From Neolewinella persica DSM 23188 (lineage in GTDB: Bacteria > Bacteroidota > Bacteroidia > Chitinophagales > Saprospiraceae): 64,000 nucleotides of DNA. Location: NCBI RefSeq assembly GCF_000373105.1, contig NZ_KB890447.1:220511-284510 (forward strand), in the 5' to 3' direction. This document shows, piece after piece, positions 1 through 64,000 of this stretch. How positions within the stretch are numbered: position 1 is the stretch's first letter; each line of letters starts with the position of its first letter. The notes beneath the pieces were generated by a model, which worked only from the letters and a program-made list of their open reading frames with translations, searched no databases and was not told the DNA's origin. A program made the translations under genes and the position numbers.

Positions 1-105
1 AGCGCAGCGACCCTGCACCCCCTGCAACCGGAGCGCAGCGACCCTGCAACTCCTGCAACCGGAGCGCAGCAACCCTGCAACTCCTGCAACCGGAGCGCAG
101 CGACC
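1..105. repeat. 31-bp tandem repeat, about 3.4 copies
   Basis: Three near-identical 31-base units (1-31, 32-62, 63-93) and a partial fourth lie end to end. Each contains AGCGCAGCGACC followed by CTGCAAC-type heptamers. The array continues beyond the left edge and stops at the stop codon of the adjacent AraC gene. Related CTGCAAC repeats occur at 17819-17888, 20149-20465 and 45601-45660. Function unknown. Confidence 0.85.
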
Positions 106-902
106 TACAACAACCACTTAGAAGGCGGCACCCCAAAATGCGCCCTAAAGTGCCGGGAGAAAGTCGCCAGATCCATATAGCCAACAGTGTGGGCGATCGT
201 GGTAAGGCTGACCCGATCCAGCCTGATCTGGTTTGCTGCGGCCTTCATGCGTAAGTTCGTCTGCATCCGGAGGGGCGTAATGCCGAAGGCTCGTTTGAAA
301 AGGCGGGCAAAGTGATATTTAGATAAGCAAGAAACCCGCGCGAGGTCCGCCAGTGCGAAGTTTTCTGCATAGTGGCAACGTAGATATTGGCGGGCGGTTA
401 ACAGGCTTTTGCTCAGCTCCCGGCGGGTTGTTGGCTGATTAGCGACGGGGTGTAGGGCATCACCTAACGCGATGGCACTTTCCAAGAATGCCTTGATTTC
501 TTGCTGGAGACCAGGGATTTGTGCGGTGGCCAGGGGGTCGGGAAGTGTGTCCCAGTCCGCCAGGTCGGTCAGCCCCAGCTCTGCAACGCGAAAGGTACCG
601 CCGTAGAGAAAACCAAACCCGGATTCTTCCGGCAGGTCCGCCAGGAAGTCGATGCAAACGCCGGTGGTGGCCTGGCCGACCGCACCTGGTTTGGCGCCGT
701 AGGCGGTACCGGCGGGAAGCAATAGAAATTCGCCGGCATCGAGCAAGACACGTTCTTTGCCCACAGTATATTGCTCTTGCCCCCGACCGACGTATTTGAC
801 GGCCACGCCCTTCGTTACTCCCATAAAGGTCGATTCCCGCGTTACGCGGGAACGGCGTACGATGGCCTCGGGGCTGTGGTGATCGAAGTTGATGCGGAAC
901 AA
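105..902 (-). CDS. AraC-family transcriptional regulator
   Basis: Predicted cytoplasmic DNA-binding regulator of 265 residues. The N-terminal ~130 residues look like a small cupin-type sensing domain (VLLDAGEFLLLPAGTAYG). The last ~100 residues are a two-helix-turn-helix AraC domain: LADLARVSCLSKYHFARLF is the first HTH, and a second HTH follows around IAHTVGYMDLATFSRHFRAHFG. The extreme C-terminus is close to the usual PxxWR ending but reads PPSKWLL, with the stop lying in the tandem repeat. The 902 start is TTG; the next in-frame ATG (824) would cut into the cupin, so the true start is uncertain. The inducer and targets cannot be told from sequence. Confidence 0.9.
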   Translation of the reverse strand: MFRINFDHHSPEAIVRRSRVTRESTFMGVTKGVAVKYVGRGQEQYTVGKERVLLDAGEFLLLPAGTAYGAKPGAVGQATTGVCIDFLADLPEESGFGFLYGGTFRVAELGLTDLADWDTLPDPLATAQIPGLQQEIKAFLESAIALGDALHPVANQPTTRRELSKSLLTARQYLRCHYAENFALADLARVSCLSKYHFARLFKRAFGITPLRMQTNLRMKAAANQIRLDRVSLTTIAHTVGYMDLATFSRHFRAHFGVPPSKWLL

Positions 903-1026
903 AGGGTGACGGTTTGGATGAGGGGTAGAACGATACTTGTACTGACGAAAATACGGCGCGGACGCGGGATGCCGGGAAAGTTGCCCGGCCTTCAGGCCGT
1001 GAGGGTTTTAAGCCTTGAGGCTTTTG

Positions 1027-1905
1027 TTAGGCCCGTAATGCCTCCGCTCGTTCCATACCAACCTTCCTAAACTGATCCACTCCCACCAAAAACCGCTCCA
1101 GAAAAGTGCCATCCACCTCCTGGAGGATGACCTCCCAGTAAAGCAGGCGGTAGAAAGTAGGCGTGATGGTTTCTTCCGAATCCACCCTGATGGGAAATGC
1201 CAGCCCTTGACTCAACTGGTCCGGGCTAACCCGCTGATGGGCGGACCACAGGACCTCGCGTTCCCAGGTAATGTGTCCGTCATTGGCTAAATCGAAGCGG
1301 CACTCCAGGATGCGGTTCAGGAAGACGTCGTATTGCTTGCTGCTGTTCCTGCTCAGCCCATCCTCGTAGGAAAAACGGACGGTATCTCCCTGGCCGTAAT
1401 CGAGCTGGTTGAAGGCGGCTTTGCCAGTGATGCGCTTCCAGTAGTTGTTGAGGCTGTTGGTGCCGATGAACGACTGTCGGAGGTCAGGGGCTTTAACGTT
1501 CCAGGCGGCCATCCTGAGTAAGCATATACCGGTCAGCACGGAGACCCAACCCAGTGGATAGAGGAAGAAGGTCAACAGCGCAGCAATTAGCAGGCCGAGG
1601 CTTACGATGACCCGGTAAGCAAACCTGAGAAGGTAATTTCGGTGGCGCGATTTGGTCGTGACGAACTTGTCTTGCCGTCCCTTATTGACCAGGCGTAGCA
1701 CCGCGAACATCAAAAAACTGGCAACAACCAGCAGGGAAATGGGAAGGGTGTCATTGGCATTATTGACCAAGGCAATTATGGTCACGATCAGGATACTGAT
1801 TCCGGCCAGAAAATTGGCTTCGCCAACGGTTTCTTTCCTTGGCGCCAAGAGCGCACCGATTGGATCAATGGAGGGTGGAGGAGGAGGCGCATGAGGTAGA
1901 GACAT
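1027..1905 (-). CDS. Hypothetical membrane protein with C-terminal soluble domain
   Basis: A 292-residue protein I do not recognise. After a proline-rich start (HAPPPPPS) there are two hydrophobic segments around residues 33-70 (FLAGISILIVTIIALV; SLLVVASFLMFAVLRLV). A second hydrophobic pair lies around 96-130 (VIVSLGLLIAALLTFFLYPLGW; VLTGICLLRMAAW). This suggests about four membrane helices followed by a ~160-residue polar, beta-rich domain. The gene is divergent from the Roc-COR-CHAT gene with 194 bases between their starts, so the two could share a regulatory region. Any functional link to that cluster is conjecture. Confidence 0.7.
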   Translation of the reverse strand: MSLPHAPPPPPSIDPIGALLAPRKETVGEANFLAGISILIVTIIALVNNANDTLPISLLVVASFLMFAVLRLVNKGRQDKFVTTKSRHRNYLLRFAYRVIVSLGLLIAALLTFFLYPLGWVSVLTGICLLRMAAWNVKAPDLRQSFIGTNSLNNYWKRITGKAAFNQLDYGQGDTVRFSYEDGLSRNSSKQYDVFLNRILECRFDLANDGHITWEREVLWSAHQRVSPDQLSQGLAFPIRVDSEETITPTFYRLLYWEVILQEVDGTFLERFLVGVDQFRKVGMERAEALRA

Positions 1906-2099
1906 GATAAATTGCTTTCCAATAAAATAAGGCGTTGACGTGCGTTTTTTAGTATTTTGCGGATGAATGCTTGGGGGTTTTCGACGAGGTTTTTTGAATC
2001 TATTGGTGTAGCCTTGACTTCTGCCAAGCGGGTGATAGCCCCGTCTCTTGCCAATTCCCTATCTTCCCCCTTTAAGAGAACCTCATTGCCCTCACGCCC

Positions 2100-5000
2100 A
2101 TGTCACCCACCCTTTTAAGTAAAAAACTTGGTGTAGACCTTCAGCCCTGCCAGGAAGAAAACCCCGCCCGCTGTGCCCTCTCCGACCAGCACGGGCAATA
2201 CGTCCTTGATGACCAGCAACGGATCGTCGGACTTAATCTCTTCGGCTATAACGGTGAGAAGGATCGCCCGGCCCTTCCATCGCCAGCCAATTGGCTCCAC
2301 AAGTTGCCCCATCTGAAGTACCTCAACCTGGCCCAGTGCGGATTGACGGCGCTTGACTTAACCGGGCAAACGGAACTGGTCGTCCTCTTCGCCCAGGAAA
2401 ACAAAGCCCTCAAAGAACTAACGTTTCCTACCGCCTTCCCCGCCCTCCTCCGCGCGGTCCTCGACCACTGCGCCCTGACACAAGTTATTTGGCCCGACAG
2501 CCCCGTACTGGAATTCCTCAACGTTAGCCGACAGCAGGAAAAAAGCCTGACGAACTGGTCCTTCGCCAGTGCCTGCCCCAGGCTTTACTTCTGTGATTTG
2601 AGCCATAATGGGCTAACTGGTTTTCAGCTGGGCGCTGGCTTTACCAATTTGGGCATTCTTTGTTTGGAGGATAATGCGTTGACGGAGGTGACTTTTGATG
2701 GGGTGATGCCGGGGTTGGAGAGTTTGCGGTTGAGTGGGAATCAATTGACCATACTACCAGCCAATTTTCAGAAAAACGCGGCTTCGGTTAAAAACCTTTT
2801 TCTAGAGAATAACCCGTGGCAAGATGATATCATTCGTGGCCTTTTAGAGGACTCTACGCCGGCTACCACCGTCAACAAACTGTTCGATTACCTTGATGAT
2901 CAAGTGGGGAAAACTGATTATGACCGCGCCTGTAAGGTGATCATTGTTGGTAACGGAGGAGTTGGTAAAACTAATATTCTCAATCGGCTGACGGGGAAGG
3001 ATTTTGACGGCAAGTCCGTAAGTACCCATGGTGTAAATATTGTGGAACATCGCATTGGGGAGTACGACGTCCAATTCTGGGACTTTGGCGGACAGGATAT
3101 TTATCACGCTACCCACCGGCTTTTTCTTGGGGCAAACGTTGTTTACCTGGTCGTATGGGATAATGTAACGGAAAGACAAGAAACAAGCCGACGCGAGGAA
3201 AAAGGAGTAAATCATGATTATGAAAACTTCCGCTTGCCGTACTGGCTTGATTACGTTTATAGAAGTGCGGCCAGGAGTGGTGAAGCGAAAGCGGACGTAC
3301 CCGTGCTGGTCGTGCAAACAAAAGTGGATGATCGTAGCAAGCGCCATGAGCACCCTGGCTATCGAAAGCGTTTTGATCAGCGGTTTGGTTATTACGAGGA
3401 TGGTATCGCTATAGATTCGGAGACGGACGCTGGCTATGATGATCTTAAGTACCATCTTGGAAAAGTTTTAAAACTAGCTAAAAAGGGTACAGATACCTCA
3501 CCTGGCCCCAAATTACCTGCTGATTATCTGAAAATTCGTAGTCGGCTGCAAGCCCTACGTAAGCAAGGAGATAAAAGCATAAACCTGACAAAATACCGCG
3601 AAGAAGTATGTGACGGCATTAAAATGGAACTTGCTCCTGAAGTTTTATTGGAAAGCTGGCTGCATAAAACAGGCGTTGTCTTTTATCAGCCGGGCTTATT
3701 TAAAGACCAAATTATTCTTGACCAGGAATGGGCGACCGAAGCAGTTTATACCCTGCTTGATCGGGAGGGCGCTAGTGATGCCTACAGATACATCCTAGCC
3801 AGAAACGGCCGGTTTACCGGTGCGGACTTAATTCGTTTTTGGTCGGGTTACAACCAGAGCGAACGTAATCTGTTCGTAGATTTCATGTTGTCCTGTTGGA
3901 TGTGTTTCGAACAGCAGTCCGTTGCAGAAAGCGAAAAACCTTACCGCCACAGGTCTTTTGAGGAACGAGTTTTCATAGCTCCCCAGTTGCTGCCAAAAGA
4001 AAAGCCCCCAGCAGTACATAACATTACCGAGCTACTTGGAAGTCAGGAAAACTGGTGGCACGTACGTTATCAGCACCGTTGGTTGCACGGCCATCTGATG
4101 AATCGTTTTATCATTGAAACGCACCAACTGGCGGAAAATGATTGGATGTGGGAGTCGGGTATTCTCCTCAAAGACGACAAAGGTGCTTTTGCATTAATTG
4201 ATTCCGATCGTGCTCAAGGGAGCATCTCCGTCCGGGTAACCAAGAATAAAGGTAAAGTCCTGCTAGACAAAGTTCTTGGTTTGCTTGAGCGGATACAGCA
4301 AAACGACGAGCCGGGGGTAACCTACCTTAGTGTGGATGGTGAGCAGGAAATTCTGGCCGATCAATTGGAGCAAGCCTACAAAACAAAGACTCCCTATGTG
4401 ATCAGCGAAAACGGTCAGCAGCTACCTATTGACGATTTCGGTGCTTTTTTCTGGCGATTCGATAAGCCGCTAAACGTGGACGACTTTGACGGAGCCTCCG
4501 AAATGGCTAACCTTCAGAAAACTGGTCAAAGGACCAATAAACAAGAGCATCCTCCTATCTTAAGCCTACCGCCGAGGGAATACGGAGACGATGATTTAGC
4601 GGGCAAAGTATTGGCCCTTTGCGCCAATCCTACGAACCTTCCACACCTGAAATTCAAAAAAGAATTAGCGGCCATGGACGAGAGTGTCCGAAAAGGCTTT
4701 TACCTAGGTGCTCCGGTTTTCAAAGTAGCACAGGTGGATAAAAAATCCTTTCATTCCGCCCTGAGAAAACCCAAGCCGGATTACTTGCACTTTGTCGGGC
4801 ATGGTACCGTAGATGCCCTCGCCGAGGATGCAAGGAAGATGGGGCTGGAAGCTTTTGACCAAAGTGGCATTATGCTGTGTGAAACTGGTGGAAACGCTAA
4901 GCTTTTACCGAAGACAACAATCTTGAACTGGTTGCAAAACGCTAACTTAAAACTGGTGGTATTCAATGCCTGTCATACGGCCGGTTTAGCCGAGGAATTA

Positions 5001-5219
5001 AGCATCGAAGGACCTCCCGCTATTGGTGTTGATGGGGAAATGGACGATAATGTTGCTCTGGCTTTCACGGAAGCCTTTTACGAGTACCTTTCTGATGAGG
5101 GGCTACAACAGTTAATTCAATCTTTCTTCCAAGCCCGAAATTATGCGAACGATGTCCACGGTTTTGCCGTACGTTATCAACTATACATAAATGGAAAACA
5201 AGTAACCGAATCAATATGA
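2100..5219 (+). CDS. LRR-Roc-COR-CHAT protein (NLR-like GTPase with caspase-like protease end)
   Basis: 1039 residues, no signal peptide, predicted cytoplasmic. Residues ~60-245 form degenerate leucine-rich repeats (LKYLNLAQCGLTALDL, LESLRLSGNQLTILP). The Roc GTPase occupies ~275-460: P-loop GNGGVGKT at 284-291, G3 motif DFGGQ at 328-332, G4-like TKVD at 407-410. A COR domain follows (~470-780). The last ~210 residues match a CHAT (caspase/HetF-like) peptidase, with candidate catalytic His901 in HFVGHG and Cys958 in FNACHTA. LRR-Roc-COR-CHAT is a known bacterial architecture: the LRR would sense, the Roc-COR would gate, and the CHAT would cleave a partner. The stop overlaps the next gene as ATGA, and variable FGE-fold genes follow. 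The cluster role is inferred; domain calls are strong. Confidence 0.92.
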   Translation: MSPTLLSKKLGVDLQPCQEENPARCALSDQHGQYVLDDQQRIVGLNLFGYNGEKDRPALPSPANWLHKLPHLKYLNLAQCGLTALDLTGQTELVVLFAQENKALKELTFPTAFPALLRAVLDHCALTQVIWPDSPVLEFLNVSRQQEKSLTNWSFASACPRLYFCDLSHNGLTGFQLGAGFTNLGILCLEDNALTEVTFDGVMPGLESLRLSGNQLTILPANFQKNAASVKNLFLENNPWQDDIIRGLLEDSTPATTVNKLFDYLDDQVGKTDYDRACKVIIVGNGGVGKTNILNRLTGKDFDGKSVSTHGVNIVEHRIGEYDVQFWDFGGQDIYHATHRLFLGANVVYLVVWDNVTERQETSRREEKGVNHDYENFRLPYWLDYVYRSAARSGEAKADVPVLVVQTKVDDRSKRHEHPGYRKRFDQRFGYYEDGIAIDSETDAGYDDLKYHLGKVLKLAKKGTDTSPGPKLPADYLKIRSRLQALRKQGDKSINLTKYREEVCDGIKMELAPEVLLESWLHKTGVVFYQPGLFKDQIILDQEWATEAVYTLLDREGASDAYRYILARNGRFTGADLIRFWSGYNQSERNLFVDFMLSCWMCFEQQSVAESEKPYRHRSFEERVFIAPQLLPKEKPPAVHNITELLGSQENWWHVRYQHRWLHGHLMNRFIIETHQLAENDWMWESGILLKDDKGAFALIDSDRAQGSISVRVTKNKGKVLLDKVLGLLERIQQNDEPGVTYLSVDGEQEILADQLEQAYKTKTPYVISENGQQLPIDDFGAFFWRFDKPLNVDDFDGASEMANLQKTGQRTNKQEHPPILSLPPREYGDDDLAGKVLALCANPTNLPHLKFKKELAAMDESVRKGFYLGAPVFKVAQVDKKSFHSALRKPKPDYLHFVGHGTVDALAEDARKMGLEAFDQSGIMLCETGGNAKLLPKTTILNWLQNANLKLVVFNACHTAGLAEELSIEGPPAIGVDGEMDDNVALAFTEAFYEYLSDEGLQQLIQSFFQARNYANDVHGFAVRYQLYINGKQVTESI

Positions 5220-5671
5220 AAGAGTTAGAAAACAGCAAGCTGAAAGCAGCAATCACTACGCTACAACGACCCGATCTTCTGTCGAAACGCCTCCTGCAAG
5301 GGGAACCCATCAAAGAAAGGACATATTCTTTTCCGGCCGGGATGACAAAGGAAGAGGGAGCTGAATTGATGATCGCCATTGCCACCGTTACGGCGGTTGA
5401 AGACGAGGCGTTCGGAGCGCTATATGAGCGAGCGCGGATTCAAGAAAAACAAAGGACCGTTCGTTCCGGAGAGACCATAGAAATAATTGGACAGGCTTAC
5501 CAGTTCTTACACGACCATTGGGGGGAAATTGCCTTTTTTGTTGAAGTGCTGGACCGCAGGAAGGCTTTTGATAAGTTGAAAGAGAAAAGCAAAAACTGGA
5601 AAGCAATTTTCGGAACTATTCTCGAAGAGGAGGAAGATAAAGAGGACGAATCTGAAGAGAAACCCGAATAA
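5216..5671 (+). CDS. Small acidic-tailed protein coupled to Roc-COR-CHAT
   Basis: 151 residues of unknown family. Its ATG overlaps the stop of the CHAT gene (ATGA), and the variable-protein gene follows within six bases, so it is almost certainly co-translated in the operon. It looks mostly helical, with Lys/Glu-rich stretches, and ends in a strongly acidic tail (EEEEDKEDESEEKPE). No signal peptide, membrane segment or catalytic motif is visible. The middle has alanine-rich helices (GAELMIAIATVTAVEDEAFGAL) and a possible second helical unit (IIGQAYQFLHDHWGEIAFFVEVL). It could be an adaptor, a CHAT substrate or an effector. I do not assign a function. Confidence 0.85.
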   Translation: MKELENSKLKAAITTLQRPDLLSKRLLQGEPIKERTYSFPAGMTKEEGAELMIAIATVTAVEDEAFGALYERARIQEKQRTVRSGETIEIIGQAYQFLHDHWGEIAFFVEVLDRRKAFDKLKEKSKNWKAIFGTILEEEEDKEDESEEKPE

Positions 5672-5677
5672 ATTGTG

Positions 5678-6478
5678 ATGCTTACTCCTCTTTTTCAAAA
5701 AATCATTTTACCATCTTTAATATCTAACACCGTTGGTGAAGTAGATTTTAATATGCGTATTCTCCCCGGCGCCGAAAACTTCCCCATAGGCAACAACAAA
5801 GGAGAAGAAGACAGTTACGAAGACGAGCAACCACGCCACTCCCGCAGCATCGCCCCCTTCGCCCTGGCCGAATACCCCGTCACCCAAACCCTTTGGACGG
5901 CAGTGTACAATCTGGCTGAGGAAAGAAACTTGAAGTTCGATGATGATCTACTACGCCCCAATCCTTCGAATTTCCTAGGCCCCAACCGGCCAGTAGAAAA
6001 AGTAAGCTGGAACGACGCCCACGAATTTTGCCGCATTCTGAACCTACTTTGTGGAAAGCCCGAAAAATACTTCCGCCTCCCCTCCGAAGCAGAATGGGAA
6101 TACGCTGCCCGGGCGGGGAAACGGGAAACGCTCTATGCAGGAAGTAACCAGCTGAATGAAGTTGGTTGGTACGGTGAAAACAATAAAAAAGAAACCATGC
6201 CTGTCGGACTACTAACGCCAAACGTCTTCGGTTTGTACGACCTTAGCGGTAACGTATTTGAGTGGTGCGAAGACGATTGGCACGGAAATTATGAAAATCA
6301 CCCATCGGACGGGCAGGCCTGGATTGATGATCCCGAAAAGCGCGCCTCCATCCGCGTGCGGCGCGGCGGCTCCTGGTACAACCTCGCCAGGTACTGTCGC
6401 TGCGCCCTCCGCATCGGGAACGGGCCGGACCTCCGTGACCGAGTCTACGGCTTCCGCCTCGCCGCCCCAGTTCAGTGA
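5678..6478 (+). CDS. DGR variable protein 1 (FGE-sulfatase/C-type-lectin fold)
   Basis: 266 residues (GTG at 5675 is immediately followed by ATG 5678, which I use). The whole protein is a formylglycine-generating-enzyme-like domain: FALAEYPVTQTLW, LPSEAEWEYAARAGK and GLYDLSGNVFEWCEDDW are family hallmarks. The C-terminal ~43 residues are encoded by variable repeat VR1 and carry the scaffold RGGSWxxxARxCRCAxR with substituted positions between. In DGR targets this fold is used as a diversified ligand-binding lectin, not as an enzyme. No signal peptide or anchor is present, so a cytoplasmic location is inferred. Six bases separate its GTG from the preceding stop, placing it in the CHAT operon. 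Confidence 0.93.
   Translation: MLTPLFQKIILPSLISNTVGEVDFNMRILPGAENFPIGNNKGEEDSYEDEQPRHSRSIAPFALAEYPVTQTLWTAVYNLAEERNLKFDDDLLRPNPSNFLGPNRPVEKVSWNDAHEFCRILNLLCGKPEKYFRLPSEAEWEYAARAGKRETLYAGSNQLNEVGWYGENNKKETMPVGLLTPNVFGLYDLSGNVFEWCEDDWHGNYENHPSDGQAWIDDPEKRASIRVRRGGSWYNLARYCRCALRIGNGPDLRDRVYGFRLAAPVQ
6340..6470 (+). repeat. DGR variable repeat VR1
   Basis: 131 bases homologous to TR (8037-8167). It differs at 17 positions, all of them adenines in TR (9 A to T, 5 A to G, 3 A to C). No other base differs. The last ~22 bases (GGCTTCCGCC through CCCCAG) are identical to TR, GC-rich and nearly A-free, as expected for the initiation-of-homing end. VR1 stops 8 bases before the end of the gene. Confidence 0.97.
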
Positions 6479-6480
6479 GC

Positions 6481-6560
6481 CCGGCCAGCCAGCGAGCGAG
6501 GCTCGGCGTAAGCCCTCGCGGTCCGCGGCGGAGCAAGCGGGACGCAAGGGGTGGAGTGGG
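6481..6560 (+). repeat. Conserved flank downstream of VR1
   Basis: About 80 GC-rich bases after the stop codon that reappear, with small gaps, at 9143-9222 after variable protein 2. Shared blocks include GCGGCGGAGCAAGCGGG and GCAAGGGGTG. The sequence is absent after TR. It may reflect duplication of the whole target cassette or a cis-acting homing flank. Confidence 0.75.
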
Positions 6561-6583
6561 GCCGAGCTAAAGCAAAGAAAGAG

Positions 6584-7039
6584 ATGCAGATAAAAATATT
6601 TTCGATGCCGGTCTGGGGTGATGAAGCTCAGGAGGAAAAACTCAACAAATTCCTCCGGAGCCACCGAATTCTACAAGTAGAAAAACAATTCATTGCAGAT
6701 GGCAGCAACAGCCAATGGTGTTTTTGCGTGGAATACCTGGAGGGAGGTGAGCCAATAAAGCGATCAAGTAGGAAGCAAGCCAAAGTAGACTACAGGGAAG
6801 TTTTATCCCTGGAGGCTTTTGCCCGGTTTGCCCGCTACCGGGAAATCAGAAAGGCCTTAGCGGTGAGTGAGGGGATTCCGCCCTACGTCATCTTTACGGA
6901 TAAGGAGATCGCTGCCATGGCGGAAGTAAAGGAGCTTACAGTATCTAGTATACGCTCCATTAAGGGTATTGGTGAGAAGAAAATAGCCAAGTATGCCACT
7001 CATTTTATAGTGGTCAATACAGATGAAACGAAGAAGTAA
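6584..7039 (+). CDS. HRDC-domain DGR accessory protein
   Basis: 151 residues from ATG 6584; an upstream GTG (6551) lies in the repeated VR flank, so the ATG is preferred. The N-terminal ~75 residues (MQIKIFSMPVWGDEAQEEKL) form a small alpha/beta domain typical of DGR-linked HRDC proteins. The rest is a helicase-and-RNaseD C-terminal (HRDC) nucleic-acid-binding domain: YREIRKALAVSEGIPPYVIF, then SIKGIGEKKIAKY, a hairpin-like loop. HRDC proteins are known as an alternative to Avd in some DGRs. It overlaps the RT gene by 17 bases, suggesting translational coupling. It probably binds template RNA or cDNA with RT. Confidence 0.9.
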   Translation: MQIKIFSMPVWGDEAQEEKLNKFLRSHRILQVEKQFIADGSNSQWCFCVEYLEGGEPIKRSSRKQAKVDYREVLSLEAFARFARYREIRKALAVSEGIPPYVIFTDKEIAAMAEVKELTVSSIRSIKGIGEKKIAKYATHFIVVNTDETKK

Positions 7040-8036
7040 CCTTATCCCACTGATCGCCGAGCCGGAAAACCTGCGGCGCGCCTTCGTAAAGGCAAGACGC
7101 GGGAAAACGGCCAGTAAGGAAGTATTGGCTTTTACAGACGATTTGGACGACCAACTGCTTCAACTCAGAACTGATTTACTGAGCGGAGTGATAAGACACG
7201 GCGGGTACCGGAAATTCATCATCCACGAGCCAAAACGCAGGGAGATTTGCGCGGGTAGCTTTTCTCAAAACGTTTTGCACCACGCTATCCTGAACCATTG
7301 CCACGAAGATTTTGAGCGGCATCAGCTTTTTGATTCCTATGCCTGTCGGCGGGGTAAAGGAACCCATGCTGCCGTGGCGCGTGCCCAGGGTTTTTCGCGG
7401 CGTTACGCTTGGTACCTTAAGCTGGATGTGCGCAATTTTTTCGCTTCCGTTCATCATGAAACGCTAAGCGGACAGCTTCAGCGATTATTCAAAGATGAAC
7501 GCTTGCTGAATATTTTCGACCAAACACTGTCTACTTACTCGGCCATTCCTGGCAGAGGCTTACCACTCGGCAACCTAACCAGTCAGTATTTCGCCAACCA
7601 TTACCTCACCCCCGTAGATCGATGGGTGAAACAAACGATGTGCTGCCCGGCTTACGTGCGCTACATGGATGATATGGTGCTATGGCATGATGACAAAGCC
7701 CAACTGCTTTACGCCTTTCAGCAAATAACGGAAATCGTCCACTTAATACTGAAGGTTGAACTCAAGCCGGTAATACTAAATCGAACAACTAAAGGGCTTT
7801 CTTTTTTAGGCTACCGCATACTGCCCTATCAACTAAAACTTACGCACGCAAGTCGCAAGCGTTTAGGGCGTAAACTTGTCCGCCTCAATTCCGAATACCA
7901 TCAAGGCCTCATTTCGGAAAAAGAAGCACAACGCCGTGCCCAAAGCCTCATCGCTTTTGTAGACCACGCAAATACTGCCGCATTACGCAAAGATTTGCTG
8001 AAAAAAGCCGACCTTGCTTCCGGGGCACCTCTATAA
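7023..8036 (+). CDS. DGR reverse transcriptase
   Basis: 337 residues, near the compact size usual for DGR RTs. Motifs seen: LKLDVRNFFASVHHETL (palm motif 3), LPLGNLTSQ at ~180-188 (the DGR/retron-type LGxxxSQ that replaces QGxxxSP of group II introns), YMDD at 214-217 (catalytic) and GLSFLGYRI (motif 6/7 region). It would copy TR RNA into cDNA with mis-incorporation opposite adenines; the TR/VR comparison here shows that outcome. No endonuclease or maturase domain is present. The gene overlaps the HRDC gene and is followed immediately by TR. Confidence 0.97.
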   Translation: MKRRSNLIPLIAEPENLRRAFVKARRGKTASKEVLAFTDDLDDQLLQLRTDLLSGVIRHGGYRKFIIHEPKRREICAGSFSQNVLHHAILNHCHEDFERHQLFDSYACRRGKGTHAAVARAQGFSRRYAWYLKLDVRNFFASVHHETLSGQLQRLFKDERLLNIFDQTLSTYSAIPGRGLPLGNLTSQYFANHYLTPVDRWVKQTMCCPAYVRYMDDMVLWHDDKAQLLYAFQQITEIVHLILKVELKPVILNRTTKGLSFLGYRILPYQLKLTHASRKRLGRKLVRLNSEYHQGLISEKEAQRRAQSLIAFVDHANTAALRKDLLKKADLASGAPL

Positions 8037-8167
8037 GCGCGCCTCCAACCGCGTGCAGCGCGGCGGCTCCTGGAACAACAACGCCAGGAACTGTCGCTGC
8101 GCCAACCGCAACAGGAACAGGCCGGACAACCGTAACCGAAACAACGGCTTCCGCCTCGCCGCCCCAG
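8037..8167 (+). repeat. DGR template repeat TR
   Basis: 131 bases starting at the base after the RT stop codon. Read in the VR frame it contains 12 AAC codons, the classic DGR template arrangement in which mutating both adenines gives wide amino-acid choice without creating stops. It contains 31 adenines. VR1 and VR2 each match it at all non-adenine positions. Upstream it abuts RT coding sequence, so the RT transcript probably serves as template RNA. Confidence 0.98.
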
Positions 8168-8312
8168 CTCACACCCGGCCGGATGGCCGGATCTGAACAG
8201 GAGGTGCTCCTGTTCCTGCATCAGCAGGACAAAGATGCCTTACCTTAAGGCGGGTCGGTGGGCCTAGTAGCAATGCCGAAACGCCCACCGCCCCTTTACA
8301 GAATAACAACTT
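8168..8312 (+). promoter_or_regulatory. TR-to-VP2 spacer with hairpin
   Basis: The spacer contains a perfect 8-bp stem (GAACAGGA/TCCTGTTC, 8195-8202 with 8208-8215, loop GGTGC). Just before it is the GC-rich palindrome-like run CCGGCCGGATGGCCGG. It could fold the 3' end of template RNA or help initiate cDNA synthesis. There is no T-tract, so a terminator is less likely. Confidence 0.5.
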
Positions 8313-9140
8313 ATGTCCCTTACCGCACTTTTCGCTCCGGCAAACTCCCAGCAAAAGGTATTTACCATCGGCTCCACCTCCTTCCGGATGATCACACTGC
8401 CCGGAAAAGAGGGCTTCTGGATGGGGGAGGATGAATCGGCTAGAGATTCGGAGAAGCCCAGACACCAGCGGGATATTGCTCCTTTTGCACTGGCAGAATT
8501 TCTGGTGACCCAGCAGCTGTGGGAAGCGGTGGTAGCAAAGGGCCTTCAGCACCCTCAGGCGCGGACGCTGGTGCAAGGTCATGCAGAGGAGCAAACTTTG
8601 CCACTCAACCCCGCTTATTTCCGAGGGAAAAACCGACCAGTTGAATATGTGAATTGGCACGAGGCACGAAGATTTTGCGCAGTACTTAGCATGCTGACGG
8701 TCGGGAAACCTGATTTCTTTCGGCTGCCTAGCGAAGCTGAATGGGAATATGCCGCCCGTACGGGAGCCAGAGAAACTGTTTACGCGGGGAGTAACCAACT
8801 GGGGGAAGTGGCGTGGCATGATGGCAATAATGAAAAAGAAACCATGCCCGTTGGCCTTCTCCTGCCTAATGCATTCGGATTGTACGATCTGAGTGGCAAC
8901 GTATGGGAATGGTGTGAAGACGATTGGCACGACGATTACAAGAACCATCCAGGCAACAGTGCTGCATGGAAAGATGGTGAAACGGAAGAGGCGCGCGCCT
9001 CCCTCCGCGTGCTGCGCGGCGGCTCCTGGGACTACGTCGCCAGGAACTGTCGCTGCGCCAACCGCTACTGGTTCAGGCCGGGCAACCGTGGCCGTTACTA
9101 CGGCTTCCGCCTCGCCGCCCCAGTTTCAGATTCAGTGTGA
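8313..9140 (+). CDS. DGR variable protein 2 (FGE-sulfatase/C-type-lectin fold)
   Basis: 275 residues, paralogous to variable protein 1. It has the same FGE-like landmarks (FALAEFLVTQQLWEAV, LPSEAEWEYAARTGAR, GLYDLSGNVWEWCEDDW), and its C-terminal ~45 residues include VR2. It lacks a signal peptide. A longer insertion (residues ~68-100, rich in Gln/Ala/Leu) separates it from VP1 in the first third. The TR sits 145 bases upstream, making this the TR-proximal target. Having two targets lets one RT diversify two receptors. The ligand is unknown, and enzymatic formylglycine activity is not expected. Confidence 0.93.
   Translation: MSLTALFAPANSQQKVFTIGSTSFRMITLPGKEGFWMGEDESARDSEKPRHQRDIAPFALAEFLVTQQLWEAVVAKGLQHPQARTLVQGHAEEQTLPLNPAYFRGKNRPVEYVNWHEARRFCAVLSMLTVGKPDFFRLPSEAEWEYAARTGARETVYAGSNQLGEVAWHDGNNEKETMPVGLLLPNAFGLYDLSGNVWEWCEDDWHDDYKNHPGNSAAWKDGETEEARASLRVLRGGSWDYVARNCRCANRYWFRPGNRGRYYGFRLAAPVSDSV
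8993..9123 (+). repeat. DGR variable repeat VR2
   Basis: 131 bases homologous to TR with 17 substitutions, all at TR adenines (11 A to T, 5 A to G, 1 A to C). Nine positions are changed in both VRs, but the bases mostly differ between them, so the two VRs carry separate mutagenesis histories. The terminal GC-rich block matches TR exactly up to CCCCAG. Confidence 0.97.
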
Positions 9141-9142
9141 GC

Positions 9143-9222
9143 ACAGCCGGCCAGCACGTTCCCGGCGCAAGCCCTGGCAGCCTGCGGCGGAGCAAGCGGG
9201 CGGCAAGGGGTGTAGTGGGGGG
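9143..9222 (+). repeat. Conserved flank downstream of VR2
   Basis: Second copy of the GC-rich flank found after VR1 (6481-6560), starting shortly after the stop codon (CCGGCCAGC) and ending GCAAGGGGTGTAGTGGGG. Its presence after both targets but not after TR distinguishes recipient from donor loci. Confidence 0.75.
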
Positions 9223-9293
9223 CGTGGGAAGGGGACTTTGTAGCACAGGTCCGGGTTGATTGATTTTTCAAATCAAAGCGTCCGTAGCATTTT

Positions 9294-9491
9294 CTCATCC
9301 GATGCATCTTTCTGCTGGCGTAGCCGCAGGAAGTTCATCGGATGTGTAAAATGCGTGAAAGAGAAACGACAGTATATCCAGCATTGAGTGCAGTTGAGGC
9401 CGGAGTGAAATAAGCACTTAACCCAAGCTGGTCCGACACATCCGATGAACTTTTGCCCGGCTGCGCCAGGTCAAAAGATGCATCGGATGAG
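9294..9491. repeat. BIME-like inverted repeat pair
   Basis: The left arm (9294-9347) and the right arm (9436-9491) are reverse complements over ~54 bases: CTCATCCGATGCATCTT ... GTTCATCGGATGTGT. Each arm is itself palindromic (CATCCGATG/CATCGGATG). The layout resembles paired REP elements. Similar architecture with different sequence occurs at 17570-17755 and 37940-38095. Confidence 0.8.
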
Positions 9492-9697
9492 CGGCCGGAC
9501 ACACCGGCCTTTTTTGAGAAATTAATTAACCCAGATAAGACGTAGGGTTGGTGCCATGGCGAGTGACTACCCAATATCTTCGAAGCAGGAGCTCCTCGCC
9601 CGAAGCACCGCCGCGCGGCCGGAGGCCAACGCTTCCGCTCGTTGCCGGAGGCAACTTCGGCCAGGCCGGGGTACCCTGCTCTTTAAAAACCTTCCTT

Positions 9698-9715
9698 TGC
9701 ACCCGCGACCGCGCC
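9698..9715 (+). repeat. Dispersed 18-mer, variant copy
   Basis: TGCACCCGCGACCGCGCC, two mismatches from the 18-base dispersed motif described at 49598. As in other copies, a pyrimidine-rich lead (AACCTTCCTT) precedes it. Confidence 0.6.
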
Positions 9716-9863
9716 CACCTTAGTCTGGTAGTCCAGTAGTGCTTGTAGTCTAGTAGGGCCCCACGCGTTCAGTCCATCGCAATACTCGCCCTATCCCTTG
9801 CGGAAGCCCTACAAGACGACTGGACCACCAGACTACAAGACTATCCATTGTGGAAAACTATTT

Positions 9864-9894
9864 GTTGGAAAAACCCGTCTCCTTCGTACCTTGT
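9864..9894 (+). promoter_or_regulatory. Predicted dnaE promoter
   Basis: GTTG (9864-9867), a 19-base spacer, then TACCTTGT (9887-9894). This fits the Bacteroidota -33 TTG / N19 / -7 TAnnTTTG layout with one -7 mismatch. Transcription would begin ~20 bases before the dnaE ATG. Confidence 0.5.
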
Positions 9895-9919
9895 GCAACA
9901 AGCGTAAAAGTCCCTATCC

Positions 9920-12900
9920 ATGCCCGAATTCTGCCACCTACACTGCCACACCCAGTACTCCCTCCTCGACGGCGCGTCGGAGATCGGAACCATGATGGAT
10001 AAGGCAGTTGCGGACGGTATGAAAGGCGTAGCCCTGACCGACCACGGCAACATGTTCGGTGCCTTTAAGTTCGTGAACGAAGCCGCGAAGCGGAACATCA
10101 AACCGATGATCGGCTGTGAGTTCTACATGGTGGAGGATCGGCACAAGAAGGCCTTTAGCCGCGCTGCCGGAGAGAAAGACAAGCGCTACCACCAGCTGAT
10201 GCTGGCCAAGAATAAGACCGGCTACATTAACCTGAGTAAGCTCTGCTCCATTGGCTACATCGAAGGACTCTACGGTAAGTTCCCGCGCATCGATAAGGAG
10301 CTGATCGAAAAGTACCACGAAGGGCTGATCGTGACCAGCTGCTGCATTGGTGCGGAGATTCCGCAGCTGCTGATTGCCGGTAAGGACGACGAAGCGGAAG
10401 AAGCCCTCAAGTGGTGGCTGAACATCTTCGGCGAAGATTATTACATCGAAATTCAGCGTCACCGCGGCATCGATGACATTGATCTGGGGCGGGACCGCGA
10501 AGGCCGGACCATCTACTCCGGTAAAAGCCAGGAAGACATCAACGTGAAGCTGCTGGCCCTGGCCATGAAGCACAACGTGAAGGTGATCTGTACGAACGAC
10601 AGCCACTACGTTGAGGAAGAAGATTACCTGCCGCACGACTTGCTGCTGTGCGTCAATACCGGCTCGTTAAAAGAAGACCCCAATCGCTTCAAATTCCCCA
10701 GCTCCGACTTCTACTTCAAGAAGCAAATGGAGATGTCGAACCTCTTTCACGACCACCCGGATTCGGTGGCCAATACGATGGAGGTCTACGATAAAATCGA
10801 AACGCTGAAGCTGGCCAGCGACGTACTGCTGCCCAACTTCCCGATGCCCGCCGAATTCGAGACGCAGGATGCTTACCTCCGCCACCTTACTTATGTGGGC
10901 GCTGAAAAACGGTATGGGGAGATCAACGAAGTTACCCGCGAACGGCTTGACTTCGAGCTCGACGTCATTAAAGCCTCGGGCTACCCGGGCTACTTTCTCA
11001 TCGTTCAGGATTTTACCACTGCCGCTCGCGAGATGGGTGTGAGCGTGGGGCCTGGCCGTGGCTCGGCCGCCGGCTCGGCCGTCGCCTACTGCGTCGGCAT
11101 CACCAACGTGGATCCGATCAAGTACGACCTCCTGTTCGAGAGATTCCTCAACCCGGAGCGGGTATCGATGCCCGATATCGATATTGACTTTGACGACGTG
11201 GGCCGGCAGAAGGTCATCGATTACGTCATCGATAAATACGGCCAGGAACAGGTGGCCCAGATCATTACCTACGGTACGATGGCGGCCAAGTCGTCGCTCC
11301 GCGACGTAGGCCGCGTAATGGATGTTCCGCTGAGTGAAGTGGACCGGGTGGCGAAGTCTTTCCCCGTCCAGTTGGGCGCGTCGCTGCGCGACGTCCTGGC
11401 CGACGGCGACATCAACCCCAAGCTGAAGGGCAAAATGAACGGCGAAGACGTCGACAAGGCCTACGCCTTCCGGGACCTCGCCGAAGGAACCGATCAGATC
11501 GGCGAGATGATCCGCATGGCCAAGAAGCTGGAAGGATCGATCCGCAATACCGGTATCCACGCCTGTGGCGTCGTGATTACCCCCTCCAACATCACCGAGC
11601 ACGTGCCGGTGACGGCGGATAAGGACACGGGGATGTACGTTTCCCAGTTCGATAACTCCGTAGCCGAGGATGCCGGATTGCTTAAGATGGACTTCCTGGG
11701 CCTCAAGACCCTGACCATCATCAAGGACGCTCTGCGGATGATCAAGGAAAACCACGATGTCGTCATCGACGTGGACGATCTGCCACTCGACGACCTTAAG
11801 ACCTACGAGCTCTTCCAGCGCGGAGAAACGAACGGCATCTTCCAGTATGAATCCGGCGGGATGCAGAAGCACATGAAGAACCTTAAGCCGACGACTTTCG
11901 ACGACTTGATCGCCATGAACGCTTTGTACCGCCCTGGTCCGCTGGAGTATATCCCCGAATTTATCGAGCGGAAGCATGGGCGCAAGCCGATCGTCTATAC
12001 GCTTGATGCGGAGGAAAAATATCTCAAGGAAACCTTCGGTATCTACGTCTACCAGGAGCAAATTATGCTCCTGTCGCAGTCCATCGCCAACTTCTCCAAG
12101 GGCGAGGCTGACGTGCTGCGTAAGGCGATGGGTAAAAAGCAGAAACACGTCCTGGATAAAATGTATCCGAAGTTCGTGAAGGGCGGTAACGACAATGGTC
12201 ACCCTGATGATAAATTAGACAAAATCTGGAAAGATTGGGAAGCCTTCGCCTCCTATGCCTTCAATAAGTCCCACTCTACCTGCTACGCGCTGGTGGCCTA
12301 CCACACGGCTTACCTCAAGGCACATTACCCGGCCGAATATATGGCTTCGGTACTGACGCACAACAAGAGTGACCAGGGGAAAATGAGTTTTTTCCTTAGG
12401 GAGTGTAAGCGGATGGATGTTCCGGTATTGCAGCCCGACATCAACGAAAGCCAGGCAGAATTTTCGGTGAACAAGAAAGGTGCAATCCGCATCGGGATGA
12501 CTGCCCTGAAAGGGGTAGGGGAAGGCCCGGTGGAGGCCATTCTTGATGCAAGAAAAGAAGGCGATTTCGAATCACTGTTCGACATGCTTTTGCGCATCGA
12601 GCCCGGCTCAGTGAACAAGCGGGTGCTGGAGGCTTTGACCGATGCCGGTGGCTTTGATTGCTTCGAAGACATGCACCGGGCGCAATACTACGCGCCAACG
12701 GATAAATTTGATTCTTACCTCGAAGACGCGGTGAAAACCGCCAACGGCACCCTCGCCCGTAAGGCCGAAGCGGCCAGCAGCCTCTTTGCCGAGGCGCAGG
12801 ACGAAATTTCGGTTGATCCACCGAAGCCACCGGACGCTAAACCTTTCCTGCTGCCCGTGAAATTGGCGCGGGAGAAAGAGGTGACTGGTATCTACGTTTC

Positions 12901-13492
12901 CGGTCATCCGCTGGATGGCTACAAGCTGGAGATTGATAATTACGTTACCTGTGGTCTGGCGGAACTCGATCCGCGTAAATATGGCCGTAGCACGGTCAAG
13001 CTGGCTGGCATGATTGTCGGTGCCCGCCACCTGGTGAGTAAGAACGGTAACGGCTGGGGTATCTTTGAACTTGGCGACTACGACGAAACCATCGAGTTCA
13101 AACTCTTTGGCGACGACTACCTGAAATTCAAGCATGTCCTAATCGATGGCGTTGCGCTGTTCCTGACGGCGACCTTCCAGAAGAAATGGCAGAGTGACGA
13201 GCTGGAATTGAAGATCTCCGAGATCAAGCTGTTAGAAGGCGTTGGGGAAGAACTGACAAATGCGATCATTCTCAAAATGACGCTCGACGAGCTGACTACG
13301 GCCAAGGTCGTTGCCCTCGACGATCTCTGCCAACGCTTCCAGGGAGATGCCAAACTCCGGATGGTCTTTTATGACCGGGAAGAAGACTCTAAGCTCAAAA
13401 TGTTCTCGCTGAAGCGGACGGTGCAGGCCGATACCGACTTCGTGAAGGAGATTGAGCGAATGGGGATTAAGTACCGGTTGGAAGGGGCGTAG
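9920..13492 (+). CDS. dnaE: DNA polymerase III subunit alpha
   Basis: 1190 residues, full length for the DnaE1 replicative polymerase. An N-terminal PHP domain begins at CHLHCHTQYSLLDG (5-18), with further metal-type histidines in LTDHGN. The polymerase core shows GPGRGSAAGSAVAY (~377-390) and the catalytic aspartate motif PDIDIDFDD (~417-425). Finger and tandem HhH regions follow, and an OB fold lies near 1025-1070 (VKLAGMIVGARHLVSKNGNGWGIFELGD). It synthesises DNA in the replisome with the clamp and exonuclease subunits. It stands alone here, with no replication genes beside it. The ATG is supported by the PHP start and an upstream -33/-7 pair. Confidence 0.98.
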   Translation: MPEFCHLHCHTQYSLLDGASEIGTMMDKAVADGMKGVALTDHGNMFGAFKFVNEAAKRNIKPMIGCEFYMVEDRHKKAFSRAAGEKDKRYHQLMLAKNKTGYINLSKLCSIGYIEGLYGKFPRIDKELIEKYHEGLIVTSCCIGAEIPQLLIAGKDDEAEEALKWWLNIFGEDYYIEIQRHRGIDDIDLGRDREGRTIYSGKSQEDINVKLLALAMKHNVKVICTNDSHYVEEEDYLPHDLLLCVNTGSLKEDPNRFKFPSSDFYFKKQMEMSNLFHDHPDSVANTMEVYDKIETLKLASDVLLPNFPMPAEFETQDAYLRHLTYVGAEKRYGEINEVTRERLDFELDVIKASGYPGYFLIVQDFTTAAREMGVSVGPGRGSAAGSAVAYCVGITNVDPIKYDLLFERFLNPERVSMPDIDIDFDDVGRQKVIDYVIDKYGQEQVAQIITYGTMAAKSSLRDVGRVMDVPLSEVDRVAKSFPVQLGASLRDVLADGDINPKLKGKMNGEDVDKAYAFRDLAEGTDQIGEMIRMAKKLEGSIRNTGIHACGVVITPSNITEHVPVTADKDTGMYVSQFDNSVAEDAGLLKMDFLGLKTLTIIKDALRMIKENHDVVIDVDDLPLDDLKTYELFQRGETNGIFQYESGGMQKHMKNLKPTTFDDLIAMNALYRPGPLEYIPEFIERKHGRKPIVYTLDAEEKYLKETFGIYVYQEQIMLLSQSIANFSKGEADVLRKAMGKKQKHVLDKMYPKFVKGGNDNGHPDDKLDKIWKDWEAFASYAFNKSHSTCYALVAYHTAYLKAHYPAEYMASVLTHNKSDQGKMSFFLRECKRMDVPVLQPDINESQAEFSVNKKGAIRIGMTALKGVGEGPVEAILDARKEGDFESLFDMLLRIEPGSVNKRVLEALTDAGGFDCFEDMHRAQYYAPTDKFDSYLEDAVKTANGTLARKAEAASSLFAEAQDEISVDPPKPPDAKPFLLPVKLAREKEVTGIYVSGHPLDGYKLEIDNYVTCGLAELDPRKYGRSTVKLAGMIVGARHLVSKNGNGWGIFELGDYDETIEFKLFGDDYLKFKHVLIDGVALFLTATFQKKWQSDELELKISEIKLLEGVGEELTNAIILKMTLDELTTAKVVALDDLCQRFQGDAKLRMVFYDREEDSKLKMFSLKRTVQADTDFVKEIERMGIKYRLEGA

Positions 13493-13587
13493 TTTAGTCT
13501 GGTCGTCTGGTAGTCTGGTAGTGCTTTGTTCGAAGCTCACTTCGTTCGTTAGGCTACCGCCTCTTATGGTGGTATCGGTTCTACCGT

Positions 13588-13884
13588 TTGTTGTCCGGGG
13601 AGGAAGCCGCCACGGGCGCTAGCGAGCATAGCTACAGACCGCAGAGCTTGACATCCCAGGCCTTGCGTGTGCGGGCCGGGGTGTTCGCTTGCGACAAGAA
13701 AATCATCGTCGGGGAACGTTTCGGCGATGAATCTGAAGCCTTTGTGGCCTACATCGATGGGATGATCCGTATTGGTGGGGGTCCACAGAGTCGCCGGGAG
13801 GTAGAGCTATTTAAAGCTTTGCACCCCGCACCAGAATTGAGCCGCCGGTTGCTGGAGGAAGAGGTCGATTGGTACGGGAAATAA
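13588..13884 (+). CDS. Hypothetical protein, possibly a gene remnant
   Basis: A 98-codon open frame with no recognised family. The only upstream start is TTG, and no ATG occurs before the segment IDGMIRIGGG, so the 5' end is doubtful. The C-terminal two thirds (ALRVRAGVFACDKKIIVGER, then GGGPQSRREVELFKAL) looks protein-like and ends 39 bases before the flavodoxin-fold gene. It could be the 3' remnant of a longer gene or a real small protein with a non-standard start. No function is proposed. Confidence 0.4.
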   Translation: MLSGEEAATGASEHSYRPQSLTSQALRVRAGVFACDKKIIVGERFGDESEAFVAYIDGMIRIGGGPQSRREVELFKALHPAPELSRRLLEEEVDWYGK

Positions 13885-13923
13885 ATAAACCAACCTATGT
13901 AGGTTTCGACTCGTTTTGAAGGC

Positions 13924-14514
13924 ATGAAAAATATCCTGCTCATCGTCGGCCACCCAGACGCAGAGTCCTACAATTTTGCGTTAGCTGATGCTTACGAGAA
14001 AGGTTTAGCAGCAGGCGCGGACGCAGGTGCAATAAGAAGATTAAATATCAGGGACCTGAACTTTAATCCCAACCTCCAATTCGGCTATCGCAAGCGGACT
14101 GAACTTGAACCCGATCTGCTGGCAGCATGGGAAGACATCCAGTGGGCCGATCACCTCGTCTGGATCTACCCGGTTTGGTGGGGCTCGGTACCGGCCATCA
14201 TGAAGGGGTTTATTGATCGGGTTTTTCTGCCGGGTTTTGTCTTCAGGAAACACGAAGGCTCCAAAATTAAGTGGGATAAACTGTTGAACGGAAAAACGGC
14301 TCGTATCATCCAGACCTTGGATCAGCCCGGTTGGTACTACCGCCTGGTGTACGCCCGGCCAAGCTATCATGCCATGAAGCAACTGACCATGGAGTTTACG
14401 GGCGTCCGGAAAGTGAAGGCGACGACCATCGGCCCCTTACGATTGTCTACGCCGGAGTGGCGGGAAAAGCAGTTGGCTAAGGTAAAGATGATCGGTGCCA
14501 AAGATGGTCAGTGA
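13924..14514 (+). CDS. Flavodoxin-fold NAD(P)H:quinone oxidoreductase
   Basis: 196 residues with a flavodoxin_2 fold (NQO/MdaB/KefF-like). It opens with the FMN-phosphate-binding beta-alpha turn ILLIVGHPDAESYNFALADAY. It then has the isoalloxazine-contact motif WADHLVWIYPVWWGSVPAIMKGFIDRVFLPGFVF and a later PGWYYRLVY. Such enzymes carry out two-electron reduction of quinones in the cytoplasm using NAD(P)H, protecting against oxidative or electrophile stress. Upstream is a doubtful small frame; a clear stem-T-run terminator follows at 14526. Substrate not predictable. Confidence 0.9.
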   Translation: MKNILLIVGHPDAESYNFALADAYEKGLAAGADAGAIRRLNIRDLNFNPNLQFGYRKRTELEPDLLAAWEDIQWADHLVWIYPVWWGSVPAIMKGFIDRVFLPGFVFRKHEGSKIKWDKLLNGKTARIIQTLDQPGWYYRLVYARPSYHAMKQLTMEFTGVRKVKATTIGPLRLSTPEWREKQLAKVKMIGAKDGQ

Positions 14515-14525
14515 GACGCCCTGGT

Positions 14526-14549
14526 AAATGCGGCGCTACGCGCATTTTT
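14526..14549 (+). terminator. Rho-independent terminator after the quinone reductase
   Basis: A 7-bp stem, AAATGCG (14526-14532) with CGCATTT (14541-14547), loop GCGCTACG, ending in a short T run, 12 bases after the stop codon. Confidence 0.7.
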
Positions 14550-14697
14550 GCATTTAAAATATTGTTTTTAGCTTTTTATTGATATTAAATATATCCTTAT
14601 TGGTGTATTGCAAATAATAATTTTGATTTAACTCTCGAACATATGGCACTACGGAGCGGGTTATGTTAGATACCTGTCTATCCCAATAACTATTATT

Positions 14698-15024
14698 ATG
14701 AGTGCTTCTATCAATCCCAATTATACCGTATGCATAGACCAATGCCTTAACACCCTGGTAGCTTGTAGGAAATTGCTTTCCCTAACGCGGCCAGAGAGTC
14801 CCTGCTATGCAGCGGCTAACGAGTGTCTGCATTTTCTACGACAAAGCATCAAGATGATGCGAAACGAGCACGAATTTACGGTTCGTTATCTGGTAGATTG
14901 TGCGGATGTGTGTGAGCGGTGCGCCAAGCTTTGCGAAGCTTGTGATGACGAAAATTGTCAGCGGTGTGGTGCCGCCTGCCGAAGGTGTGCCCTCGCTTGT
15001 CGGGCCAGGAACCTGGCCTTATAA
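14698..15024 (+). CDS. Cys-rich four-helix-bundle (DUF326/Csp-type) protein
   Basis: 108 residues with regularly spaced cysteines (CIDQCLNTLVAC; CYAAANEC; CADVCERCAKLCEAC; CQRCGAACRRCALAC). This is the pattern of the DUF326 / copper storage protein four-helix bundle, in which Cys residues line the core and bind Cu(I). There is no signal peptide, matching cytosolic Csp3-like members. The likely role is copper buffering; no copper exporter or regulator is adjacent. It converges on the MscS gene with only five bases between stops. Confidence 0.88.
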   Translation: MSASINPNYTVCIDQCLNTLVACRKLLSLTRPESPCYAAANECLHFLRQSIKMMRNEHEFTVRYLVDCADVCERCAKLCEACDDENCQRCGAACRRCALACRARNLAL

Positions 15025-15029
15025 AAAAA

Positions 15030-15947
15030 TCAGGGTAAATTCTCGGCTTCAGAATTAGGTGTATTATCGAATTCTATACGAATCGGAATGTCCCTTTCCC
15101 CGCCGTACAATTTCACCTCAGTAATATCGGCTGGCATATTGTAGGAATTTGCGTCGATGGCGTTCTTGATGTCCCGCATCACCAGGCCCCTGATCTGGGT
15201 AGCGTTGGCCCGAAAGTCCTTAGTGTCTACCCACAGGAATATCTTCAGGTTGACCGTACTGGCCGCAAGCTGATCTGCCACGACAAAATTTTCGTGTTCG
15301 TCATCATGTACCAAATTCGGGTGCTGGTCGAGTACCTGCTGAATAACGCCTTTCGCTCCTTCAATGTCATCCTCGTAGGCGATGCCGACGACGAAGTCAT
15401 AGCGAATAAAACCATCGGCAGTATAATTCTGTACCGGATTTTTCAGCACGTCGGCGTTAGGGATATAAATGTCCTTGCCGTCAAATGTCTTAATGTGGGT
15501 GTACCGCAGACTGAGGGCTTTTACTTTACCAAAAAAATTGTCTACCCGAATGGTGTCGTTGACGTCAAACGGGCGGTTGAAAGCGAGGACAATACCCGCG
15601 ATGAAGTTTTCACCAATGTCCTGAAAAGCAAAGCCCAGGACTACCGCCCCAACCCCGGCAGCGCCAAAAATACCCGCTGCGATGCCACCAAGGCCCGCCG
15701 CGTTGAGGGCCAGCATTAATACCCCCAATACCAGGAGGATTCGCAGGGCATTGGTCAGGAAGCGCCCCATCAGGGGGTCATCCATTCTGGAGAGGATTTT
15801 TCGTCCGGCCAGCTTCGCTAACCATCGGGCTATGAATAAGCCAATAATGAAAATTACCAGCGCAAAGATCACGCCGGGAATAGCTTCAATGAGATCATTC
15901 CAAAATTCATTAAGGACCGTGCTGATGTCTTTTACCTGGGTTTCCAT
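15030..15947 (-). CDS. Small-conductance mechanosensitive channel (MscS family)
   Basis: 305 residues. Three N-terminal membrane helices lie within ~20-125: IPGVIFALVIFIIGLFIARWLA, ILLVLGVLMLALNAAGL, then the pore-lining Gly/Ala-rich GIAAGIFGAAGVGAVVLGFAFQDIGENFIAG. The MscS beta domain follows (FNRPFDVNDTIRV ... IPNADVLKNPVQNYT), with an alpha/beta vestibule domain at the C-terminus. It releases ions on hypo-osmotic shock from the inner membrane. The two small membrane-protein genes upstream on the same strand may be co-transcribed. Confidence 0.95.
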   Translation of the reverse strand: METQVKDISTVLNEFWNDLIEAIPGVIFALVIFIIGLFIARWLAKLAGRKILSRMDDPLMGRFLTNALRILLVLGVLMLALNAAGLGGIAAGIFGAAGVGAVVLGFAFQDIGENFIAGIVLAFNRPFDVNDTIRVDNFFGKVKALSLRYTHIKTFDGKDIYIPNADVLKNPVQNYTADGFIRYDFVVGIAYEDDIEGAKGVIQQVLDQHPNLVHDDEHENFVVADQLAASTVNLKIFLWVDTKDFRANATQIRGLVMRDIKNAIDANSYNMPADITEVKLYGGERDIPIRIEFDNTPNSEAENLP

Positions 15948-15982
15948 GTCACTGCAACGAAAGTGGACGGTGTGAGGTTTGG

Positions 15983-16339
15983 TCAGTTTTTATTGGGCCC
16001 AAGATTAACAGCGTACCAAAAATAGACGCTGCCAAAAAGGTAGGCTATGTAGTCGTAGTAATCCCGGACAAAGGCTGGTTCCCACCTGGGGAAACCTTCT
16101 TCAAATATCAGCATCAACACGATGGATACCAGGCAGACTTCCAGCAGACTCAATCGCTGGATTCGAAAAATCAGCCGCCGTTCGAAAAGCAAAAGGCCAA
16201 GCAGTATCGGTAACGCTAACAACGGATCAAGATAAGCATCCACCCACGGCGTCGACCAACCAAGAATATATTGCACAAATTGATGTAATAGGAAAAGTAA
16301 GAAAGGAACCCACCAGGCTGGCTGTCGTAAAACCTCCAT
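15983..16339 (-). CDS. Small membrane protein
   Basis: 118 residues from ATG 16339, with about four hydrophobic segments: WWVPFLLFLLHQFVQYILGW, PLLALPILLGLLLFE, LSLLEVCLVSIVLMLIF and YIAYLFGSVYFWYAV. The reading frame is open farther upstream, but that extension lies antiphase over the preceding gene and is arginine-rich nonsense. The ATG shares a base with the preceding stop (TGATG), showing translational coupling. It resembles small Bacteroidota membrane proteins of unknown function. Inner membrane location inferred. Confidence 0.75.
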   Translation of the reverse strand: MEVLRQPAWWVPFLLFLLHQFVQYILGWSTPWVDAYLDPLLALPILLGLLLFERRLIFRIQRLSLLEVCLVSIVLMLIFEEGFPRWEPAFVRDYYDYIAYLFGSVYFWYAVNLGPNKN

Positions 16340-16581
16340 CAGGAAACGGCCATCAGTGCCAGAAGTAATCCCAGTAGAATCAGCGGCGACATGGCCAGCA
16401 GTACGAGGATTCCGATCACGCGAAAACCGATCTTGGCGGCTCCTAACCAGAGGGGGTCTTCGGCGTGAAAGGTAGCGAGGTTGTCCCACCATTGATAGGC
16501 GGCCTGTGCCTTTTCGGCGAGTTCTTCGCCTTTGGAGGGGACTTTGTGCTCGGAAGGATCTGGAGTTGGCGTGGCGGACAT
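16339..16581 (-). CDS. Small single-pass membrane protein
   Basis: 80 residues: a polar N-terminal half (PSKGEELAEKAQAAYQWWDNLATF) and a strongly hydrophobic C-terminal half (VIGILVLLAMSPLILLGLLLALMAV) that would form one or two helices. It is coupled to the next gene by TGATG. No family is recognised, but codon use and the overlap support a real gene. Confidence 0.7.
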   Translation of the reverse strand: MSATPTPDPSEHKVPSKGEELAEKAQAAYQWWDNLATFHAEDPLWLGAAKIGFRVIGILVLLAMSPLILLGLLLALMAVS

Positions 16582-16971
16582 AAAAATTATGGAATGTTTA
16601 GGTGTAAAACGGGTAATAAAGGCAGGTAGTTGGTTTTTGACATGAATAGCCTGCTATCTGGATAATTTCTGAAACGGACGCTCGCAGGATTGAAAGGTCT
16701 TCCGCTCTGATTCGGCTGCGTGGTACTTCGTGCTTGAGAAGTGGCGAGCGTCCAGCCCCAATTCTTGAAAATGTCTAAAAGTGTGCCTGAATAGAAAGAA
16801 AAGGGTCAACAAAATCCAACGTAAAGCATTATTTTAATAGTATTACTTTCATGCTAATCTGACTGGGTATAAACCAAATTGTCGCACTAACCGGTAGCAC
16901 TGGAGTGCTTACGCCGGGTCAGCGCGACAATTTGGTTTACCCTGTTCTGACTTTCGCCAACCCGTTGAAAA
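16582..16971. other. Intergenic region with inverted element
   Basis: 390 bases between divergent genes. An element with perfect 16-bp inverted ends, TAAACCAAATTGTCGC at 16870-16885 and its complement at 16924-16939, encloses 38 bases. A related element flanks 38671-38840. The remaining sequence is AT-rich around 16815-16860 and probably contains promoters for both neighbours; no box is certain. Confidence 0.6.
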
Positions 16972-17553
16972 ATGAAAAACTACTTACCTGCCTTCTTCAC
17001 TTTCCTTATCTGCTGTTTCGCCTTACACCTTGGTGCACAGGAAGTGAGCAAACCTTCTCCGGTAAAATTACTGGTAGGTGGTGCGCTGGAACTCGGTGGT
17101 GACCGCGCAGGCTGGGTGACTACAGAGGACGGCGGTACGCAGCTCATCCGGGGCGCTCAGGGTGTTTCACTGGTTACCGGTGTTCAGCTGCGCTTACCTT
17201 CGCTTGACCGCTTTATGCTGCACGCAACGGTAGGCTATAAATACTGGCGTACGTTCACGGACGGTGCTAACGTTCGCATGACCAGGATTCCGCTGCACCT
17301 TACTGCGCACTATTTCGTGACGGATAACATCCGGGTTGGGGCGGGCGTGCTGACCGACCGGAACATTCGTTTTAATGGTGACGGGCTGGGGGAAAATGCA
17401 GAATATGATCCTTCTTTCGGCCTTAAATTTGAGGTCGGCTGGCGTAACCTTGCGCTCGGATATACCAGAATGAATTATAATCGCTTTGGCGACCGGGAGC
17501 GTTGTGCGGGCGGGTTTGGGCTGACTTATTTACGGACCATTTCCGGGCGGTAG
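16972..17553 (+). CDS. Outer-membrane beta-barrel protein
   Basis: 193 residues with a clear Sec signal (MKNYLPAFFTFLICCFALHLGAQ, cleavage after AQ-type end). The rest alternates hydrophobic and polar residues with Gly/aromatic turns (MLHATVGYKYWRTFTDG, IRVGAGVLTDRNIRFNGDGLG, GLTYLRTISGR), typical of a small 8-strand porin-like barrel. No ligand or pathway can be assigned. It is a single gene between an inverted element and a palindrome-rich spacer. Confidence 0.8.
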   Translation: MKNYLPAFFTFLICCFALHLGAQEVSKPSPVKLLVGGALELGGDRAGWVTTEDGGTQLIRGAQGVSLVTGVQLRLPSLDRFMLHATVGYKYWRTFTDGANVRMTRIPLHLTAHYFVTDNIRVGAGVLTDRNIRFNGDGLGENAEYDPSFGLKFEVGWRNLALGYTRMNYNRFGDRERCAGGFGLTYLRTISGR

Positions 17554-17920
17554 GTGACATTTAGTATTCAATTGAAGGTTTTGTTTGGCGACCGGTGCGC
17601 CCGTCCGACGAATTCTTTCCCGTTTGCGACGGAGGAGCTAAAACAGGAAAGTCCGTCTGACGGATCGCGGGATAGTCTTGACCTAAGCCGACAGACAAAC
17701 TTTTGTCCGGCTTCGCCGGGCCAAAAGGATTTGTCGGACGGCCGGAGCACCGGATAGCTGGGCAAAATCCTAATAGTCTACGTCAGGAGATGGGAGCAAT
17801 GATTTGTCGTTGAACGATTGCAACCTGCAACTTGCAACTTGCAACCTGCAACCTGTAACCTGTAACCTGCAACTTGGAACCTGCAACCTGCTAACTTCCA
17901 ACATTGCTATCTTTGCCACC
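17554..17920. other. Palindrome and heptamer-repeat spacer
   Basis: 17570-17755 contains two imperfect palindromes in inverted relation. Around 17590 the run is GTCCGACGAATTCTTTCCC..., and the second, 17690-17750, has CAAACTTTTGTCCGG...CCAAAAGGATTTGTCGGACGG. At 17819-17888 there are ten tandem heptamers of the TGCAACC/TGCAACT/TGTAACC type. A TATCTTTG box (17908-17915) ends the spacer. No gene seen. Confidence 0.65.
17908..17915 (+). promoter_or_regulatory. Candidate -7 box, TATCTTTG
   Basis: Exact match to the Bacteroidota -7 consensus TAnnTTTG, only five bases before the ATG at 17921. If used, the mRNA would be essentially leaderless. No TTG sits 19 bases upstream, so support is partial. 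Confidence 0.4.
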
Positions 17921-20086
17921 ATGCTCCTTCAACTCCCCCTGCACCTGCGGCCGCGCCTGATTCTGCTACTCTTGATGGCGTGCTCTACGCTTACTGCCCA
18001 GACTCAGAAAGACACCCTGCCACCGGGGGATGCGACTGACGTGCAGGAGCAGCTGATTGAAGACGTCCTGGCCAACAGCGAAGATGACACCGATGAGTTC
18101 TCTTTTAACGGGGCTTTCGAAATACTGGAAGATTATCGCCGCCGCCCGCTCAACCTGAATAAGGCGACTTATGAAGAATTGACGGAGTTGCTCTTACTCA
18201 GCCCCATCCAGGTTGGCCAGATTATGGGATACCGGGACCGGATGGGAAGTTTTCTAAGCCCTTACGAACTGCAAGTGATTCCGAGTATGGACCTGGAGGC
18301 CATCCGTCGGCTAACGCCATTTGTTCGGGTAGGTAACGACCTGGACGACGCCAAGATCCCGCTAAGCAGGATGTTTGCCGAAGGAGACCGGGAACTCTAC
18401 CTGCGCTGGCAACGCCGCCTGGAAACCACCAGGGGCTATGAACTCGGTCCGGAAGACGGCGTCACGAATTACTACCTCGGTAGCCCCGATCGGCTGTACG
18501 TTCGCTTCCGCCAACGGTACAGTAATAAAATGAGCTTTGGGATCACCGCCGAAAAAGACCCGGGGGAAGCCTTTTTTACGGCCAACAATAATAAGCGCGG
18601 CTTTGACTACTACAGCGGTCATTTCTACCTCGCCGACGTGAACCGTACCGTGAAGGCCGTGGCACTGGGGGATTTTTCCGTCAGCTTCGGTCAGGGATTG
18701 ATCCTGTACACCGGTTTCGGTTTCGGTAAAAGCAGTCAGGCGACGAACGTAGCCCGCGGCGGCCAGGTGATCCGGCCCTACACCAGCGTCAACGAACTGA
18801 GTTTTATGCGTGGGGCAGCCACGACCCTTGCGCTGGGAAAGAATACGGAACTCAGCCTTTTTGCCAGCCGCCGGGGCCGTACGGCCAACATCGTCTCCAT
18901 CACTGATTCCATCGATATAGACCTCGAGGATCTTGGCATTACCAGCCTTGATCTTACCGGCTTGAACCGTACGCCCAGTGAAGTGGAAAACCGTAATTCC
19001 ATCACGCAGGTTAATTACGGTGGCAGCCTTCGCTTCCGCCCCACTCAACGACTACACCTGGGCTTCAACGTGCTGGGCACCAACCTCAGCCGACCACTTC
19101 AACTTCGGGATCAGCCTTATAACCGATTTTTCTTCCGGGGAACGGACCTGGTCAACGCCGGAATAGACTACCGCTACCGGCTCCGGAATTTTACCTTCTT
19201 TGGCGAAATTGCCGGCTCAGAAAACACCTCCGAAAATGCTACCGCTGATATCGGTGTCGCCCAGATCCACGGCGTGATGGTTGGGCTGGATCGCTTTGTG
19301 GACCTTTCCATGGTCTACCGCAATTACGGCGTGGATTACCAGGCACTCAATGCCCGTCCTTTTGGCGAAACGACCGGCGCCAGGAACGAGGAAGGCCTTT
19401 ACTTCGGCCTGGAGGTCCGGCCAGGTCAACATTGGCGGGTAAATGCCTACTACGATCTCTTTCGCTTCCCCTACCTGCGCTTCAACATTGACGCCCCCAG
19501 CCAGGGGCACGAGTACCGCTTCCGGCTGACTTACTGGCAGAAGCGAAAAATGGAAACCTACCTGGAGCTACGTTCCGAAACAAAGGGCTTCGGCACCGAT
19601 GGCGATGAATCGATATTTACCAACCTCGATCCCGTAGTACCCCGCACCCGGTTCCAGGCCCGTTTGCACTTCGCCTACAAAATCGACAACGTCTGGGAGT
19701 GGCGTAGTCGCTTCGATGCCGGCTTCACCGAAGACCCGCTCAATGGACGGGAAAACGGTTTTATGGTGTATCAGGACCTGCACTTCCGGCCACGAGGCCC
19801 CCTCAGCTTCAGCGCGCGGATGGCCTTTTTTGACACCGATGGCTTCAACGTCCGGTTCTACGAATATGAAAACGGTTTGTTGTACAATGCCCAGGTACTC
19901 CCGTATTATCATCAGGGAACCCGTGCCTACCTGCTGGTCCGCTACAAAGGTATTCGGGGGTTAACGCTGGAAGGGCGTATCGCCCAAACCTTCTTTACGG
20001 ACGGTACTACTTTCGACAACAGCCTGGAGGCTACCGGTGGACCACGGCGTACGGATGCGGGGCTGCAGGCTATTTGGCGGTTTTAG
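17921..20086 (+). CDS. Exported helix-hairpin-helix plus beta-barrel protein
   Basis: 721 residues from ATG 17921; the frame is open 39 codons further upstream, but that stretch is translated heptamer repeat. A signal peptide (LILLLLMACSTLTAQ) is followed at ~70-125 by ComEA-like helix-hairpin-helix repeats (LNLNKATYEELTELLLLSPIQVGQIMGYRD, then LSPYELQVIPSMDLEAIRRL). The remaining ~590 residues are barrel-like strands (FRQRYSNKMSFGITAEKD, HWRVNAYYDLFRFPYLRF). Bacteroidota have many such outer-membrane HhH proteins of unknown role; DNA handling at the surface is possible. The dispersed 18-mer is embedded in the signal-peptide codons. Confidence 0.85.
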   Translation: MLLQLPLHLRPRLILLLLMACSTLTAQTQKDTLPPGDATDVQEQLIEDVLANSEDDTDEFSFNGAFEILEDYRRRPLNLNKATYEELTELLLLSPIQVGQIMGYRDRMGSFLSPYELQVIPSMDLEAIRRLTPFVRVGNDLDDAKIPLSRMFAEGDRELYLRWQRRLETTRGYELGPEDGVTNYYLGSPDRLYVRFRQRYSNKMSFGITAEKDPGEAFFTANNNKRGFDYYSGHFYLADVNRTVKAVALGDFSVSFGQGLILYTGFGFGKSSQATNVARGGQVIRPYTSVNELSFMRGAATTLALGKNTELSLFASRRGRTANIVSITDSIDIDLEDLGITSLDLTGLNRTPSEVENRNSITQVNYGGSLRFRPTQRLHLGFNVLGTNLSRPLQLRDQPYNRFFFRGTDLVNAGIDYRYRLRNFTFFGEIAGSENTSENATADIGVAQIHGVMVGLDRFVDLSMVYRNYGVDYQALNARPFGETTGARNEEGLYFGLEVRPGQHWRVNAYYDLFRFPYLRFNIDAPSQGHEYRFRLTYWQKRKMETYLELRSETKGFGTDGDESIFTNLDPVVPRTRFQARLHFAYKIDNVWEWRSRFDAGFTEDPLNGRENGFMVYQDLHFRPRGPLSFSARMAFFDTDGFNVRFYEYENGLLYNAQVLPYYHQGTRAYLLVRYKGIRGLTLEGRIAQTFFTDGTTFDNSLEATGGPRRTDAGLQAIWRF
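17940..17957 (+). repeat. Dispersed 18-mer, exact copy inside a signal peptide
   Basis: TGCACCTGCGGCCGCGCC, identical to copies at 49598, 59209 and 63842. Here it encodes part of LHLRPRL, just after the ATG of the HhH/barrel gene. Confidence 0.85.
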
Positions 20087-20148
20087 GAGGCGCTTCGCGC
20101 CTGGTTGCAAGGGTTGCAGTAGTTGCAGTGGGATAGCCACCCCTGTAC

Positions 20149-20465
20149 GCGAGCGAGTCCCTGCAACCCCCGCAACGTGAGCGCGAGCGAGTCTCTGCAA
20201 CCCCCGCAACGTGAGCGCCAGCGAGTCCCTGCAACCCCTGCAACACGAGCGCCAGCGAGTCCCTGCACCCCCCGCAACGCGAGCGCGAGCGAGTCCCTGC
20301 AACCCCCGCAATGCGAGCGCCAGCGAGTCCCTGCAACCCCCGCAACGCGAGCGCCAGCGAGTCCCTGCAACCCCTGCAACGCGAGCGCCAGCGAGTCCCT
20401 GCAACCCCTGCAACGCGAGCGCGAGCGAGTCCCTGCAACGCCCGCAACGCGAGCGCCAGCGAGCC
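20149..20465. repeat. 34-bp tandem repeat array, nine copies plus a partial
   Basis: Nine consecutive 34-base units beginning GCGAGCGAGTCCCTGCAACC or GCCAGCGAGTCCCTGCAACC, with few differences between them, fill most of the 417-base gap between two + strand genes. Because 34 is not a multiple of three, all frames stay open and produce false ORFs. Just before it, 20101-20130 has the inverted form (GTTGCAAGGGTTGCAGTAG). Function unknown. Confidence 0.92.
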
Positions 20466-20503
20466 AAGCCGAACAACCATCCCCCATTCTACCTTCTCTA
20501 AGC

Positions 20504-21967
20504 ATGCAATACACCCACGACTTAATCGTAATCGGAGCCGGATCCGGTGGCCTCGGCTGCGCTGGCTTCGGCTCTTCCATCGGCCTGAAGGTCGCCCTGA
20601 TTGATAAAACCGCAAAGAATTTTGGCGGCGACTGCCTCAACTACGGTTGCGTGCCGAGCAAGGCTTTGTTGCACGTGGCAAGTTTGTTTGCCGGGGGAAA
20701 GCAAGCAGAGGCGTTCGGCCTGAAGACGGAAGGCAGGGCCGACTTTAAACGCGTAATGGCGTACGTACACGGCCGGCAGGAAGTAATTCGCCCTAAAGAG
20801 ACGCCGGAGCATTTTCGGGAGGAATTCGGCACGGATGCCATCGTTGGGACGGCGAAACTGACGGGGAAACAAGAGGTAACGGTGAATGGCAAAAAACTCA
20901 CGGCTCCCAAGATCGTATTGGCTACCGGATCGGTTCCGCGTCATTTGGACCTTCCGGGCATTGAGCAGGTAAAACAGTGGGATAATGAATCGGTTTTCTG
21001 GGAGTTGGAAAAGCTGCCGGAGCACTTGCTCATCGTTGGTGGTGGCCCCATCAGCTGTGAGTTGGCCCAGGCGTTTGTCCGGCTGGGCAGTAAGGTGACC
21101 TTGCTGGTTCGGGATGGGAAATTATTGGCCAAGGACCCGCCGGTCATGGGAGAAATACTAGCCGGAAAACTACGGGAGGAAGGCGTGACTATTCGCTTTA
21201 ATACGGAGGTTGCTGAATTTACCGATGATAAGACAGCGGTGTTGAAAGGAGAGGGCGGGGCCGCAGGTGCAAAGGGGGGAGCCGATGCTGCGTCCGTTGA
21301 ATTCTCCCATCTTTTGGTGGCCATCGGGCGGGATGTCCGAACCGAAGGGCTGGGCTTAGAGCAGGCCGGGGTTAAGGTGGAAAAAGGTAAGATCGTCACC
21401 GATGATTATTACCGGACGACCAATAAATACATCTTTGCCATCGGCGATGCCTTCGGGCAGGAACAGTTCAGCCACGGTGCCGAATTCCACAACACCCAGC
21501 TGTGGAATAACCTGCTCAGTCCGCTGAATAAAAAACACAACCTCGACAAATTTACCTGGGTCACCTTCACCGATCCGGAAATCGCCAGCTTCGGGATGAC
21601 TGAAGAACGGCTGAAAGAAAAAGGCATCGACTTCGAAACGGTTAACCTTCCGCTTCGGGATGACGACCGGGCCATTGCTGCAGATTACCGCGATGGTCAC
21701 CTCATCGTTTATCTCAGTAAGGGGTGGGGGAGTGGAAAAGTATTGGGCGGCTGCCTGGCCGCCCCCGCTGCCGGGGAGATGATCCAGGAACTGCACTTCC
21801 TGCAATTTAAGGGCATGAAGTATTCTGCGCTGACAAATAAAATTTACGCCTACCCGGTAGGCAGCCGTATCATCCAGAAGGGGGCGCGAAAAGGCGCTTC
21901 AGACCTGCTGACAAGTGGACCTTTACCTAAAATTTTGCGGGGGATGTACCGCCTATTTAACCGGTAA
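20504..21967 (+). CDS. NAD(P)/FAD pyridine-nucleotide-disulfide oxidoreductase
   Basis: 487 residues from ATG 20504; the longer open frame upstream is only tandem repeat. N-terminal FAD-binding DLIVIGAGSGGLGCAGF, then the redox-active disulfide GGDCLNYGCVPSKALLH (Cys44 and Cys49). An NAD(P)-binding Rossmann motif follows (HLLIVGGGPISCELAQAFVRLGSKV), then the second FAD motif KYIFAIGDAFG. The dimerisation domain starts with TFTDPEIASFGMTEERL. It resembles the mercuric reductase/dihydrolipoyl dehydrogenase family; no N-terminal metal-binding domain, no mer genes and no 2-oxoacid dehydrogenase genes are adjacent, so the substrate is open. A cruciform-type terminator follows. Confidence 0.92.
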   Translation: MQYTHDLIVIGAGSGGLGCAGFGSSIGLKVALIDKTAKNFGGDCLNYGCVPSKALLHVASLFAGGKQAEAFGLKTEGRADFKRVMAYVHGRQEVIRPKETPEHFREEFGTDAIVGTAKLTGKQEVTVNGKKLTAPKIVLATGSVPRHLDLPGIEQVKQWDNESVFWELEKLPEHLLIVGGGPISCELAQAFVRLGSKVTLLVRDGKLLAKDPPVMGEILAGKLREEGVTIRFNTEVAEFTDDKTAVLKGEGGAAGAKGGADAASVEFSHLLVAIGRDVRTEGLGLEQAGVKVEKGKIVTDDYYRTTNKYIFAIGDAFGQEQFSHGAEFHNTQLWNNLLSPLNKKHNLDKFTWVTFTDPEIASFGMTEERLKEKGIDFETVNLPLRDDDRAIAADYRDGHLIVYLSKGWGSGKVLGGCLAAPAAGEMIQELHFLQFKGMKYSALTNKIYAYPVGSRIIQKGARKGASDLLTSGPLPKILRGMYRLFNR

Positions 21968-21970
21968 TGC

Positions 21971-22009
21971 ACCGTTCTTCAGCATTTATGCTGAAATACA
22001 TTGAACGGT
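21971..22009. terminator. Bidirectional terminator hairpin
   Basis: Nested stem between convergent genes: outer ACCGTTC (21971-21977)/GAACGGT (22003-22009), inner TTCAGCAT (21978-21985)/ATGCTGAA (21988-21995). It lies directly between the stops of the flavoprotein and the molybdoprotein subunit. Confidence 0.75.
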
Positions 22010-24247
22010 CTATATCAAATCTCCCAGCTTAATCGGAAATACCTTCACCAACTTACCCGTAGCGTTGTATACCGCATTCACAATTGCGGGGGCCATCGAT
22101 ACTAATCCAATCTCTCCGATACCTTTCGCGCCGATTTCATTGATAATCTCATCCTTTTCTTCGACAAAGATCACGTCTAACTCGTGGATGTCGGCGTGGA
22201 CTGGTATGTGGTACTCCCCAAGGTCGGTATTAACGTACTTACCCAGCTTGGTGTCCAGCAGGGTCTCCTCGCGCAGCGCCATGCTTATGCCCCAGATCAT
22301 GCCGCCCAAAATCTGACTGCGGGCCGTCTGTGGGTTCATGATGGCACCTGCCGCCACCGCAGTGACGGCCCGGGTAACGTTCACTACTCCAAGCTGTTCG
22401 TCTACTTCCACTTCAACGAAGGCGGCTGAATGCGCCGCCCGGGTGTATTGTTTTAATTTGAAGACATTGGGAATATTGGACTTTGATGCCTTGACCGCTT
22501 TGCCACGATTGAAGGCAATTACGTCTTTCAGAGGAATGCGAACTGAGGGGTCTTGCTTCAGGACAATTTCACCCCCAATAAAATCTACATCTTCAGGGAG
22601 TGCGTCACCGAGCGGGAACCCATCCATGATCTGTGCCAGCTTAAAGAGTTTATTCTTTACCGCTAAGCAGGCTAGTTTTACGGCTGACCCTATTACTCCG
22701 GTGGTGTAGGACCCTCCCTGAACTGGAGATAGGGGGTGCTTGCTTTTGCCGTATTTGAAGGTAACGGCTTCCAGAGGAAGGCCAAGCTGATCGGCCGCAA
22801 TTTGGGTCATCACGGTATTGGTGCCCTGACCATTATCGGTCACTGCGCTCTTAACGATCAACCTTCCTTTCTTCGTGAATTTTGCACTGGCATTACCTGG
22901 CAGGGCAATCACGTCCCAGATGCCGGTACTCATGCCGTGTCCGACCAGGCGGTTACCCCGTCGGTTGGTGCGTGGTTCCTGGTGTCGGTCAGACCAGCCG
23001 AAACGTTCCGCTCCCTGGCGGTAGCACTCCCGAAGTTCTTTACTGGAAAATGGCTTGTCCGCGCTGACGTCCCGTTCCGCGTAATTCCGGAGCCGGAACT
23101 CCAGGGGGTCCATTTTTAGCTGGTCGGCGAGTTGGTCTATGGTGGTTTCAATGGCCATCATTCCGGTACTGCCGCCGGGCGCACGCATGTCCATGGGGGT
23201 GTAGAGGTCTAATGGGACAATCTTATAATCCAGCAGTGCATTTTTTGCCGGATAAAGCATATTCCCCCAGTTGACCACCACTTCGTTATATTCTTCAAAA
23301 CTGGAAGTCTCCGAGATCGCTGTGTGGTTGATGGCCGTCAACTCTCCGTCCGAGGTGGCACCAAAGCGCGTTTGTTGAACAGTCTCCGGGCGATGGCCGA
23401 AGGTGAACATCTGCGAGCGGTCCATCGTCACCCGTACATTGCGTTTCAGTGTCAATGCTGCCATTACGCTCATCACCAGTTGATACTGAGGGCGGAGGCC
23501 CGATCCGAAACTGCCGCCCACAAAAGGAGCAATTACCCGGACGTCCTTAAAGCGTAAGCCGAACAGGTTGGCTATGTAAATTTGAGAATTGTTGGTTCCC
23601 TGAGTTTTATCGTAAATCGTCAATTTTCCCGGACCTTCGTACACCGTTGTGGAGGCAAAGAGCTCCAGGGGGTTATGGTGTTGGGAGGCGTGGTGGAATT
23701 CCCCCTCGAACCGTACTTCCGCGTCCGCATAAGCAGCGGAAAAATCGCCACGAGGGTTAGGAGGCAACGGTTTAATAAAGGTCGCTAAACCTTTGGCTGG
23801 TTTGTGCGCTTTTTCGAGGTTGGCCCTTAGGTCAACGTCGAAGTCCACTTCCTCATAAGTAAAGTTCAATAGGGCGGCGGCGTATCGCGCTGCCTCAAAA
23901 GTATCCGCCACTACAAGAGCAACCGGTTGACCGGAAAAGGTGATTTTCGCGTCATACAGCGGTCGAAAAGGAGATCCGGGAGGGGCATCCATATCCGAAT
24001 ACATTATATCGAAACGGGGTAACGCTAAACGCCGTTCGTGATGAAGAATCTCCATCACCCCAGGAACTGCGCGCGCAGCTGTTTCGTCAATAGAGGTTAT
24101 CCTGCCCTTGGTGATGGTAGCGTTGACAACGTAGCCATGCAGAAGATCAGGAACCTGGTACTCGCCGGCATATTTTGCCTGGCCGGTTACTTTGAGTTCT
24201 CCCTCGATACGGCGACGGGCACGGCCTATTTCTTTTGATTGGATCAT
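22010..24247 (-). CDS. Molybdenum-binding subunit of aldehyde/xanthine oxidoreductase
   Basis: 745 residues of the xanthine dehydrogenase large-subunit family, closest in layout to periplasmic aldehyde oxidoreductase PaoC. N-terminal a/b hammerhead: RIEGELKVTGQAKYAGEYQVPDLLHG. Mo-pterin-contact motifs: VGGSFGSGLRPQ and MRAPGGSTGMMAIET. Conserved catalytic glutamate near the end: GAKGIGEIGLVSM. It hydroxylates aldehydes or N-heterocycles using molybdenum cofactor. Last gene of a three-gene operon, 13 bases after the FAD subunit. No chaperone gene (PaoD/XdhC type) is seen beside it. Confidence 0.95.
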   Translation of the reverse strand: MIQSKEIGRARRRIEGELKVTGQAKYAGEYQVPDLLHGYVVNATITKGRITSIDETAARAVPGVMEILHHERRLALPRFDIMYSDMDAPPGSPFRPLYDAKITFSGQPVALVVADTFEAARYAAALLNFTYEEVDFDVDLRANLEKAHKPAKGLATFIKPLPPNPRGDFSAAYADAEVRFEGEFHHASQHHNPLELFASTTVYEGPGKLTIYDKTQGTNNSQIYIANLFGLRFKDVRVIAPFVGGSFGSGLRPQYQLVMSVMAALTLKRNVRVTMDRSQMFTFGHRPETVQQTRFGATSDGELTAINHTAISETSSFEEYNEVVVNWGNMLYPAKNALLDYKIVPLDLYTPMDMRAPGGSTGMMAIETTIDQLADQLKMDPLEFRLRNYAERDVSADKPFSSKELRECYRQGAERFGWSDRHQEPRTNRRGNRLVGHGMSTGIWDVIALPGNASAKFTKKGRLIVKSAVTDNGQGTNTVMTQIAADQLGLPLEAVTFKYGKSKHPLSPVQGGSYTTGVIGSAVKLACLAVKNKLFKLAQIMDGFPLGDALPEDVDFIGGEIVLKQDPSVRIPLKDVIAFNRGKAVKASKSNIPNVFKLKQYTRAAHSAAFVEVEVDEQLGVVNVTRAVTAVAAGAIMNPQTARSQILGGMIWGISMALREETLLDTKLGKYVNTDLGEYHIPVHADIHELDVIFVEEKDEIINEIGAKGIGEIGLVSMAPAIVNAVYNATGKLVKVFPIKLGDLI

Positions 24248-24260
24248 GGTGGATAAGCGT

Positions 24261-25280
24261 TTAAAGCGAAGGCTGAGCGCCGGGGCGCTGAGAAGAAGGG
24301 TTTAGGGCCATCAGGCCATTGCGGATAATGGCGCGCCGGGCCAGTTCGATCTTAAAATCGTTGTGACCGAACCCTTTTGCATTCGCCAGAATAATACCGG
24401 CAGCCTGACCAAAGGATTGTGCGGTTGGTGCCTTACCAACCAACAAGTCTTCAGCGGCGGATACACGCCAGGGCTGATGGGCAACGCCACCCAGTGCGAT
24501 CCTCGCCCGCTTGATCGTTTTATTTTCGAGTTCGAACCCGGTAGCAACGCTTACCAGGGCAAAAGCATAGGAATTGCGATCCCGTAGTTTAAGGTAACTA
24601 TGATGAGGGGCGAAACCAGTCGGTGGCAGATCGATAGACGTGATCAGTTCATTGGGTTGCAGCGTATTGTCCCGTTCTGGGTGGTCGCCGGGTAAACGGT
24701 GGAAGTCAGAAAATGAAATCTCCCGCGAACCGTCAGGGCCAGCCACCTGGACTACCGCTTCTAATGCCGCCAGTGCCACGCACATATCGGAAGGAAAAAC
24801 TGCGATACACTTTTGGCTGTATCCCAGGATGGCGTGTAATCGGTTGTGCCCCTCTATCGCGGGGCAGCCCGATCCTGGATTTCTTTTGTTGCAGGGGGAG
24901 GCCGCATCGTAGAAGTAGTAGCACCGCGTGCGTTGCAGCAGGTTCCCCCCGTTAGTCGCACTGTTGCGAATTTGAGCCGTTGCTCCGGCAAGGATAGCTC
25001 GGGATAGCAATGGATACCGCTCCCGGACGATTGCATGATGCGCCGTAGCAGCATTCGAAACCAGCGCACCAAGCCTTAATCCTCCGTCCGGCAATTCCGT
25101 AATGGTTTTTAACTCAGACAAACCGTTTATATCCACCAGGCGATCCGGGTGCGTAAGGTCATATTTCCACAGGTCGATCAAGTTGGTGCCACCCGCGACA
25201 AAATTGCTTGCAGCATTGTCCGCAACTGCAGCAATTGCTGCTGCGGGAGTATCAGCCTTCAAGTATTTAAAGTTATTCAT
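24261..25280 (-). CDS. FAD (and 4Fe-4S) subunit of aldehyde oxidoreductase
   Basis: 339 residues. The FAD-binding domain has NFVAGGTNLIDLWKYDL and SNAATAHHAIVRERYPLLSRAI. The insertion NLLQRTRCYYFYDAASPCNK then PGSGCPAIEG carries the cysteines that, in the PaoB subgroup, hold an extra [4Fe-4S] cluster. Its stop-start spacing places it between the 2Fe-2S subunit (8-base overlap) and the Mo subunit. It passes electrons from the molybdenum centre, via FeS clusters, to an acceptor. Confidence 0.94.
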   Translation of the reverse strand: MNNFKYLKADTPAAAIAAVADNAASNFVAGGTNLIDLWKYDLTHPDRLVDINGLSELKTITELPDGGLRLGALVSNAATAHHAIVRERYPLLSRAILAGATAQIRNSATNGGNLLQRTRCYYFYDAASPCNKRNPGSGCPAIEGHNRLHAILGYSQKCIAVFPSDMCVALAALEAVVQVAGPDGSREISFSDFHRLPGDHPERDNTLQPNELITSIDLPPTGFAPHHSYLKLRDRNSYAFALVSVATGFELENKTIKRARIALGGVAHQPWRVSAAEDLLVGKAPTAQSFGQAAGIILANAKGFGHNDFKIELARRAIIRNGLMALNPSSQRPGAQPSL

Positions 25281-25791
25281 AACGACCAGCTTTTACTTCC
25301 ATGATGGCATCAATAATGTTTGTGTTGGCCCCGCAGCGACACAGGTTGCCACTCATCAATTCTTTTACTTCCTCACGGGTCTGTGCGTGTCCTTCCGCGA
25401 TGAGGGCTACGCCGCTGCATATCTGGCCAGGGGTGCAATAACCACACTGAAAAGCATCGTGATCGATGAAAGCCTTTTGCAGCGGATGCATTTCTCCTTC
25501 CACCGCAATGCCTTCGATGGTAGTAATCTCCGATCCGTTTTTCATCACGCCCAGGGTCAGACAACTCAGAATGCGCTCTCCGTCACAGATGACCGTACAT
25601 GCGCCACACTGTCCGTGATCGCAGCCTTTCTTGCTGCCAGTCAGGTCGAGGTGGTCCCGTAAGGCATCCAATAAGGTGACCCAGGGCTCTAGTTGAAGCT
25701 TTGCTGGTTTACCATTAATCTGTAACTGAACTTCGTGGGAAGTGGCGCTTGGTGGACTATTCATTATGGGCGTAAAAAGGTAATTAGACAA
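25273..25791 (-). CDS. 2Fe-2S subunit of aldehyde oxidoreductase
   Basis: 172 residues with a plant-ferredoxin-type cluster (CDHGQCGACTVICDGERILSC) and a C-terminal helical [2Fe-2S] domain (CGYCTPGQIC; LCRCGAN). First gene of the operon, overlapping the FAD subunit by 8 bases. Unlike E. coli PaoA, I see no twin-arginine signal: the start MSNYLFTPIMNSPPS is short and not hydrophobic. A second ATG nine codons in is also possible. A cytoplasmic location is therefore more likely than periplasmic, but that is inference. Confidence 0.94.
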   Translation of the reverse strand: MSNYLFTPIMNSPPSATSHEVQLQINGKPAKLQLEPWVTLLDALRDHLDLTGSKKGCDHGQCGACTVICDGERILSCLTLGVMKNGSEITTIEGIAVEGEMHPLQKAFIDHDAFQCGYCTPGQICSGVALIAEGHAQTREEVKELMSGNLCRCGANTNIIDAIMEVKAGRYE

Positions 25792-25942
25792 ATATGTCTA
25801 CTATCCTAACCTGACAGTGTGGTTGGGTGTTCGCTAATCAAAAGGTAGCTTGAGTAGGGTTGGGACTTTTCTCCGTCCGTATGGAATGAGTCAGGTAATT
25901 ATCGGAGCGATCCAATTGTTGATGAATAGCACAATTCTCGAA

Positions 25943-27085
25943 TTAATCGACCCACAGCCCCGGTCTGCGTACCGGAAAGTTTCGCTCAATTTCCGGCGAG
26001 TTCTGGTCGGGCTTCAGGCCTTTCCATACCTGCATCATCCGCTCATCTTCGTAGGCTTTGGCCGCCAGTAAAAGACCGACGGTCTGCAACGGTACTTCGT
26101 CGAAGTTCTGTACGTCGGGAGGGTAGGGCCAGGAAGCTTTGTCTTCGATATAGGGCAGCATAAATGCCCAGCCCTTTTTTAAGCTGCGGTTGTTTTCGGT
26201 GAATTCCCACAGGTCATCTTCCGGAGTGGAGGCCAACTCCGCCAGAATGGAATAACCCTCCAGGTGGAAGAGCTCGTAGATGTAGGGTTTGGTGCGTTTG
26301 AGTTCATCGATGAATCCGCCCTCTTCGTTCATCTGCTCGGGTAGGAGGGCTTTGAAGCGCTGGCGCGCCAGTTGCATCTCGGCCTCCCGGCCGGTCAGGG
26401 TGGCGAAGGCGGCCACCTGGGCCGCGTACCAGGTACTGTGGTTGTTGCCGTGCATTTGCTCGTCCTGGCCGTATGGGTGAGTGGTCATCCAGGTCAGGTA
26501 CTGATCGAACCAACCGGTGATGGTAGCAAGTTCTCCTCCCTTCAGGTAACCAAGGTCCCGCAGTACCTGGATGGCTTTAGCTACTTCGATCAGGTGAATC
26601 GTGTCGATGATGCCGATGCCGCGGCCGGTTACTTTTCCACTGATGGCCTGCGCGTAGAGCAGGTGTGGGGTCATGCTGGTGGTCGGGTCGACGAACCAGG
26701 TACGTAGGTACTTCATGGCATGGTCGGCGTACTTCTGATCACCGGTTTCCTGGTAAGCAGCAACCAAAGCGGATACGGCCTTCGAAAGATTAACCATCGC
26801 ATGCCGATGGGCGACAAAATTATCGGGATTAGATTTCCCATCCCGGCGGATGTAAGGGCCATCCGGATTTTCGGGGTCGGGCCACCAGTAGTCACCTTCG
26901 GAGTAGAAGTCGCGCGGGCCACCCGCGCTGCGGGGGCTTACTGCTGCCGTAATGGGTATTGGTTGTTCGGCAAGCCAAACATCCGCTGGGTGGCTTTGGG
27001 CCGTTTCCGTTACGGCCGGGTCTTGTCCAGGTTTGCAGCTTACGGTAAGTAGGAGAAAGAGGATCAATGGCAGTAATTTTGGCAT
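25943..27085 (-). CDS. Alginate-lyase-family lipoprotein
   Basis: 380 residues. Lipoprotein signal LLPLILFLLLTVSC with Cys17. The rest matches the alginate_lyase (alpha/alpha-toroid) fold: YWWPDPENPDGPYIRRDGKSNP, then the conserved active-site helix HGNNHSTWYAAQVAAFA. The YWWPDP and NNHS motifs are typical of PL5/PL38-like uronate-polymer lyases that cleave by beta-elimination. Location: outer-membrane or periplasmic lipoprotein. No SusCD pair or other polysaccharide-utilisation genes adjoin, apart from a two-component sensor transcribed divergently, which could regulate it. Confidence 0.88.
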   Translation of the reverse strand: MPKLLPLILFLLLTVSCKPGQDPAVTETAQSHPADVWLAEQPIPITAAVSPRSAGGPRDFYSEGDYWWPDPENPDGPYIRRDGKSNPDNFVAHRHAMVNLSKAVSALVAAYQETGDQKYADHAMKYLRTWFVDPTTSMTPHLLYAQAISGKVTGRGIGIIDTIHLIEVAKAIQVLRDLGYLKGGELATITGWFDQYLTWMTTHPYGQDEQMHGNNHSTWYAAQVAAFATLTGREAEMQLARQRFKALLPEQMNEEGGFIDELKRTKPYIYELFHLEGYSILAELASTPEDDLWEFTENNRSLKKGWAFMLPYIEDKASWPYPPDVQNFDEVPLQTVGLLLAAKAYEDERMMQVWKGLKPDQNSPEIERNFPVRRPGLWVD

Positions 27086-27484
27086 GGCGGAGTTGTTTTT
27101 GCGTCAAGATAACATAGTTTACCTGGAGGTGAAGGCATTGCTCCTTAAAAACCTGCTTTGCATCCTGCGACCGCGCCCTTATTAGAAGCTCTCCGACAGC
27201 CTGCTAGTGTCCTTAACTATGTAATGCAGGCGGACAGAATTCTGCTATACGCTACAACTTGCGTATTATGCATAACTTTAGGATCCACGTGCAAAATACC
27301 TGGTGGGCGGTCATGAACTCAGGAATCAGCCACTAGCCATTTAGCTTTCTTACTTTACCAATCTTTAGATTATTTGTATAGAAAAAAGATACTTGACCTT
27401 AGCGAATACTTCCTTTCACCTCATGTTCCGGGGGTGGTAGGTGGCGCATCATTGCTTAATTCAATTTGCTGGCTTAAGCGGTAT
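27086..27484. other. Divergent intergenic region
   Basis: About 400 bases between divergent starts. It contains a variant of the dispersed 18-mer, TGCATCCTGCGACCGCGCC, at 27159-27177. An open frame from TTG 27374 runs into the sensor gene but lacks a signal and looks non-coding. Nothing else recognisable. Confidence 0.5.
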
Positions 27485-30400
27485 ATGTGCCTGGTGGTAT
27501 TTGGCCTTTTTGTGGGAAACAGTTGCCTAACTGCCCAAGCAGGATTTCAAGGCCTAACTGCACCAATATCCTTTGAGCAACTGACGACCAGAGACGGTTT
27601 AGCCGCAAATAAAGTTATCTGTGTTACCCAGGACCAACAAGGTTTTATTTGGATCGGTACCCAGGAAGCCTTACACCGTTACGATGGCTATGAGTTGCTT
27701 AGTTTTACCCACGATCCTGATGACGAAACTTCCCTGTCGAACAGTACCGCGGAAGTCATTTATGTGGACCGATCGGGGGCGATTTGGGTGGGCACGTGGA
27801 ATGGGCTGAATCGCTACGATCCCCTGGAAAACAAATTCACGCGCTACCTAAATGTTCCGGAAGGGGGGAGCGAAAATATAATACATGCCATCAGCGAAGA
27901 TCAGGAGGGCCGGCTGTGGATTGGAACCAGCAAGAACGGCTTAAATCGTTATGACCCAATTGCCGACAGGTTTATCAGGTATGACCATGATTCGGAAAAT
28001 AAGCAAAGCCTGAGCAGCGCCGTTGGCTTTAAAATATATCTTGATCGAAAAGGGACTTTATGGGTAGGTACCGGAGATCCCTGGGACGACTACACCAACT
28101 GGGGTGGGTTGAACCGCTACAATCCGAAAACGGATGCCTTTGTTCGCTACGAACATGATCCGACAAACCCTTCCAGTCTTGGCAACAATGAAATCAGTAC
28201 ACTTTTTGAAGATGAGGAAGGAAATTTCTGGGTAGCCACCTGGGGAGGAGGTTTGCAATTAATGGATAGGGAATTGGGAACTTTTACCGATCCAACCAAG
28301 GCTGACTGGCCTGCTACCGCGCCTGAGTGGCCCACCCTACGATTGGCGTTAGGTAAGGAAGCGACCATTACCTGTTTTCGGGAGGATCACTTGGGTGTTC
28401 TTTGGACCGGGGCTTTCCAGGGAGGGCTTGATCGCTTTGATCCCGAAGCGGGTACGTTTGATCATTATGAATATGATGCTGCAAAGCCAACCAGCCTGAG
28501 TGGCAATATTGTTTGGTCGCTCTTTGAAGATCAGCAAAATATTTTATGGGTAAGTACCTGGAATGGGCTTAATAAGGTACTGCCCAGGACCACTTCCTTT
28601 CAGGTAATCGGGCAAAAAACATCACAGGCCGCCGGCCTCGTAGATACCCACGTGGAAGAAGTTTTGTTGGACAAGCAAGGAAATATTTGGGCAGGAACGT
28701 GGGCGGGTCTTGAACGTATCGATGCGGTAAGCGGCACCTACAAATTATTCCGGATAAACAACCACTCTACTACCGGAACCCCCTCAGAGATGATCCTGTC
28801 TTTGCACCTGGACCAGGCAGATAATTTTTGGGTAGGGAGCCACCACTACGGATTGCTACATTTTCACCCATCAACCGGTCAGCTTAGGCCTCATCGAAAA
28901 GTGGATGCCCGAAAAATGCGATTTTACCTTGCCTCCATTACCGAGGGGCCATCAGGAGAAATATGGGTGACGGGAACTGAGGGGGTCAATAAGGTAGTGG
29001 CTGGAAGGGACGGTTTTGAGGCACTGCACGACCTGTCGGGGGACTTCCCGCAGCAGGTGTCTGGGAACGTACTTAGCCAATCGAAGGATGGAAATATCTG
29101 GCTTGGTGCAGACCAGGGTTTGTATAAAATATCGCCGGCCGGGACGAAAGTTACTGCGGTGCTGGAGGGGTACAACATCTCTACTGTCCTGGATGACGGC
29201 TCGATCGTATGGCTAGGTACAAATGGTGGGCAGTTATTAGCCTTTGATCCGGGTACCCGTGAGGTGACAAGCTTTTCGAAAGAAAATGGACTGCCAGGCA
29301 ATACCATATGTGCCCTCATCAAAGACGAAAAGAACCGGTTGTGGGTTAGTACGGACCATGGCCTGGCCTGGTTAACGGAGGGGGCAAAGGAGCTCCAAAC
29401 TTTCCCCGAGTACCAGTTGCCGCCAATTCAGACCTTTTACCCACACGCAGTAACTACTGCAAATGATGGAGACTTACTTTTTGGCGGAGATGGAGGCATC
29501 TTACGGTTTGACCCAACCACGGTTTATGTAGACAGTTTCGCACCCGTGCCCGTCATCACCGGCCTGATGATTTTCAACAATGATGCCGATACGTTGATCA
29601 GTCGGCAGGTGAATGATTCCGGTGAACTGGAGGCCTCTATTCATTTATCGTTTCGACAAAATGACCTGACCTTCAAATACGCAGGTCTGCATTTCGTCCG
29701 ACCGGAAGCAAATGAATTTCGCTACTTACTGGAAAACTACGAGGAGGACTGGCGCTACGTCGGGGATCAGCGTACGGCCATTTATCCCAATCTTCCACCG
29801 GGAGAATATGTATTCCGGGTACAGTCCGCCAACCCTGAAGGGACCTGGAGCCAGCAGTCTGCCACGATGAATATCATCATTCGGCCGCCATGGTGGAAGA
29901 CCCCTATTGCCTTAGCCCTCTTCATTGGATTATTGGTCGGGGCCATACTTTTCATCCGGATAAAGGAAAGGGAAAAGCTCCTTAAGTCTGAACGTGCCAA
30001 AGCGAGTGTAACGGAAGCCCGATTGCGGGCAGAAGTTGCCGAAGACAAGATGCAACAACTCCGGGAACTTGATGAATCGAAGGCCCGGCTTTATGCCAAC
30101 ATCACCCACGAATTTCGAACGCCGCTCACCGTCATTCTTGGCATGGTGGACAACATTCGTGGTCATCAGCAGGAACGAAACCTGATCGAGCGAAACAGCC
30201 AAAACCTGTTACGCCTCATAAATCAGCTGTTAGACTTGTCCAAATTGGATGCGGATGCCATGTCAATAACTTTGGCGCAGGGAGATATTATCCTCTACCT
30301 GCAATACCTGACCGAATCGTTTTATTCGATGGCCCAGGAAAAAGAAATCCGCCTGCTTTTTTACCCGGAGACGCCATCGGTGAATATGGATTTTGATGAG

Positions 30401-31603
30401 CAGGTTGTACAGCAAGTCATTTACAATCTGCTGTCTAATGCGCTGAAGTTTACGGATAAGGGTGGCAAAATATTGCTGCACGCCACGGAGGAGAAGCGGG
30501 GAGAACAATCTTTTTTAAAGCTCAAGGTCACCGACACGGGCATCGGGATTCCTCCAGAAGACCTGTCCCGTATTTTTGATCGATTTTATCAAACGGACAG
30601 TTCTTCCACCCGTACGCGCGGAGGAACTGGAATTGGGTTGGCCCTTACTAAAAAACTGGTCGAATTGATGGGGGGCACCATTGAAGTGGAAAGCTCGGTT
30701 GGTAAAGGAACGCTCTTCACCTTGTTTTTGCCAATACAAAACGAAGCAGCCGTACAGCATAAGGCGTTTCAGGCCGTCAGTACTTCTGTTTCACCTCCTG
30801 CGCCATCGTCGAAACTAAAATCATTTGCTGGCCTTGACCCTGAAGGCGAGAAGCCTTTACTCCTACTTATTGAAGACAATGCAGATGTCGTTTTTTACAT
30901 TGTCGACTTATTAGCTCCCACCTATGAGGTCGTCACTGCTGCCAATGGCCAAAGTGGCATTGAAAAAGCCCTGGAGGTTGTTCCGGACATTATCATCAGC
31001 GATGTGATGATGCCAGGAAAGGACGGTTATGAAGTTTGCCTGATACTGAAACAAGACGAACGTAGCAGTCACATTCCCATTGTCTTGCTCACGGCTAAAG
31101 CAACCCATGAGGACCGGCTTAAAGGGCTCAAAGTTGGCGCAGATGCCTACCTGGTGAAACCTTTTCACAAAGAGGAGCTCTTCGTATGGTTGGATAATTT
31201 GGTCGTGCTTCGCAAAACCTTGCAAGGCACTTATTCCGGCACCTCCTCCTTGACTGAAACCTTACGGACCAAGCAGGACCCTACGCTTGAAGATCAGTTC
31301 TTGAAAAAGTTAATCACCGTCGTTACGGATCGAATAGATGATCCGGACCTGGGTGTTGTCCACCTTTGCCATGCAGCCCGGCTCAGCAATACGCAGGTGA
31401 ACCGGAAGCTTAAGGCCTTGACGGGAAGAACCCCCAGCCAGTTTATTCGGTTTATTCGCCTGGAGCGAGCGGCAGAATTATTGAAAACGACGGAAAACAA
31501 CATCTCTGAAGTCGCCTACTCGGTGGGTTTTAATGACCCCAACTACTTCACCCGGGTGTTTTCTGATGAGTTTGGCTTTCCACCGGGGGGAATTCGTAAG
31601 TAG
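27485..31603 (+). CDS. Hybrid two-component sensor kinase/response regulator (HTCS)
   Basis: 1372 residues from ATG 27485, chosen because a signal peptide (MCLVVFGLFVGNSCLTAQA) starts there. Periplasmic Reg_prop propeller blades (repeats such as IWVGTWNGLNRYDP, LWIGTSKNGLNRYDP) fill ~30-690. A Y_Y_Y domain (FRYLLENYEEDWRYVG) and a membrane helix (IALALFIGLLVGAILFI) follow. Then HisKA with His ~875 (NITHEFRTPLT), HATPase (DTGIGIPPEDL; GGTGIGLALTKKL), receiver with Asp ~1173 (ISDVMMPGKDG), and a C-terminal AraC HTH. It senses a periplasmic sugar and directly binds DNA. A likely regulon includes the divergent lyase gene. Confidence 0.93.
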   Translation: MCLVVFGLFVGNSCLTAQAGFQGLTAPISFEQLTTRDGLAANKVICVTQDQQGFIWIGTQEALHRYDGYELLSFTHDPDDETSLSNSTAEVIYVDRSGAIWVGTWNGLNRYDPLENKFTRYLNVPEGGSENIIHAISEDQEGRLWIGTSKNGLNRYDPIADRFIRYDHDSENKQSLSSAVGFKIYLDRKGTLWVGTGDPWDDYTNWGGLNRYNPKTDAFVRYEHDPTNPSSLGNNEISTLFEDEEGNFWVATWGGGLQLMDRELGTFTDPTKADWPATAPEWPTLRLALGKEATITCFREDHLGVLWTGAFQGGLDRFDPEAGTFDHYEYDAAKPTSLSGNIVWSLFEDQQNILWVSTWNGLNKVLPRTTSFQVIGQKTSQAAGLVDTHVEEVLLDKQGNIWAGTWAGLERIDAVSGTYKLFRINNHSTTGTPSEMILSLHLDQADNFWVGSHHYGLLHFHPSTGQLRPHRKVDARKMRFYLASITEGPSGEIWVTGTEGVNKVVAGRDGFEALHDLSGDFPQQVSGNVLSQSKDGNIWLGADQGLYKISPAGTKVTAVLEGYNISTVLDDGSIVWLGTNGGQLLAFDPGTREVTSFSKENGLPGNTICALIKDEKNRLWVSTDHGLAWLTEGAKELQTFPEYQLPPIQTFYPHAVTTANDGDLLFGGDGGILRFDPTTVYVDSFAPVPVITGLMIFNNDADTLISRQVNDSGELEASIHLSFRQNDLTFKYAGLHFVRPEANEFRYLLENYEEDWRYVGDQRTAIYPNLPPGEYVFRVQSANPEGTWSQQSATMNIIIRPPWWKTPIALALFIGLLVGAILFIRIKEREKLLKSERAKASVTEARLRAEVAEDKMQQLRELDESKARLYANITHEFRTPLTVILGMVDNIRGHQQERNLIERNSQNLLRLINQLLDLSKLDADAMSITLAQGDIILYLQYLTESFYSMAQEKEIRLLFYPETPSVNMDFDEQVVQQVIYNLLSNALKFTDKGGKILLHATEEKRGEQSFLKLKVTDTGIGIPPEDLSRIFDRFYQTDSSSTRTRGGTGIGLALTKKLVELMGGTIEVESSVGKGTLFTLFLPIQNEAAVQHKAFQAVSTSVSPPAPSSKLKSFAGLDPEGEKPLLLLIEDNADVVFYIVDLLAPTYEVVTAANGQSGIEKALEVVPDIIISDVMMPGKDGYEVCLILKQDERSSHIPIVLLTAKATHEDRLKGLKVGADAYLVKPFHKEELFVWLDNLVVLRKTLQGTYSGTSSLTETLRTKQDPTLEDQFLKKLITVVTDRIDDPDLGVVHLCHAARLSNTQVNRKLKALTGRTPSQFIRFIRLERAAELLKTTENNISEVAYSVGFNDPNYFTRVFSDEFGFPPGGIRK

Positions 31604-31772
31604 TTGATATGCAGTTATTAAGGGGGTGTTTTTCAAGGTAAATGGTGAATATGTGCTACTCTTATTTCGCTGATGTGGAATAGGTGAAGAGTACTTGGAG
31701 CGGCTAAGTTGCACTTTGCGATTGTTCTTAAGGAGGCGCGCCTCCTGCTACTATCCACCTAATCGAACAACT
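31604..31772. other. Spacer with palindrome
   Basis: Contains the perfect 16-base palindrome AGGAGGCGCGCCTCCT (31731-31746), just upstream of the decayed gene that begins at 31773. No gene seen. Confidence 0.6.
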
Positions 31773-32052
31773 ATGAGATCCTTTATTCTTTTGCTGGCTG
31801 TTGTGAGCTTTTTACTCCCTATTCACCTATCTGCCCAAGAGGCGGATACCCAATACGCCATCCTGGAATACATGAAGGTTGAAGGGGAAGCCCGGTATGG
31901 GAGAAGCCTGCCAGGACTGCCAGGCCGCCTGGAAACATATCCAGGAAGCATGCAAAAAAGTCAGCTACATAATTGGTTGGTAACTCGAAGATACCCTCTG
32001 TGCGGGTGGAACCGATGCCTCCTGTCATGATACCGCAATAGCGAATCTGTAG
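31773..32052 (+). pseudogene. Decayed small exported protein gene
   Basis: The first ~30 codons encode an intact signal peptide (MRSFILLLAVVSFLLPIHLSAQ) and EADTQYAILEYMKVE. The remaining family-like sequence is split among frames: MGEACQDCQAAWKHIQEACKKVSYIIGW in one frame, then LEDTLCAGGTDASCHDTAIANL in another, ending at TAG 32050-32052. The pieces, put back in one frame, resemble a Bacteroidota periplasmic family with the pattern YMKVxPG...AWKKIH...W.L...PSGTDAxYxYAT. At least two frameshifts are needed, so it is inactive unless sequencing errors are to blame. Confidence 0.75.
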
Positions 32053-32234
32053 GCGCGAACGCAGGGGCCATAAAAGGTAAAAGAGCAAGGTGGACAATCA
32101 CCCCCCTCCGCTGCTCAAAACCTTACTATGCACCTGCGGCCCCGCCCAAAAAACATGCCAATTAAATAACTACTTGCCTCGTGCCTGTAGCTAAGATCCC
32201 TAAGAAGAACATCACCTGTAAATAACAGATCACC
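32053..32234. other. Short leader with dispersed motif
   Basis: Contains TGCACCTGCGGCCCCGCC at 32129-32146, one mismatch from the dispersed 18-mer, ~90 bases before the next ATG. Nothing else recognised. Confidence 0.55.
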
Positions 32235-35153
32235 ATGTCATCCTTCAATAGAAATATCCAAAAAGCAGTAAGTAAAAAAGCGCGCTTCTTGCCCATTTTT
32301 TCTTCCCTGGAAACCTTATGCTTCTTATGCGCGCTACTCTTCAGTATCCCCCTTTCTGCTCAGTCCTGGGGCGCTCCTAAAAAAGACCGTTGCATCGGTA
32401 GTGGTATAGCCACCTACTCTGCCAAACTGGCGAACGACGGCGGCAAGGGCTGGGAAGCTGCGGCCAAAAGCACCTCCATCCGCATTCTTGGGATCAACCA
32501 AGGTACCCCCGACCGGACCAGCAACCAGGGATGGGGCGGCATGTGGGGTGAATGGGACATCAAAGATGCTTCCTGCCTGCCCAAATGGGGTGCTCCAAAA
32601 AAGGACCGCTGCATCGGAAATGGCAGGGCTACTTACTCCGCCCGCTTAGCCTCAACGGCCGGCATGAGCTGGGAAGCCGCCGCCAAAAGTACCTCCATTC
32701 TTATCCAGGGCGTTGATCGGGGACGCCCGGTCCGCACCAGTAATCAAGGTGTCGGCGGTATGTGGGGCGAATGGGACATCCCGGACAATACCTGTACCCC
32801 TAAGTGGGGAGCAGCCAAACGTGACGATTGTAAAGGCAATGGCATCGTACAGTACTCCGCCCGCCTGGCTTCTGATGCCGGAATGGGCTGGGAAGCTGCC
32901 GCCAAAAGCACTTCCATTACCATCAACGGTATCGACCAGGGCCCACCCAAACGCACGAGCGACCAGGGTGCCGCCGGTGGTATGTGGGGCGAATGGGAAA
33001 TTAAAGACGATACCTGCGTGGCCAGATGGGGCGCAGCTAAAAGCGATGGCTGCAAAGGCACTGGCATCGTGCAGTACTCCGCCCGCCTGGCTTCTGATGC
33101 CGGGCTGGGCTGGGAAGCTGCCGCCAAAAGCACTTCCATTACCATCAACGGTATCGACCAGGGCCCACCCAAACGCACGAGAGACCAGGGTGCCGCCGGT
33201 GGTATGTGGGGCGAATGGGATATTGAAGACAATACCTGTGTGGCCAAATGGGGCACACCAAAAAAGGATGATTGTAAAGGCACCGGCATCGTGCAGTACT
33301 CCGCCCGCCTGGCTTCTGATGCCGGGCTGGGCTGGGAAGCTGCCGCCAAAAGCACTTCCATTACCATCAACGGTATCGACCAGGGGCCACCCAAACGCAC
33401 GAGCGACCAGGGTGCCGCCGGTGGTATGTGGGGCGAATGGGACATTGAAGACGATACCTGCGTGGCCAGATGGGGCGCAGCTAAAAGCGATGGCTGCAAA
33501 GGCACTGGCATTGTACAATACTCTGCCCGCCTGGCTTCCGACGCCGGGCTGGGCTGGGAAGCTGCCGCCAAAAGTACTTCCATCGTCATCAATGGCGTCA
33601 ACCGGGGTACGCCGACACGGACCAGCGACCAGGGCGCCGCTGGTATGTGGGGCGAGTGGGACATTAAAGACGATACCTGCTTACCCGAATCGAAGATCGC
33701 CAAGTGGGGAACCTGGACCAAACAAGATTGTACCGGAAGTGGTAAGCGAACCTACTTTGCTCGCCTTGAGAACACCCAAACCGAGGATTGGAGTACTGAA
33801 TGCAGCAACACCCCACTAACGGTTAATGGCATTTATTTCCCCCGACCGGACCGTTGTGTCGACAAAGGAATTGCGGGAATGTGGGGAGAAGTTGATCTTG
33901 AAGCTTCCGATTGTAAGGCCGAGGTCACCTTACCAAACGGCTATGCCGTTCGACTTAGCGAACAGACCCGCACCGGCAGAACTGACTTTACGGAAGGCAA
34001 AGGGCAGAGTAGGATCCTATTTGAAGACGGACCATTGGTGTACCCAAACCAAACCAAGTTTGCTTTTGATAAAAACCTGTTCAGTATGGCTATTATGTCA
34101 GATACACAAATAGGGTTTTGTGTAAGTACCCCCTGTAAAGATATTGCCGGGACGAGTGAAACGGCAAATCGCTGGCACATTCAGAGCCTGGTCACCGCAG
34201 CAACGGAGACGCCTAATTTTGCCGGGACAATTATTAACGGAGACTTAACCAACGTTGCGGACGACGCCCAGCTAGCCTTTTTCGAGGAAGAATACCTCAA
34301 CCGGGGACTAAATCTCTACTTAGGTTTAGGCAACCATGATTATGACAATTACGCACTAAGTTGGGCAGCTTACGGAGGAAATGCCCATGCAGCGAACGGG
34401 AGAGGTGCCAGGCCACTCGATCAGATGGCTGAACACATAAAAACTATTCCAGGTGCTACTAATAACGGAGCCCGGCCCGACTTAATGGAATCACGGTTCA
34501 AAAATAAAGGCAGCTACGCTTATGGATTCAACATTGGAAAGTTTCATTTCTTACAGTTACAGAACTATCCATCCTATGAGATTGATCTCCACGTTTACCG
34601 TTCGGGTAGAATGGCCACCACTCATTTTGAAGTAACGAAATCATTGGATTGGTTAGAAGCACAACTAAAACGGATTCCCAAAGATGAGCCCGTTGTACTT
34701 AATATGCACGCCATTGATGCCAATGCCTTTCATTCTCGTGGTAATCCAGATGCTGCAACCGCTAAAAGTTTGTCGGTACGGGATACTTTATCCGAGTTGG
34801 AACGGTCTTCAAACACCTCCGAAGATTACCGCCGGTTTACCGAAATTTTAAGTGAGAACCCCAACGTTATTGCCATTTTCGCCGGCCATTTGCACGAAAG
34901 AGTCGGTCAGTACGATTACGGACAAAGTTACTCCTCACCCGTAAAGAAGAATTGGAAAGTAACCCTCCCGGGAGATGAAACAAGAACAGTGCCCATCTTT
35001 TTTGGTGGAGCAGCTGAGTACATGAAGTACCCACTGGTCAAGTTCGATTACGTGAAAAAAGAAATGACCGTCGAAGTTATTAATTCTGAGAATGGGAAGT
35101 TTGAGCGCGTACAGGAAAAAATTGTAGTGGACTTCAACTATATTTTACCCTAA
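32235..35153 (+). CDS. Exported repeat protein with calcineurin-like metallophosphoesterase domain
   Basis: 972 residues. After a long n-region, a signal (FLCALLFSIPLSAQ) ends at ~43. Seven ~71-residue modules follow from ~45 to ~560, each running WGAxKxDxCxGxG ... SARLASDAGxGWEAAAKSTSI ... GGMWGEWDIxDxTC, with two Cys per unit that may be disulfide bonded; the seventh is divergent. Units 3-6 are almost identical in DNA. The C-terminal ~350 residues are a metallophosphoesterase with SDTQIG (~622), INGDLTN, GNHDYDN (~698), NMHAID and GHLHER (~882). The first motif has Gln where His is usual. Probably cell-surface phosphatase or nuclease; substrate unknown. Confidence 0.9.
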   Translation: MSSFNRNIQKAVSKKARFLPIFSSLETLCFLCALLFSIPLSAQSWGAPKKDRCIGSGIATYSAKLANDGGKGWEAAAKSTSIRILGINQGTPDRTSNQGWGGMWGEWDIKDASCLPKWGAPKKDRCIGNGRATYSARLASTAGMSWEAAAKSTSILIQGVDRGRPVRTSNQGVGGMWGEWDIPDNTCTPKWGAAKRDDCKGNGIVQYSARLASDAGMGWEAAAKSTSITINGIDQGPPKRTSDQGAAGGMWGEWEIKDDTCVARWGAAKSDGCKGTGIVQYSARLASDAGLGWEAAAKSTSITINGIDQGPPKRTRDQGAAGGMWGEWDIEDNTCVAKWGTPKKDDCKGTGIVQYSARLASDAGLGWEAAAKSTSITINGIDQGPPKRTSDQGAAGGMWGEWDIEDDTCVARWGAAKSDGCKGTGIVQYSARLASDAGLGWEAAAKSTSIVINGVNRGTPTRTSDQGAAGMWGEWDIKDDTCLPESKIAKWGTWTKQDCTGSGKRTYFARLENTQTEDWSTECSNTPLTVNGIYFPRPDRCVDKGIAGMWGEVDLEASDCKAEVTLPNGYAVRLSEQTRTGRTDFTEGKGQSRILFEDGPLVYPNQTKFAFDKNLFSMAIMSDTQIGFCVSTPCKDIAGTSETANRWHIQSLVTAATETPNFAGTIINGDLTNVADDAQLAFFEEEYLNRGLNLYLGLGNHDYDNYALSWAAYGGNAHAANGRGARPLDQMAEHIKTIPGATNNGARPDLMESRFKNKGSYAYGFNIGKFHFLQLQNYPSYEIDLHVYRSGRMATTHFEVTKSLDWLEAQLKRIPKDEPVVLNMHAIDANAFHSRGNPDAATAKSLSVRDTLSELERSSNTSEDYRRFTEILSENPNVIAIFAGHLHERVGQYDYGQSYSSPVKKNWKVTLPGDETRTVPIFFGGAAEYMKYPLVKFDYVKKEMTVEVINSENGKFERVQEKIVVDFNYILP
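32364..33912 (+). repeat. Tandem ~210-bp intragenic repeats, seven units
   Basis: The coding units beginning TGGGGCGC(T/A) recur about every 210-216 bases. The central four share long identical blocks (for example CGCCCGCCTGGCTTCTGATGC). Antisense frames also stay open for ~300 codons because of the regular repeat. Confidence 0.88.
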
Positions 35154-35245
35154 AAAGTACTGGTGCCAGAGAGGTTGGATGAGTCTGGTAGTTTTAACGG
35201 CCAGAGTAATCTTCTTGGAGGGCAGAATTAGTTGTATAGTTAAGG

Positions 35246-35292
35246 AGTCAGGGAGTAAGATGGTGCCGGCCGCATTGTTTGACTCCCTGACT
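35246..35292. terminator. Bidirectional hairpin between convergent genes
   Basis: 11-bp perfect stem AGTCAGGGAGT (35246-35256) with ACTCCCTGACT (35282-35292), 25-base loop. It sits between the metallophosphoesterase stop and the barrel stop. The same GACTCCCTGACT words recur near 45960-46000 and 52355-52385. Confidence 0.5.
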
Positions 35293-35298
35293 GTTTGA

Positions 35299-37716
35299 CT
35301 AATTGACTCGTCCAGCTTCCTCCCCAATCCCAGTATCCCGCTTCCGGCGCTGAATTTTCTGGTTGCCGAAGGTATAGCTAAGTGACAGCGCCACCCGCCG
35401 ACTATCGTAATTGCCGCCACCGAAGCCTTGCTGGCCATTAAAGTTAGTTTCGCCCGACCAACCCACCTGGTAAAACAGGTCATTACCAGCGAGTTTAACG
35501 TTCAGTTGATCGTTGAAAAACTTGCGCTGCAGGCCCAGGTTAAACGACCAGCTCTCGTCGTACTCAAACACCCCGCCCCAGATGCCGGGCCCGGCGAAGA
35601 AGCCACCGATCTCCCCCGTAAAATTCCACGGAAGCTTGAAGGTATGCTGCGTAAAAATGTTGTAGCTGAAGGCCTGCAGGTCGATCACCGCGCCGTCGCC
35701 ATAGTCAGCCTGGTTGTCGATGTGGCTGGCGCTGAGGTTGAAAAAGGCGTCCCATTTCGGTGTAACGGTGAAGGGTAGGGCGGCGTTGAAACTGATGACG
35801 GTGTTCTCGGCCAGGTTGTCCCAGCTAATGAAGCCGGCGCGGGGGTCTACCGGGTCGGGACCGATCAGGCGGGTGATCTGGTCACTGGTCTTCGAGTAAG
35901 CTAGCTTGAAATTGTAGCGGTAGGCGAGGGTGTAGCCCAGTTCTACGTTGTCGACGATCTCCGGGTTCAGGCGCGGATTACCGAGTTCGAAACTCAACTG
36001 GCTGACCTGGATGCGGAAGGGGTTGAGCACGTTGTAGTCGGGCCGGTTGATGCGCCGGCCGTAGTTCAGCGCCAGGCTGTTGCCCTTCTCCGCGTCGAGC
36101 TGGTAAGTCAGACCCGCGGAGGGGAAGAAGCTGACGTAGTTGAGTTCCACCGGCGGCTCCGCCTGCCCGTTGAAGGCGGTGAGGATGCCCGTGGCATCGG
36201 TGATCTCGGCCCGCAGACCGGCGGCGTAGCTGACGCGGTCGGAGAAACTACCGTTGTAGCTGAGGTAACCCGCGTAGACGTGCTCATCGTAGGCGAAAAT
36301 ATTGGACTGGTCGACGTTGAAGGTCTCCACACCACCAATTTCGTCGAAGAGCTGGAAGCTGTTGTCCGTCCCCACCTGGCTCAGTTTGATGCCGGTGCCG
36401 AACTGGCCTTTGCCGAGCGGCCGTTCGTAGTCGACCTTGAAGGTGGCGATACTGATGTCGGTGGGCGTATCGAAACTGTTGGTGATCTCGCTCAGCTCCG
36501 TTGTCCGGTCGGGCGCGAAGTAGACGTTGGGCTGGCGGCGGAAGGCGCGGTTCCGGAAGGTACCGTAGTCGAGGTCGACGTTCAGGCTCGTGCCCTTACC
36601 CGCATCGAAGCGGTAGTTGAGGTTGAAGGTGGCGCGGTCCTGGTCGTCGTCCGAGCGGGAGCGGGCCAGCAGGATGCTGTCTACTGGTTGGTCGATCAGC
36701 GCGATCTCGATGTCGGACCGGTTCGTCTGGATGCCGTGCTGCGTCTGCCCGTCGAAGAGGATGCCGAGGGTTTGTTTGTCGGACAGGAAGAAGTCGGCCC
36801 CCACGCGGCCGTTGACGTTGTTCCAGGTAAAGAAATTGCGGCTGTCTTCCAGTGTTTGCAGGCCGTTCTGGAAGGTCAGGAAATCGACCTGGGAGAACTG
36901 CCGCCCGTCGTTGCTACCCACTTGCCCGAAGACGTTGAGATTTCGGTTGCGGTAATTGCCCGCCACCGAGCCGTTCATCTTCTGGTAGCGGCCCTGGCTG
37001 ATGGTGTAGTTGGCCGTGCCGTTGGCGCCTTCCTGATCGCTTTTCCGCAGGCGGATGTCGAGGATACCAGCGTTGCCTTCCGCCTCGTACTTCGCGCCGG
37101 GGTTGGTGATGATGTCGATGCGGTCGATCTGTTCGGCGGTTAGGTTGCGGAGGTAGTCGGCGAGGTCGGCGCCTGCCAGGGGCAGGCGTTTCCCGTCTAC
37201 GTAAACGAGCACGCCGCTGCGGCTCAGTACGTTGATGTTGTCGTTATTGTCGATGGTGACGCCCGGGGCTTTGCGCAGCAGGTCCAGCCCGTTTTCGCCT
37301 ACGGCGTTGATGGTGCCCTGGACGTTGAAGACGGTGCGGTCGGGTTTGATCTCCACCAGCGCGCGTTTGGCGGTGATGGTGGCACCTTCCAGTTCTACGG
37401 CGGCGGGGGCGAGGCGGAGGATGCCCAGGTCCAGATTGCTGGTGACGGAGAGTTCTTTCACCAGGTCTGGTGCGCCTAGGTAGGTGGCGATGAGGGTGTA
37501 GTCGCCAGAGGCTACGTTGGTCATGCGGACAATGCCGGCGTCGTTGGTGGTTTCAACTTTGACGAGGTTGGAATCTGCGTACAGGGCTATGTTGGCGTAG
37601 GGGACGGGGGCGGAATTGGCGTTTTGTAGTTGGGCGGTTAGGGTGTTTTGGGCGCGGGCGCTGGTGCAGAGGAGGGTTAATAGCAGGGCTAGAGACAGGC
37701 GGGTAAGTCTTTTCAT
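35299..37716 (-). CDS. TonB-dependent-type outer-membrane barrel (OMP_b-brl_3), paralogue 1
   Basis: 805 residues. Signal peptide (LSLALLLTLLCTSARAQ), then a CarboxypepD_reg-like beta-sandwich (~25-105). A plug-like domain has the strongly conserved segment VEIKPDRTVFNVQGTIN ... LLRKAPGVTIDNNDNINVLSRSGVLVYVDGK. The ~550-residue C-terminal barrel ends ALSLSYTFGNQKIQRRKRDTG. Such proteins import or bind ligands at the outer membrane. No SusD-like partner is adjacent. Two close paralogues lie at 45999 and 49850, all on the minus strand, sharing the plug segment almost unchanged. Confidence 0.93.
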   Translation of the reverse strand: MKRLTRLSLALLLTLLCTSARAQNTLTAQLQNANSAPVPYANIALYADSNLVKVETTNDAGIVRMTNVASGDYTLIATYLGAPDLVKELSVTSNLDLGILRLAPAAVELEGATITAKRALVEIKPDRTVFNVQGTINAVGENGLDLLRKAPGVTIDNNDNINVLSRSGVLVYVDGKRLPLAGADLADYLRNLTAEQIDRIDIITNPGAKYEAEGNAGILDIRLRKSDQEGANGTANYTISQGRYQKMNGSVAGNYRNRNLNVFGQVGSNDGRQFSQVDFLTFQNGLQTLEDSRNFFTWNNVNGRVGADFFLSDKQTLGILFDGQTQHGIQTNRSDIEIALIDQPVDSILLARSRSDDDQDRATFNLNYRFDAGKGTSLNVDLDYGTFRNRAFRRQPNVYFAPDRTTELSEITNSFDTPTDISIATFKVDYERPLGKGQFGTGIKLSQVGTDNSFQLFDEIGGVETFNVDQSNIFAYDEHVYAGYLSYNGSFSDRVSYAAGLRAEITDATGILTAFNGQAEPPVELNYVSFFPSAGLTYQLDAEKGNSLALNYGRRINRPDYNVLNPFRIQVSQLSFELGNPRLNPEIVDNVELGYTLAYRYNFKLAYSKTSDQITRLIGPDPVDPRAGFISWDNLAENTVISFNAALPFTVTPKWDAFFNLSASHIDNQADYGDGAVIDLQAFSYNIFTQHTFKLPWNFTGEIGGFFAGPGIWGGVFEYDESWSFNLGLQRKFFNDQLNVKLAGNDLFYQVGWSGETNFNGQQGFGGGNYDSRRVALSLSYTFGNQKIQRRKRDTGIGEEAGRVN

Positions 37717-38192
37717 CTAGAGGATGTTGGTTTGGAGGGACGAAGGTCGGGTTTTTGTAGCTGTCTATGGTCGAGTGGTCTCCGGCCCGAGTAGTACCGT
37801 GCGGCAGCACTACGGTGTTGCGCGCACAGGTCTGAGACTAAGAGATCACAAAGAATACCTCCTGTCGCTCCTTCATCGTGGTTGCGTCTAATGGGAAGCG
37901 TACATTGGGTTCTCCTTGGAGGTAGAATGTACAGAATTTTGGGCTTTGCGGCCATCGCTAGAAATCGCTCGTCGGCCGAGGCGGGCGCTAGCCCTGACTC
38001 GTCCGCCGAGTGATTTTGGGTCTTTAACGACTGCTCGGCCGACGAGTCAGGCCTAACGGCCGCCTCGGCGGACGAGCTAAAACCGTCGCCAATCTTCAAA
38101 TTCTGCACACTCTACTTCCGGGGAGAACCCAAACCTTTAGTAGTCAGTAAATATTAGCACAATTACCTTTATCAAACCCAAACACAAAAAAA
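37717..38192. other. Intergenic region with long inverted repeat
   Basis: 37945-38095 carries two ~52-base arms in inverted relation: AAATCGCTCGTCGGCCGAGG...GACTCGTCCGCCGAG and CTCGGCCGACGAGTC...CCGCCTCGGCGGACGAG. Each arm is itself made of short palindromes, and AGAATTTTGGG / AAATTCTGC at the outside extends it. This is the third of the paired-palindrome elements. No intact gene is seen. Confidence 0.65.
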
Positions 38193-38665
38193 TTGAACAA
38201 ACTCCTACCCCTACTAACAATCCTTTCGTTCACCTACTTCCAATCACCTCTCCACATGCTAAAAGATGGATGACGAAGAAAATATATGAAAGGGGGACCT
38301 ATCCCTACACAAGAGAACATGCGCCTAGTAGCACGTTGAATGCTTCAGCTAAAGAGTTGAGTAAATGGATGGTTTCTTTTCTTCATAGCCTGGCTGGCCC
38401 AGACTTAAATATTGATCATTTGGCGATGATAATGCCCACATTTGAGCCATATCCATACACCGGTTTGGGGTTTCAGTTAAGTGCGCTTAACGGGAAAAAA
38501 ACAATTGGCCATTATGGGGGTGATAGAGGCTTTAGAAGCTGTTTGATCATGATTCCGGAAGAAAACATTGGCTTAGTCTTATTGGCAAATTGTGACTATG
38601 AGGAAGATTTCAGGCAGGAGATATTGCATCCGATCGTTAAGCTCATGCTGGCGGGGTATGACTAA
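38193..38665 (+). pseudogene. Internally deleted beta-lactamase-family serine hydrolase
   Basis: A 26-codon start (TTG 38193; NKLLPLLTILSFTYFQSP signal-like) hits a stop. Then a frame from 38270 to 38665 encodes only the C-terminal third of a serine hydrolase: YTREHAPSSTLNASAKELSKWMVSFL, then YTGLGFQLSALNGKKTIGHYGGDRGFRSCLIMIPEENIGLVLLANCD. The catalytic SxxK and YxN motifs expected upstream are missing, with no room for them. The gene therefore looks gutted by an internal deletion. The C-terminal piece may still be expressed but could not be catalytic. Confidence 0.8.
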
Positions 38666-39020
38666 TGGGGGCAAACCAAATTGTCGCATAGCGCGATGCT
38701 TTAGGGTGACGGCCTTACCTGCATTAACCGCCGCAGGCAGCCGCGTAGCGCAATCAGGCCTGTGCTACAAAGCTCTAACGAGCTGAACCGATGCTCGCTA
38801 CCGCTCGTAGCGGCTACCGCCTTTGCTACGTTTGGTTTGCGCCATAACTAGTCGTAGCATTGGCTTCATCACCAAAGTGGATGGTTTAGTGCTGACAACA
38901 CTTAAACTAAATAGCTTACAAAGCTTAAAAGTCAATTAAAGCTAAGAATAAATGAAAAATAATAGTCAAATACGAATAGACGATATTTTTAATATTGAGA
39001 CGATACATTACCTTAGAGTT
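38666..39020. other. Intergenic region with inverted element
   Basis: GCAAACCAAA (38671-38680) and TTTGGTTTGC (38831-38840) bound a ~170-base element whose left end continues TTGTCGCA like the one at 16870. The remainder, 38841-39020, turns AT-rich. Confidence 0.55.
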
Positions 39021-39782
39021 ATGTCGTTAGTAAGCAATTGTACGATTTTGTTGTCGTTTTTTTTATTAATAAGCTGTAGTAATGAGTCTGCTAACAATAA
39101 AGATATTCCCCAGAGTGAAGTGGTAAGTGTAGTAGGTGCTGAAAAATCAGCTGTAAGCGAAGTGGAAAGTAGAAAAGATATTGATGCAGATTCTTTCAGG
39201 ATCACAGAAAGAATCACAGATTATTATCATTTATTTGGAATAGGAGTAGATTTAAATTATTTCAAAAACCTGACTAGAGCGCAAGCGCACAAACAAAAGA
39301 GTTTTGTACTCGGTACGCTCAACCATAACAAAGGATTTTTAAGATTTCATACAAGCAATACTCCTCTGGATTGGGATGGAGACGCTGAAACGGAATGGAG
39401 TTATGAGATGACTTATTGGAATTTAAAAGATAGCAGAAGGTTTATTGCTCTGGTCACCAATGTAGTAACATGGGTTTCAGAAGAGACAGACTCAACTGCT
39501 TTTTACGTTCATGATAGAGAAGGTGTTAAGAAAGTTCATTGGGATGGATTCTCTTGGGACCTGGGCGATTTTATTGGGCAAGAATATGAATCACTGTTTG
39601 ACGAACGTGTATGGACTCATCCACCAGTATATATTATGCTTCCAGAAGAGGGTAAAGAAATACAAGTAGAGCTGGCGTTTCATGAATATATGGAAAATGA
39701 AAATGCTTATGGTGTTTATGATTCATTACAGCTCTTTGAAAAAGAGTCCATGCTAAAGTTTAACCCACTTACGGATTTTTAA
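39021..39782 (+). CDS. Hypothetical lipoprotein
   Basis: 253 residues from ATG 39021, chosen because it gives a clean lipoprotein signal (CTILLSFFLLISC); an ATG at 38952 would add 23 residues ahead of it. The mature part has no family that I recognise. It contains WSYEMTYWNLKDSRRFIALVTNVVTWVSEETDSTAFYVHD, suggestive of a beta-sandwich. AT-rich codon use contrasts with the GC-rich neighbours, consistent with acquisition. Location: periplasmic face of a membrane. Confidence 0.75.
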   Translation: MSLVSNCTILLSFFLLISCSNESANNKDIPQSEVVSVVGAEKSAVSEVESRKDIDADSFRITERITDYYHLFGIGVDLNYFKNLTRAQAHKQKSFVLGTLNHNKGFLRFHTSNTPLDWDGDAETEWSYEMTYWNLKDSRRFIALVTNVVTWVSEETDSTAFYVHDREGVKKVHWDGFSWDLGDFIGQEYESLFDERVWTHPPVYIMLPEEGKEIQVELAFHEYMENENAYGVYDSLQLFEKESMLKFNPLTDF

Positions 39783-40076
39783 GTTGATAGTTGTTAAAAT
39801 GAAAAGTGGTTACTTGCACAGTATTGCTGGAAAAATTTAAAATGCATTTATAGACGGACCCCGATTACATTTATGCATGGGCTTATGTCATTTGGCCGTT
39901 ACGTCTCGTTGAATGAGGCAAAGTAGCTCCATCAGAACAGCATTTGGGGTAAACGACCGTTGGTCATCGTGACTCGCCTGAACGGCGCAATGATGTTAGC
40001 TAATATTAGCATATTTTGTTGGCAGCTGAGGAGGTTCGTGTAGCTCAGCCAATTGGCCCCAGAAAAAAAATGCCCA

Positions 40077-40889
40077 ATGCGAAACCTATTATTCATCAGT
40101 CTGCTATGCTTATTTGCTTGTCATAACCCAGCAGAAACAGGAAGCAAGGCCACCCCGCCCACCGAGGACCGCAGCATGAAAGTACTTGGCCTAATTGGCG
40201 GTACCTCCTGGCATTCTACCATAGACTACTACCGTTACATTAACGAAGCCGTCAATGAGCATTTTGGGGACAATACCAATCCGCCCCTGATGGTGTTTAC
40301 CATGGATCAGGCTAAGGTGCATAAATACCAGGTGGAAGATAACTGGTCGGGTATTGCTGATATGCTGGTAGAAGGCGGCAGGCGCCTGCAAAATGCAGGC
40401 GCAGAAAAGCTCCTGTTCTGTGCGAATACCCCCCATAAAGTCTACGGCCAGGTAGAGCACCAACTAAGCGTTCCCATCATACACATCGCGGATGCGACGG
40501 CAGAAAACATCAAAGAAAGAGGTATTGAAAAAGTTTGCTTCTTAGGGACAAAATATTCCATGACCGAAGACTTTATTACCAAACGAATTGCGGACAACGG
40601 CATCGAAGTATTAGTACCTGACGACGCTAAGGTTATCGACGAATTGCACCGCATCATCATTGAAGAATTGACTTATGGGGAAATTGTTCCTGCATCAAAA
40701 AAGTATGTCCTGGAGGTAATTCAATCATTTGTGGACCAAGGCGTCAAAGGCATAATTTTAGGTTGTACAGAATTTCCTTTGATGATAAAGGAAGATGATT
40801 TAGAGATTCCGTTGTTTAATACAACCGAGATTCATGCGAATGCTGCGGTTGATTATATTTTGGAGGAATTTGAATGGGAACGGGACTAA
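40077..40889 (+). CDS. Aspartate/glutamate racemase-family lipoprotein
   Basis: 270 residues from ATG 40077; a TTG eight codons upstream is less likely. An unusual lipoprotein signal (MRNLLFISLLCLFAC) precedes an otherwise normal racemase fold: KVLGLIGGTSWHSTIDYYRYIN, then two catalytic-type cysteines, LLFCANTPHK (~114) and LGCTEFPLM (~230). The family inverts free amino acids or hydantoin-like compounds using two thiols. The exported location is odd, because these enzymes are usually cytosolic. It may act on periplasmic peptidoglycan-derived D/L-amino acids, or the signal may be an acquired fusion. Confidence 0.85.
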   Translation: MRNLLFISLLCLFACHNPAETGSKATPPTEDRSMKVLGLIGGTSWHSTIDYYRYINEAVNEHFGDNTNPPLMVFTMDQAKVHKYQVEDNWSGIADMLVEGGRRLQNAGAEKLLFCANTPHKVYGQVEHQLSVPIIHIADATAENIKERGIEKVCFLGTKYSMTEDFITKRIADNGIEVLVPDDAKVIDELHRIIIEELTYGEIVPASKKYVLEVIQSFVDQGVKGIILGCTEFPLMIKEDDLEIPLFNTTEIHANAAVDYILEEFEWERD

Positions 40890-41236
40890 GGGGTGTTGTG
40901 GTCCGCCAGCCTGACGGGATAGGCAAATACGCTTCGATCATCCAAAAATAGATGCAGGCTAACGAAAACAAGTCCGTAAACGGCCTTGCTGCAACAGACG
41001 AACCCCCAGCCCTGGTGTGGTAAGACCGTAGGTCCGTCTCTCGTAGCGTTAGGGTTTGCCCCAATGTTTTCGTTGTACCGTGCCTCCCTAAGAAACAAAG
41101 CATCCAGTATTCTTCCTCTGCCTTTCAACTTCCCCCGCACCTGCGCCCCCGCCCCATAATCTTCCAGGACATTAATGGAAACAAAATCTCAAAATAAGGC
41201 TTAAAAGTAGCAACCGGAACATAAAACTGGCAAATC
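40890..41236. other. Intergenic region with inverted repeat
   Basis: AACGAAAACA (40961-40970) pairs with TGTTTTCGTT (41065-41074) around a GC-rich middle. A degenerate dispersed motif, CGCACCTGCGCCCCCGCC, lies at 41136-41153, ~85 bases before the TPR remnant. Confidence 0.5.
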
Positions 41237-41439
41237 ATGAACGATACGAACATCCCCGTCGAAGCGCAAACCTTACATGAGGAAGCCCGCCAGCATGGAG
41301 GAAAGGCGAATACGATTTAGCGGGCCAAAAACTACTACGTGCTAACGAGATAGCCCGAAAATGGGCCTGCCCATTATACGATCTGGGCTACACCTACCTG
41401 CTGCAACAGGACTTCCCCAATGTGCATAAGTACTACTGA
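41237..41439 (+). pseudogene. Frameshifted TPR-like gene fragment
   Basis: ATG 41237 begins NDTNIPVEAQTLHEEARQHGG. A one-base shift is needed to continue with KGEYDLAGQKLLRANEIARKW, then CPLYDLGYTYLLQQDFPNVHKYY before TGA 41437. The second part is clearly a tetratricopeptide-repeat helix pair (xYDLGYxYLxQxDFPxAxKYY). Because the frame breaks and the sequence ends early, it is a remnant. Confidence 0.7.
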
Positions 41440-41577
41440 AGGACAAACCAGCAGTACATTGTTCTTTAGTAAATAAGAAAATATGGATGGTTTCGTATTG
41501 AAAGGGCGTAGTTGTTACCGGGAGTCTGTTTATTTTTCATATATTATGGCTTCAGTTGATTACTTAAATAAGTAAAT

Positions 41578-43812
41578 ATGAAACTATCAAATGATAGACG
41601 CCCGTTCGAAGTATCAAACCGAACCATAAAAGACCTGGGAAGCCTACCGGCCAGACTTGTTGTAAATCAAATTTCAAACTCTATAGAGACGTACGATAAT
41701 AGTGTCATATCAGAAATTGCACCATCTATTACCAGTGATGATCTTAAAAATTTTAAGAAGCAACAAAGATATATATTGATTATAGGTGCAGGTGCCAGTT
41801 ACAGTATCACCAATAAGATATTACTTGCCAGCCAAGCTGCAAAAAAGATAAGGAAAAATTTAAAAGTCGATAAAAGTACTAAGGTAGGTAAGCTAATTGA
41901 CGACGAATTGAAAAAGTTAACTACGGTTTATAAATTAAATGAAGATGACTTCGAGACCCAATTATTTGCTTTCAGCAAGTATTTCCCAGAAGAAGTAGTA
42001 GAGGAGTTAAGAAAAATATATAACGTTAGATATGAAGTCGGACGGTTTTATGAAGTCGTCGCCCATATGTTCAAGCATAGGTTTATTGACGTGATCATTA
42101 ACTATAATTTTGATGAATTACTTGATAACGCTATTGATGAAGAAATTAAAAATGAAGACTTTACGGTGGTTTATAGTGATGGGCACTGCCCGCAAGATTA
42201 CCGAAAAGACTTATTGAATGAAAAAAACAGGGGTTTAAAGTATCCTATTTATATTAAACCCCATGGAACTATCTCCCATCCGAGTACCATGAGGTTTACC
42301 CGCGATGATTACTACACGATTTCGGATGATATTGACAATTTGATAAAAGACTTATTGAAGGGGGAGCATAACGATGAAGATCATAAGTACGAAATAAACT
42401 TGTTGGTTGCGGGGTTTGGGATGAAGTCGTTCGAACTCAATCAATTGATAAAAGAGACGAATTCAGGATGCGTTATCAATACGCATATTTTTGACCACGC
42501 TCCTCCGGATAAATATATCTCGGAGCTGCACAATGAGTTCCAATTATATGATACCGTAAAGCATCCTTTTAGTTGTATGGAGGATTACATGTCCCTTGAA
42601 GAATATAAGGCAATTGATAAACCAATCTATAAGGGACCATTATTTTACCATTCCTACTATCGGACATCTGACGACAATTCAATTGACAAGTTCATAACCA
42701 AGATGTGGAAGGAAATAATGAATTTGTATGATGCGCCTTACAAACCCAAGGATATTACCAGGCATATATTGATAAGTACATTGTTTCAGAATAAGTCCGA
42801 TTTGCTTAACTCATATACGAGTGAAGTACATTACTTTGAAGAGAGGACCTATGTTGAAATAATAATTCTATACTTGAAGAGTGATGGAATAATTAACGAA
42901 ACAATTATTAATAAGAGCAGAGTTAGAAAATATTACCGACTTTATAAAAAAGCATCAGGTCAGTATTCTTTAAGTCAGATTCTGGTGAAATTAGGGTTTC
43001 AGGTGTATAAGGGTTACCTGACGGATACATACGTTCATTCCAAATTTAAGAAATTTGGCAATGCAAATGCTATTGCTAAAGGTATGTACACTGCCTTGTC
43101 TAAGAATATTAAAAATGTAGTAATTTTAGATAGGTTAAAGAAAAGGAAAAACGATATCATCAACGATCACTTTAGAAAACTAAAGGAGAATAATAGATTA
43201 GTCGTTGAGTACTCTGAAGAGGTTAAATATGATTTACGGTTTAATAATCTTGAAAACCATTCTCTTATCCGAACGGATTTACACTGGTCTTATGAGTATC
43301 AGAAAATCTTAAAAGCGGATGATTGGGATTTAGCACTTACGGTATCAGAGATGGGGCGGTTTCTGCTTTCAGATGCAAATGCTAAGTTTTTAGAAGGCAA
43401 AAAAGTTGAAGTAGTACTCGCTAACTACGGAATCAATCGTGAGAAAAACATCTTTAGTAAAATAGACAAAAAATTGTTGCTTTCGGGGAAATTATTCGAG
43501 ATTCCCTGGTGGATGCACAATCAACATATGATTGTCTTTCTTAAAAAGGTCGACAAATTTTGCCCAGGCTGCTTAGAGAATAATCTTCTCCCCATCGTAG
43601 GGTTCTATCACAGCGGAAGGTTGCTTGACCGAAATGTTAGTCCGATTATTTTAAAGGACATAGACAACTTGCACACCTTGGTAAATAACTTTACGAATTA
43701 TTGGCAGAGAGCTGGAGCAGTGAAGAAGCCTCAGTTAAAATCCACAAATATTGATTCTTTTGAAGAGCTCAATTCCGTAAGGGAGAAATTATTGAAAAGG
43801 TATAGAAAATAA
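41578..43812 (+). CDS. SIR2-domain protein, candidate anti-phage NADase
   Basis: 744 residues, no signal. SIR2-like NAD-binding core: ILIIGAGASYSI (66-77), IINYNFDELLD (173-183, the TNYD-type motif) and KPHGTIS (227-233) with putative catalytic His229. LLVAGFGMKSFELNQLI (~275-291) closes the fold. The ~390-residue C-terminus has a charged helical linker and then a segment (~585-715) that vaguely resembles a PLD-type fold (NQHMIVFLKK; FYHSGRLLDRNVSPI). SIR2 proteins with extra sensor domains are known abortive-infection defenders that deplete NAD+. The gene is strongly AT-rich relative to its neighbours and has decayed genes on both sides, implying recent transfer. Confidence 0.85.
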   Translation: MKLSNDRRPFEVSNRTIKDLGSLPARLVVNQISNSIETYDNSVISEIAPSITSDDLKNFKKQQRYILIIGAGASYSITNKILLASQAAKKIRKNLKVDKSTKVGKLIDDELKKLTTVYKLNEDDFETQLFAFSKYFPEEVVEELRKIYNVRYEVGRFYEVVAHMFKHRFIDVIINYNFDELLDNAIDEEIKNEDFTVVYSDGHCPQDYRKDLLNEKNRGLKYPIYIKPHGTISHPSTMRFTRDDYYTISDDIDNLIKDLLKGEHNDEDHKYEINLLVAGFGMKSFELNQLIKETNSGCVINTHIFDHAPPDKYISELHNEFQLYDTVKHPFSCMEDYMSLEEYKAIDKPIYKGPLFYHSYYRTSDDNSIDKFITKMWKEIMNLYDAPYKPKDITRHILISTLFQNKSDLLNSYTSEVHYFEERTYVEIIILYLKSDGIINETIINKSRVRKYYRLYKKASGQYSLSQILVKLGFQVYKGYLTDTYVHSKFKKFGNANAIAKGMYTALSKNIKNVVILDRLKKRKNDIINDHFRKLKENNRLVVEYSEEVKYDLRFNNLENHSLIRTDLHWSYEYQKILKADDWDLALTVSEMGRFLLSDANAKFLEGKKVEVVLANYGINREKNIFSKIDKKLLLSGKLFEIPWWMHNQHMIVFLKKVDKFCPGCLENNLLPIVGFYHSGRLLDRNVSPIILKDIDNLHTLVNNFTNYWQRAGAVKKPQLKSTNIDSFEELNSVREKLLKRYRK

Positions 43813-43907
43813 TTTTTTCGACTCAAATCCGGGCGTAATACAGCGGAACCGGGAACGGGAGTACTACATAATGAGTTATTGTGTTTAGAGATAATGGCTT
43901 TACTGCG

Positions 43908-44132
43908 TGACCCACTTTCTGCAACGGTCTCCTCATTGCTGGTGGTACCCTGTGGGTTTCCATTTTAAATCCGGTGGAAACTGTGCTGGGGGCTCAAGCG
44001 ATCGACATGCTTGGCCGCGCCATGCGCCGGCAATTTTACAGCGGCGCCAACTTTGCGATGGCTACCGCTCGCTTGCCCCGGGGCACTTACTGGTTGAAGG
44101 TCAGTGCAGAGCGCGAGGCTTGGATGCAGTAG
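43908..44132 (+). pseudogene. Orphan type IX secretion C-terminal sorting-domain fragment
   Basis: An in-frame stretch without a start reads NPVETVLGAQAIDMLGRAM ... RLPRGTYWLKVSAEREAWMQ and then stops at TAG 44130. The NPV, DMLGR, LPRGTYWLKV pattern is that of a type A C-terminal domain recognised by the type IX secretion system. The large secreted protein it belonged to is gone. Confidence 0.7.
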
Positions 44133-44194
44133 GTTGTGATGCAGTGGGGGGGTTAGGTGCGCGCGCAGGCTAAGACCCCGCAAGCCAAAATAAA

Positions 44195-44226
44195 AAGGAG
44201 GTTTCATAACTATATGAAACCTCCTT
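44195..44226 (-). terminator. Strong hairpin, 14-bp perfect stem
   Basis: AAGGAGGTTTCATA (44195-44208) pairs with TATGAAACCTCCTT (44213-44226), loop ACTA. On the minus strand it is followed by TTTTTATTTTGG, the arrangement of an intrinsic terminator, but no minus-strand gene ends here. It may be left from a deleted gene. Confidence 0.65.
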
Positions 44227-44505
44227 ACCTACAACAAGGAATACAAACGAGGTGAAAACACCCGATCATTTCTTATTGCGTAATTGGTTGCCGCAATGTA
44301 ATGGCGCTTTCCCCTTCCGAAATGCCGTTTTTGGATAAAATACTAGCTCAAAAGGAATAAGACTCTGCCATAAGCTATGTTTTTTTGCCGGGCCTCCCCC
44401 GCACCTTTAAGGCGTCAGGAATATCCTGGATCGGTTGTTTACGGGCTTGCTTGTTTTTTAAACGTATCTTGTCTGTTCACGCGTGCAAAACAGCCCGAAC
44501 CCGTA

Positions 44506-45513
44506 ATGCTAAACTTAAAAGAAGATCCTGCCTCAGAGCACGTAAGAGAAATGGCAGCACACTTCAACGCAAAATTTGATAATGGCAACGATGCTTCTAC
44601 AATTACCGTTAACAACGATCAAGCAAAAGGATTCATCAGTTCTTATCGATTATTCGCTGGCTTGTCAGTATGGGTTTACAACATCACTTTTTGCGAAGAC
44701 TTCATAGTTAACCTTGGTCTTTCGGAAGACCGGCCATATTACTTTAGCTACAACGTAAAGGGGCATTTTTTTCATCGATTCGGTGACCACGAAGAATTCG
44801 TCAAGGTGTTACAGAATCAAAACATGATTGTTGTAAGCAGCCCCGAGAATTCCGTTCAAATTGTATTCCCTAAAGAGGTTAAGCTTGAAATAGCGGTAAT
44901 AATTGTTGACGTAAAGTTGTTGGAAGAGTTAAATATAAGAAATGCAAAAAGGATAAATTTTAAAATACAAAAAATATTTCAAAACATTCCTCACGATTAT
45001 CCTTTCAGGCACCTGGGGGAGATTGATGCAGAGACTGGAAAGTATGCTGCTATCGTGTGTAAGAACAATGATATTGATCTGATTGGTGGTCTCCTCACGG
45101 AGGGCGCTGTCTTGAACATGCTGGCAACACAACTCAGGTCGTTTAGGGAAGATAGGGTAGTCAACCATGGTTTTGAGTTAAGTAGATCCGAACTGTCGAG
45201 GATAACTTCTCTGGGAGATTACATTATTGAGAATTTAGAGGAAAAAGTGACGATAAAAGAATTAAGCAAACTGTTTCAACTAAGCCAAAAGAAATTACAG
45301 ATCGGTGTCAAGCATTTATACGGAGAAACGGTAGCGCATTATATTTTAAACTTACGCATGGGGCAGGCTAAATTTCTGTTCGATACTACGGGGCTTAACG
45401 TCTCAGAAGTTTGTCACCGGGTTGGGCTGTCCAGTCAAAGTAATTTTTCCAAAACATTCAAAAAAAGGTACGGCTTACTACCTAGCGTTTACAGGAAAAA
45501 AACGACATCGTAA
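44506..45513 (+). CDS. AraC-family transcriptional regulator
   Basis: 335 residues from ATG 44506; an upstream extension of 43 codons to a non-domain start is judged spurious. The N-terminal ~220 residues look like a divergent ligand-binding domain with no clear cupin motif. The C-terminus has the AraC double HTH: TIKELSKLFQLSQKKLQIGVKHLYG, then VSEVCHRVGLSSQSNFSKTFKKRYGLLPSVYRKK. AT-rich, like the nearby SIR2 gene. Target unknown. Confidence 0.87.
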   Translation: MLNLKEDPASEHVREMAAHFNAKFDNGNDASTITVNNDQAKGFISSYRLFAGLSVWVYNITFCEDFIVNLGLSEDRPYYFSYNVKGHFFHRFGDHEEFVKVLQNQNMIVVSSPENSVQIVFPKEVKLEIAVIIVDVKLLEELNIRNAKRINFKIQKIFQNIPHDYPFRHLGEIDAETGKYAAIVCKNNDIDLIGGLLTEGAVLNMLATQLRSFREDRVVNHGFELSRSELSRITSLGDYIIENLEEKVTIKELSKLFQLSQKKLQIGVKHLYGETVAHYILNLRMGQAKFLFDTTGLNVSEVCHRVGLSSQSNFSKTFKKRYGLLPSVYRKKTTS

Positions 45514-45998
45514 ATGCTGGCGCTTATTAATGTTTATCCCACAATACTGGACATTTTTGTTTAGCCCTCTTTATTCCGATGACTACGTTTAAGAAATTGT
45601 TGCAAGGATTGCAGTAGTTGCAGGGGGGGCAACACCTGCAACCCTTGCAGCTCCTGCAACTTTGTCTCCGAAAAGCAGCCTTCAATCAACGGTTTTAGAA
45701 AATTGTCCAGTAGTATGTGTTCATTCTTTTATTTATAGAAAATGTTGCCAGCGGACTGGCGGACCAGAGGACCTTCTGAACTTGGTGCCGGGAACGTTGA
45801 TGATACTGGTGCCTTGAGCAGCGATAACGTAGAGCCAGCTGCCTGGTTGGTACTTCGGGGGATGGGTCAGCCTCCTGGCTTACTGCCTTTTCCTTGCTTT
45901 TAACCTTCCCCTGCACCCGCGTCCCCGCCGCCTAACCAGTCAGAGAATCAGCTAATACGTTCTGTACTTTCTGACTTCCTGACTGCTTGACTCCCTGA
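45514..45998. other. Intergenic region with CTGCAAC and GACT repeats
   Basis: 45601-45660 forms an imperfect inverted repeat of GTTGCAAGGATTGCAGTAG and CTGCAACCCTTGCAGCTCC. A variant of the dispersed motif, TGCACCCGCGTCCCCGCC, lies at 45912-45929. 45965-46005 has GACT-type words (CTGACTTCCTGACTGCTTGAC). It is the gap between convergent genes; no gene seen. Confidence 0.6.
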
Positions 45999-48446
45999 CT
46001 AATTGACCCGGCCCGCCTCATCTTCAAGCCCCGTCTTCCGCTTCCGGCTTTTCACCTGCTGGTTACCGAAGGCGTAGCTCAGTGAAAGGGCAGCGTTCCG
46101 GCTGTCCCAGTTCCCGCTTCCTTCACTGACCTGACCGTTGAATTCAGAGCGGCCGATCCATCCACTTTTGTAAAAAATGTCGTTAGCACTCAGCTTAACG
46201 TTCAACTGGTCGTTTAGGAATTTCTTCTGCAGCCCCAGGTTAAGGGCCCAGTTTTCATCGTACTCGAATACACCACCCCATATACCGGGACCGGAGAAAT
46301 ACCCCGAAACCTCAAAGGTGAGTTGTCCGGGGAGCTTGAACGTTTGCTGCTGGAAGAAACTGTAACTGAACGCCTGCAGGTCAATGGTCCCGTTTTCACC
46401 GTAGTCCGCCTGGTTGTTGATGTGGCTCCCACTGATGTTCACGAACGCATCCCAATTTTTGGTCACGGTGAAGGGCAGGCTGGCGTTGAAGCTGAGGACC
46501 GTCTTTTTAGCCAGGTTGTCCCAGCCAATGAACCCGGCGCGGGGGTCAATGTCGTCCGGACCAATAAGGCGGGTGATCTGATCCGAGGTCTTACTGTAGG
46601 CCAGTTTGAAGTTGTAACGGTAAGCCAACGTGTACCCCAATTCCAGGTTGTCCACGATCTCCGGGCGGAGGAACGGGTTCCCCGTTTCGTAGCTCAGTTG
46701 GCTGATCTGGTTGCGGAAGGGATTGAGCACGTTGTAGTCTGGCCGGTTGATCCGGCGACCATAATTCAGGGAGACAGTATTCCCCTTTTGCTGGTTCAGC
46801 GCGTAGGTCAGTCCGGCAGAGGGGAAGAAACTCAGGTAGTCTATCTCCACGGGGTCTTCCTGGAGTTCTGTACGGAAGGCGGTCAGCCTACCGGTAGCAT
46901 CGGTCAGCTCCGACCGCAGACCGGCGTTATAACTGATCTTTTCACTGAAGTTACCGGAGTAGCTGAGGTAGGCGGCGTAGACGTTTTCGTCGTAGTCGAA
47001 CAGGTTAGAGCGGGTATCGCTTTGTACTTGCTGGTTTCCCTGTTCGTCGAAGAAAAGGAAAGTGTTCTTTGTACCAATTTGGCTCAGTTTGATGCCAGTA
47101 CCGAATTGCCCCTTTCCAATTGGTTGCTCGTAATCCACCTTAAAGGTGTAAATGTCGATGTCTCGTGGCGTATTGAAGGTGTTCACGACTTCGGTGAGCA
47201 CCGTTTCCCGGTCTGGCGTCACGTAGGTATTCGGCTGTCGGCGCAAATCAGTATTCCGGAAAATACCGTAATCGAGGTCTACATTTAGGCTCTTCCCTTT
47301 GTCGGGGGCGTAACGATAATTGAGGTTGAATTCTCCCCGGTTACGGTTCGTATTACCGGTGGAGCCCGCCAACAGTACACTGTCCACTGGACCGCCAATG
47401 GTAGAAATTAGAAAATCGTCGCGTCCTTCATTATCCCCTTGTTGCAGGCTTCCGCTGGCCAGAAAGCCAATGGTACTGTTTTTACTCAGGAAAAAATCGG
47501 TGCCGAACTGGCCGAAGTAATCCGTGGTATTTCGCTTGGTGTACAATTCTTCCTCCAGCTTCAGGCCATTCTGAAACATGTCGAAGTTAGTGAGGTGGTA
47601 GTTCTCAGAACGCACATTACCCACGCGGCTGAAGACGTTGAGCTTATTGTTTCTGTAGTTGCCCGCCACCGATGCGTTAGAGCGGTTATAACGGCCCTGG
47701 GTAGAGGTCAGGTTCGCGGTACCGTTGGCGCCCTCGTTTTCGGCCTTGGACAGCCGGATATCGATGATGCCAGCGTTGCCTTCCGCCTCGTACTTCGCGC
47801 CGGGGTTGGTGATGATGTCGATCCGGTCAATCTGTTCGGCAGTGAGGCTGCGCAGGTAATTGGCCAGTTCTTCGCCGGCCAGGGGAAGTCGTTTGCCGTT
47901 GACGTAAACAAGTACGCCGGAACGGCTCAGCACGTTGATGTTGTCGTTGTTGTCGATGGTGACGCCCGGCGCTTTTCGCAGTAGGTCCAGACCGTTCTGG
48001 CCCACGGCATTGATGGTCCCCTGAACGTTGAAGATCGTCCGGTCGGGCTTAATCTCCACCAGGGCGCGGGTGGCGGTAACGGTGGCTTCGGCTAGTTCAA
48101 CGGCTGCCGGGCTCATTTGCAAAATACCAAGGTCAAGATTGCCCGGCCCGACGGTTATTTCGCGGACCAGGTCCGGTGCGCCGAGGTAGGTTGCCATCAG
48201 CACGTAATCGTTGGGAGCGATATCCGTCAGCTGAAATAGTCCTGCGTCTCCGGTCGTTTCCACCTTCACCAGGTTGGAGTCGAGGTAGAGCGCGATGTTG
48301 GCAAAGGCGACGGGGGTTTTGTCGGCATCTTGTAGTTGGCCTTTGATACTGGCCTGGGCGCGGACGCTGGTGCAGAGTAAGGATAAAAGCAGGGTGAGGG
48401 CTAAGGAATGGACTGGTTTCATCGGGCAGCTTATTTGAGCGGGCAA
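45999..48446 (-). CDS. TonB-dependent-type outer-membrane barrel (OMP_b-brl_3), paralogue 2
   Basis: 815 residues; an ATG seven codons in (MKPVHSLALTLLLSLLCTSVRAQ) gives the better signal peptide. A CarboxypepD_reg-like domain, the conserved plug segment (VEIKPDRTIFNVQGTIN ... VLVYVNGKRLPLAG) and a ~550-residue barrel follow the plan of paralogue 1. The barrel ends SYAFGNQQVKSRKRKTG. Surface-loop regions (for example LKLEEELYTKRNTTDYFG) differ most from the paralogues, as expected if they bind different ligands. RAYT and REP palindromes lie immediately upstream. Confidence 0.93.
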   Translation of the reverse strand: MPAQISCPMKPVHSLALTLLLSLLCTSVRAQASIKGQLQDADKTPVAFANIALYLDSNLVKVETTGDAGLFQLTDIAPNDYVLMATYLGAPDLVREITVGPGNLDLGILQMSPAAVELAEATVTATRALVEIKPDRTIFNVQGTINAVGQNGLDLLRKAPGVTIDNNDNINVLSRSGVLVYVNGKRLPLAGEELANYLRSLTAEQIDRIDIITNPGAKYEAEGNAGIIDIRLSKAENEGANGTANLTSTQGRYNRSNASVAGNYRNNKLNVFSRVGNVRSENYHLTNFDMFQNGLKLEEELYTKRNTTDYFGQFGTDFFLSKNSTIGFLASGSLQQGDNEGRDDFLISTIGGPVDSVLLAGSTGNTNRNRGEFNLNYRYAPDKGKSLNVDLDYGIFRNTDLRRQPNTYVTPDRETVLTEVVNTFNTPRDIDIYTFKVDYEQPIGKGQFGTGIKLSQIGTKNTFLFFDEQGNQQVQSDTRSNLFDYDENVYAAYLSYSGNFSEKISYNAGLRSELTDATGRLTAFRTELQEDPVEIDYLSFFPSAGLTYALNQQKGNTVSLNYGRRINRPDYNVLNPFRNQISQLSYETGNPFLRPEIVDNLELGYTLAYRYNFKLAYSKTSDQITRLIGPDDIDPRAGFIGWDNLAKKTVLSFNASLPFTVTKNWDAFVNISGSHINNQADYGENGTIDLQAFSYSFFQQQTFKLPGQLTFEVSGYFSGPGIWGGVFEYDENWALNLGLQKKFLNDQLNVKLSANDIFYKSGWIGRSEFNGQVSEGSGNWDSRNAALSLSYAFGNQQVKSRKRKTGLEDEAGRVN

Positions 48447-48462
48447 AGGTCGTGGTTTATTT

Positions 48463-48515
48463 GTTCCCCGGCACTTGTGCCGGAGAGTTATTATTTTGAC
48501 AAAAGTGCCGGGAGC
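48463..48515. repeat. REP palindrome pair downstream of RAYT
   Basis: GTTCCCCGGCACTTGTGCCGG (48463-48483) and an inverted degenerate copy GACAAAAGTGCCGGGAGCAA (48498-48517). The CCGGCAC...GTGCCGG stem is the same as in the array upstream of the transposase gene. Confidence 0.8.
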
Positions 48516-48520
48516 AATTA

Positions 48521-49201
48521 CTAACCGAGGAAAATCGGATCTCCAAATGTATAAGGATGTTCTTGAAAACAGTTCACTACTCCTGCTTGCTCCGCATTAC
48601 GCATGATGTACCAAAATTCCTGCATGAAATGCTTCCTGTTACGAATGTATCGATCGTAATAACCAGGTGCCCAGAGTTTTCCTTTTCTACCAAGCGACTT
48701 ATTAACGTCATTGGCCGAACCACCCTTTATTTTTCCTATGACAGAAGCCAGGTTCCGGTAGGAAGGAATTGGGCTAATGAAATCCCAGTCTTTAGGGCAT
48801 TGGATAGAAAAATCAAGCAATAAGTGAAGATGGTTTGAAAGCAATGCGTAAGCTACGATCTTGTAGTATTGACCGTCGTAACGCTTTAGACGTTCAATAA
48901 CGGCCTCTGCGGCACGGGAGTTATTAAAAGGATGTTCTTGGGTACGTCTGGCATGTGTTAATTTTTCCAGATGTTGATAATAGAGTTCGTTGATTCGTTC
49001 GTGCCGGCCCCTTTTATTCGGGAATCTATCATGAGCAATCTCTTGCAATACCTCAATTCTTCTGCTTTGTAACTGAGTAAGTAATATTGCCGGAATTGCA
49101 TCATGCGTCTTGATTGTTACTGAGAATACTCCGCCAATAAGCTGGTAGTGGGGCTGAAGAAGCCTATGGAAGACCGTTCTATGATCATCAATGTGAGCCA
49201 T
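48521..49201 (-). CDS. REP-associated tyrosine transposase (RAYT)
   Basis: 226 residues of the Y1 HUH superfamily (IS200-like fold). The metal-binding HUH motif is HLHLL in ALLSNHLHLLLD (~124-135), and the catalytic tyrosine lies in APGYYDRYIRN. Fixed, genome-resident RAYTs nick or bind their cognate REP hairpins and are thought to spread them. Here single palindromes flank both ends of the gene and a four-unit array sits upstream, all with the CCGGCACTTGTGCCGG core. This is good evidence for a matched enzyme-element pair. Confidence 0.9.
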   Translation of the reverse strand: MAHIDDHRTVFHRLLQPHYQLIGGVFSVTIKTHDAIPAILLTQLQSRRIEVLQEIAHDRFPNKRGRHERINELYYQHLEKLTHARRTQEHPFNNSRAAEAVIERLKRYDGQYYKIVAYALLSNHLHLLLDFSIQCPKDWDFISPIPSYRNLASVIGKIKGGSANDVNKSLGRKGKLWAPGYYDRYIRNRKHFMQEFWYIMRNAEQAGVVNCFQEHPYTFGDPIFLG

Positions 49202-49217
49202 CTGATTATACGATTTT

Positions 49218-49238
49218 GTTCCCCGGCACTTGTGCCGG
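49218..49238. repeat. REP palindrome upstream of RAYT
   Basis: CCGGCACTTGTGCCGG preceded by GTTCC, 17 bases before the RAYT start codon; it may lie in the promoter and allow feedback by the transposase. Confidence 0.8.
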
Positions 49239-49372
49239 AAAGGAAATGAATAATCTGATGGACTGAGGTTATAATTGTTTTACTGGAGGAGGGGAATGCT
49301 GCATCAGAGACTAGTGTGTTACAAATATACATTTATTTTTTTAATAAAAACAAAAAGTTTATATTTTGTCTT

Positions 49373-49600
49373 GTTCCCCGGTACTTGTGCCGGTACCATA
49401 AAGCATTCGGCACAAGTGCCGGGGAACAAGGCTAATCTTTGTGCCGGTACCATAAAGCATTCGGCACAAGTGCCGGGGAACAAGGCTAATCTTTGTGCCG
49501 GTACCATAAGCACCCGGCACAAGTGCCGGGGGACAAGACCAACCTTTGTGCCGGTACCATAAGCAACCGGCACAAGTGCCGGGGAACAAGCCCTCCTTGC
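49373..49600. repeat. REP array, four ~54-bp tandem units
   Basis: Units start TTGTGCCGGTACCATAA(A)GC and contain CGGCACAAGTGCCGGGGAAC. They lie about at 49387-49439, 49440-49493, 49494-49546 and 49547-49599, with an opposing GTTCCCCGGTACTTGTGCC at 49373. Units 1 and 2 are nearly identical; 3 and 4 carry ACC for TTC in the loop. The array ends at the dispersed 18-mer. Confidence 0.88.
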
Positions 49601-49615
49601 ACCTGCGGCCGCGCC
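49598..49615 (+). repeat. Dispersed 18-mer, exact copy
   Basis: TGCACCTGCGGCCGCGCC, one of four exact copies in the window (17940, 49598, 59209, 63842), with near copies at 9698, 27159, 32129, 41136, 45912 and (reversed) 52391. The core GCGGCCGC is palindromic. A pyrimidine-rich lead precedes most copies. Confidence 0.88.
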
Positions 49616-49752
49616 CTCATTAGTCTGTAGTCTGGTTGTCTTGTAGGCCCACCGCAAGAGGATGTTCGCTGCGCTCGCTCTGAATTAATGTTGAAAGTAA
49701 CCCAGATCGAGGCATCGAAATTTGGTGGTGTAGGCTTTCATTTTTTTCTTGC

Positions 49753-49852
49753 ACTACAAGACTACAAGACTACAAGACTACAAGACTACAAGACTACAAG
49801 ACTACAAGACTACAAGACTACAAGACTACAAGACTACAAGACTACAAGACTA
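49753..49852. repeat. 8-bp tandem repeat (ACTACAAG), ~12.5 copies
   Basis: An uninterrupted run of ACTACAAG units reaches to within the stop region of the third barrel gene. The translation is nonsense (DYKTTRLQ repeats). Related ACTACAAGAC words are near 9825-9840. Confidence 0.95.
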
Positions 49853-52462
49853 GTTAACCCGTCCCGCCTCCTCACTAAGCCCAGTACTCCGCCTCCGGCT
49901 CTTCACCTTCTGATTGCCAAAATTGTAGCTCAGGCTAAGGGTCGCCCGACGGCTGTCCCAGTTGCCCCGACCTTCAGACACCAAGCCGTTAAATTCGGAT
50001 CTCCCCCGCCATCCGGAGGTAAAGAACAAATCGTTGCCGCTGATCTTCACGTTCAGCTGGTTGTTCAGGAATTTCTTTTGCAGCCCTAAATTAAGCGCGC
50101 CGCTCGTCTGGTACTCGAACACCCCGCCCCAAATGCCGGGCCCGGAGAAGTACCCGCTCACCTCGGCCGTAAAGCCTTTGGGCAGGTTGAAGGTTTGCTG
50201 GGAGAAGACGGTGTAGGTAAAGGCCTGCACGTCGATCGAAGCCCCGCCCTCATAATCGGCCTGGTTGTCGATGTAACCGCCCGAGACATTGAAAAAGGCA
50301 TTCCACTTTGGTGTAATGGTAAAGGGCAGGGCGGCACTGAAACTGTAATTGGTTTGCGTGGCCAGGTTGTCCCAGCTAACGGAAAGGGCGGCGGGAAAGA
50401 CTTCGTCCGGACCAATAAGGCGGGTGATCTGATTGCTCGTCCGACTGTAGCCCAGCTTGAAATTATAGCGGTAAGCATGGGTATAGCCTAACTCTACATT
50501 GTCCACAATCTCCGGATTCAGAAATGGGTTGCCACTTTCGTAACTCAGCTGACTGATCTGGTTACGGAATGGATTCAATACGTTGTAGTTGGGCCGGTTG
50601 ATGCGACGGCCGTAATTCAACGAGAGCGTATTCCCCTTCTGCTGGTCAAGGGCATAGGTAAGACCGGCACTGGGGAATAAACTGACGTAGTCAAGCTCAA
50701 CCGGCGGTGCGGCAAGGTCCGCACGGAAAGGCGTCAATACGCCCATCGCGTCGGTCACTTCGGTACGCAGGCCGGCCGAGAAGTTGAGCTTCTCGCTGAT
50801 CTTACCTGCGTAGTTCACGTAAGCGGCGTACACGTTCTCATCGTAATCGAATTGGTTGGAACTGCTGTTGTTTAGGGTGCGGATATTGGCCGCGTCAACG
50901 TCGTAGAACAGGAAGGTGTTCTCGGTGCTGACCTTACTGAATTTCAGGCCGGTGCTAAAGTTGCCGCCAGCAAGTGGTTGCTCGTAATCGAGCTTAGCCG
51001 TGGTAATATCAATATTGGTTGGGGTGTCGAAATAGTTGTTGAATACACTGAGCACTTCTGAACCATCGGGGCTCAGGTACCGGTTGGGTTGGTCGCGTAG
51101 GCTCTCGTTACGGAAGCTGCCGTAATCCAAATCAATGTTGAGGCTCTTGCCCTCGCCAGCGTCAAAACGGTAATTTAGATTATAAGTTTGCTGGTTGCGA
51201 TCACCGTTGCCGAAGGTTTCTGCCCGTAGGAGGCTGTCCGGGGTTTCTGATGAATTGGCGACGGTGTAGATGTCAATATTGTTGTACGAGAAATCTTCAC
51301 TATTGCTCTGCCGACCACTGAGGAGGAAGCCGATGGTGTGTTTGTCTCCCAGGAAAAAATCGGTGCCAAACCGATAATTAGGGTTGCTATTGGTGCTTTT
51401 AAAGAAGATCTCGTTATCCAGGTACAACCCGTTCTGGTAGCTGTCGAAATTGACCGTATTGTAAGACTGGCCAGCTCCATACCCTAAGGTGCCGAAAGCA
51501 TTTAGTAACCGGTTGCGGTAGTTGCCGGTAAAGTTACCGTTGTACTGGCCGTAACGCCCCTGGCTCACGGTAGTGGACACCGTACCGTTGAAGCCTTCGT
51601 TTTCGTTCTTTTTCAGACGGATATCGAGGATGCCGGCATTCCCCTCGGCCTCGTACTTGGCACCGGGGTTGGTGATGATGTCGATCCGGTCGATTTGCTC
51701 GGCGGTCAGGCTGCGGAGGTAGTTCGACAGGTCATCGCCAGACAGTGGCAGGCGCTTGCCGTCTACGTAGACCAACACGCCGGCGCGGCCGAGGACGTTG
51801 ATGTTGTCGTTGTTGTCAATGGTTACTCCCGGAGCTTTGCGGAGTAAATCCAGGCCGTTGTCGCCCACCGCATTTATGGTGCCCTGGACGTTGAAGACCG
51901 TTCGGTCGGGCTTGATCTCCACCAGGGCCCGGGTGGCGGTTACGGTGGCTTCGGCGAGTTCAACGGCGGCGGGGGCCATTTTTAGTACCCCCAGGTCCAG
52001 GACGCCGTTCACGGCCTTGATGCCTTCTTTGCGGAGGTCGGGCGCACCGAGGTAAGTCACGACCAGGTTGTAAGTACCGTCATCAATGCCTTCCATACGG
52101 AAAATACCGGCATCGTCGGTGGTCTCTACCTTGACCAGTTTATTGTCCGGGACGGTGTAAAGCGCAACGTTGGCGAAGGCAACGGCCTGGCCGTCGGCAT
52201 CCTGCACCTGGCCTTTGATCTCGTAGTCGTCCGGCCTTACTTCTTCTGTGGCATTCGGGCCGGCAGCACGCTGAGCATACGCGCTAAGCGGTAGGAGCAA
52301 CGCGACCAATAAGAGTAGCGCCTTGACGCCTTGACTAAATGACTGTTTGATGCGCTGACTCTCTGACTCCCTGACTCCCCGACTTTTCAGGGCGGGGCCG
52401 CAGGTGCCAGCGGGAAGGATAAAAGAGCAAAGCAAATTCGTTGATGGTGTAAAGTTTCTCAT
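49850..52462 (-). CDS. TonB-dependent-type outer-membrane barrel (OMP_b-brl_3), paralogue 3
   Basis: 870 residues. The N-terminus is long because the signal-like core (VKALLLLVALLLPLSAYAQ) begins only ~45 residues in; the preceding codons contain repeat words (GACTCCCTGACTCCCCGAC and a reversed dispersed 18-mer), so translation may start later, though no good internal ATG is seen. Then come a CarboxypepD_reg-like domain, the same plug segment (VFNVQGTINAVGDNGLDLLR) and a long barrel ending SYNFGNQKVKSRRRSTG. The stop overlaps the 8-bp tandem repeat. Outer membrane; ligand unknown. Confidence 0.9.
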   Translation of the reverse strand: MRNFTPSTNLLCSFILPAGTCGPALKSRGVRESESQRIKQSFSQGVKALLLLVALLLPLSAYAQRAAGPNATEEVRPDDYEIKGQVQDADGQAVAFANVALYTVPDNKLVKVETTDDAGIFRMEGIDDGTYNLVVTYLGAPDLRKEGIKAVNGVLDLGVLKMAPAAVELAEATVTATRALVEIKPDRTVFNVQGTINAVGDNGLDLLRKAPGVTIDNNDNINVLGRAGVLVYVDGKRLPLSGDDLSNYLRSLTAEQIDRIDIITNPGAKYEAEGNAGILDIRLKKNENEGFNGTVSTTVSQGRYGQYNGNFTGNYRNRLLNAFGTLGYGAGQSYNTVNFDSYQNGLYLDNEIFFKSTNSNPNYRFGTDFFLGDKHTIGFLLSGRQSNSEDFSYNNIDIYTVANSSETPDSLLRAETFGNGDRNQQTYNLNYRFDAGEGKSLNIDLDYGSFRNESLRDQPNRYLSPDGSEVLSVFNNYFDTPTNIDITTAKLDYEQPLAGGNFSTGLKFSKVSTENTFLFYDVDAANIRTLNNSSSNQFDYDENVYAAYVNYAGKISEKLNFSAGLRTEVTDAMGVLTPFRADLAAPPVELDYVSLFPSAGLTYALDQQKGNTLSLNYGRRINRPNYNVLNPFRNQISQLSYESGNPFLNPEIVDNVELGYTHAYRYNFKLGYSRTSNQITRLIGPDEVFPAALSVSWDNLATQTNYSFSAALPFTITPKWNAFFNVSGGYIDNQADYEGGASIDVQAFTYTVFSQQTFNLPKGFTAEVSGYFSGPGIWGGVFEYQTSGALNLGLQKKFLNNQLNVKISGNDLFFTSGWRGRSEFNGLVSEGRGNWDSRRATLSLSYNFGNQKVKSRRRSTGLSEEAGRVN
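52391..52408 (-). repeat. Dispersed 18-mer, reversed variant
   Basis: GGCACCTGCGGCCCCGCC on the minus strand, two mismatches from consensus, within the odd 5' codons of barrel paralogue 3. Confidence 0.6.
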
Positions 52463-52875
52463 GTAACTAGCTATTTGGTGCCTTGGGGAGGCGTTATGCT
52501 AGAAGGACGTCCATGAGCACTTCGGGCTGCATGTTAAACCATGCCTTTCGGTTGATGTGGGGTTTGGGTCGACTAATGCTTTTGGTTGGTCGACTAGAGG
52601 TGGTGCAGAGGGACCGTAATAAGCATAGACGATCAATTCTTGGGGGTAACGTGGGTGCCGCTAGTGCCGGGCTCCATAGCTAAGTGAGGATATTGCTAAC
52701 GCCGCCACCGTGCGGAATAACTAGCTGAAGGTCGGGCGTGTGAGTGAAGCCCGGCACTGGGGTTGAGCCGTTTGCAAACGGCTCGGTCATCCCAGCTCAA
52801 GTGCGAAGTGGTTCTGCTCCGTTATTTACTACCTTTAGCAAATGTTACCTGGAGTAGCGGAGCCCACTAAATAGC
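52463..52875. other. Intergenic region with 20-bp palindrome
   Basis: A perfect palindrome, GAGCCGTTTGCAAACGGCTC, is at 52765-52784. An open frame at 52483-52683 has no protein-like features. The gap between divergent genes is likely to carry promoters for both. Confidence 0.55.
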
Positions 52876-53382
52876 ATGAAATTTAAAAATACCACCATGA
52901 AATACATTAAAATCATCACCATACTACTACTCAGTTCAGCCATCTCTTTCTATGCCTGTAATGACAATTCTAATGACGTCAGGCAAAAAGCCAGGGAATC
53001 GCTGAGAGTTTCAGATTCGCCTACGCCACCAAGTGCTGCGGTTCAAAATCCGGCCATTCCTGAGCCTACTCAAAATGCAGCAGGTGTCTGGCACTATACC
53101 TGCAACCAAGGTTGCGCTGGAGGTGGGGGAAAGGATGATACTTGTGCCACGTGTGGAGGTGCTTTAGCACACAACACGGCTTATCATGCCAATGATAATA
53201 TTGCGCCTCCTGCCAACCCAATAGCGCCTTCAGCCACACCTCCCGTAGTAGAAGCTGCTCAAAATGCAGCGGGTGTATGGCATTATACCTGTGGAAATGG
53301 ATGCGCAGGGGGTGCCGGAGTTGCTGGCACATGTAGCACTTGTAGTGGTGCCTTGGCGCATAACCCTGCTTATCATCAGTAA
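52876..53382 (+). CDS. Lipoprotein with two Cys/His-rich metal-binding-like repeats
   Basis: 168 residues; a second ATG at 52897 gives a compact lipoprotein signal (IITILLLSSAISFYAC). The mature part has a Pro/Ala-rich linker and two copies of a ~45-residue module: NAAGVWHYTCxxGCAGGxGxxxTCxxCxGALAHNxAYH. The paired cysteines and histidines suggest a metal-binding or disulfide-stabilised fold. This family is common in marine Bacteroidota but uncharacterised. The FG-GAP gene follows 57 bases on. Confidence 0.85.
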   Translation: MKFKNTTMKYIKIITILLLSSAISFYACNDNSNDVRQKARESLRVSDSPTPPSAAVQNPAIPEPTQNAAGVWHYTCNQGCAGGGGKDDTCATCGGALAHNTAYHANDNIAPPANPIAPSATPPVVEAAQNAAGVWHYTCGNGCAGGAGVAGTCSTCSGALAHNPAYHQ

Positions 53383-53439
53383 GCGGCAAACGCCGATGCG
53401 AAAAACTACCATGAAAAAGTATTTTAAACCACCAGCCGA

Positions 53440-54558
53440 ATGAAGACTACCTGTTTCACCATCGGCCTGCTCTGTCTGTTCGGCCAGGGGCTAACCGCTC
53501 AGGAGTTCTCTATGCAAGCCAATGTTCGACTGATTCTGGGAACCTACGAAGAACTAACCGCCTCCGTCTCCTGCGGAGACATCGACGGCGACGGCGACAA
53601 CGATGTCCTGGTCGCCAACGGCAGGCACTGGCCGGGGCAGAACCGAATTTTTATCAATAACGGTCGAGGAATATTCACCGTCGAAAAAGATCTCGGAAAC
53701 GATAGGGCTACTACCTATGCGACCGAGCTGGCTGACCTGGATAACGACGGCGATCTCGATATTGCCGTCGGTAACGATATGGCGCCCAACAACATATTTC
53801 TGAACGACGGTAAGGGAAATTTTACCCGGAGCGGTTCCTTCGGAGAACCATACTCCTCCACAAGAAACCTGACCCTGGGAGACCTGGACCAAGATGGGGA
53901 TGTCGACATTCTGATCACGAACCGGGGCCGACCCAACGAAATCTGCCTCAACGATGGTACCGGCAATTTTCAGCAAACGATGAACTTCGGTAATAAAGAA
54001 GATGCTACCATCGACGTAGAAATCGAAGACATGAACGGCGACGGTAATCTGGACCTGGTGCTGGCGAACAGAGATGAACAACCAAACTATGTTTACTTCA
54101 ACGACGGGAAGCTGGGGTTTTTCAGGAAAACACCCTTCGGCACCGGCAAGGACAATACCAGGTCCGTGGCGGTAGCTGACCTGAACGAAGACGGGTTCCC
54201 AGACATCGTTACGGCCAATATTGGCGAACCTAATGTGATCTACTTCGGGAGCAACCAGGGTACCTTCTCCACGTCTGAAACACTTGGCCCGGACGAAAAT
54301 GACAGCTACGCCGTGGCCGTGGCTGACGTGGATGGTGACGGTGATCAAGACATCATCGTCGGGAATTCCGAAAGTCCAAATGTTGTCTACCTGAATATGG
54401 GAATAGGGGCGAAGTGGACAAAGTACCAGCTCACTGACGACGCCTTCGATACCTACGACATCATTGCCGCGGATCTAAATGGTGACGGACTGCTCGAAAT
54501 CATCGAAGCTAATTCGGACGAAATAAACCGCTATTACTTTAATCGGACGAAACGCTGA
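53440..54558 (+). CDS. Exported FG-GAP/VCBS-repeat protein
   Basis: 372 residues, signal MKTTCFTIGLLCLFGQGLTAQ. About seven FG-GAP blades follow, each carrying a calcium-loop DxDGDGDxD or DLNxDGxxD (DIDGDGDNDVLVANG, DLDNDGDLDIAVGND, DLDQDGDVDILITN, DMNGDGNLDLVLAN, DVDGDGDQDIIVGN). This makes a seven-bladed integrin-like propeller. Extracellular binding role. No type IX sorting domain is present at the C-terminus (NRYYFNRTKR), so the route out is unclear. Function unassigned. Confidence 0.92.
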   Translation: MKTTCFTIGLLCLFGQGLTAQEFSMQANVRLILGTYEELTASVSCGDIDGDGDNDVLVANGRHWPGQNRIFINNGRGIFTVEKDLGNDRATTYATELADLDNDGDLDIAVGNDMAPNNIFLNDGKGNFTRSGSFGEPYSSTRNLTLGDLDQDGDVDILITNRGRPNEICLNDGTGNFQQTMNFGNKEDATIDVEIEDMNGDGNLDLVLANRDEQPNYVYFNDGKLGFFRKTPFGTGKDNTRSVAVADLNEDGFPDIVTANIGEPNVIYFGSNQGTFSTSETLGPDENDSYAVAVADVDGDGDQDIIVGNSESPNVVYLNMGIGAKWTKYQLTDDAFDTYDIIAADLNGDGLLEIIEANSDEINRYYFNRTKR

Positions 54559-54873
54559 ATATCGAATATTTCGACAGTTTCACCGTTAGGGTGGTTCCCT
54601 TTACTCCGCTTGCTCACCATGGCGAACAAAGCGTAGCGAAGAGAGTGGTTATTGCGGTAGCCTATTCTCTCCTTTAATTATTCGCTGAATCCCAAGCTAG
54701 TTGTAGAGCAGCGAGACTCACTTTAGCGCTTGATTCGCGTTATTACTATTAAATAATTCAACTACAACTGGATAAGAGGGGGAAACAATAGTAACTATAC
54801 ATCACGCCGTAACTTGCAGCAGTAATACATGCTAACCTATTGGTTTTCGTTTCATTTACTCCTAATCTTCCCT
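54559..54873. other. Intergenic region
   Basis: About 315 bases; AT-rich in the second half. Nothing more than short imperfect repeats (GCGTAGCGAAGAGAG) could be seen. The ATG at 54829 is in frame with the next gene but lies 15 codons before the signal peptide. Confidence 0.45.
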
Positions 54874-57800
54874 ATGAAACTATTTGTGCGCTACGTTATT
54901 CCGATATTCCTTTTTTTATCTCCCGGTTTTGTTTCTCTCTTTGGCCAATCGCCGGTTGCGATAACCGGCGAAGTTCCCTCCACTCAAAATGGTCGGTTGC
55001 CGGACGAAAGGATAGCTTCTTTTCCGTTTGCCGGTGGGCAAATGATCGTCTCCATTGCAAATGCCTTTTCCCGCCTTTATCATTTTGACGGCCAAACGAT
55101 TCGCGACGTTCTCGTAGAAGATGACATCGTCGTGAATGATTTGGGGGCGGTACCCGGAGGTCGGATCTTTTTTCTGGAAGGGGGAAGCTTCGATGCAGGG
55201 GTTTACCTACTGTCCGAAACAGATATGTTGATCACGCCGCTGACCAACGTTTTTGGGCGTTTAGTTCCCGAAGCGGTAACTACCAATACCGGCCTGATTC
55301 TTTATCGGGACATAAAGGGTGACGAAGGTGTAATAGCGCTTCACGTTACGGGTGATCCCGCCGAAAACAGGGAGCTTTTCAGGGCTGAATCCGGAACTTA
55401 CAGGGTGGATCAGGAAGGAGACTTTTGGGTCTTTTCCTTGCTGTCGGGTGGGCTGTACCTCACCGACGGAACCCCCGCCCGAACGCACCGTATTTTCGAC
55501 TTCGTCCCTCCACCCGCCAATCGGGTGCGCCTGTACGAGGGAGAATATTACTTCATTGCTGAAAATCGCTTCCACGCCTTTGACCCTGATACTGACTCGA
55601 CACGTACCCTGCGTACTATTGAATACCCCTCAGGAACCACACCGATTACACTATTCGATTTCGCGCCAACACCCGGCGGTATCGTCTACATCGCCGACGT
55701 ACTCGGGAACGGTACAGAACTCTTTATCCACGAGGGGACTGCTGCCAGTGCTCGTCTTTTTCGGGAATTCGGGGCTTTTACTGCCGATGGCGTGCAGGGT
55801 ATTACGCCTAATTTCTTTGCCAGGGAATCCCTCCCGGATGGATGGTTCAATTTTGTTGTGCTAACTGATGACATCTGGCTCCCGGAGATCTGGCAGACCG
55901 ACGGCTCGGAGGCAGGAACGGTACGCATCGGGACCCAGGCCGGCCTTCCCGCATCGGTAAGTTTCACTTATTACGAGAATAAATCCACCGGCGACGTATA
56001 CCTCAATACCTCCGCTAATAACTTCCCAAATGAGAACGAGGCCCATCTTTATGGAATACGCCGTATGGATGCAGAACCCCGTTTTCGGATCGTCGATAGC
56101 ATGCTGATCCGTAGCGAAGACCGCAGTGCTTTCGCCGGAGACTGGTTCCTTTACAACAACCGTTTGTCCGGCAATGACAACTGGGTCTCCCACCACCTGG
56201 CCGATGGCAGTCTGCAGCGATTTACTGATGGTTCCGACCCACAATTTGGGATCAATTTAAGCGCTCTGAACGGCATGGCTTACTTCCCTTTGTTTCGCCG
56301 TGGTATCGGTCGGAGTCCGGTTAGTCTGGTTCTCGGACAGGATACCGTCACCATGCTTTACGATGCTCCTCCGAATGTGTCTGACGGCGATATTCACTTC
56401 TTCGTCCTGAACGATGAAATGTACTTTCTGGCCAATGACCTCATCAACGGTATGTCCTTATTTCGTACAGATGGTACCCGATCCGGTACTCGCCTGATCC
56501 TTGACGTCCACGACTTGGTGGGGGAGAATAATTTCACTACCCTCGATAAGATTGGACAAGAGATGGTTGCCGTTACCGTTCATGGTGAGGCTTACCGACT
56601 GGACCCCGCCGGCGATAGTTTGCGCATCCTGGCGGCAGGCGTAAACAAACTGGAAGAAAGAACTGATAATGGCTACTATGTGTATACCACCCGCTCAGCA
56701 CCTTCCATTAAGCTGATTAATGATACCCTGACCCTGAATTTAATCAACTTTTTCCCCGACCTGGACAGGTTTACCCAAGTACTCACGGTAGGGAATGAGG
56801 TGATTTTTATCAACCAGGATGCTTCTCAGGGAGATTGGCAGTTGGTTTGCTTTGACGCAGAAAATTACGACTTACGGACATTTGATCTTCCCATACCCGG
56901 TTTTAATAACCCAAGTAATGCCAGAGACCTCATTTTCAGGTTGGCGGATACGGTATTTCTGGCGCTCCCCGGCACCGACGGAAATAACCGCTTTTTTCGC
57001 TACGCTTCCGGGGTGGAGGTACAGGAAGTCACGGGGACCGGTCCGTTCACCGGAAGGCGGGTTTCCAGCTTCCGGGGTGGAGGTGGAACCCCGGCCAGCC
57101 TTACTACAGAAGATCCCCAAACCGGGGAGGTGAATATCTACCTTTATCAGGGAGGTGCCTTTCAGTTGTTTCGCAGTGAAATCTCCGGCCGGAAACCCTC
57201 CCACCTCGGTGCCCTGCCGGATGGCGTATTGGTGCTGACCCCTGACCAGCTTTCCCGCACGGTATCCACTACCGACCTGACCGAAGACTCCCTGGGAGCC
57301 CTGGCGCAGGCAGCAGACGTTAATCAACCGTTGAATGACCTTACGGATATCGGTAATGGAACGTACGCTTTCGTACGCCTAAATGGAAACTCCACGGAGG
57401 TGTGGCATTCTGACGGTACCGGCACCGGTACCAATATTGTCCTTACGCTGCCCGGAGATCTTCGCCTGTATGATGATGGTCTGAATACGGAGAGCGGCTG
57501 GCTCTTGCTGAGTCCCCAATCGGGGCGTTCTCAACTCCGGTATGTCTACCAACCAGCTACGGGTGAATTATTAACCATCGACCTCGATCTTCCGGAAACG
57601 GCTTTCCTCGGGAACATAACCGGTTTCGGCGGGCAGTTTTATTTTAATATCACGGAACTCTTCACCAAAACCGTTTTTTACCTCAAAATCATCTATCCCC
57701 AGGATACCGAAACGGCAATCGTCTTCGTGGACGAAAATGAAAACGGCCAATATGATGTAAACGAAGCAGGCGTTCCGGGTCAGCCCGTCCGCTTCGACTT

Positions 57801-59166
57801 CGTCGACGAAAGCCTCACCACCTTCACCAATCAGGAGGGGCGTTATCCCCGTCTCGGCCAACCGGGCGAGGGCTATGTCGTCCAGTTGATTCCCGATGAT
57901 TGCTGGCAATTCACCACTCCGGATTCCCTCCGCGTGGCGCCGGGAGATACGCTTCCGGATTTCGGTCTGATCATTAATGAGGGAAGAGGGTCTTTGCGTG
58001 CCGAATTGTTTTCCGCACCCGTCCGCTGCGGTTTTACCGTCCCTTTTTGGATCAACCTCACCAACGACGGTTGCCAGCCGTTGACCGACCTGGAAGTCTT
58101 TCTCAGCCTGGATTCGGAAGTCAGTATGGACAGCACCCTAATTCCCCCGGACCAAAACATTGACAACGTGCTGTCTTGGGCCATACCTGAACTAGCCATC
58201 GGAGCCAGGTGGCGAAACGTAATCTATCTCACCCTTCCCGACGAAAACCGAGCCGGCGAGGTCATCCCCTTCCTGCTGAATGCCCGGGGCCGAACACCCG
58301 CTGATTCCCTGACCACCACCACTTTCGTCTACGAACCCGTCCTTCGTTGCGCCATCGATCCCAACGATAAACTGGTGCAGCCCGCCAGGGCTGAACCGAG
58401 CAATAGTAACTATACTCAAATCGACGAGACCCTGACGTATACCATTCGTTTCCAGAATACGGGCAACGACACCGCCTTCAACGTTCGCCTGGAGGACCAA
58501 CTGAGTTCGGACCTGGACCTCAAAACCTTTCGTCCTCTGGATGCTAGCCATCCGTACCGCGTAGAACTTAAAGACAACGGCCTCTTGGAAGTGTTTTTTG
58601 ATGATATTCTGTTGCCCGACAGCAGTGTCAATTACCAGGCTAGCAATGGTTTCTTCGCCTTTACCGTCGAACTGGCCGACACCGCGCTGGACCGCGAAGT
58701 TGCTAATACTGCCGGTATTTACTTTGACTTCAACGCACCGGTAGTCACTAACACCGTAATCAGCACCGTGGTAGAATTCCTGGATGAGGATGCAGATGGT
58801 TTCTTCTTCTGGGACGAATGTGATGACGAAAACCCGGACATTAATCCTAATGCCTTGGAGATTAGTGACAACGGCGTCGATGAAGATTGCGACGGCGAAG
58901 ATGGCACAACCTCGGTCCGTAACCCTTTACCCGGAACACTGCGCGTATTCCCAAATCCAACTCCGGGGAGCATTACCCTCGCTTATTCTTTGCCCGACCA
59001 GTTACTGATCACCGTTTTTGATGGGCGCGGCCGCAGGATGCAAACCACGGAACTTAAAAGCAGTGGCCGGTTAGAACTTTCCAACCTACCCGCAGCAGCA
59101 TATTACCTCCGGGTGATGGAGGTAGCCACCGGACGGTTTACCACCCGCCGGGTGGTGAAGTGGTAG
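54874..59166 (+). CDS. Large secreted propeller protein with type IX sorting domain
   Basis: 1430 residues from ATG 54874 (signal YVIPIFLFLSPGFVSLFGQ). Residues ~30-960 are propeller-like repeats with ELWxxDGTxxGT-type motifs (IWQTDGSEAGT, LFRTDGTRSGT, VWHSDGTGTGT). Then an SdrD_B-like module (VDENENGQYDVNEAGVPGQPV), a DUF11-like adhesin repeat (TYTIRFQNTGNDTAFNVRLEDQLSSDLD) and a metal-binding MopE/TSP3-like stretch (DEDADGFFFWDECDDENPDINPNALE). The C-terminal domain (VFPNPTPGSITLAYSLP ... YYLRVMEVATGRFTTRRVVKW) is the type A sorting signal for type IX secretion. A surface adhesin or matrix protein. Confidence 0.93.
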   Translation: MKLFVRYVIPIFLFLSPGFVSLFGQSPVAITGEVPSTQNGRLPDERIASFPFAGGQMIVSIANAFSRLYHFDGQTIRDVLVEDDIVVNDLGAVPGGRIFFLEGGSFDAGVYLLSETDMLITPLTNVFGRLVPEAVTTNTGLILYRDIKGDEGVIALHVTGDPAENRELFRAESGTYRVDQEGDFWVFSLLSGGLYLTDGTPARTHRIFDFVPPPANRVRLYEGEYYFIAENRFHAFDPDTDSTRTLRTIEYPSGTTPITLFDFAPTPGGIVYIADVLGNGTELFIHEGTAASARLFREFGAFTADGVQGITPNFFARESLPDGWFNFVVLTDDIWLPEIWQTDGSEAGTVRIGTQAGLPASVSFTYYENKSTGDVYLNTSANNFPNENEAHLYGIRRMDAEPRFRIVDSMLIRSEDRSAFAGDWFLYNNRLSGNDNWVSHHLADGSLQRFTDGSDPQFGINLSALNGMAYFPLFRRGIGRSPVSLVLGQDTVTMLYDAPPNVSDGDIHFFVLNDEMYFLANDLINGMSLFRTDGTRSGTRLILDVHDLVGENNFTTLDKIGQEMVAVTVHGEAYRLDPAGDSLRILAAGVNKLEERTDNGYYVYTTRSAPSIKLINDTLTLNLINFFPDLDRFTQVLTVGNEVIFINQDASQGDWQLVCFDAENYDLRTFDLPIPGFNNPSNARDLIFRLADTVFLALPGTDGNNRFFRYASGVEVQEVTGTGPFTGRRVSSFRGGGGTPASLTTEDPQTGEVNIYLYQGGAFQLFRSEISGRKPSHLGALPDGVLVLTPDQLSRTVSTTDLTEDSLGALAQAADVNQPLNDLTDIGNGTYAFVRLNGNSTEVWHSDGTGTGTNIVLTLPGDLRLYDDGLNTESGWLLLSPQSGRSQLRYVYQPATGELLTIDLDLPETAFLGNITGFGGQFYFNITELFTKTVFYLKIIYPQDTETAIVFVDENENGQYDVNEAGVPGQPVRFDFVDESLTTFTNQEGRYPRLGQPGEGYVVQLIPDDCWQFTTPDSLRVAPGDTLPDFGLIINEGRGSLRAELFSAPVRCGFTVPFWINLTNDGCQPLTDLEVFLSLDSEVSMDSTLIPPDQNIDNVLSWAIPELAIGARWRNVIYLTLPDENRAGEVIPFLLNARGRTPADSLTTTTFVYEPVLRCAIDPNDKLVQPARAEPSNSNYTQIDETLTYTIRFQNTGNDTAFNVRLEDQLSSDLDLKTFRPLDASHPYRVELKDNGLLEVFFDDILLPDSSVNYQASNGFFAFTVELADTALDREVANTAGIYFDFNAPVVTNTVISTVVEFLDEDADGFFFWDECDDENPDINPNALEISDNGVDEDCDGEDGTTSVRNPLPGTLRVFPNPTPGSITLAYSLPDQLLITVFDGRGRRMQTTELKSSGRLELSNLPAAAYYLRVMEVATGRFTTRRVVKW

Positions 59167-59208
59167 CCGTATTCCGGGCAGGGTTGCTTGCTCCAATATT
59201 CCTTCCCC

Positions 59209-59226
59209 TGCACCTGCGGCCGCGCC
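59209..59226 (+). repeat. Dispersed 18-mer, exact copy
   Basis: TGCACCTGCGGCCGCGCC, 46 bases upstream of the DinB-fold start codon, preceded by CCTTCCCC. Confidence 0.88.
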
Positions 59227-59271
59227 CCGGGAAGAATGCGCTGTAAAGCTGCACTACTGTATCTTCCCTAA

Positions 59272-59766
59272 ATGCGATACCCCTCCTCCCACACCGACGC
59301 CGGCGCCAAGTCCGCCCTCACCGACGAATATGCCCGCGCCATCTCCGATCTGAAAACGGTTATTAACGGCCTGAGCGATGAAGCACTTTGTCAAATCGTT
59401 GACCATGAAACTAAGGACGAAGACTGTCGATCCATTCAAACCATCCTGAGCCACGTTGTTCGTGCGGGCTACGGCTACGCGATCGCCGTCCGGAAGTGGA
59501 AAGGGGAGGCGTTGGATTATCACGACCGGCAACCGCTGCCTACCGCCGCAGACTACGCAGCAGCACTCGACGCCGTAATGGCCTACAACGAATTACTTTT
59601 TCTCGATTATCCAGACCTGCACCTGGAAGAACACAACCCCAATGCCAAAATCAACGTAACGTGGGGACAGCGCTATGATGTGGAGCAACTTTTCGAACAT
59701 GCCATTGTACACATCCTCAGGCACCGGCGGCAGATTGAGGGGTTCTTGAGGCGGATGGGGATTTGA
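59272..59766 (+). CDS. DinB-family four-helix protein
   Basis: 164 residues of the DinB/DUF664-type four-helix-bundle superfamily. It opens with an amphipathic helix (EYARAISDLKTVINGLSDEALCQIV). Histidines in the expected places for metal binding are seen in SHVVRAGYGYAIAV and the C-terminal EHAIVHILRHRRQIEGFL. Members act as metal-dependent thiol transferases or are uncharacterised. It lies alone between a dispersed 18-mer and a convergent hydrolase gene. Cytoplasmic. Confidence 0.88.
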   Translation: MRYPSSHTDAGAKSALTDEYARAISDLKTVINGLSDEALCQIVDHETKDEDCRSIQTILSHVVRAGYGYAIAVRKWKGEALDYHDRQPLPTAADYAAALDAVMAYNELLFLDYPDLHLEEHNPNAKINVTWGQRYDVEQLFEHAIVHILRHRRQIEGFLRRMGI

Positions 59767-59791
59767 AGCTTTCTATTAGACTGGAGAAAAG

Positions 59792-61264
59792 TCAGTTAAA
59801 GACCGGTAAGGTTAAATCCTGAAAGCAAGTAAGTTCTGGTGCCCGTCCTGGTGAATTAAAGAAAGCATTCGCCGCTTCCATCGCACATGAGTTGTCCCAG
59901 TAAGTCGTAGGACCGTGGCTCCAACCCGGAAAGATGAGGTGATGGCTGTTACTGAGTTCCCGGTTGAGCTGCGTGGCCCATTTAACCGGCGTCACCACAT
60001 CGTAGGTGCCGCTGATGAGTAAAGTCGGGATGTCGCTGTTAATGGGTTCATTCTCCTCTGCCGGCGCAGCGCGGACGCTCCAGGTTTGGCAAACCTCAAA
60101 GCTGAAAACTAGTGGACTCCTGTTTCGTAAAAAGGGGAATCGTGTGCTTTCTTCAGCCACCTTCTCCGGGGAGGTAAAGCTCAGCTCTTCGCTGCACCAG
60201 ACGGAGAGACGCATTCCTTTTCCGTTGCCGGAGCCGGCGGTTGGCCAGGAGAAATTGTCCTTCAGGATTTGGGTATTACCATTTATTATTGCGTCCAACA
60301 TAGCGGGAAAACTGGCTGCCGAGCTTGTATATAATTCTGGAAGATAATCGACAACGTCAGCGCTCCTCAATTGTACTGTCGTGTCTCCTTTGCCATCGGC
60401 GCGGCCCACTTGCAGCGCTAATGGTTGGTCGCTGACTTTCGTCAGAAAGTCACGGAAGCGTTGGGCTAGATTCGGATATTTGGCGGCACAATTCGGGGAA
60501 TTGGCGCAATCAGAAAAGACCCTGTCGTAGGTCTCCATCAGGTTGGTGATCGAGCTTTCATCGTAGTTCACGGCTAATGGCAGCGGGGAATCTATCACTA
60601 CGCTGCGGAGGCTGGCGGGGAAGTCGCGCATCATAGTTTGGGCAATCTTGGTGCTGTAGGAGATGGTGAGCAGGTTGAGCTGATCGATGTTCAGTGCCCG
60701 GCGGAGGTCTTCAATATCAGCAGCAATTTCCCGGGTGTTGTAAGCGTCCAGGTCGATATTTTGGGCCTTCAGTCGATCGCGGCATTTTTCGGCGGCTTTT
60801 ACGTATTCGGCATTAAGTGCTTCCGGGCTCAGGTTAAGGCCCGCTACGCGGGGGGCAACCTCCGTCCATTCAGGGCAGGCAAGGTTGGGCTTAGCGTGGG
60901 TGGTTCCTCGCTGTTCGAACAAAATCAGGTCACGGTCGTCAAGGTATTGAAAAGCCCGCATGTAGGGTGCTGCACCCATTGAAGTGTAGCCAGGGCCTCC
61001 AACAGTATACAATACTGGATCGGGTGCCGGGTTAGCCTTCCTGCTTTTGAAAATATAGACGGGCAGCTGGATCGTTGGGCCATTTGGTCGTTGCCGGTTT
61101 TCTAGTACTTCCAAGTAGCCGAAAGTGTAAGGTGTTTTCTTCCCATCCACCTTGACGGGCGGTTCGTTCGAAGCTGTAAAGCGTGGGGTGAATACCGAAC
61201 TGGCGGGTTGGTTCTGGCAGCTAAAAAGTACAAGTATTAATAGAGCGGCAATTACGAAGCGCAT
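59792..61264 (-). CDS. TAP-like alpha/beta hydrolase lipoprotein
   Basis: 490 residues. Lipoprotein signal FVIAALLILVLFSC with Cys16. The alpha/beta-hydrolase core has the oxyanion HGGPG-like element VGGPGYTSMG, FEQRGTTHAKPNLACPE and a C-terminal TAP-like domain (ISGTYDVVTPVKWATQL, GWSHGP). The nucleophile elbow reads TISYS (Ser202) where family members usually have G-x-S-Y-G. Both flanking glycines are replaced, so activity is uncertain. The family typically removes N-terminal residues or tripeptides. A short palindrome lies between it and the next upstream gene. Confidence 0.88.
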   Translation of the reverse strand: MRFVIAALLILVLFSCQNQPASSVFTPRFTASNEPPVKVDGKKTPYTFGYLEVLENRQRPNGPTIQLPVYIFKSRKANPAPDPVLYTVGGPGYTSMGAAPYMRAFQYLDDRDLILFEQRGTTHAKPNLACPEWTEVAPRVAGLNLSPEALNAEYVKAAEKCRDRLKAQNIDLDAYNTREIAADIEDLRRALNIDQLNLLTISYSTKIAQTMMRDFPASLRSVVIDSPLPLAVNYDESSITNLMETYDRVFSDCANSPNCAAKYPNLAQRFRDFLTKVSDQPLALQVGRADGKGDTTVQLRSADVVDYLPELYTSSAASFPAMLDAIINGNTQILKDNFSWPTAGSGNGKGMRLSVWCSEELSFTSPEKVAEESTRFPFLRNRSPLVFSFEVCQTWSVRAAPAEENEPINSDIPTLLISGTYDVVTPVKWATQLNRELSNSHHLIFPGWSHGPTTYWDNSCAMEAANAFFNSPGRAPELTCFQDLTLPVFN

Positions 61265-61319
61265 ACTAAGGAGGAGATTGGTTCTGCCACAAACGTAGGA
61301 CCAGAACCCCCCTGCTGGT

Positions 61320-61341
61320 GGCTCAATTAGCTAATTGAGCC
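61320..61341. promoter_or_regulatory. Perfect 22-bp palindrome
   Basis: GGCTCAATTAG followed by its exact complement, no loop, between the AraC gene stop (61348) and the hydrolase start (61264). It could be a terminator stem without a T-run or a dimer operator for the hydrolase. Confidence 0.55.
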
Positions 61342-61347
61342 CAGTAG

Positions 61348-62469
61348 TCAGGCCAGTTTTTCGCGTAATGCACTCGGAGAGATGCCTTCAAACTTTTTTA
61401 CTGCACGCTGGAAGGAGGCTTTAGAGTTGAAACCGGATTCGAAGGCCAGACTTAGTAAAGTGTAGTGCGCCTTCCCGGGGTCCCGGAGCCGTCGTTTCAG
61501 TGCTTCGATGCGGAACCGATTAACGTAGTCATTGAAGCGTGTTTTCATTATTTCCTTCAGGCATTGACTGATGAGGTAAGGTTTCACGTTGAGCTGAGCC
61601 GCCAGCGAATGCAACGAAAGATTTGGGTCCTGGTACACTTTTGCTTCGGTCATCAATTGCCTGATCCGGCTGGCGAGGGTTTCAAGGCCGGCTAACTGTT
61701 CCGGACTACTGGCCGTTTTGTCCGGTTGGGGTTGGTGCGCTTTTTTGAGGTAGCTTTCCATACCGAGCCAGTACGTTAGCGCCGCAATGCCAATGAACAA
61801 AGGATAGTAATAGAATCGGGTAAAGAAATAGTAAAAAGTCCTGAAGGAGGCGTCGAAGAAAAGGGCGAAATCGATGAGCACAATGCCAATGATTATGGCG
61901 AAATACCAGGAGAAGGCGCGTAAAACACGGGCCAGCCAGGCGACTTTTTTAGTAGCGGGAAATGCCCGGACGAGTAACGCTGCCCGGCGAGTGTAAAACA
62001 CCAGCAGCAAGCTGGCGACAATGTACTTAAAGGGGTAGTTCATCCATACCACGTAGCCCCAGTAACCTAGCCAGGAGAGGCTGTCGCGTGTCCCGTCCCA
62101 ATAGAAATTTTGGGAACGAACGAAGTTGTTGCACAGCAACTCAAGTCCGACGGGGAGGAAATGAATCCAATCCTGGCGGGACAACCGGAAGTCCGGTTCT
62201 AACCAGGCTTTGACGAAGAGATAAATTAGCGGGCCGTAAATCCAATTGAACTCCTGCGTGAGGTGGTACCAGACATCGTAGTACCCCAGGCCAAAAAGCC
62301 GGAGAATTTCGATGACCAGCTGGTAAGCGAAGAAGAACAATAAGGCGGCCAGAAGGCGAGATGCAGTAGCATTAGATCGCTCTCCCCGCAGAAATAATGC
62401 TCCGTATACAATACCCTGGACCGCGCCGATCGAGAGGACTACAATGAGGAGTATCGTTAGGGGCGGCAT
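61348..62469 (-). CDS. Membrane-anchored AraC-family regulator
   Basis: 373 residues. The first ~230 contain about seven hydrophobic segments (LTILLIVVLSIGAVQGIVYGALFL, LLAALLFFFAYQLVIEIL, FAIIIGIVLIDFALFF, LFIGIAALTYWLG). The last ~100 are an AraC HTH: LHSLAAQLNVKPYLISQCLKEIM, then TLLSLAFESGFNSKASFQRAVKKFEGISPSALREKL. This 7TM-plus-AraC layout is common in Bacteroidota and acts as a one-component membrane sensor. It is upstream, in the same direction, of the TAP-like hydrolase and may control it. Confidence 0.92.
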   Translation of the reverse strand: MPPLTILLIVVLSIGAVQGIVYGALFLRGERSNATASRLLAALLFFFAYQLVIEILRLFGLGYYDVWYHLTQEFNWIYGPLIYLFVKAWLEPDFRLSRQDWIHFLPVGLELLCNNFVRSQNFYWDGTRDSLSWLGYWGYVVWMNYPFKYIVASLLLVFYTRRAALLVRAFPATKKVAWLARVLRAFSWYFAIIIGIVLIDFALFFDASFRTFYYFFTRFYYYPLFIGIAALTYWLGMESYLKKAHQPQPDKTASSPEQLAGLETLASRIRQLMTEAKVYQDPNLSLHSLAAQLNVKPYLISQCLKEIMKTRFNDYVNRFRIEALKRRLRDPGKAHYTLLSLAFESGFNSKASFQRAVKKFEGISPSALREKLA

Positions 62470-62553
62470 AAGCTTATCCGAAGGGAGAGAAATTGAGTAA
62501 AGTTGAAAACATTGTGCTTTAAACCCGATAAACGGACCCCACTGAGTTTAAGC

Positions 62554-63705
62554 CTACAACTGAGTCCATTTTTCGCTCCCACGGCTATTCTCCACCACCT
62601 TCTCCACGAAGATCATGCCGCGCAAACCGTCTTCGACGGAAGGGAAATCAGTGTGCAGCGGATTAGGTGTAGTGCCTTCTAAGCGGGCGCGGACGCAGGA
62701 GGCAAAGTTGCGGTAAATGTTGGCAAAGCCTTCGAGGTAACCTTCGGGGTGCCCTGCGGGCACCCGGAAGTGGGCGTTGGCCGCGTCGGAGAGCTCGCCG
62801 ACGCCGGTCCGCAGGTGAGTGGCGGGGCCTTCGTGCTGCTTCACGATTAGCGTATTGGGGGTCATCTGGTGCCACTCCAGGCCGCCAGTCTCTCCCCATA
62901 TCCTGATGTTGAGGGCGTTCTCTTCGCCAACGGCGATTTGGGAACAGTGCAGTACTCCCTTGGCGCCACCCTCCAGGCGGAGGAGGATATTGGCGTCATC
63001 ATCCAGCAAACGACCTTCCACGAAGGAGGTCAGGTCAGCGCAGACTTCGGTAATCTTGAGCCCGGTGATGTATTCTGCCAGGTTCTCGGCGTGGGTGCCG
63101 ATGTCCCCCATGGCACCACCCATGCCCGACTTCGCGGGGTCTACCCGCCAGCCAGCCTGCTTGTGGTCCGTTTCCTCCTTCTTCGTGGCCAGCCAACCCT
63201 GCGGGTACTCCACCACCACCTTGCGAACTTTCCCGATCTTGCCCGTAGCGACCATATCGCGGGCCTGTTTAACCATCGGATAGCCGGTGTAATTGTGGGT
63301 TAGGGCGAATATCAAACCAGTTTCCTTTACCAGGTCAACCAGGATCCTGGCTTCGGAAACGCTGAAGGTGACCGGTTTGTCACAGACTACGTGAAAGCCA
63401 TTCTCCAGAGCCAGTTTTGCCGGGCCGAAATGGACGTGGTTGGGGGTGACGATCGACACAAAGTCCATTCGCTCACCAAGTGGAAGCTCCTTTTCTTTCA
63501 GGATCATCTCTTCGTAACTACCGTAAACACGGTCCTGCGGAAGGTAAAAGTCCTCACCGCTCAAACGACTCTTCTCAGGGTTAGAGCTGAAGGCACCACA
63601 AACCAACTCGATCTGTTGGTCAATTGCTGCAGCAATGCGGTGGACGCCGCCAATAAATGCTCCGCGGCCGCCACCGACCATTCCCATTCTTATTTTTCTG
63701 GACAT
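62554..63705 (-). CDS. Gfo/Idh/MocA-family oxidoreductase
   Basis: 383 residues. Rossmann NAD(P)-binding start RMGMVGGGRGAFIGGVHRIAA (GxGGxG-type), the conserved VTPNHVHFGPAKLALENGFHVVCDKPVTFSVSEA with the EKP-like CDKP lysine, then the alpha/beta C-terminal domain with GDIGTHAENLAEYITG, where His is the usual catalytic partner. Acts on sugars or inositol by NAD-linked oxidation or reduction. No transporter or sugar operon is adjacent. Cytoplasmic; substrate unknown. Confidence 0.95.
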   Translation of the reverse strand: MSRKIRMGMVGGGRGAFIGGVHRIAAAIDQQIELVCGAFSSNPEKSRLSGEDFYLPQDRVYGSYEEMILKEKELPLGERMDFVSIVTPNHVHFGPAKLALENGFHVVCDKPVTFSVSEARILVDLVKETGLIFALTHNYTGYPMVKQARDMVATGKIGKVRKVVVEYPQGWLATKKEETDHKQAGWRVDPAKSGMGGAMGDIGTHAENLAEYITGLKITEVCADLTSFVEGRLLDDDANILLRLEGGAKGVLHCSQIAVGEENALNIRIWGETGGLEWHQMTPNTLIVKQHEGPATHLRTGVGELSDAANAHFRVPAGHPEGYLEGFANIYRNFASCVRARLEGTTPNPLHTDFPSVEDGLRGMIFVEKVVENSRGSEKWTQL

Positions 63706-63841
63706 CTTAGTTGTTGTTTTCTTGGAGTGCCATAATACGGAGAGTAAGGGAAAAAAGCGGTAAAGTGGAAAAGGAAAAAGAAGTAAGGGGAATTAAGACG
63801 ATTCCTTCCTTTTATCCCCTTGCTCCTTTATCCTTTTACTT

Positions 63842-63859
63842 TGCACCTGCGGCCGCGCC
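63842..63859 (+). repeat. Dispersed 18-mer, exact copy
   Basis: TGCACCTGCGGCCGCGCC, 57 bases before the thioesterase ATG. Confidence 0.88.
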
Positions 63860-63870
63860 AAAAACTCTCG

Positions 63871-63878
63871 TAACTTTG
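63871..63878 (+). promoter_or_regulatory. Candidate -7 box, TAACTTTG
   Basis: Exact TAnnTTTG match 38 bases before the thioesterase ATG, with the dispersed 18-mer just upstream where a -33 element would be. Confidence 0.5.
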
Positions 63879-63915
63879 CCCTGTTCCAACAGACCAACAA
63901 GCGAATAGACCAACC

Positions 63916-64000
63916 ATGTTCGAATCCACCACCACTCACCGCGTACGATATGGCGAAACCGACCAGATGGCCTACCTCTACTACGGAAACTATGCTCTGT
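63916..64000 (+). CDS. Acyl-CoA thioesterase (4HBT/YbgC type), 5' end only
   Basis: 28 codons are visible before the window ends: MFESTTTHRVRYGETDQMAYL. The RVRYGETDQMAYLYYGNY pattern is that of hotdog-fold acyl-CoA thioesterases (YbgC/4HBT), with the D in ETDQM as the usual catalytic residue. The gene is cut by the window edge. Confidence 0.85.
   Translation, partial: MFESTTTHRVRYGETDQMAYLYYGNYAL

Follow-up and report, generated by a model that had tools for sequence, protein, structure and literature searches.

The window analysed here is a stretch of 64,000 nucleotides from Neolewinella persica DSM 23188 (contig NZ_KB890447.1). Between positions 2100 and 9140 it harbors the following genes and repeats, each of which was recovered where the first-pass annotation had placed it:

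2100..5219, + strand: gene for an LRR-Roc-COR-CHAT (Roco-CHAT) protein of 1039 aa (Pfam)
5216..5671, + strand: gene for a small protein of 151 aa, overlapping the Roco stop codon (ATGA)
5675..6478, + strand: variable protein 1 (VP1), stand-alone FGE / C-type-lectin fold (PF03781; 3.6e-46)
6338..6474, + strand: variable repeat VR1, by repeat match to the TR
6551..7039, + strand: HRDC accessory protein of the DGR (PF00570; 4.3e-14)
7023..8036, + strand: DGR reverse transcriptase (RT) (PF00078; 1.1e-14; phrog_1423; 1.6e-88)
8035..8171, + strand: template repeat (TR), sharing 2 bases with the RT stop codon
8313..9140, + strand: variable protein 2 (VP2), stand-alone FGE fold (PF03781; 4.7e-48)
8991..9127, + strand: variable repeat VR2, by repeat match to the TR

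An alternative ATG start codon for VP1 is possible at position 5678.

The reverse transcriptase is of the DGR type (RVT_1, phrog_1423) and is found together with adenine-biased TR/VR pairs and an HRDC protein, a domain named as a DGR accessory in the available text of PMC10053308. VR1 differs from the TR at 18 positions, 17 of which are TR adenines (P 1.7e-11), while VR2 differs over the same 137 nt at 22 positions, of which 20 are adenines (P 4.9e-13); in a trimmed 131-nt alignment all 17 VR2 mismatches fall at adenines. Template adenines occupy the first or second position of 18 VR codons, and the 7.08-Mb genome contains three matches to the TR only, namely the TR itself, VR1 and VR2. Homologues of the variable proteins vary at the adenine-coded sites (2.69 bits, versus 0.60 at fixed VR sites) in a set of 27 sequences, comprising VP1 and 26 of its 52 matches, which leaves out P0032 (the same as VP1), P0049, P0055 and 23 matches below P0060, and retains P0050 and P0056, both apparently out of frame in the VR when judged by eye. 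These data show that DGR rewriting has altered the C-terminal ends of both FGE-fold proteins, each a stand-alone gene product. By sequence, VP1 is nearest among solved structures to TvpA of Treponema denticola (2y3c; 3.2e-29), likewise a DGR variable protein, for which no Roco partner is known. Formylglycine-generating enzymes carry two catalytic cysteines near the C-terminus; when VP1 is aligned to 6s07, the first of these (FLC) faces an asparagine in a DGR-variable codon and the second (SYC) is kept, so that VP1 appears to lack the pair required of such an enzyme.

The protein encoded at 2100-5219 scores above the Pfam cut-offs for Roc, COR-A, COR-B, CHAT and LRR_4, with the LRR at about residues 1-240, Roc from 279, COR-A at 473-631, COR-B at 654-764 and CHAT at 852-999. 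Both of the GTPase motifs reported earlier, GNGGVGKT and DFGGQ, are present, and the P-loop occurs in 51/51 Roco proteins and the DxGG pattern in 45/51. The residues proposed as catalytic, His901 and Cys958, are invariant in all ten aligned rows, the window included. In a second alignment, which has the rows of the window, L017 and L018 in common with the first, the histidine is found in 12/12 covering Roco-CHAT rows and the cysteine in 13/13, the thirteenth row, L107, not extending over the histidine position. With its His/Cys pair intact, the CHAT domain is a candidate protease. The label NLR-like is retained as an analogy only, because a Roco GTPase forms the switch and no STAND or NACHT domain is found by Pfam; in the window protein NACHT, NB-ARC and other STAND ATPase domains gave no Pfam match at E 0.1.

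A structure model of the Roco-CHAT protein (pLDDT 77.5, pTM 0.51) yields domain-level matches to Roco structures and to SAVED-CHAT. Its Roc-COR region resembles the Chlorobium tepidum Roco 3dpu (TM 0.73 of target), and SAVED-CHAT 8tl0 is matched over about 215 columns (TM 0.33 of target). Superposition over the whole length of 6hlu is poor (rmsd 37.8, TM 0.41 of target), and the relative placement of the domains is therefore unsupported. The C. tepidum Roco (6hlu, 3dpu) is not known from a CHAT context, and gating of SAVED-CHAT is through a nucleotide sensor. The LRR, called rapidly evolving in the available text of PMC8195603, is here the best-conserved part among seven near relatives (55-86%, versus 24-30% for CHAT), but not in the distant relatives P0010 and P0014 (27%, versus 43 and 31% for Roc); both were left out of the between-pair conservation means, in which P0008 is without most of its LRR.

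The small protein gave no Pfam or PADLOC match and a weak PHROG match only (E 0.023). Three homologues derive from metagenomes, a homologue in locus L018 matches at 32% over 107 aa, and among 298 order-level genomes the protein is present in two, that of the window and G216. Its AlphaFold model (pLDDT 42.5) is too poor for a structure search; as a guess, the protein may act as an adaptor or brake.

Neolewinella lacunae shares the identical gene layout and the exact gene order. The Roco gene is upstream of the RT in the two Neolewinella loci only, and lies downstream in the other 12 RT-Roco loci. Within the genus, a full-length Roco-CHAT gene is found in 3/21 genomes and the RT in 2/21, and genome G300 has Roco-CHAT and FGE genes without the RT. 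The Roco-FGE locus adjoins dnaE, on its upstream side, in 3/21 genomes. A general defence hotspot at this site was considered and rejected, since the locus is absent there from 18/21 genomes, counting G302, whose contig includes only ~3 kb before dnaE. In G206 an FGE gene of ~30% identity lies before dnaE on the opposite strand. Beyond the order, 11/395 phylum-level genomes besides G000 match the Roco query at E 1e-40, all weaker (best 3.9e-63) and in one other family (f38). As regards phage or plasmid origin, no Roco match was found among 50,697 phage records, while the 27 matching plasmid records each align to no more than 80% of the query. A Pfam scan of nine genes (105 to 13492) identified no MoxR ATPase or vWA protein, and the window locus thus does not constitute a MoxR-vWA ternary conflict system. 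PADLOC matched no described anti-phage system and returned single-domain matches only (SAVED_CHAT, 3.1e-4; DpdF, to the HRDC part, 7.9e-15; many RT models).

Across 396 genomes, a COR-domain gene lies within 10 kb of 11/38 DGR-RT loci, in each case on the strand of the RT, against an expectation of 0.31 that assumes random placement and therefore ignores any tendency of defence or mobile genes to cluster in general. When the two Neolewinella genomes are left out, 9/36 RT loci retain such a neighbor against 0.29 expected. The scarcity of DGRs directly beside CHAT genes speaks in part against the first-pass interpretation, with an RT within 6 kb at only 3/13 Roco-CHAT loci (the window, N. lacunae and L098), even though Roco genes as a whole stand beside DGR RTs far above chance. 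A stand-alone FGE gene is found within 3.5 kb at 10/13 of the same loci; the constant partner is therefore the FGE protein, the DGR being optional. FGE genes within this distance of a Roco gene are on its strand in 50/50 cases, up to five stand beside one Roco gene, and two Roco clades (11 and 8 rows) have FGE neighbors in every row. No FGE gene lies within 3.5 kb of 24/51 Roco genes, one of which has an RT. Such neighbors were counted at 12/20 loci in L098-L117 (the top 17 non-Neolewinella rows and three lower rows reaching into CHAT) and at 4/20 in L118-L137 (hand-picked from the remaining rows), both being non-random samples. L115, with a cut FGE gene, and L124, with an FGE gene and no COR match, are additional to these counts. 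The homologue lists are lower bounds, two candidates per genome having been scored in the Roco list and at most five in some genomes elsewhere, and the loci are not fully independent because several share one genome (e.g. G198, G228, G284, G571).

The DGR targets themselves differ with the presence of a Roco gene. Of the loci with an adjacent Roco gene, 13/13 have a short, stand-alone FGE protein as their mutated target, while at loci without one 21/26 targets are long and 5/26 short, at a cut of 340 aa chosen after the data were seen; L080 and L087, in which no VR was detectable, are not among these 13 and 26 loci. A rank test without L065 and L079, both truncated by the contig, and without L096 and L097, whose targets are not FGE proteins, still gives P 7e-7. 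At RT-less loci the FGE genes beside the Roco gene still carry the DGR codon mark, as judged by an AAC class taken from the window's own TR, other loci having templates of their own. FGE similarity follows the LRR more than Roc-COR overall (rho 0.34, P 2e-4, 27 loci, Roc-COR held constant), although the clade of 8 lacks the correlation (rho 0.13, P 0.29) and Roc-COR, too, tracks the FGE proteins in the clade of 11 (0.44, P 0.009).

The window protein combines the LRR, P-loop Roc, COR and conflict-type C-terminal effector of the Roco / AP-GTPase conflict systems, and among its relatives the effector varies between CHAT, TIR, caspase and EAD11, one of which forms the C-terminus in 17/20 relatives scanned, counting L072, whose EAD11 falls below the Pfam cut-off, and L112, whose CHAT is recognized by our own model only. 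A Roco protein and a mutated FGE protein thus recur with different killing domains, a pattern that looks like a split immune receptor. At locus L086 one chain joins a CHAT-like end (below the Pfam cut-off) to an nSTAND NTPase and to an FGE domain varied by a DGR, which is consistent with such a partnership. Two further COR-domain genes, both from Haliscomenobacter and with 27-28% identity over 46% of the query, lie next to restriction-modification genes and near brxC, in keeping with a role in defence. We suggest that the locus probably encodes a hypervariable intracellular receptor of this kind, in which an FGE sensor written by the DGR is paired with an LRR-Roc-COR switch that ends in a death effector. 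The FGE protein would dock on the LRR through its constant face and bind an invader molecule through its variable face, upon which the Roc GTPase would flip and the COR dimer rearrange. The CHAT domain, or a TIR or caspase domain in its role in the relatives, would then be released, CHAT cleaving host or partner proteins, with growth stop or death of the infected cell as the outcome. More tentatively, the Saprospirales may possess a two-chain, adaptive-like receptor in which a hypermutated FGE protein and an LRR-docking GTPase chain drive an exchangeable effector (CHAT, TIR, caspase), some lineages keeping a mutating DGR and others, after loss of the RT, inheriting frozen DGR-written sensors.

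The same architecture could serve kin or self-non-self recognition, the FGE proteins reading peer molecules and the Roco effector executing incompatibility or developmental cell death in aggregates. The effector set is compatible with any regulated cell death, such systems are described mainly from multicellular prokaryotes in the available text of Kaur et al. 2020 (PMC7159879), and the position beside dnaE in three Neolewinella genomes accords with it; the FGE proteins, however, show no evident signal for export when inspected by eye, and the two Haliscomenobacter genes adjoin restriction-modification genes, near brxC. This reading is unlikely. A target-guarding role seems about as improbable, in which the FGE array would be a mutable decoy or inhibitor restraining the Roco effector until invader binding or FGE loss frees it: the alignment of several FGE genes with the effector gene and the LRR-FGE correlation would suit it, but random mutation of a bound inhibitor would be expected to cause frequent suicide. 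That the DGR merely serves its own binding proteins near Roco genes in variable islands is very unlikely, for although a Roco gene is missing from 27/36 fetched RT loci (some of them on truncated contigs), G300 lacks the RT and the random-placement expectation disregards gene clustering, the same-strand COR genes, the uniformly stand-alone targets, the FGE neighbors throughout both clades and the DGR-marked FGE genes of RT-less loci all argue against it.

The general idea behind the split receptor has been published (Kaur 2020, Kaur 2021, Dore 2024). The available text of PMC8195603 describes LRR-AP-GTPase(Roc)-COR-effector systems, of which Haliscomenobacter hydrossis has 11 paralogues; they share the LRR, Roc, COR and variable C-terminal domain (including TIR, caspase, trypsin, FGS and EADs), but place FGS in the effector position, whereas here the FGE genes are separate and many are DGR-written. 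NTPase-FGS systems, as far as described in the available text of PMC8195603 and PMC7159879, likewise join a DGR-diversified FGS-fold sensor to an NTPase switch, with AP-GTPase among the possible NTPases, and death effectors, and were likened by their authors to vertebrate adaptive receptors; there FGS is combined with the NTPase or mostly fused to a vWA protein, while here it is a separate protein. In Thiohalocapsa PB-PSB1, DGR-varied C-type-lectin proteins are putative antigen sensors with CHAT, TIR, NACHT or nSTAND1 partners, and among its DGR 8 / clade 5A loci a MoxR-like ATPase adjoins a short target that is CLec-only, a precedent for stand-alone targets near a separate switch, as presented in the available text of PMC10907252. 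There a MoxR ATPase acts as the separate switch, here a Roco protein that itself carries the effector, and the main text of Dore et al. 2024 (PMC10907252) does not mention GTPase, Roc, leucine or Bacteroidota.

If the proposed receptor is real, bacterial immunity would include a mutable sensor joined to an unchanging switch whose killing domains can be exchanged, in loose parallel to antigen receptors and their signalling partners, and bacterial Roco proteins, which are related to human LRRK2, would gain a concrete input and job. N. lacunae would then allow targeted hypermutation to be measured alongside immune outcome in one organism, with RT-less relatives as natural controls bearing fixed sensor sets.

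The locus at 2100-9140 of the window lies on one strand throughout, and inspection bore out the gene layout proposed in the first-pass annotation:

First gene, same strand as the rest: LRR-Roc-COR (Roco) protein with a C-terminal CHAT domain (Roco-CHAT), 1039 aa
Second gene, same strand: 151-aa protein, its start overlapping the Roco stop codon (ATGA)
Third gene, same strand: formylglycine-generating-enzyme (FGE) fold protein, 267 aa
Thereafter, same strand: HRDC, then the DGR reverse transcriptase (RT), then the template repeat (TR)
Last gene, same strand: FGE-fold protein, 275 aa

The variable repeats VR1 and VR2 differ from the TR by 18 and 22 mismatches, of which 17/18 and 20/22, respectively, fall at TR adenines, and a TR search of the window genome returned no match besides TR, VR1 and VR2. 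The pairing of Roco-CHAT with a DGR is part of a Roco-FGE theme that is wider than was first recognized. Upstream, a probable membrane protein with a weak DUF6637 match is encoded on the minus strand (1027-1905). Its relatives occur near dnaE in the genomes G300, G302 and G298, two of which lack the Roco locus, and it is probably a neighbour rather than a component of the locus. A 43-nt repeat, present three times with 31-nt spacing (1-105), abuts the 3′ end of a minus-strand AraC-family gene.

Full-length Roco-CHAT genes are present in three of the 21 genus genomes and a DGR RT in two. The expectation that the gene order would recur elsewhere held in G216, taken as Neolewinella lacunae, where Roco-CHAT, small protein, FGE, HRDC, RT, TR and FGE follow one another as in the window. 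The small proteins share 32% identity over 107 aa, and the G216 VR mismatches fall at TR adenines in 18/18 and 20/21 cases. G300 carries Roco-CHAT and one FGE gene, with no RT found in the search. The dnaE gene adjoins the locus in all three carriers; the remaining 18/21 genomes have no Roco-CHAT locus at dnaE (G302 viewed over ~3 kb only). Two more Roco genes occur in N. lacunae (L059, on G216:C80), adjoined by a gene that resembles a DNA methylase by eye.

With the RT alone as query, at least 38 RT loci were recovered from 26 of 396 order-level genomes, and these 26 genomes contain 57 COR-A genes. A COR-A gene lies within 10 kb of the RT, always on the same strand, in 11/38 loci against 0.31 expected under assumed random placement, and in 9/36 against 0.29 when the window genome and G216 are omitted. 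An LRR-Roc-COR gene is present in nine of the 36 fetched RT loci (the 38 minus the two Neolewinella loci). A Roco search added three RT-Roco loci (L098, L100 and L105), among which L098, from a genus other than Neolewinella, combines Roco-CHAT, RT and five FGE genes. An A-biased VR is located inside an FGE gene in 13/14 RT-Roco loci; none was found when looked for in L080, a cut contig. The position of the Roco gene directly upstream of the DGR, as first described, applies to the two Neolewinella loci, but in the other 12 RT-Roco loci it is downstream of the RT. L076 has one DGR whose three A-biased VRs are spread over three stand-alone FGE genes; these surround a Roco gene, which overlaps the last of them by 4 bases.

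Among the 13 Roco-CHAT loci seen, a stand-alone FGE gene occurs within 3.5 kb in 10 and an RT within 6 kb in only three. The adjacency of CHAT gene and DGR on which the first-pass annotation relied is thus real in three loci but uncommon as such; what recurs is a Roco gene together with FGE, the DGR being optional. All 50 of 50 FGE neighbours are on the same strand as the Roco gene. The effector domain varies among loci:

Effector domains of Roco loci (Pfam unless stated)
TIR: L066, L067, L069, L088, L105
EAD11 and TIR: L100, L104
CHAT: L098, L116, L117; L112 by our own model only
EAD11 and CHAT: L102, L108
Caspase domain: L082
EAD11 alone: L101, L103; L072 below cut-off
No effector domain in Pfam scan: L062, L076, L080

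When 51 Roc-COR sequences were placed in a tree, every row proved FGE-linked in two supported clades, one of 11 rows (100/99) and one of eight (99/97); elsewhere, FGE-linked rows are intermixed with others. The FGE-link label requires seven changes, against 17.1 in shuffles, and within clades both effector type and RT presence switch. The window genome has 16 CHAT matches. Two of its loci, G000:C25 (L019) and G000:C28 (L020), encode short CHAT proteins, kin of the Roco CHAT end, near large genes that appear caspase-like by eye; at G000:C25 there is also a second CHAT match ~2 kb away and a gene resembling a MoxR-type ATPase by eye.

The mutated proteins beside Roco genes are short (median 271 aa, all ≤340 aa; 13 loci), whereas those without a Roco gene have a median of 543 aa and exceed 340 aa in 21/26 DGR loci (Fisher P 1e-6 at a cut set post hoc; rank test P 7e-5). 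Among seven long targets scanned with Pfam, one contained a switch domain: a single 1,241 aa protein (L086:949-4674) that begins CHAT-like, continues with an nSTAND NTPase and ends in a DGR-variable FGE; HRDC and RT lie downstream. Its nSTAND3 domain is over the Pfam cut-off; the CHAT-like start is below it, yet retains H-G and N-A-C motifs. This protein is a fused counterpart of the split Roco-FGE system. Given the short targets of Roco loci and the fused switch of L086, gene structure suggests that a part which other loci have fused in cis may be provided in trans by the Roco protein.

Across 27 variable protein (VP) sequences, variability is 2.69 bits at A-coded sites of the VR, 0.60 at its fixed sites and 1.19 over the rest. 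A-coded sites are as variable in 15 RT-less Roco loci (3.04 bits; 29 proteins) as in 13 RT loci (2.98 bits; 24 proteins). Codons end in a pyrimidine in 328/348 cases at AAC-template sites against 2783/5417 in the body; for four-fold degenerate codons only, the counts are 87/96, against 1176/2199 in the body and 357/524 at fixed VR codons. Judged by this excess, FGE genes of RT-less Roco loci carry a DGR-like codon mark. In nine of the 14 genomes no RT was found with the window RT as query (E 1e-15), which could be explained by RT loss, by divergence of the RT or by incomplete, fragmented assemblies. L112 contains a 60-nt TR-like match. Tandem FGE genes beside Roco in L133 (G601) and L101 (G335) share 82-94% identity in their bodies and have divergent C-termini; no RT was found in either genome.

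The window Roco protein shares 55-86% identity with its seven nearest relatives in the LRR and 24-30% in CHAT, but in the distant relatives P0010 and P0014 LRR identity is just 27%, with Roc higher. Between P0005 and P0007, identity falls from 98-100% in the first 120 alignment columns to 82% in the next 60 and 7-52% beyond, suggesting that the rear part was swapped; exchange of modules is likely, the near-identical front ends being joined to very different Roc-COR regions. FGE similarity, computed with the VR removed over 27 Roco-FGE loci, correlates with LRR similarity when Roc-COR similarity is controlled, with rho 0.34 (P 2e-4) over all loci and 0.26 (P 0.004) once Neolewinella is omitted. 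Within the clade of 11 this correlation reaches 0.52, and FGE similarity there also correlates with Roc-COR taken by itself (0.44, P 0.009); within the clade of eight the LRR correlation is absent (rho 0.13, P 0.29). These values, in which relatedness is only partly controlled, would fit docking of the FGE scaffold on the LRR.

In the alignment, the first catalytic Cys of FGE faces a DGR-variable codon of the VP, and the VP is therefore probably not an active FGE. The predicted Roco model (pLDDT 77.5, pTM 0.51) matches the CtRoco Roc-COR and, at its C-terminal end, SAVED-CHAT, with poor whole-length superposition. What the sequences show is the anatomy of the system. An immune role is likely, and the mechanism proposed here is that the variable FGE face would bind an invader molecule, the LRR would read it, and Roc-COR would then switch and release CHAT.

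LRR-AP-GTPase-COR-effector conflict systems have been described (Kaur et al. 2021; PMC8195603), as have, separately in the same work, DGR-associated NTPase-FGS systems, where the STAND ATPase may be replaced by an AP-GTPase. DGRs are also known with vWA-FGS proteins (Kaur et al. 2020; PMC7159879). Dore et al. 2024 (PMC10907252) describe DGR antigen sensors; one of the targets is CHAT-TIR, and in DGR 8 and clade 5A there is a short CLec-only target beside a MoxR-like ATPase, a precedent for targets that stand alone and have their switch on another protein. The main texts of Roux et al. 2021 (PMC8144416) and PMC10053308 do not name CHAT or GTPase, and no description of a DGR-written FGE gene beside an LRR-Roc-COR-effector gene was found in the main-text sections and passages covered, or in titles and abstract openings among the matches listed.

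Indirect support for a defence role comes from Haliscomenobacter hydrossis plasmids, where one COR-domain gene (L138:3950-7291) lies ahead of genes for a DNA methyltransferase and a restriction S subunit, and another (L139:5612-8737) is followed by one hypothetical gene and then DUF1788 and brxC. The two genes encode Roco proteins different from that of the window (27-28% identity over 46%), and neither has an annotated FGE neighbour; their surroundings suggest that some Roco proteins may be part of known defence loci.
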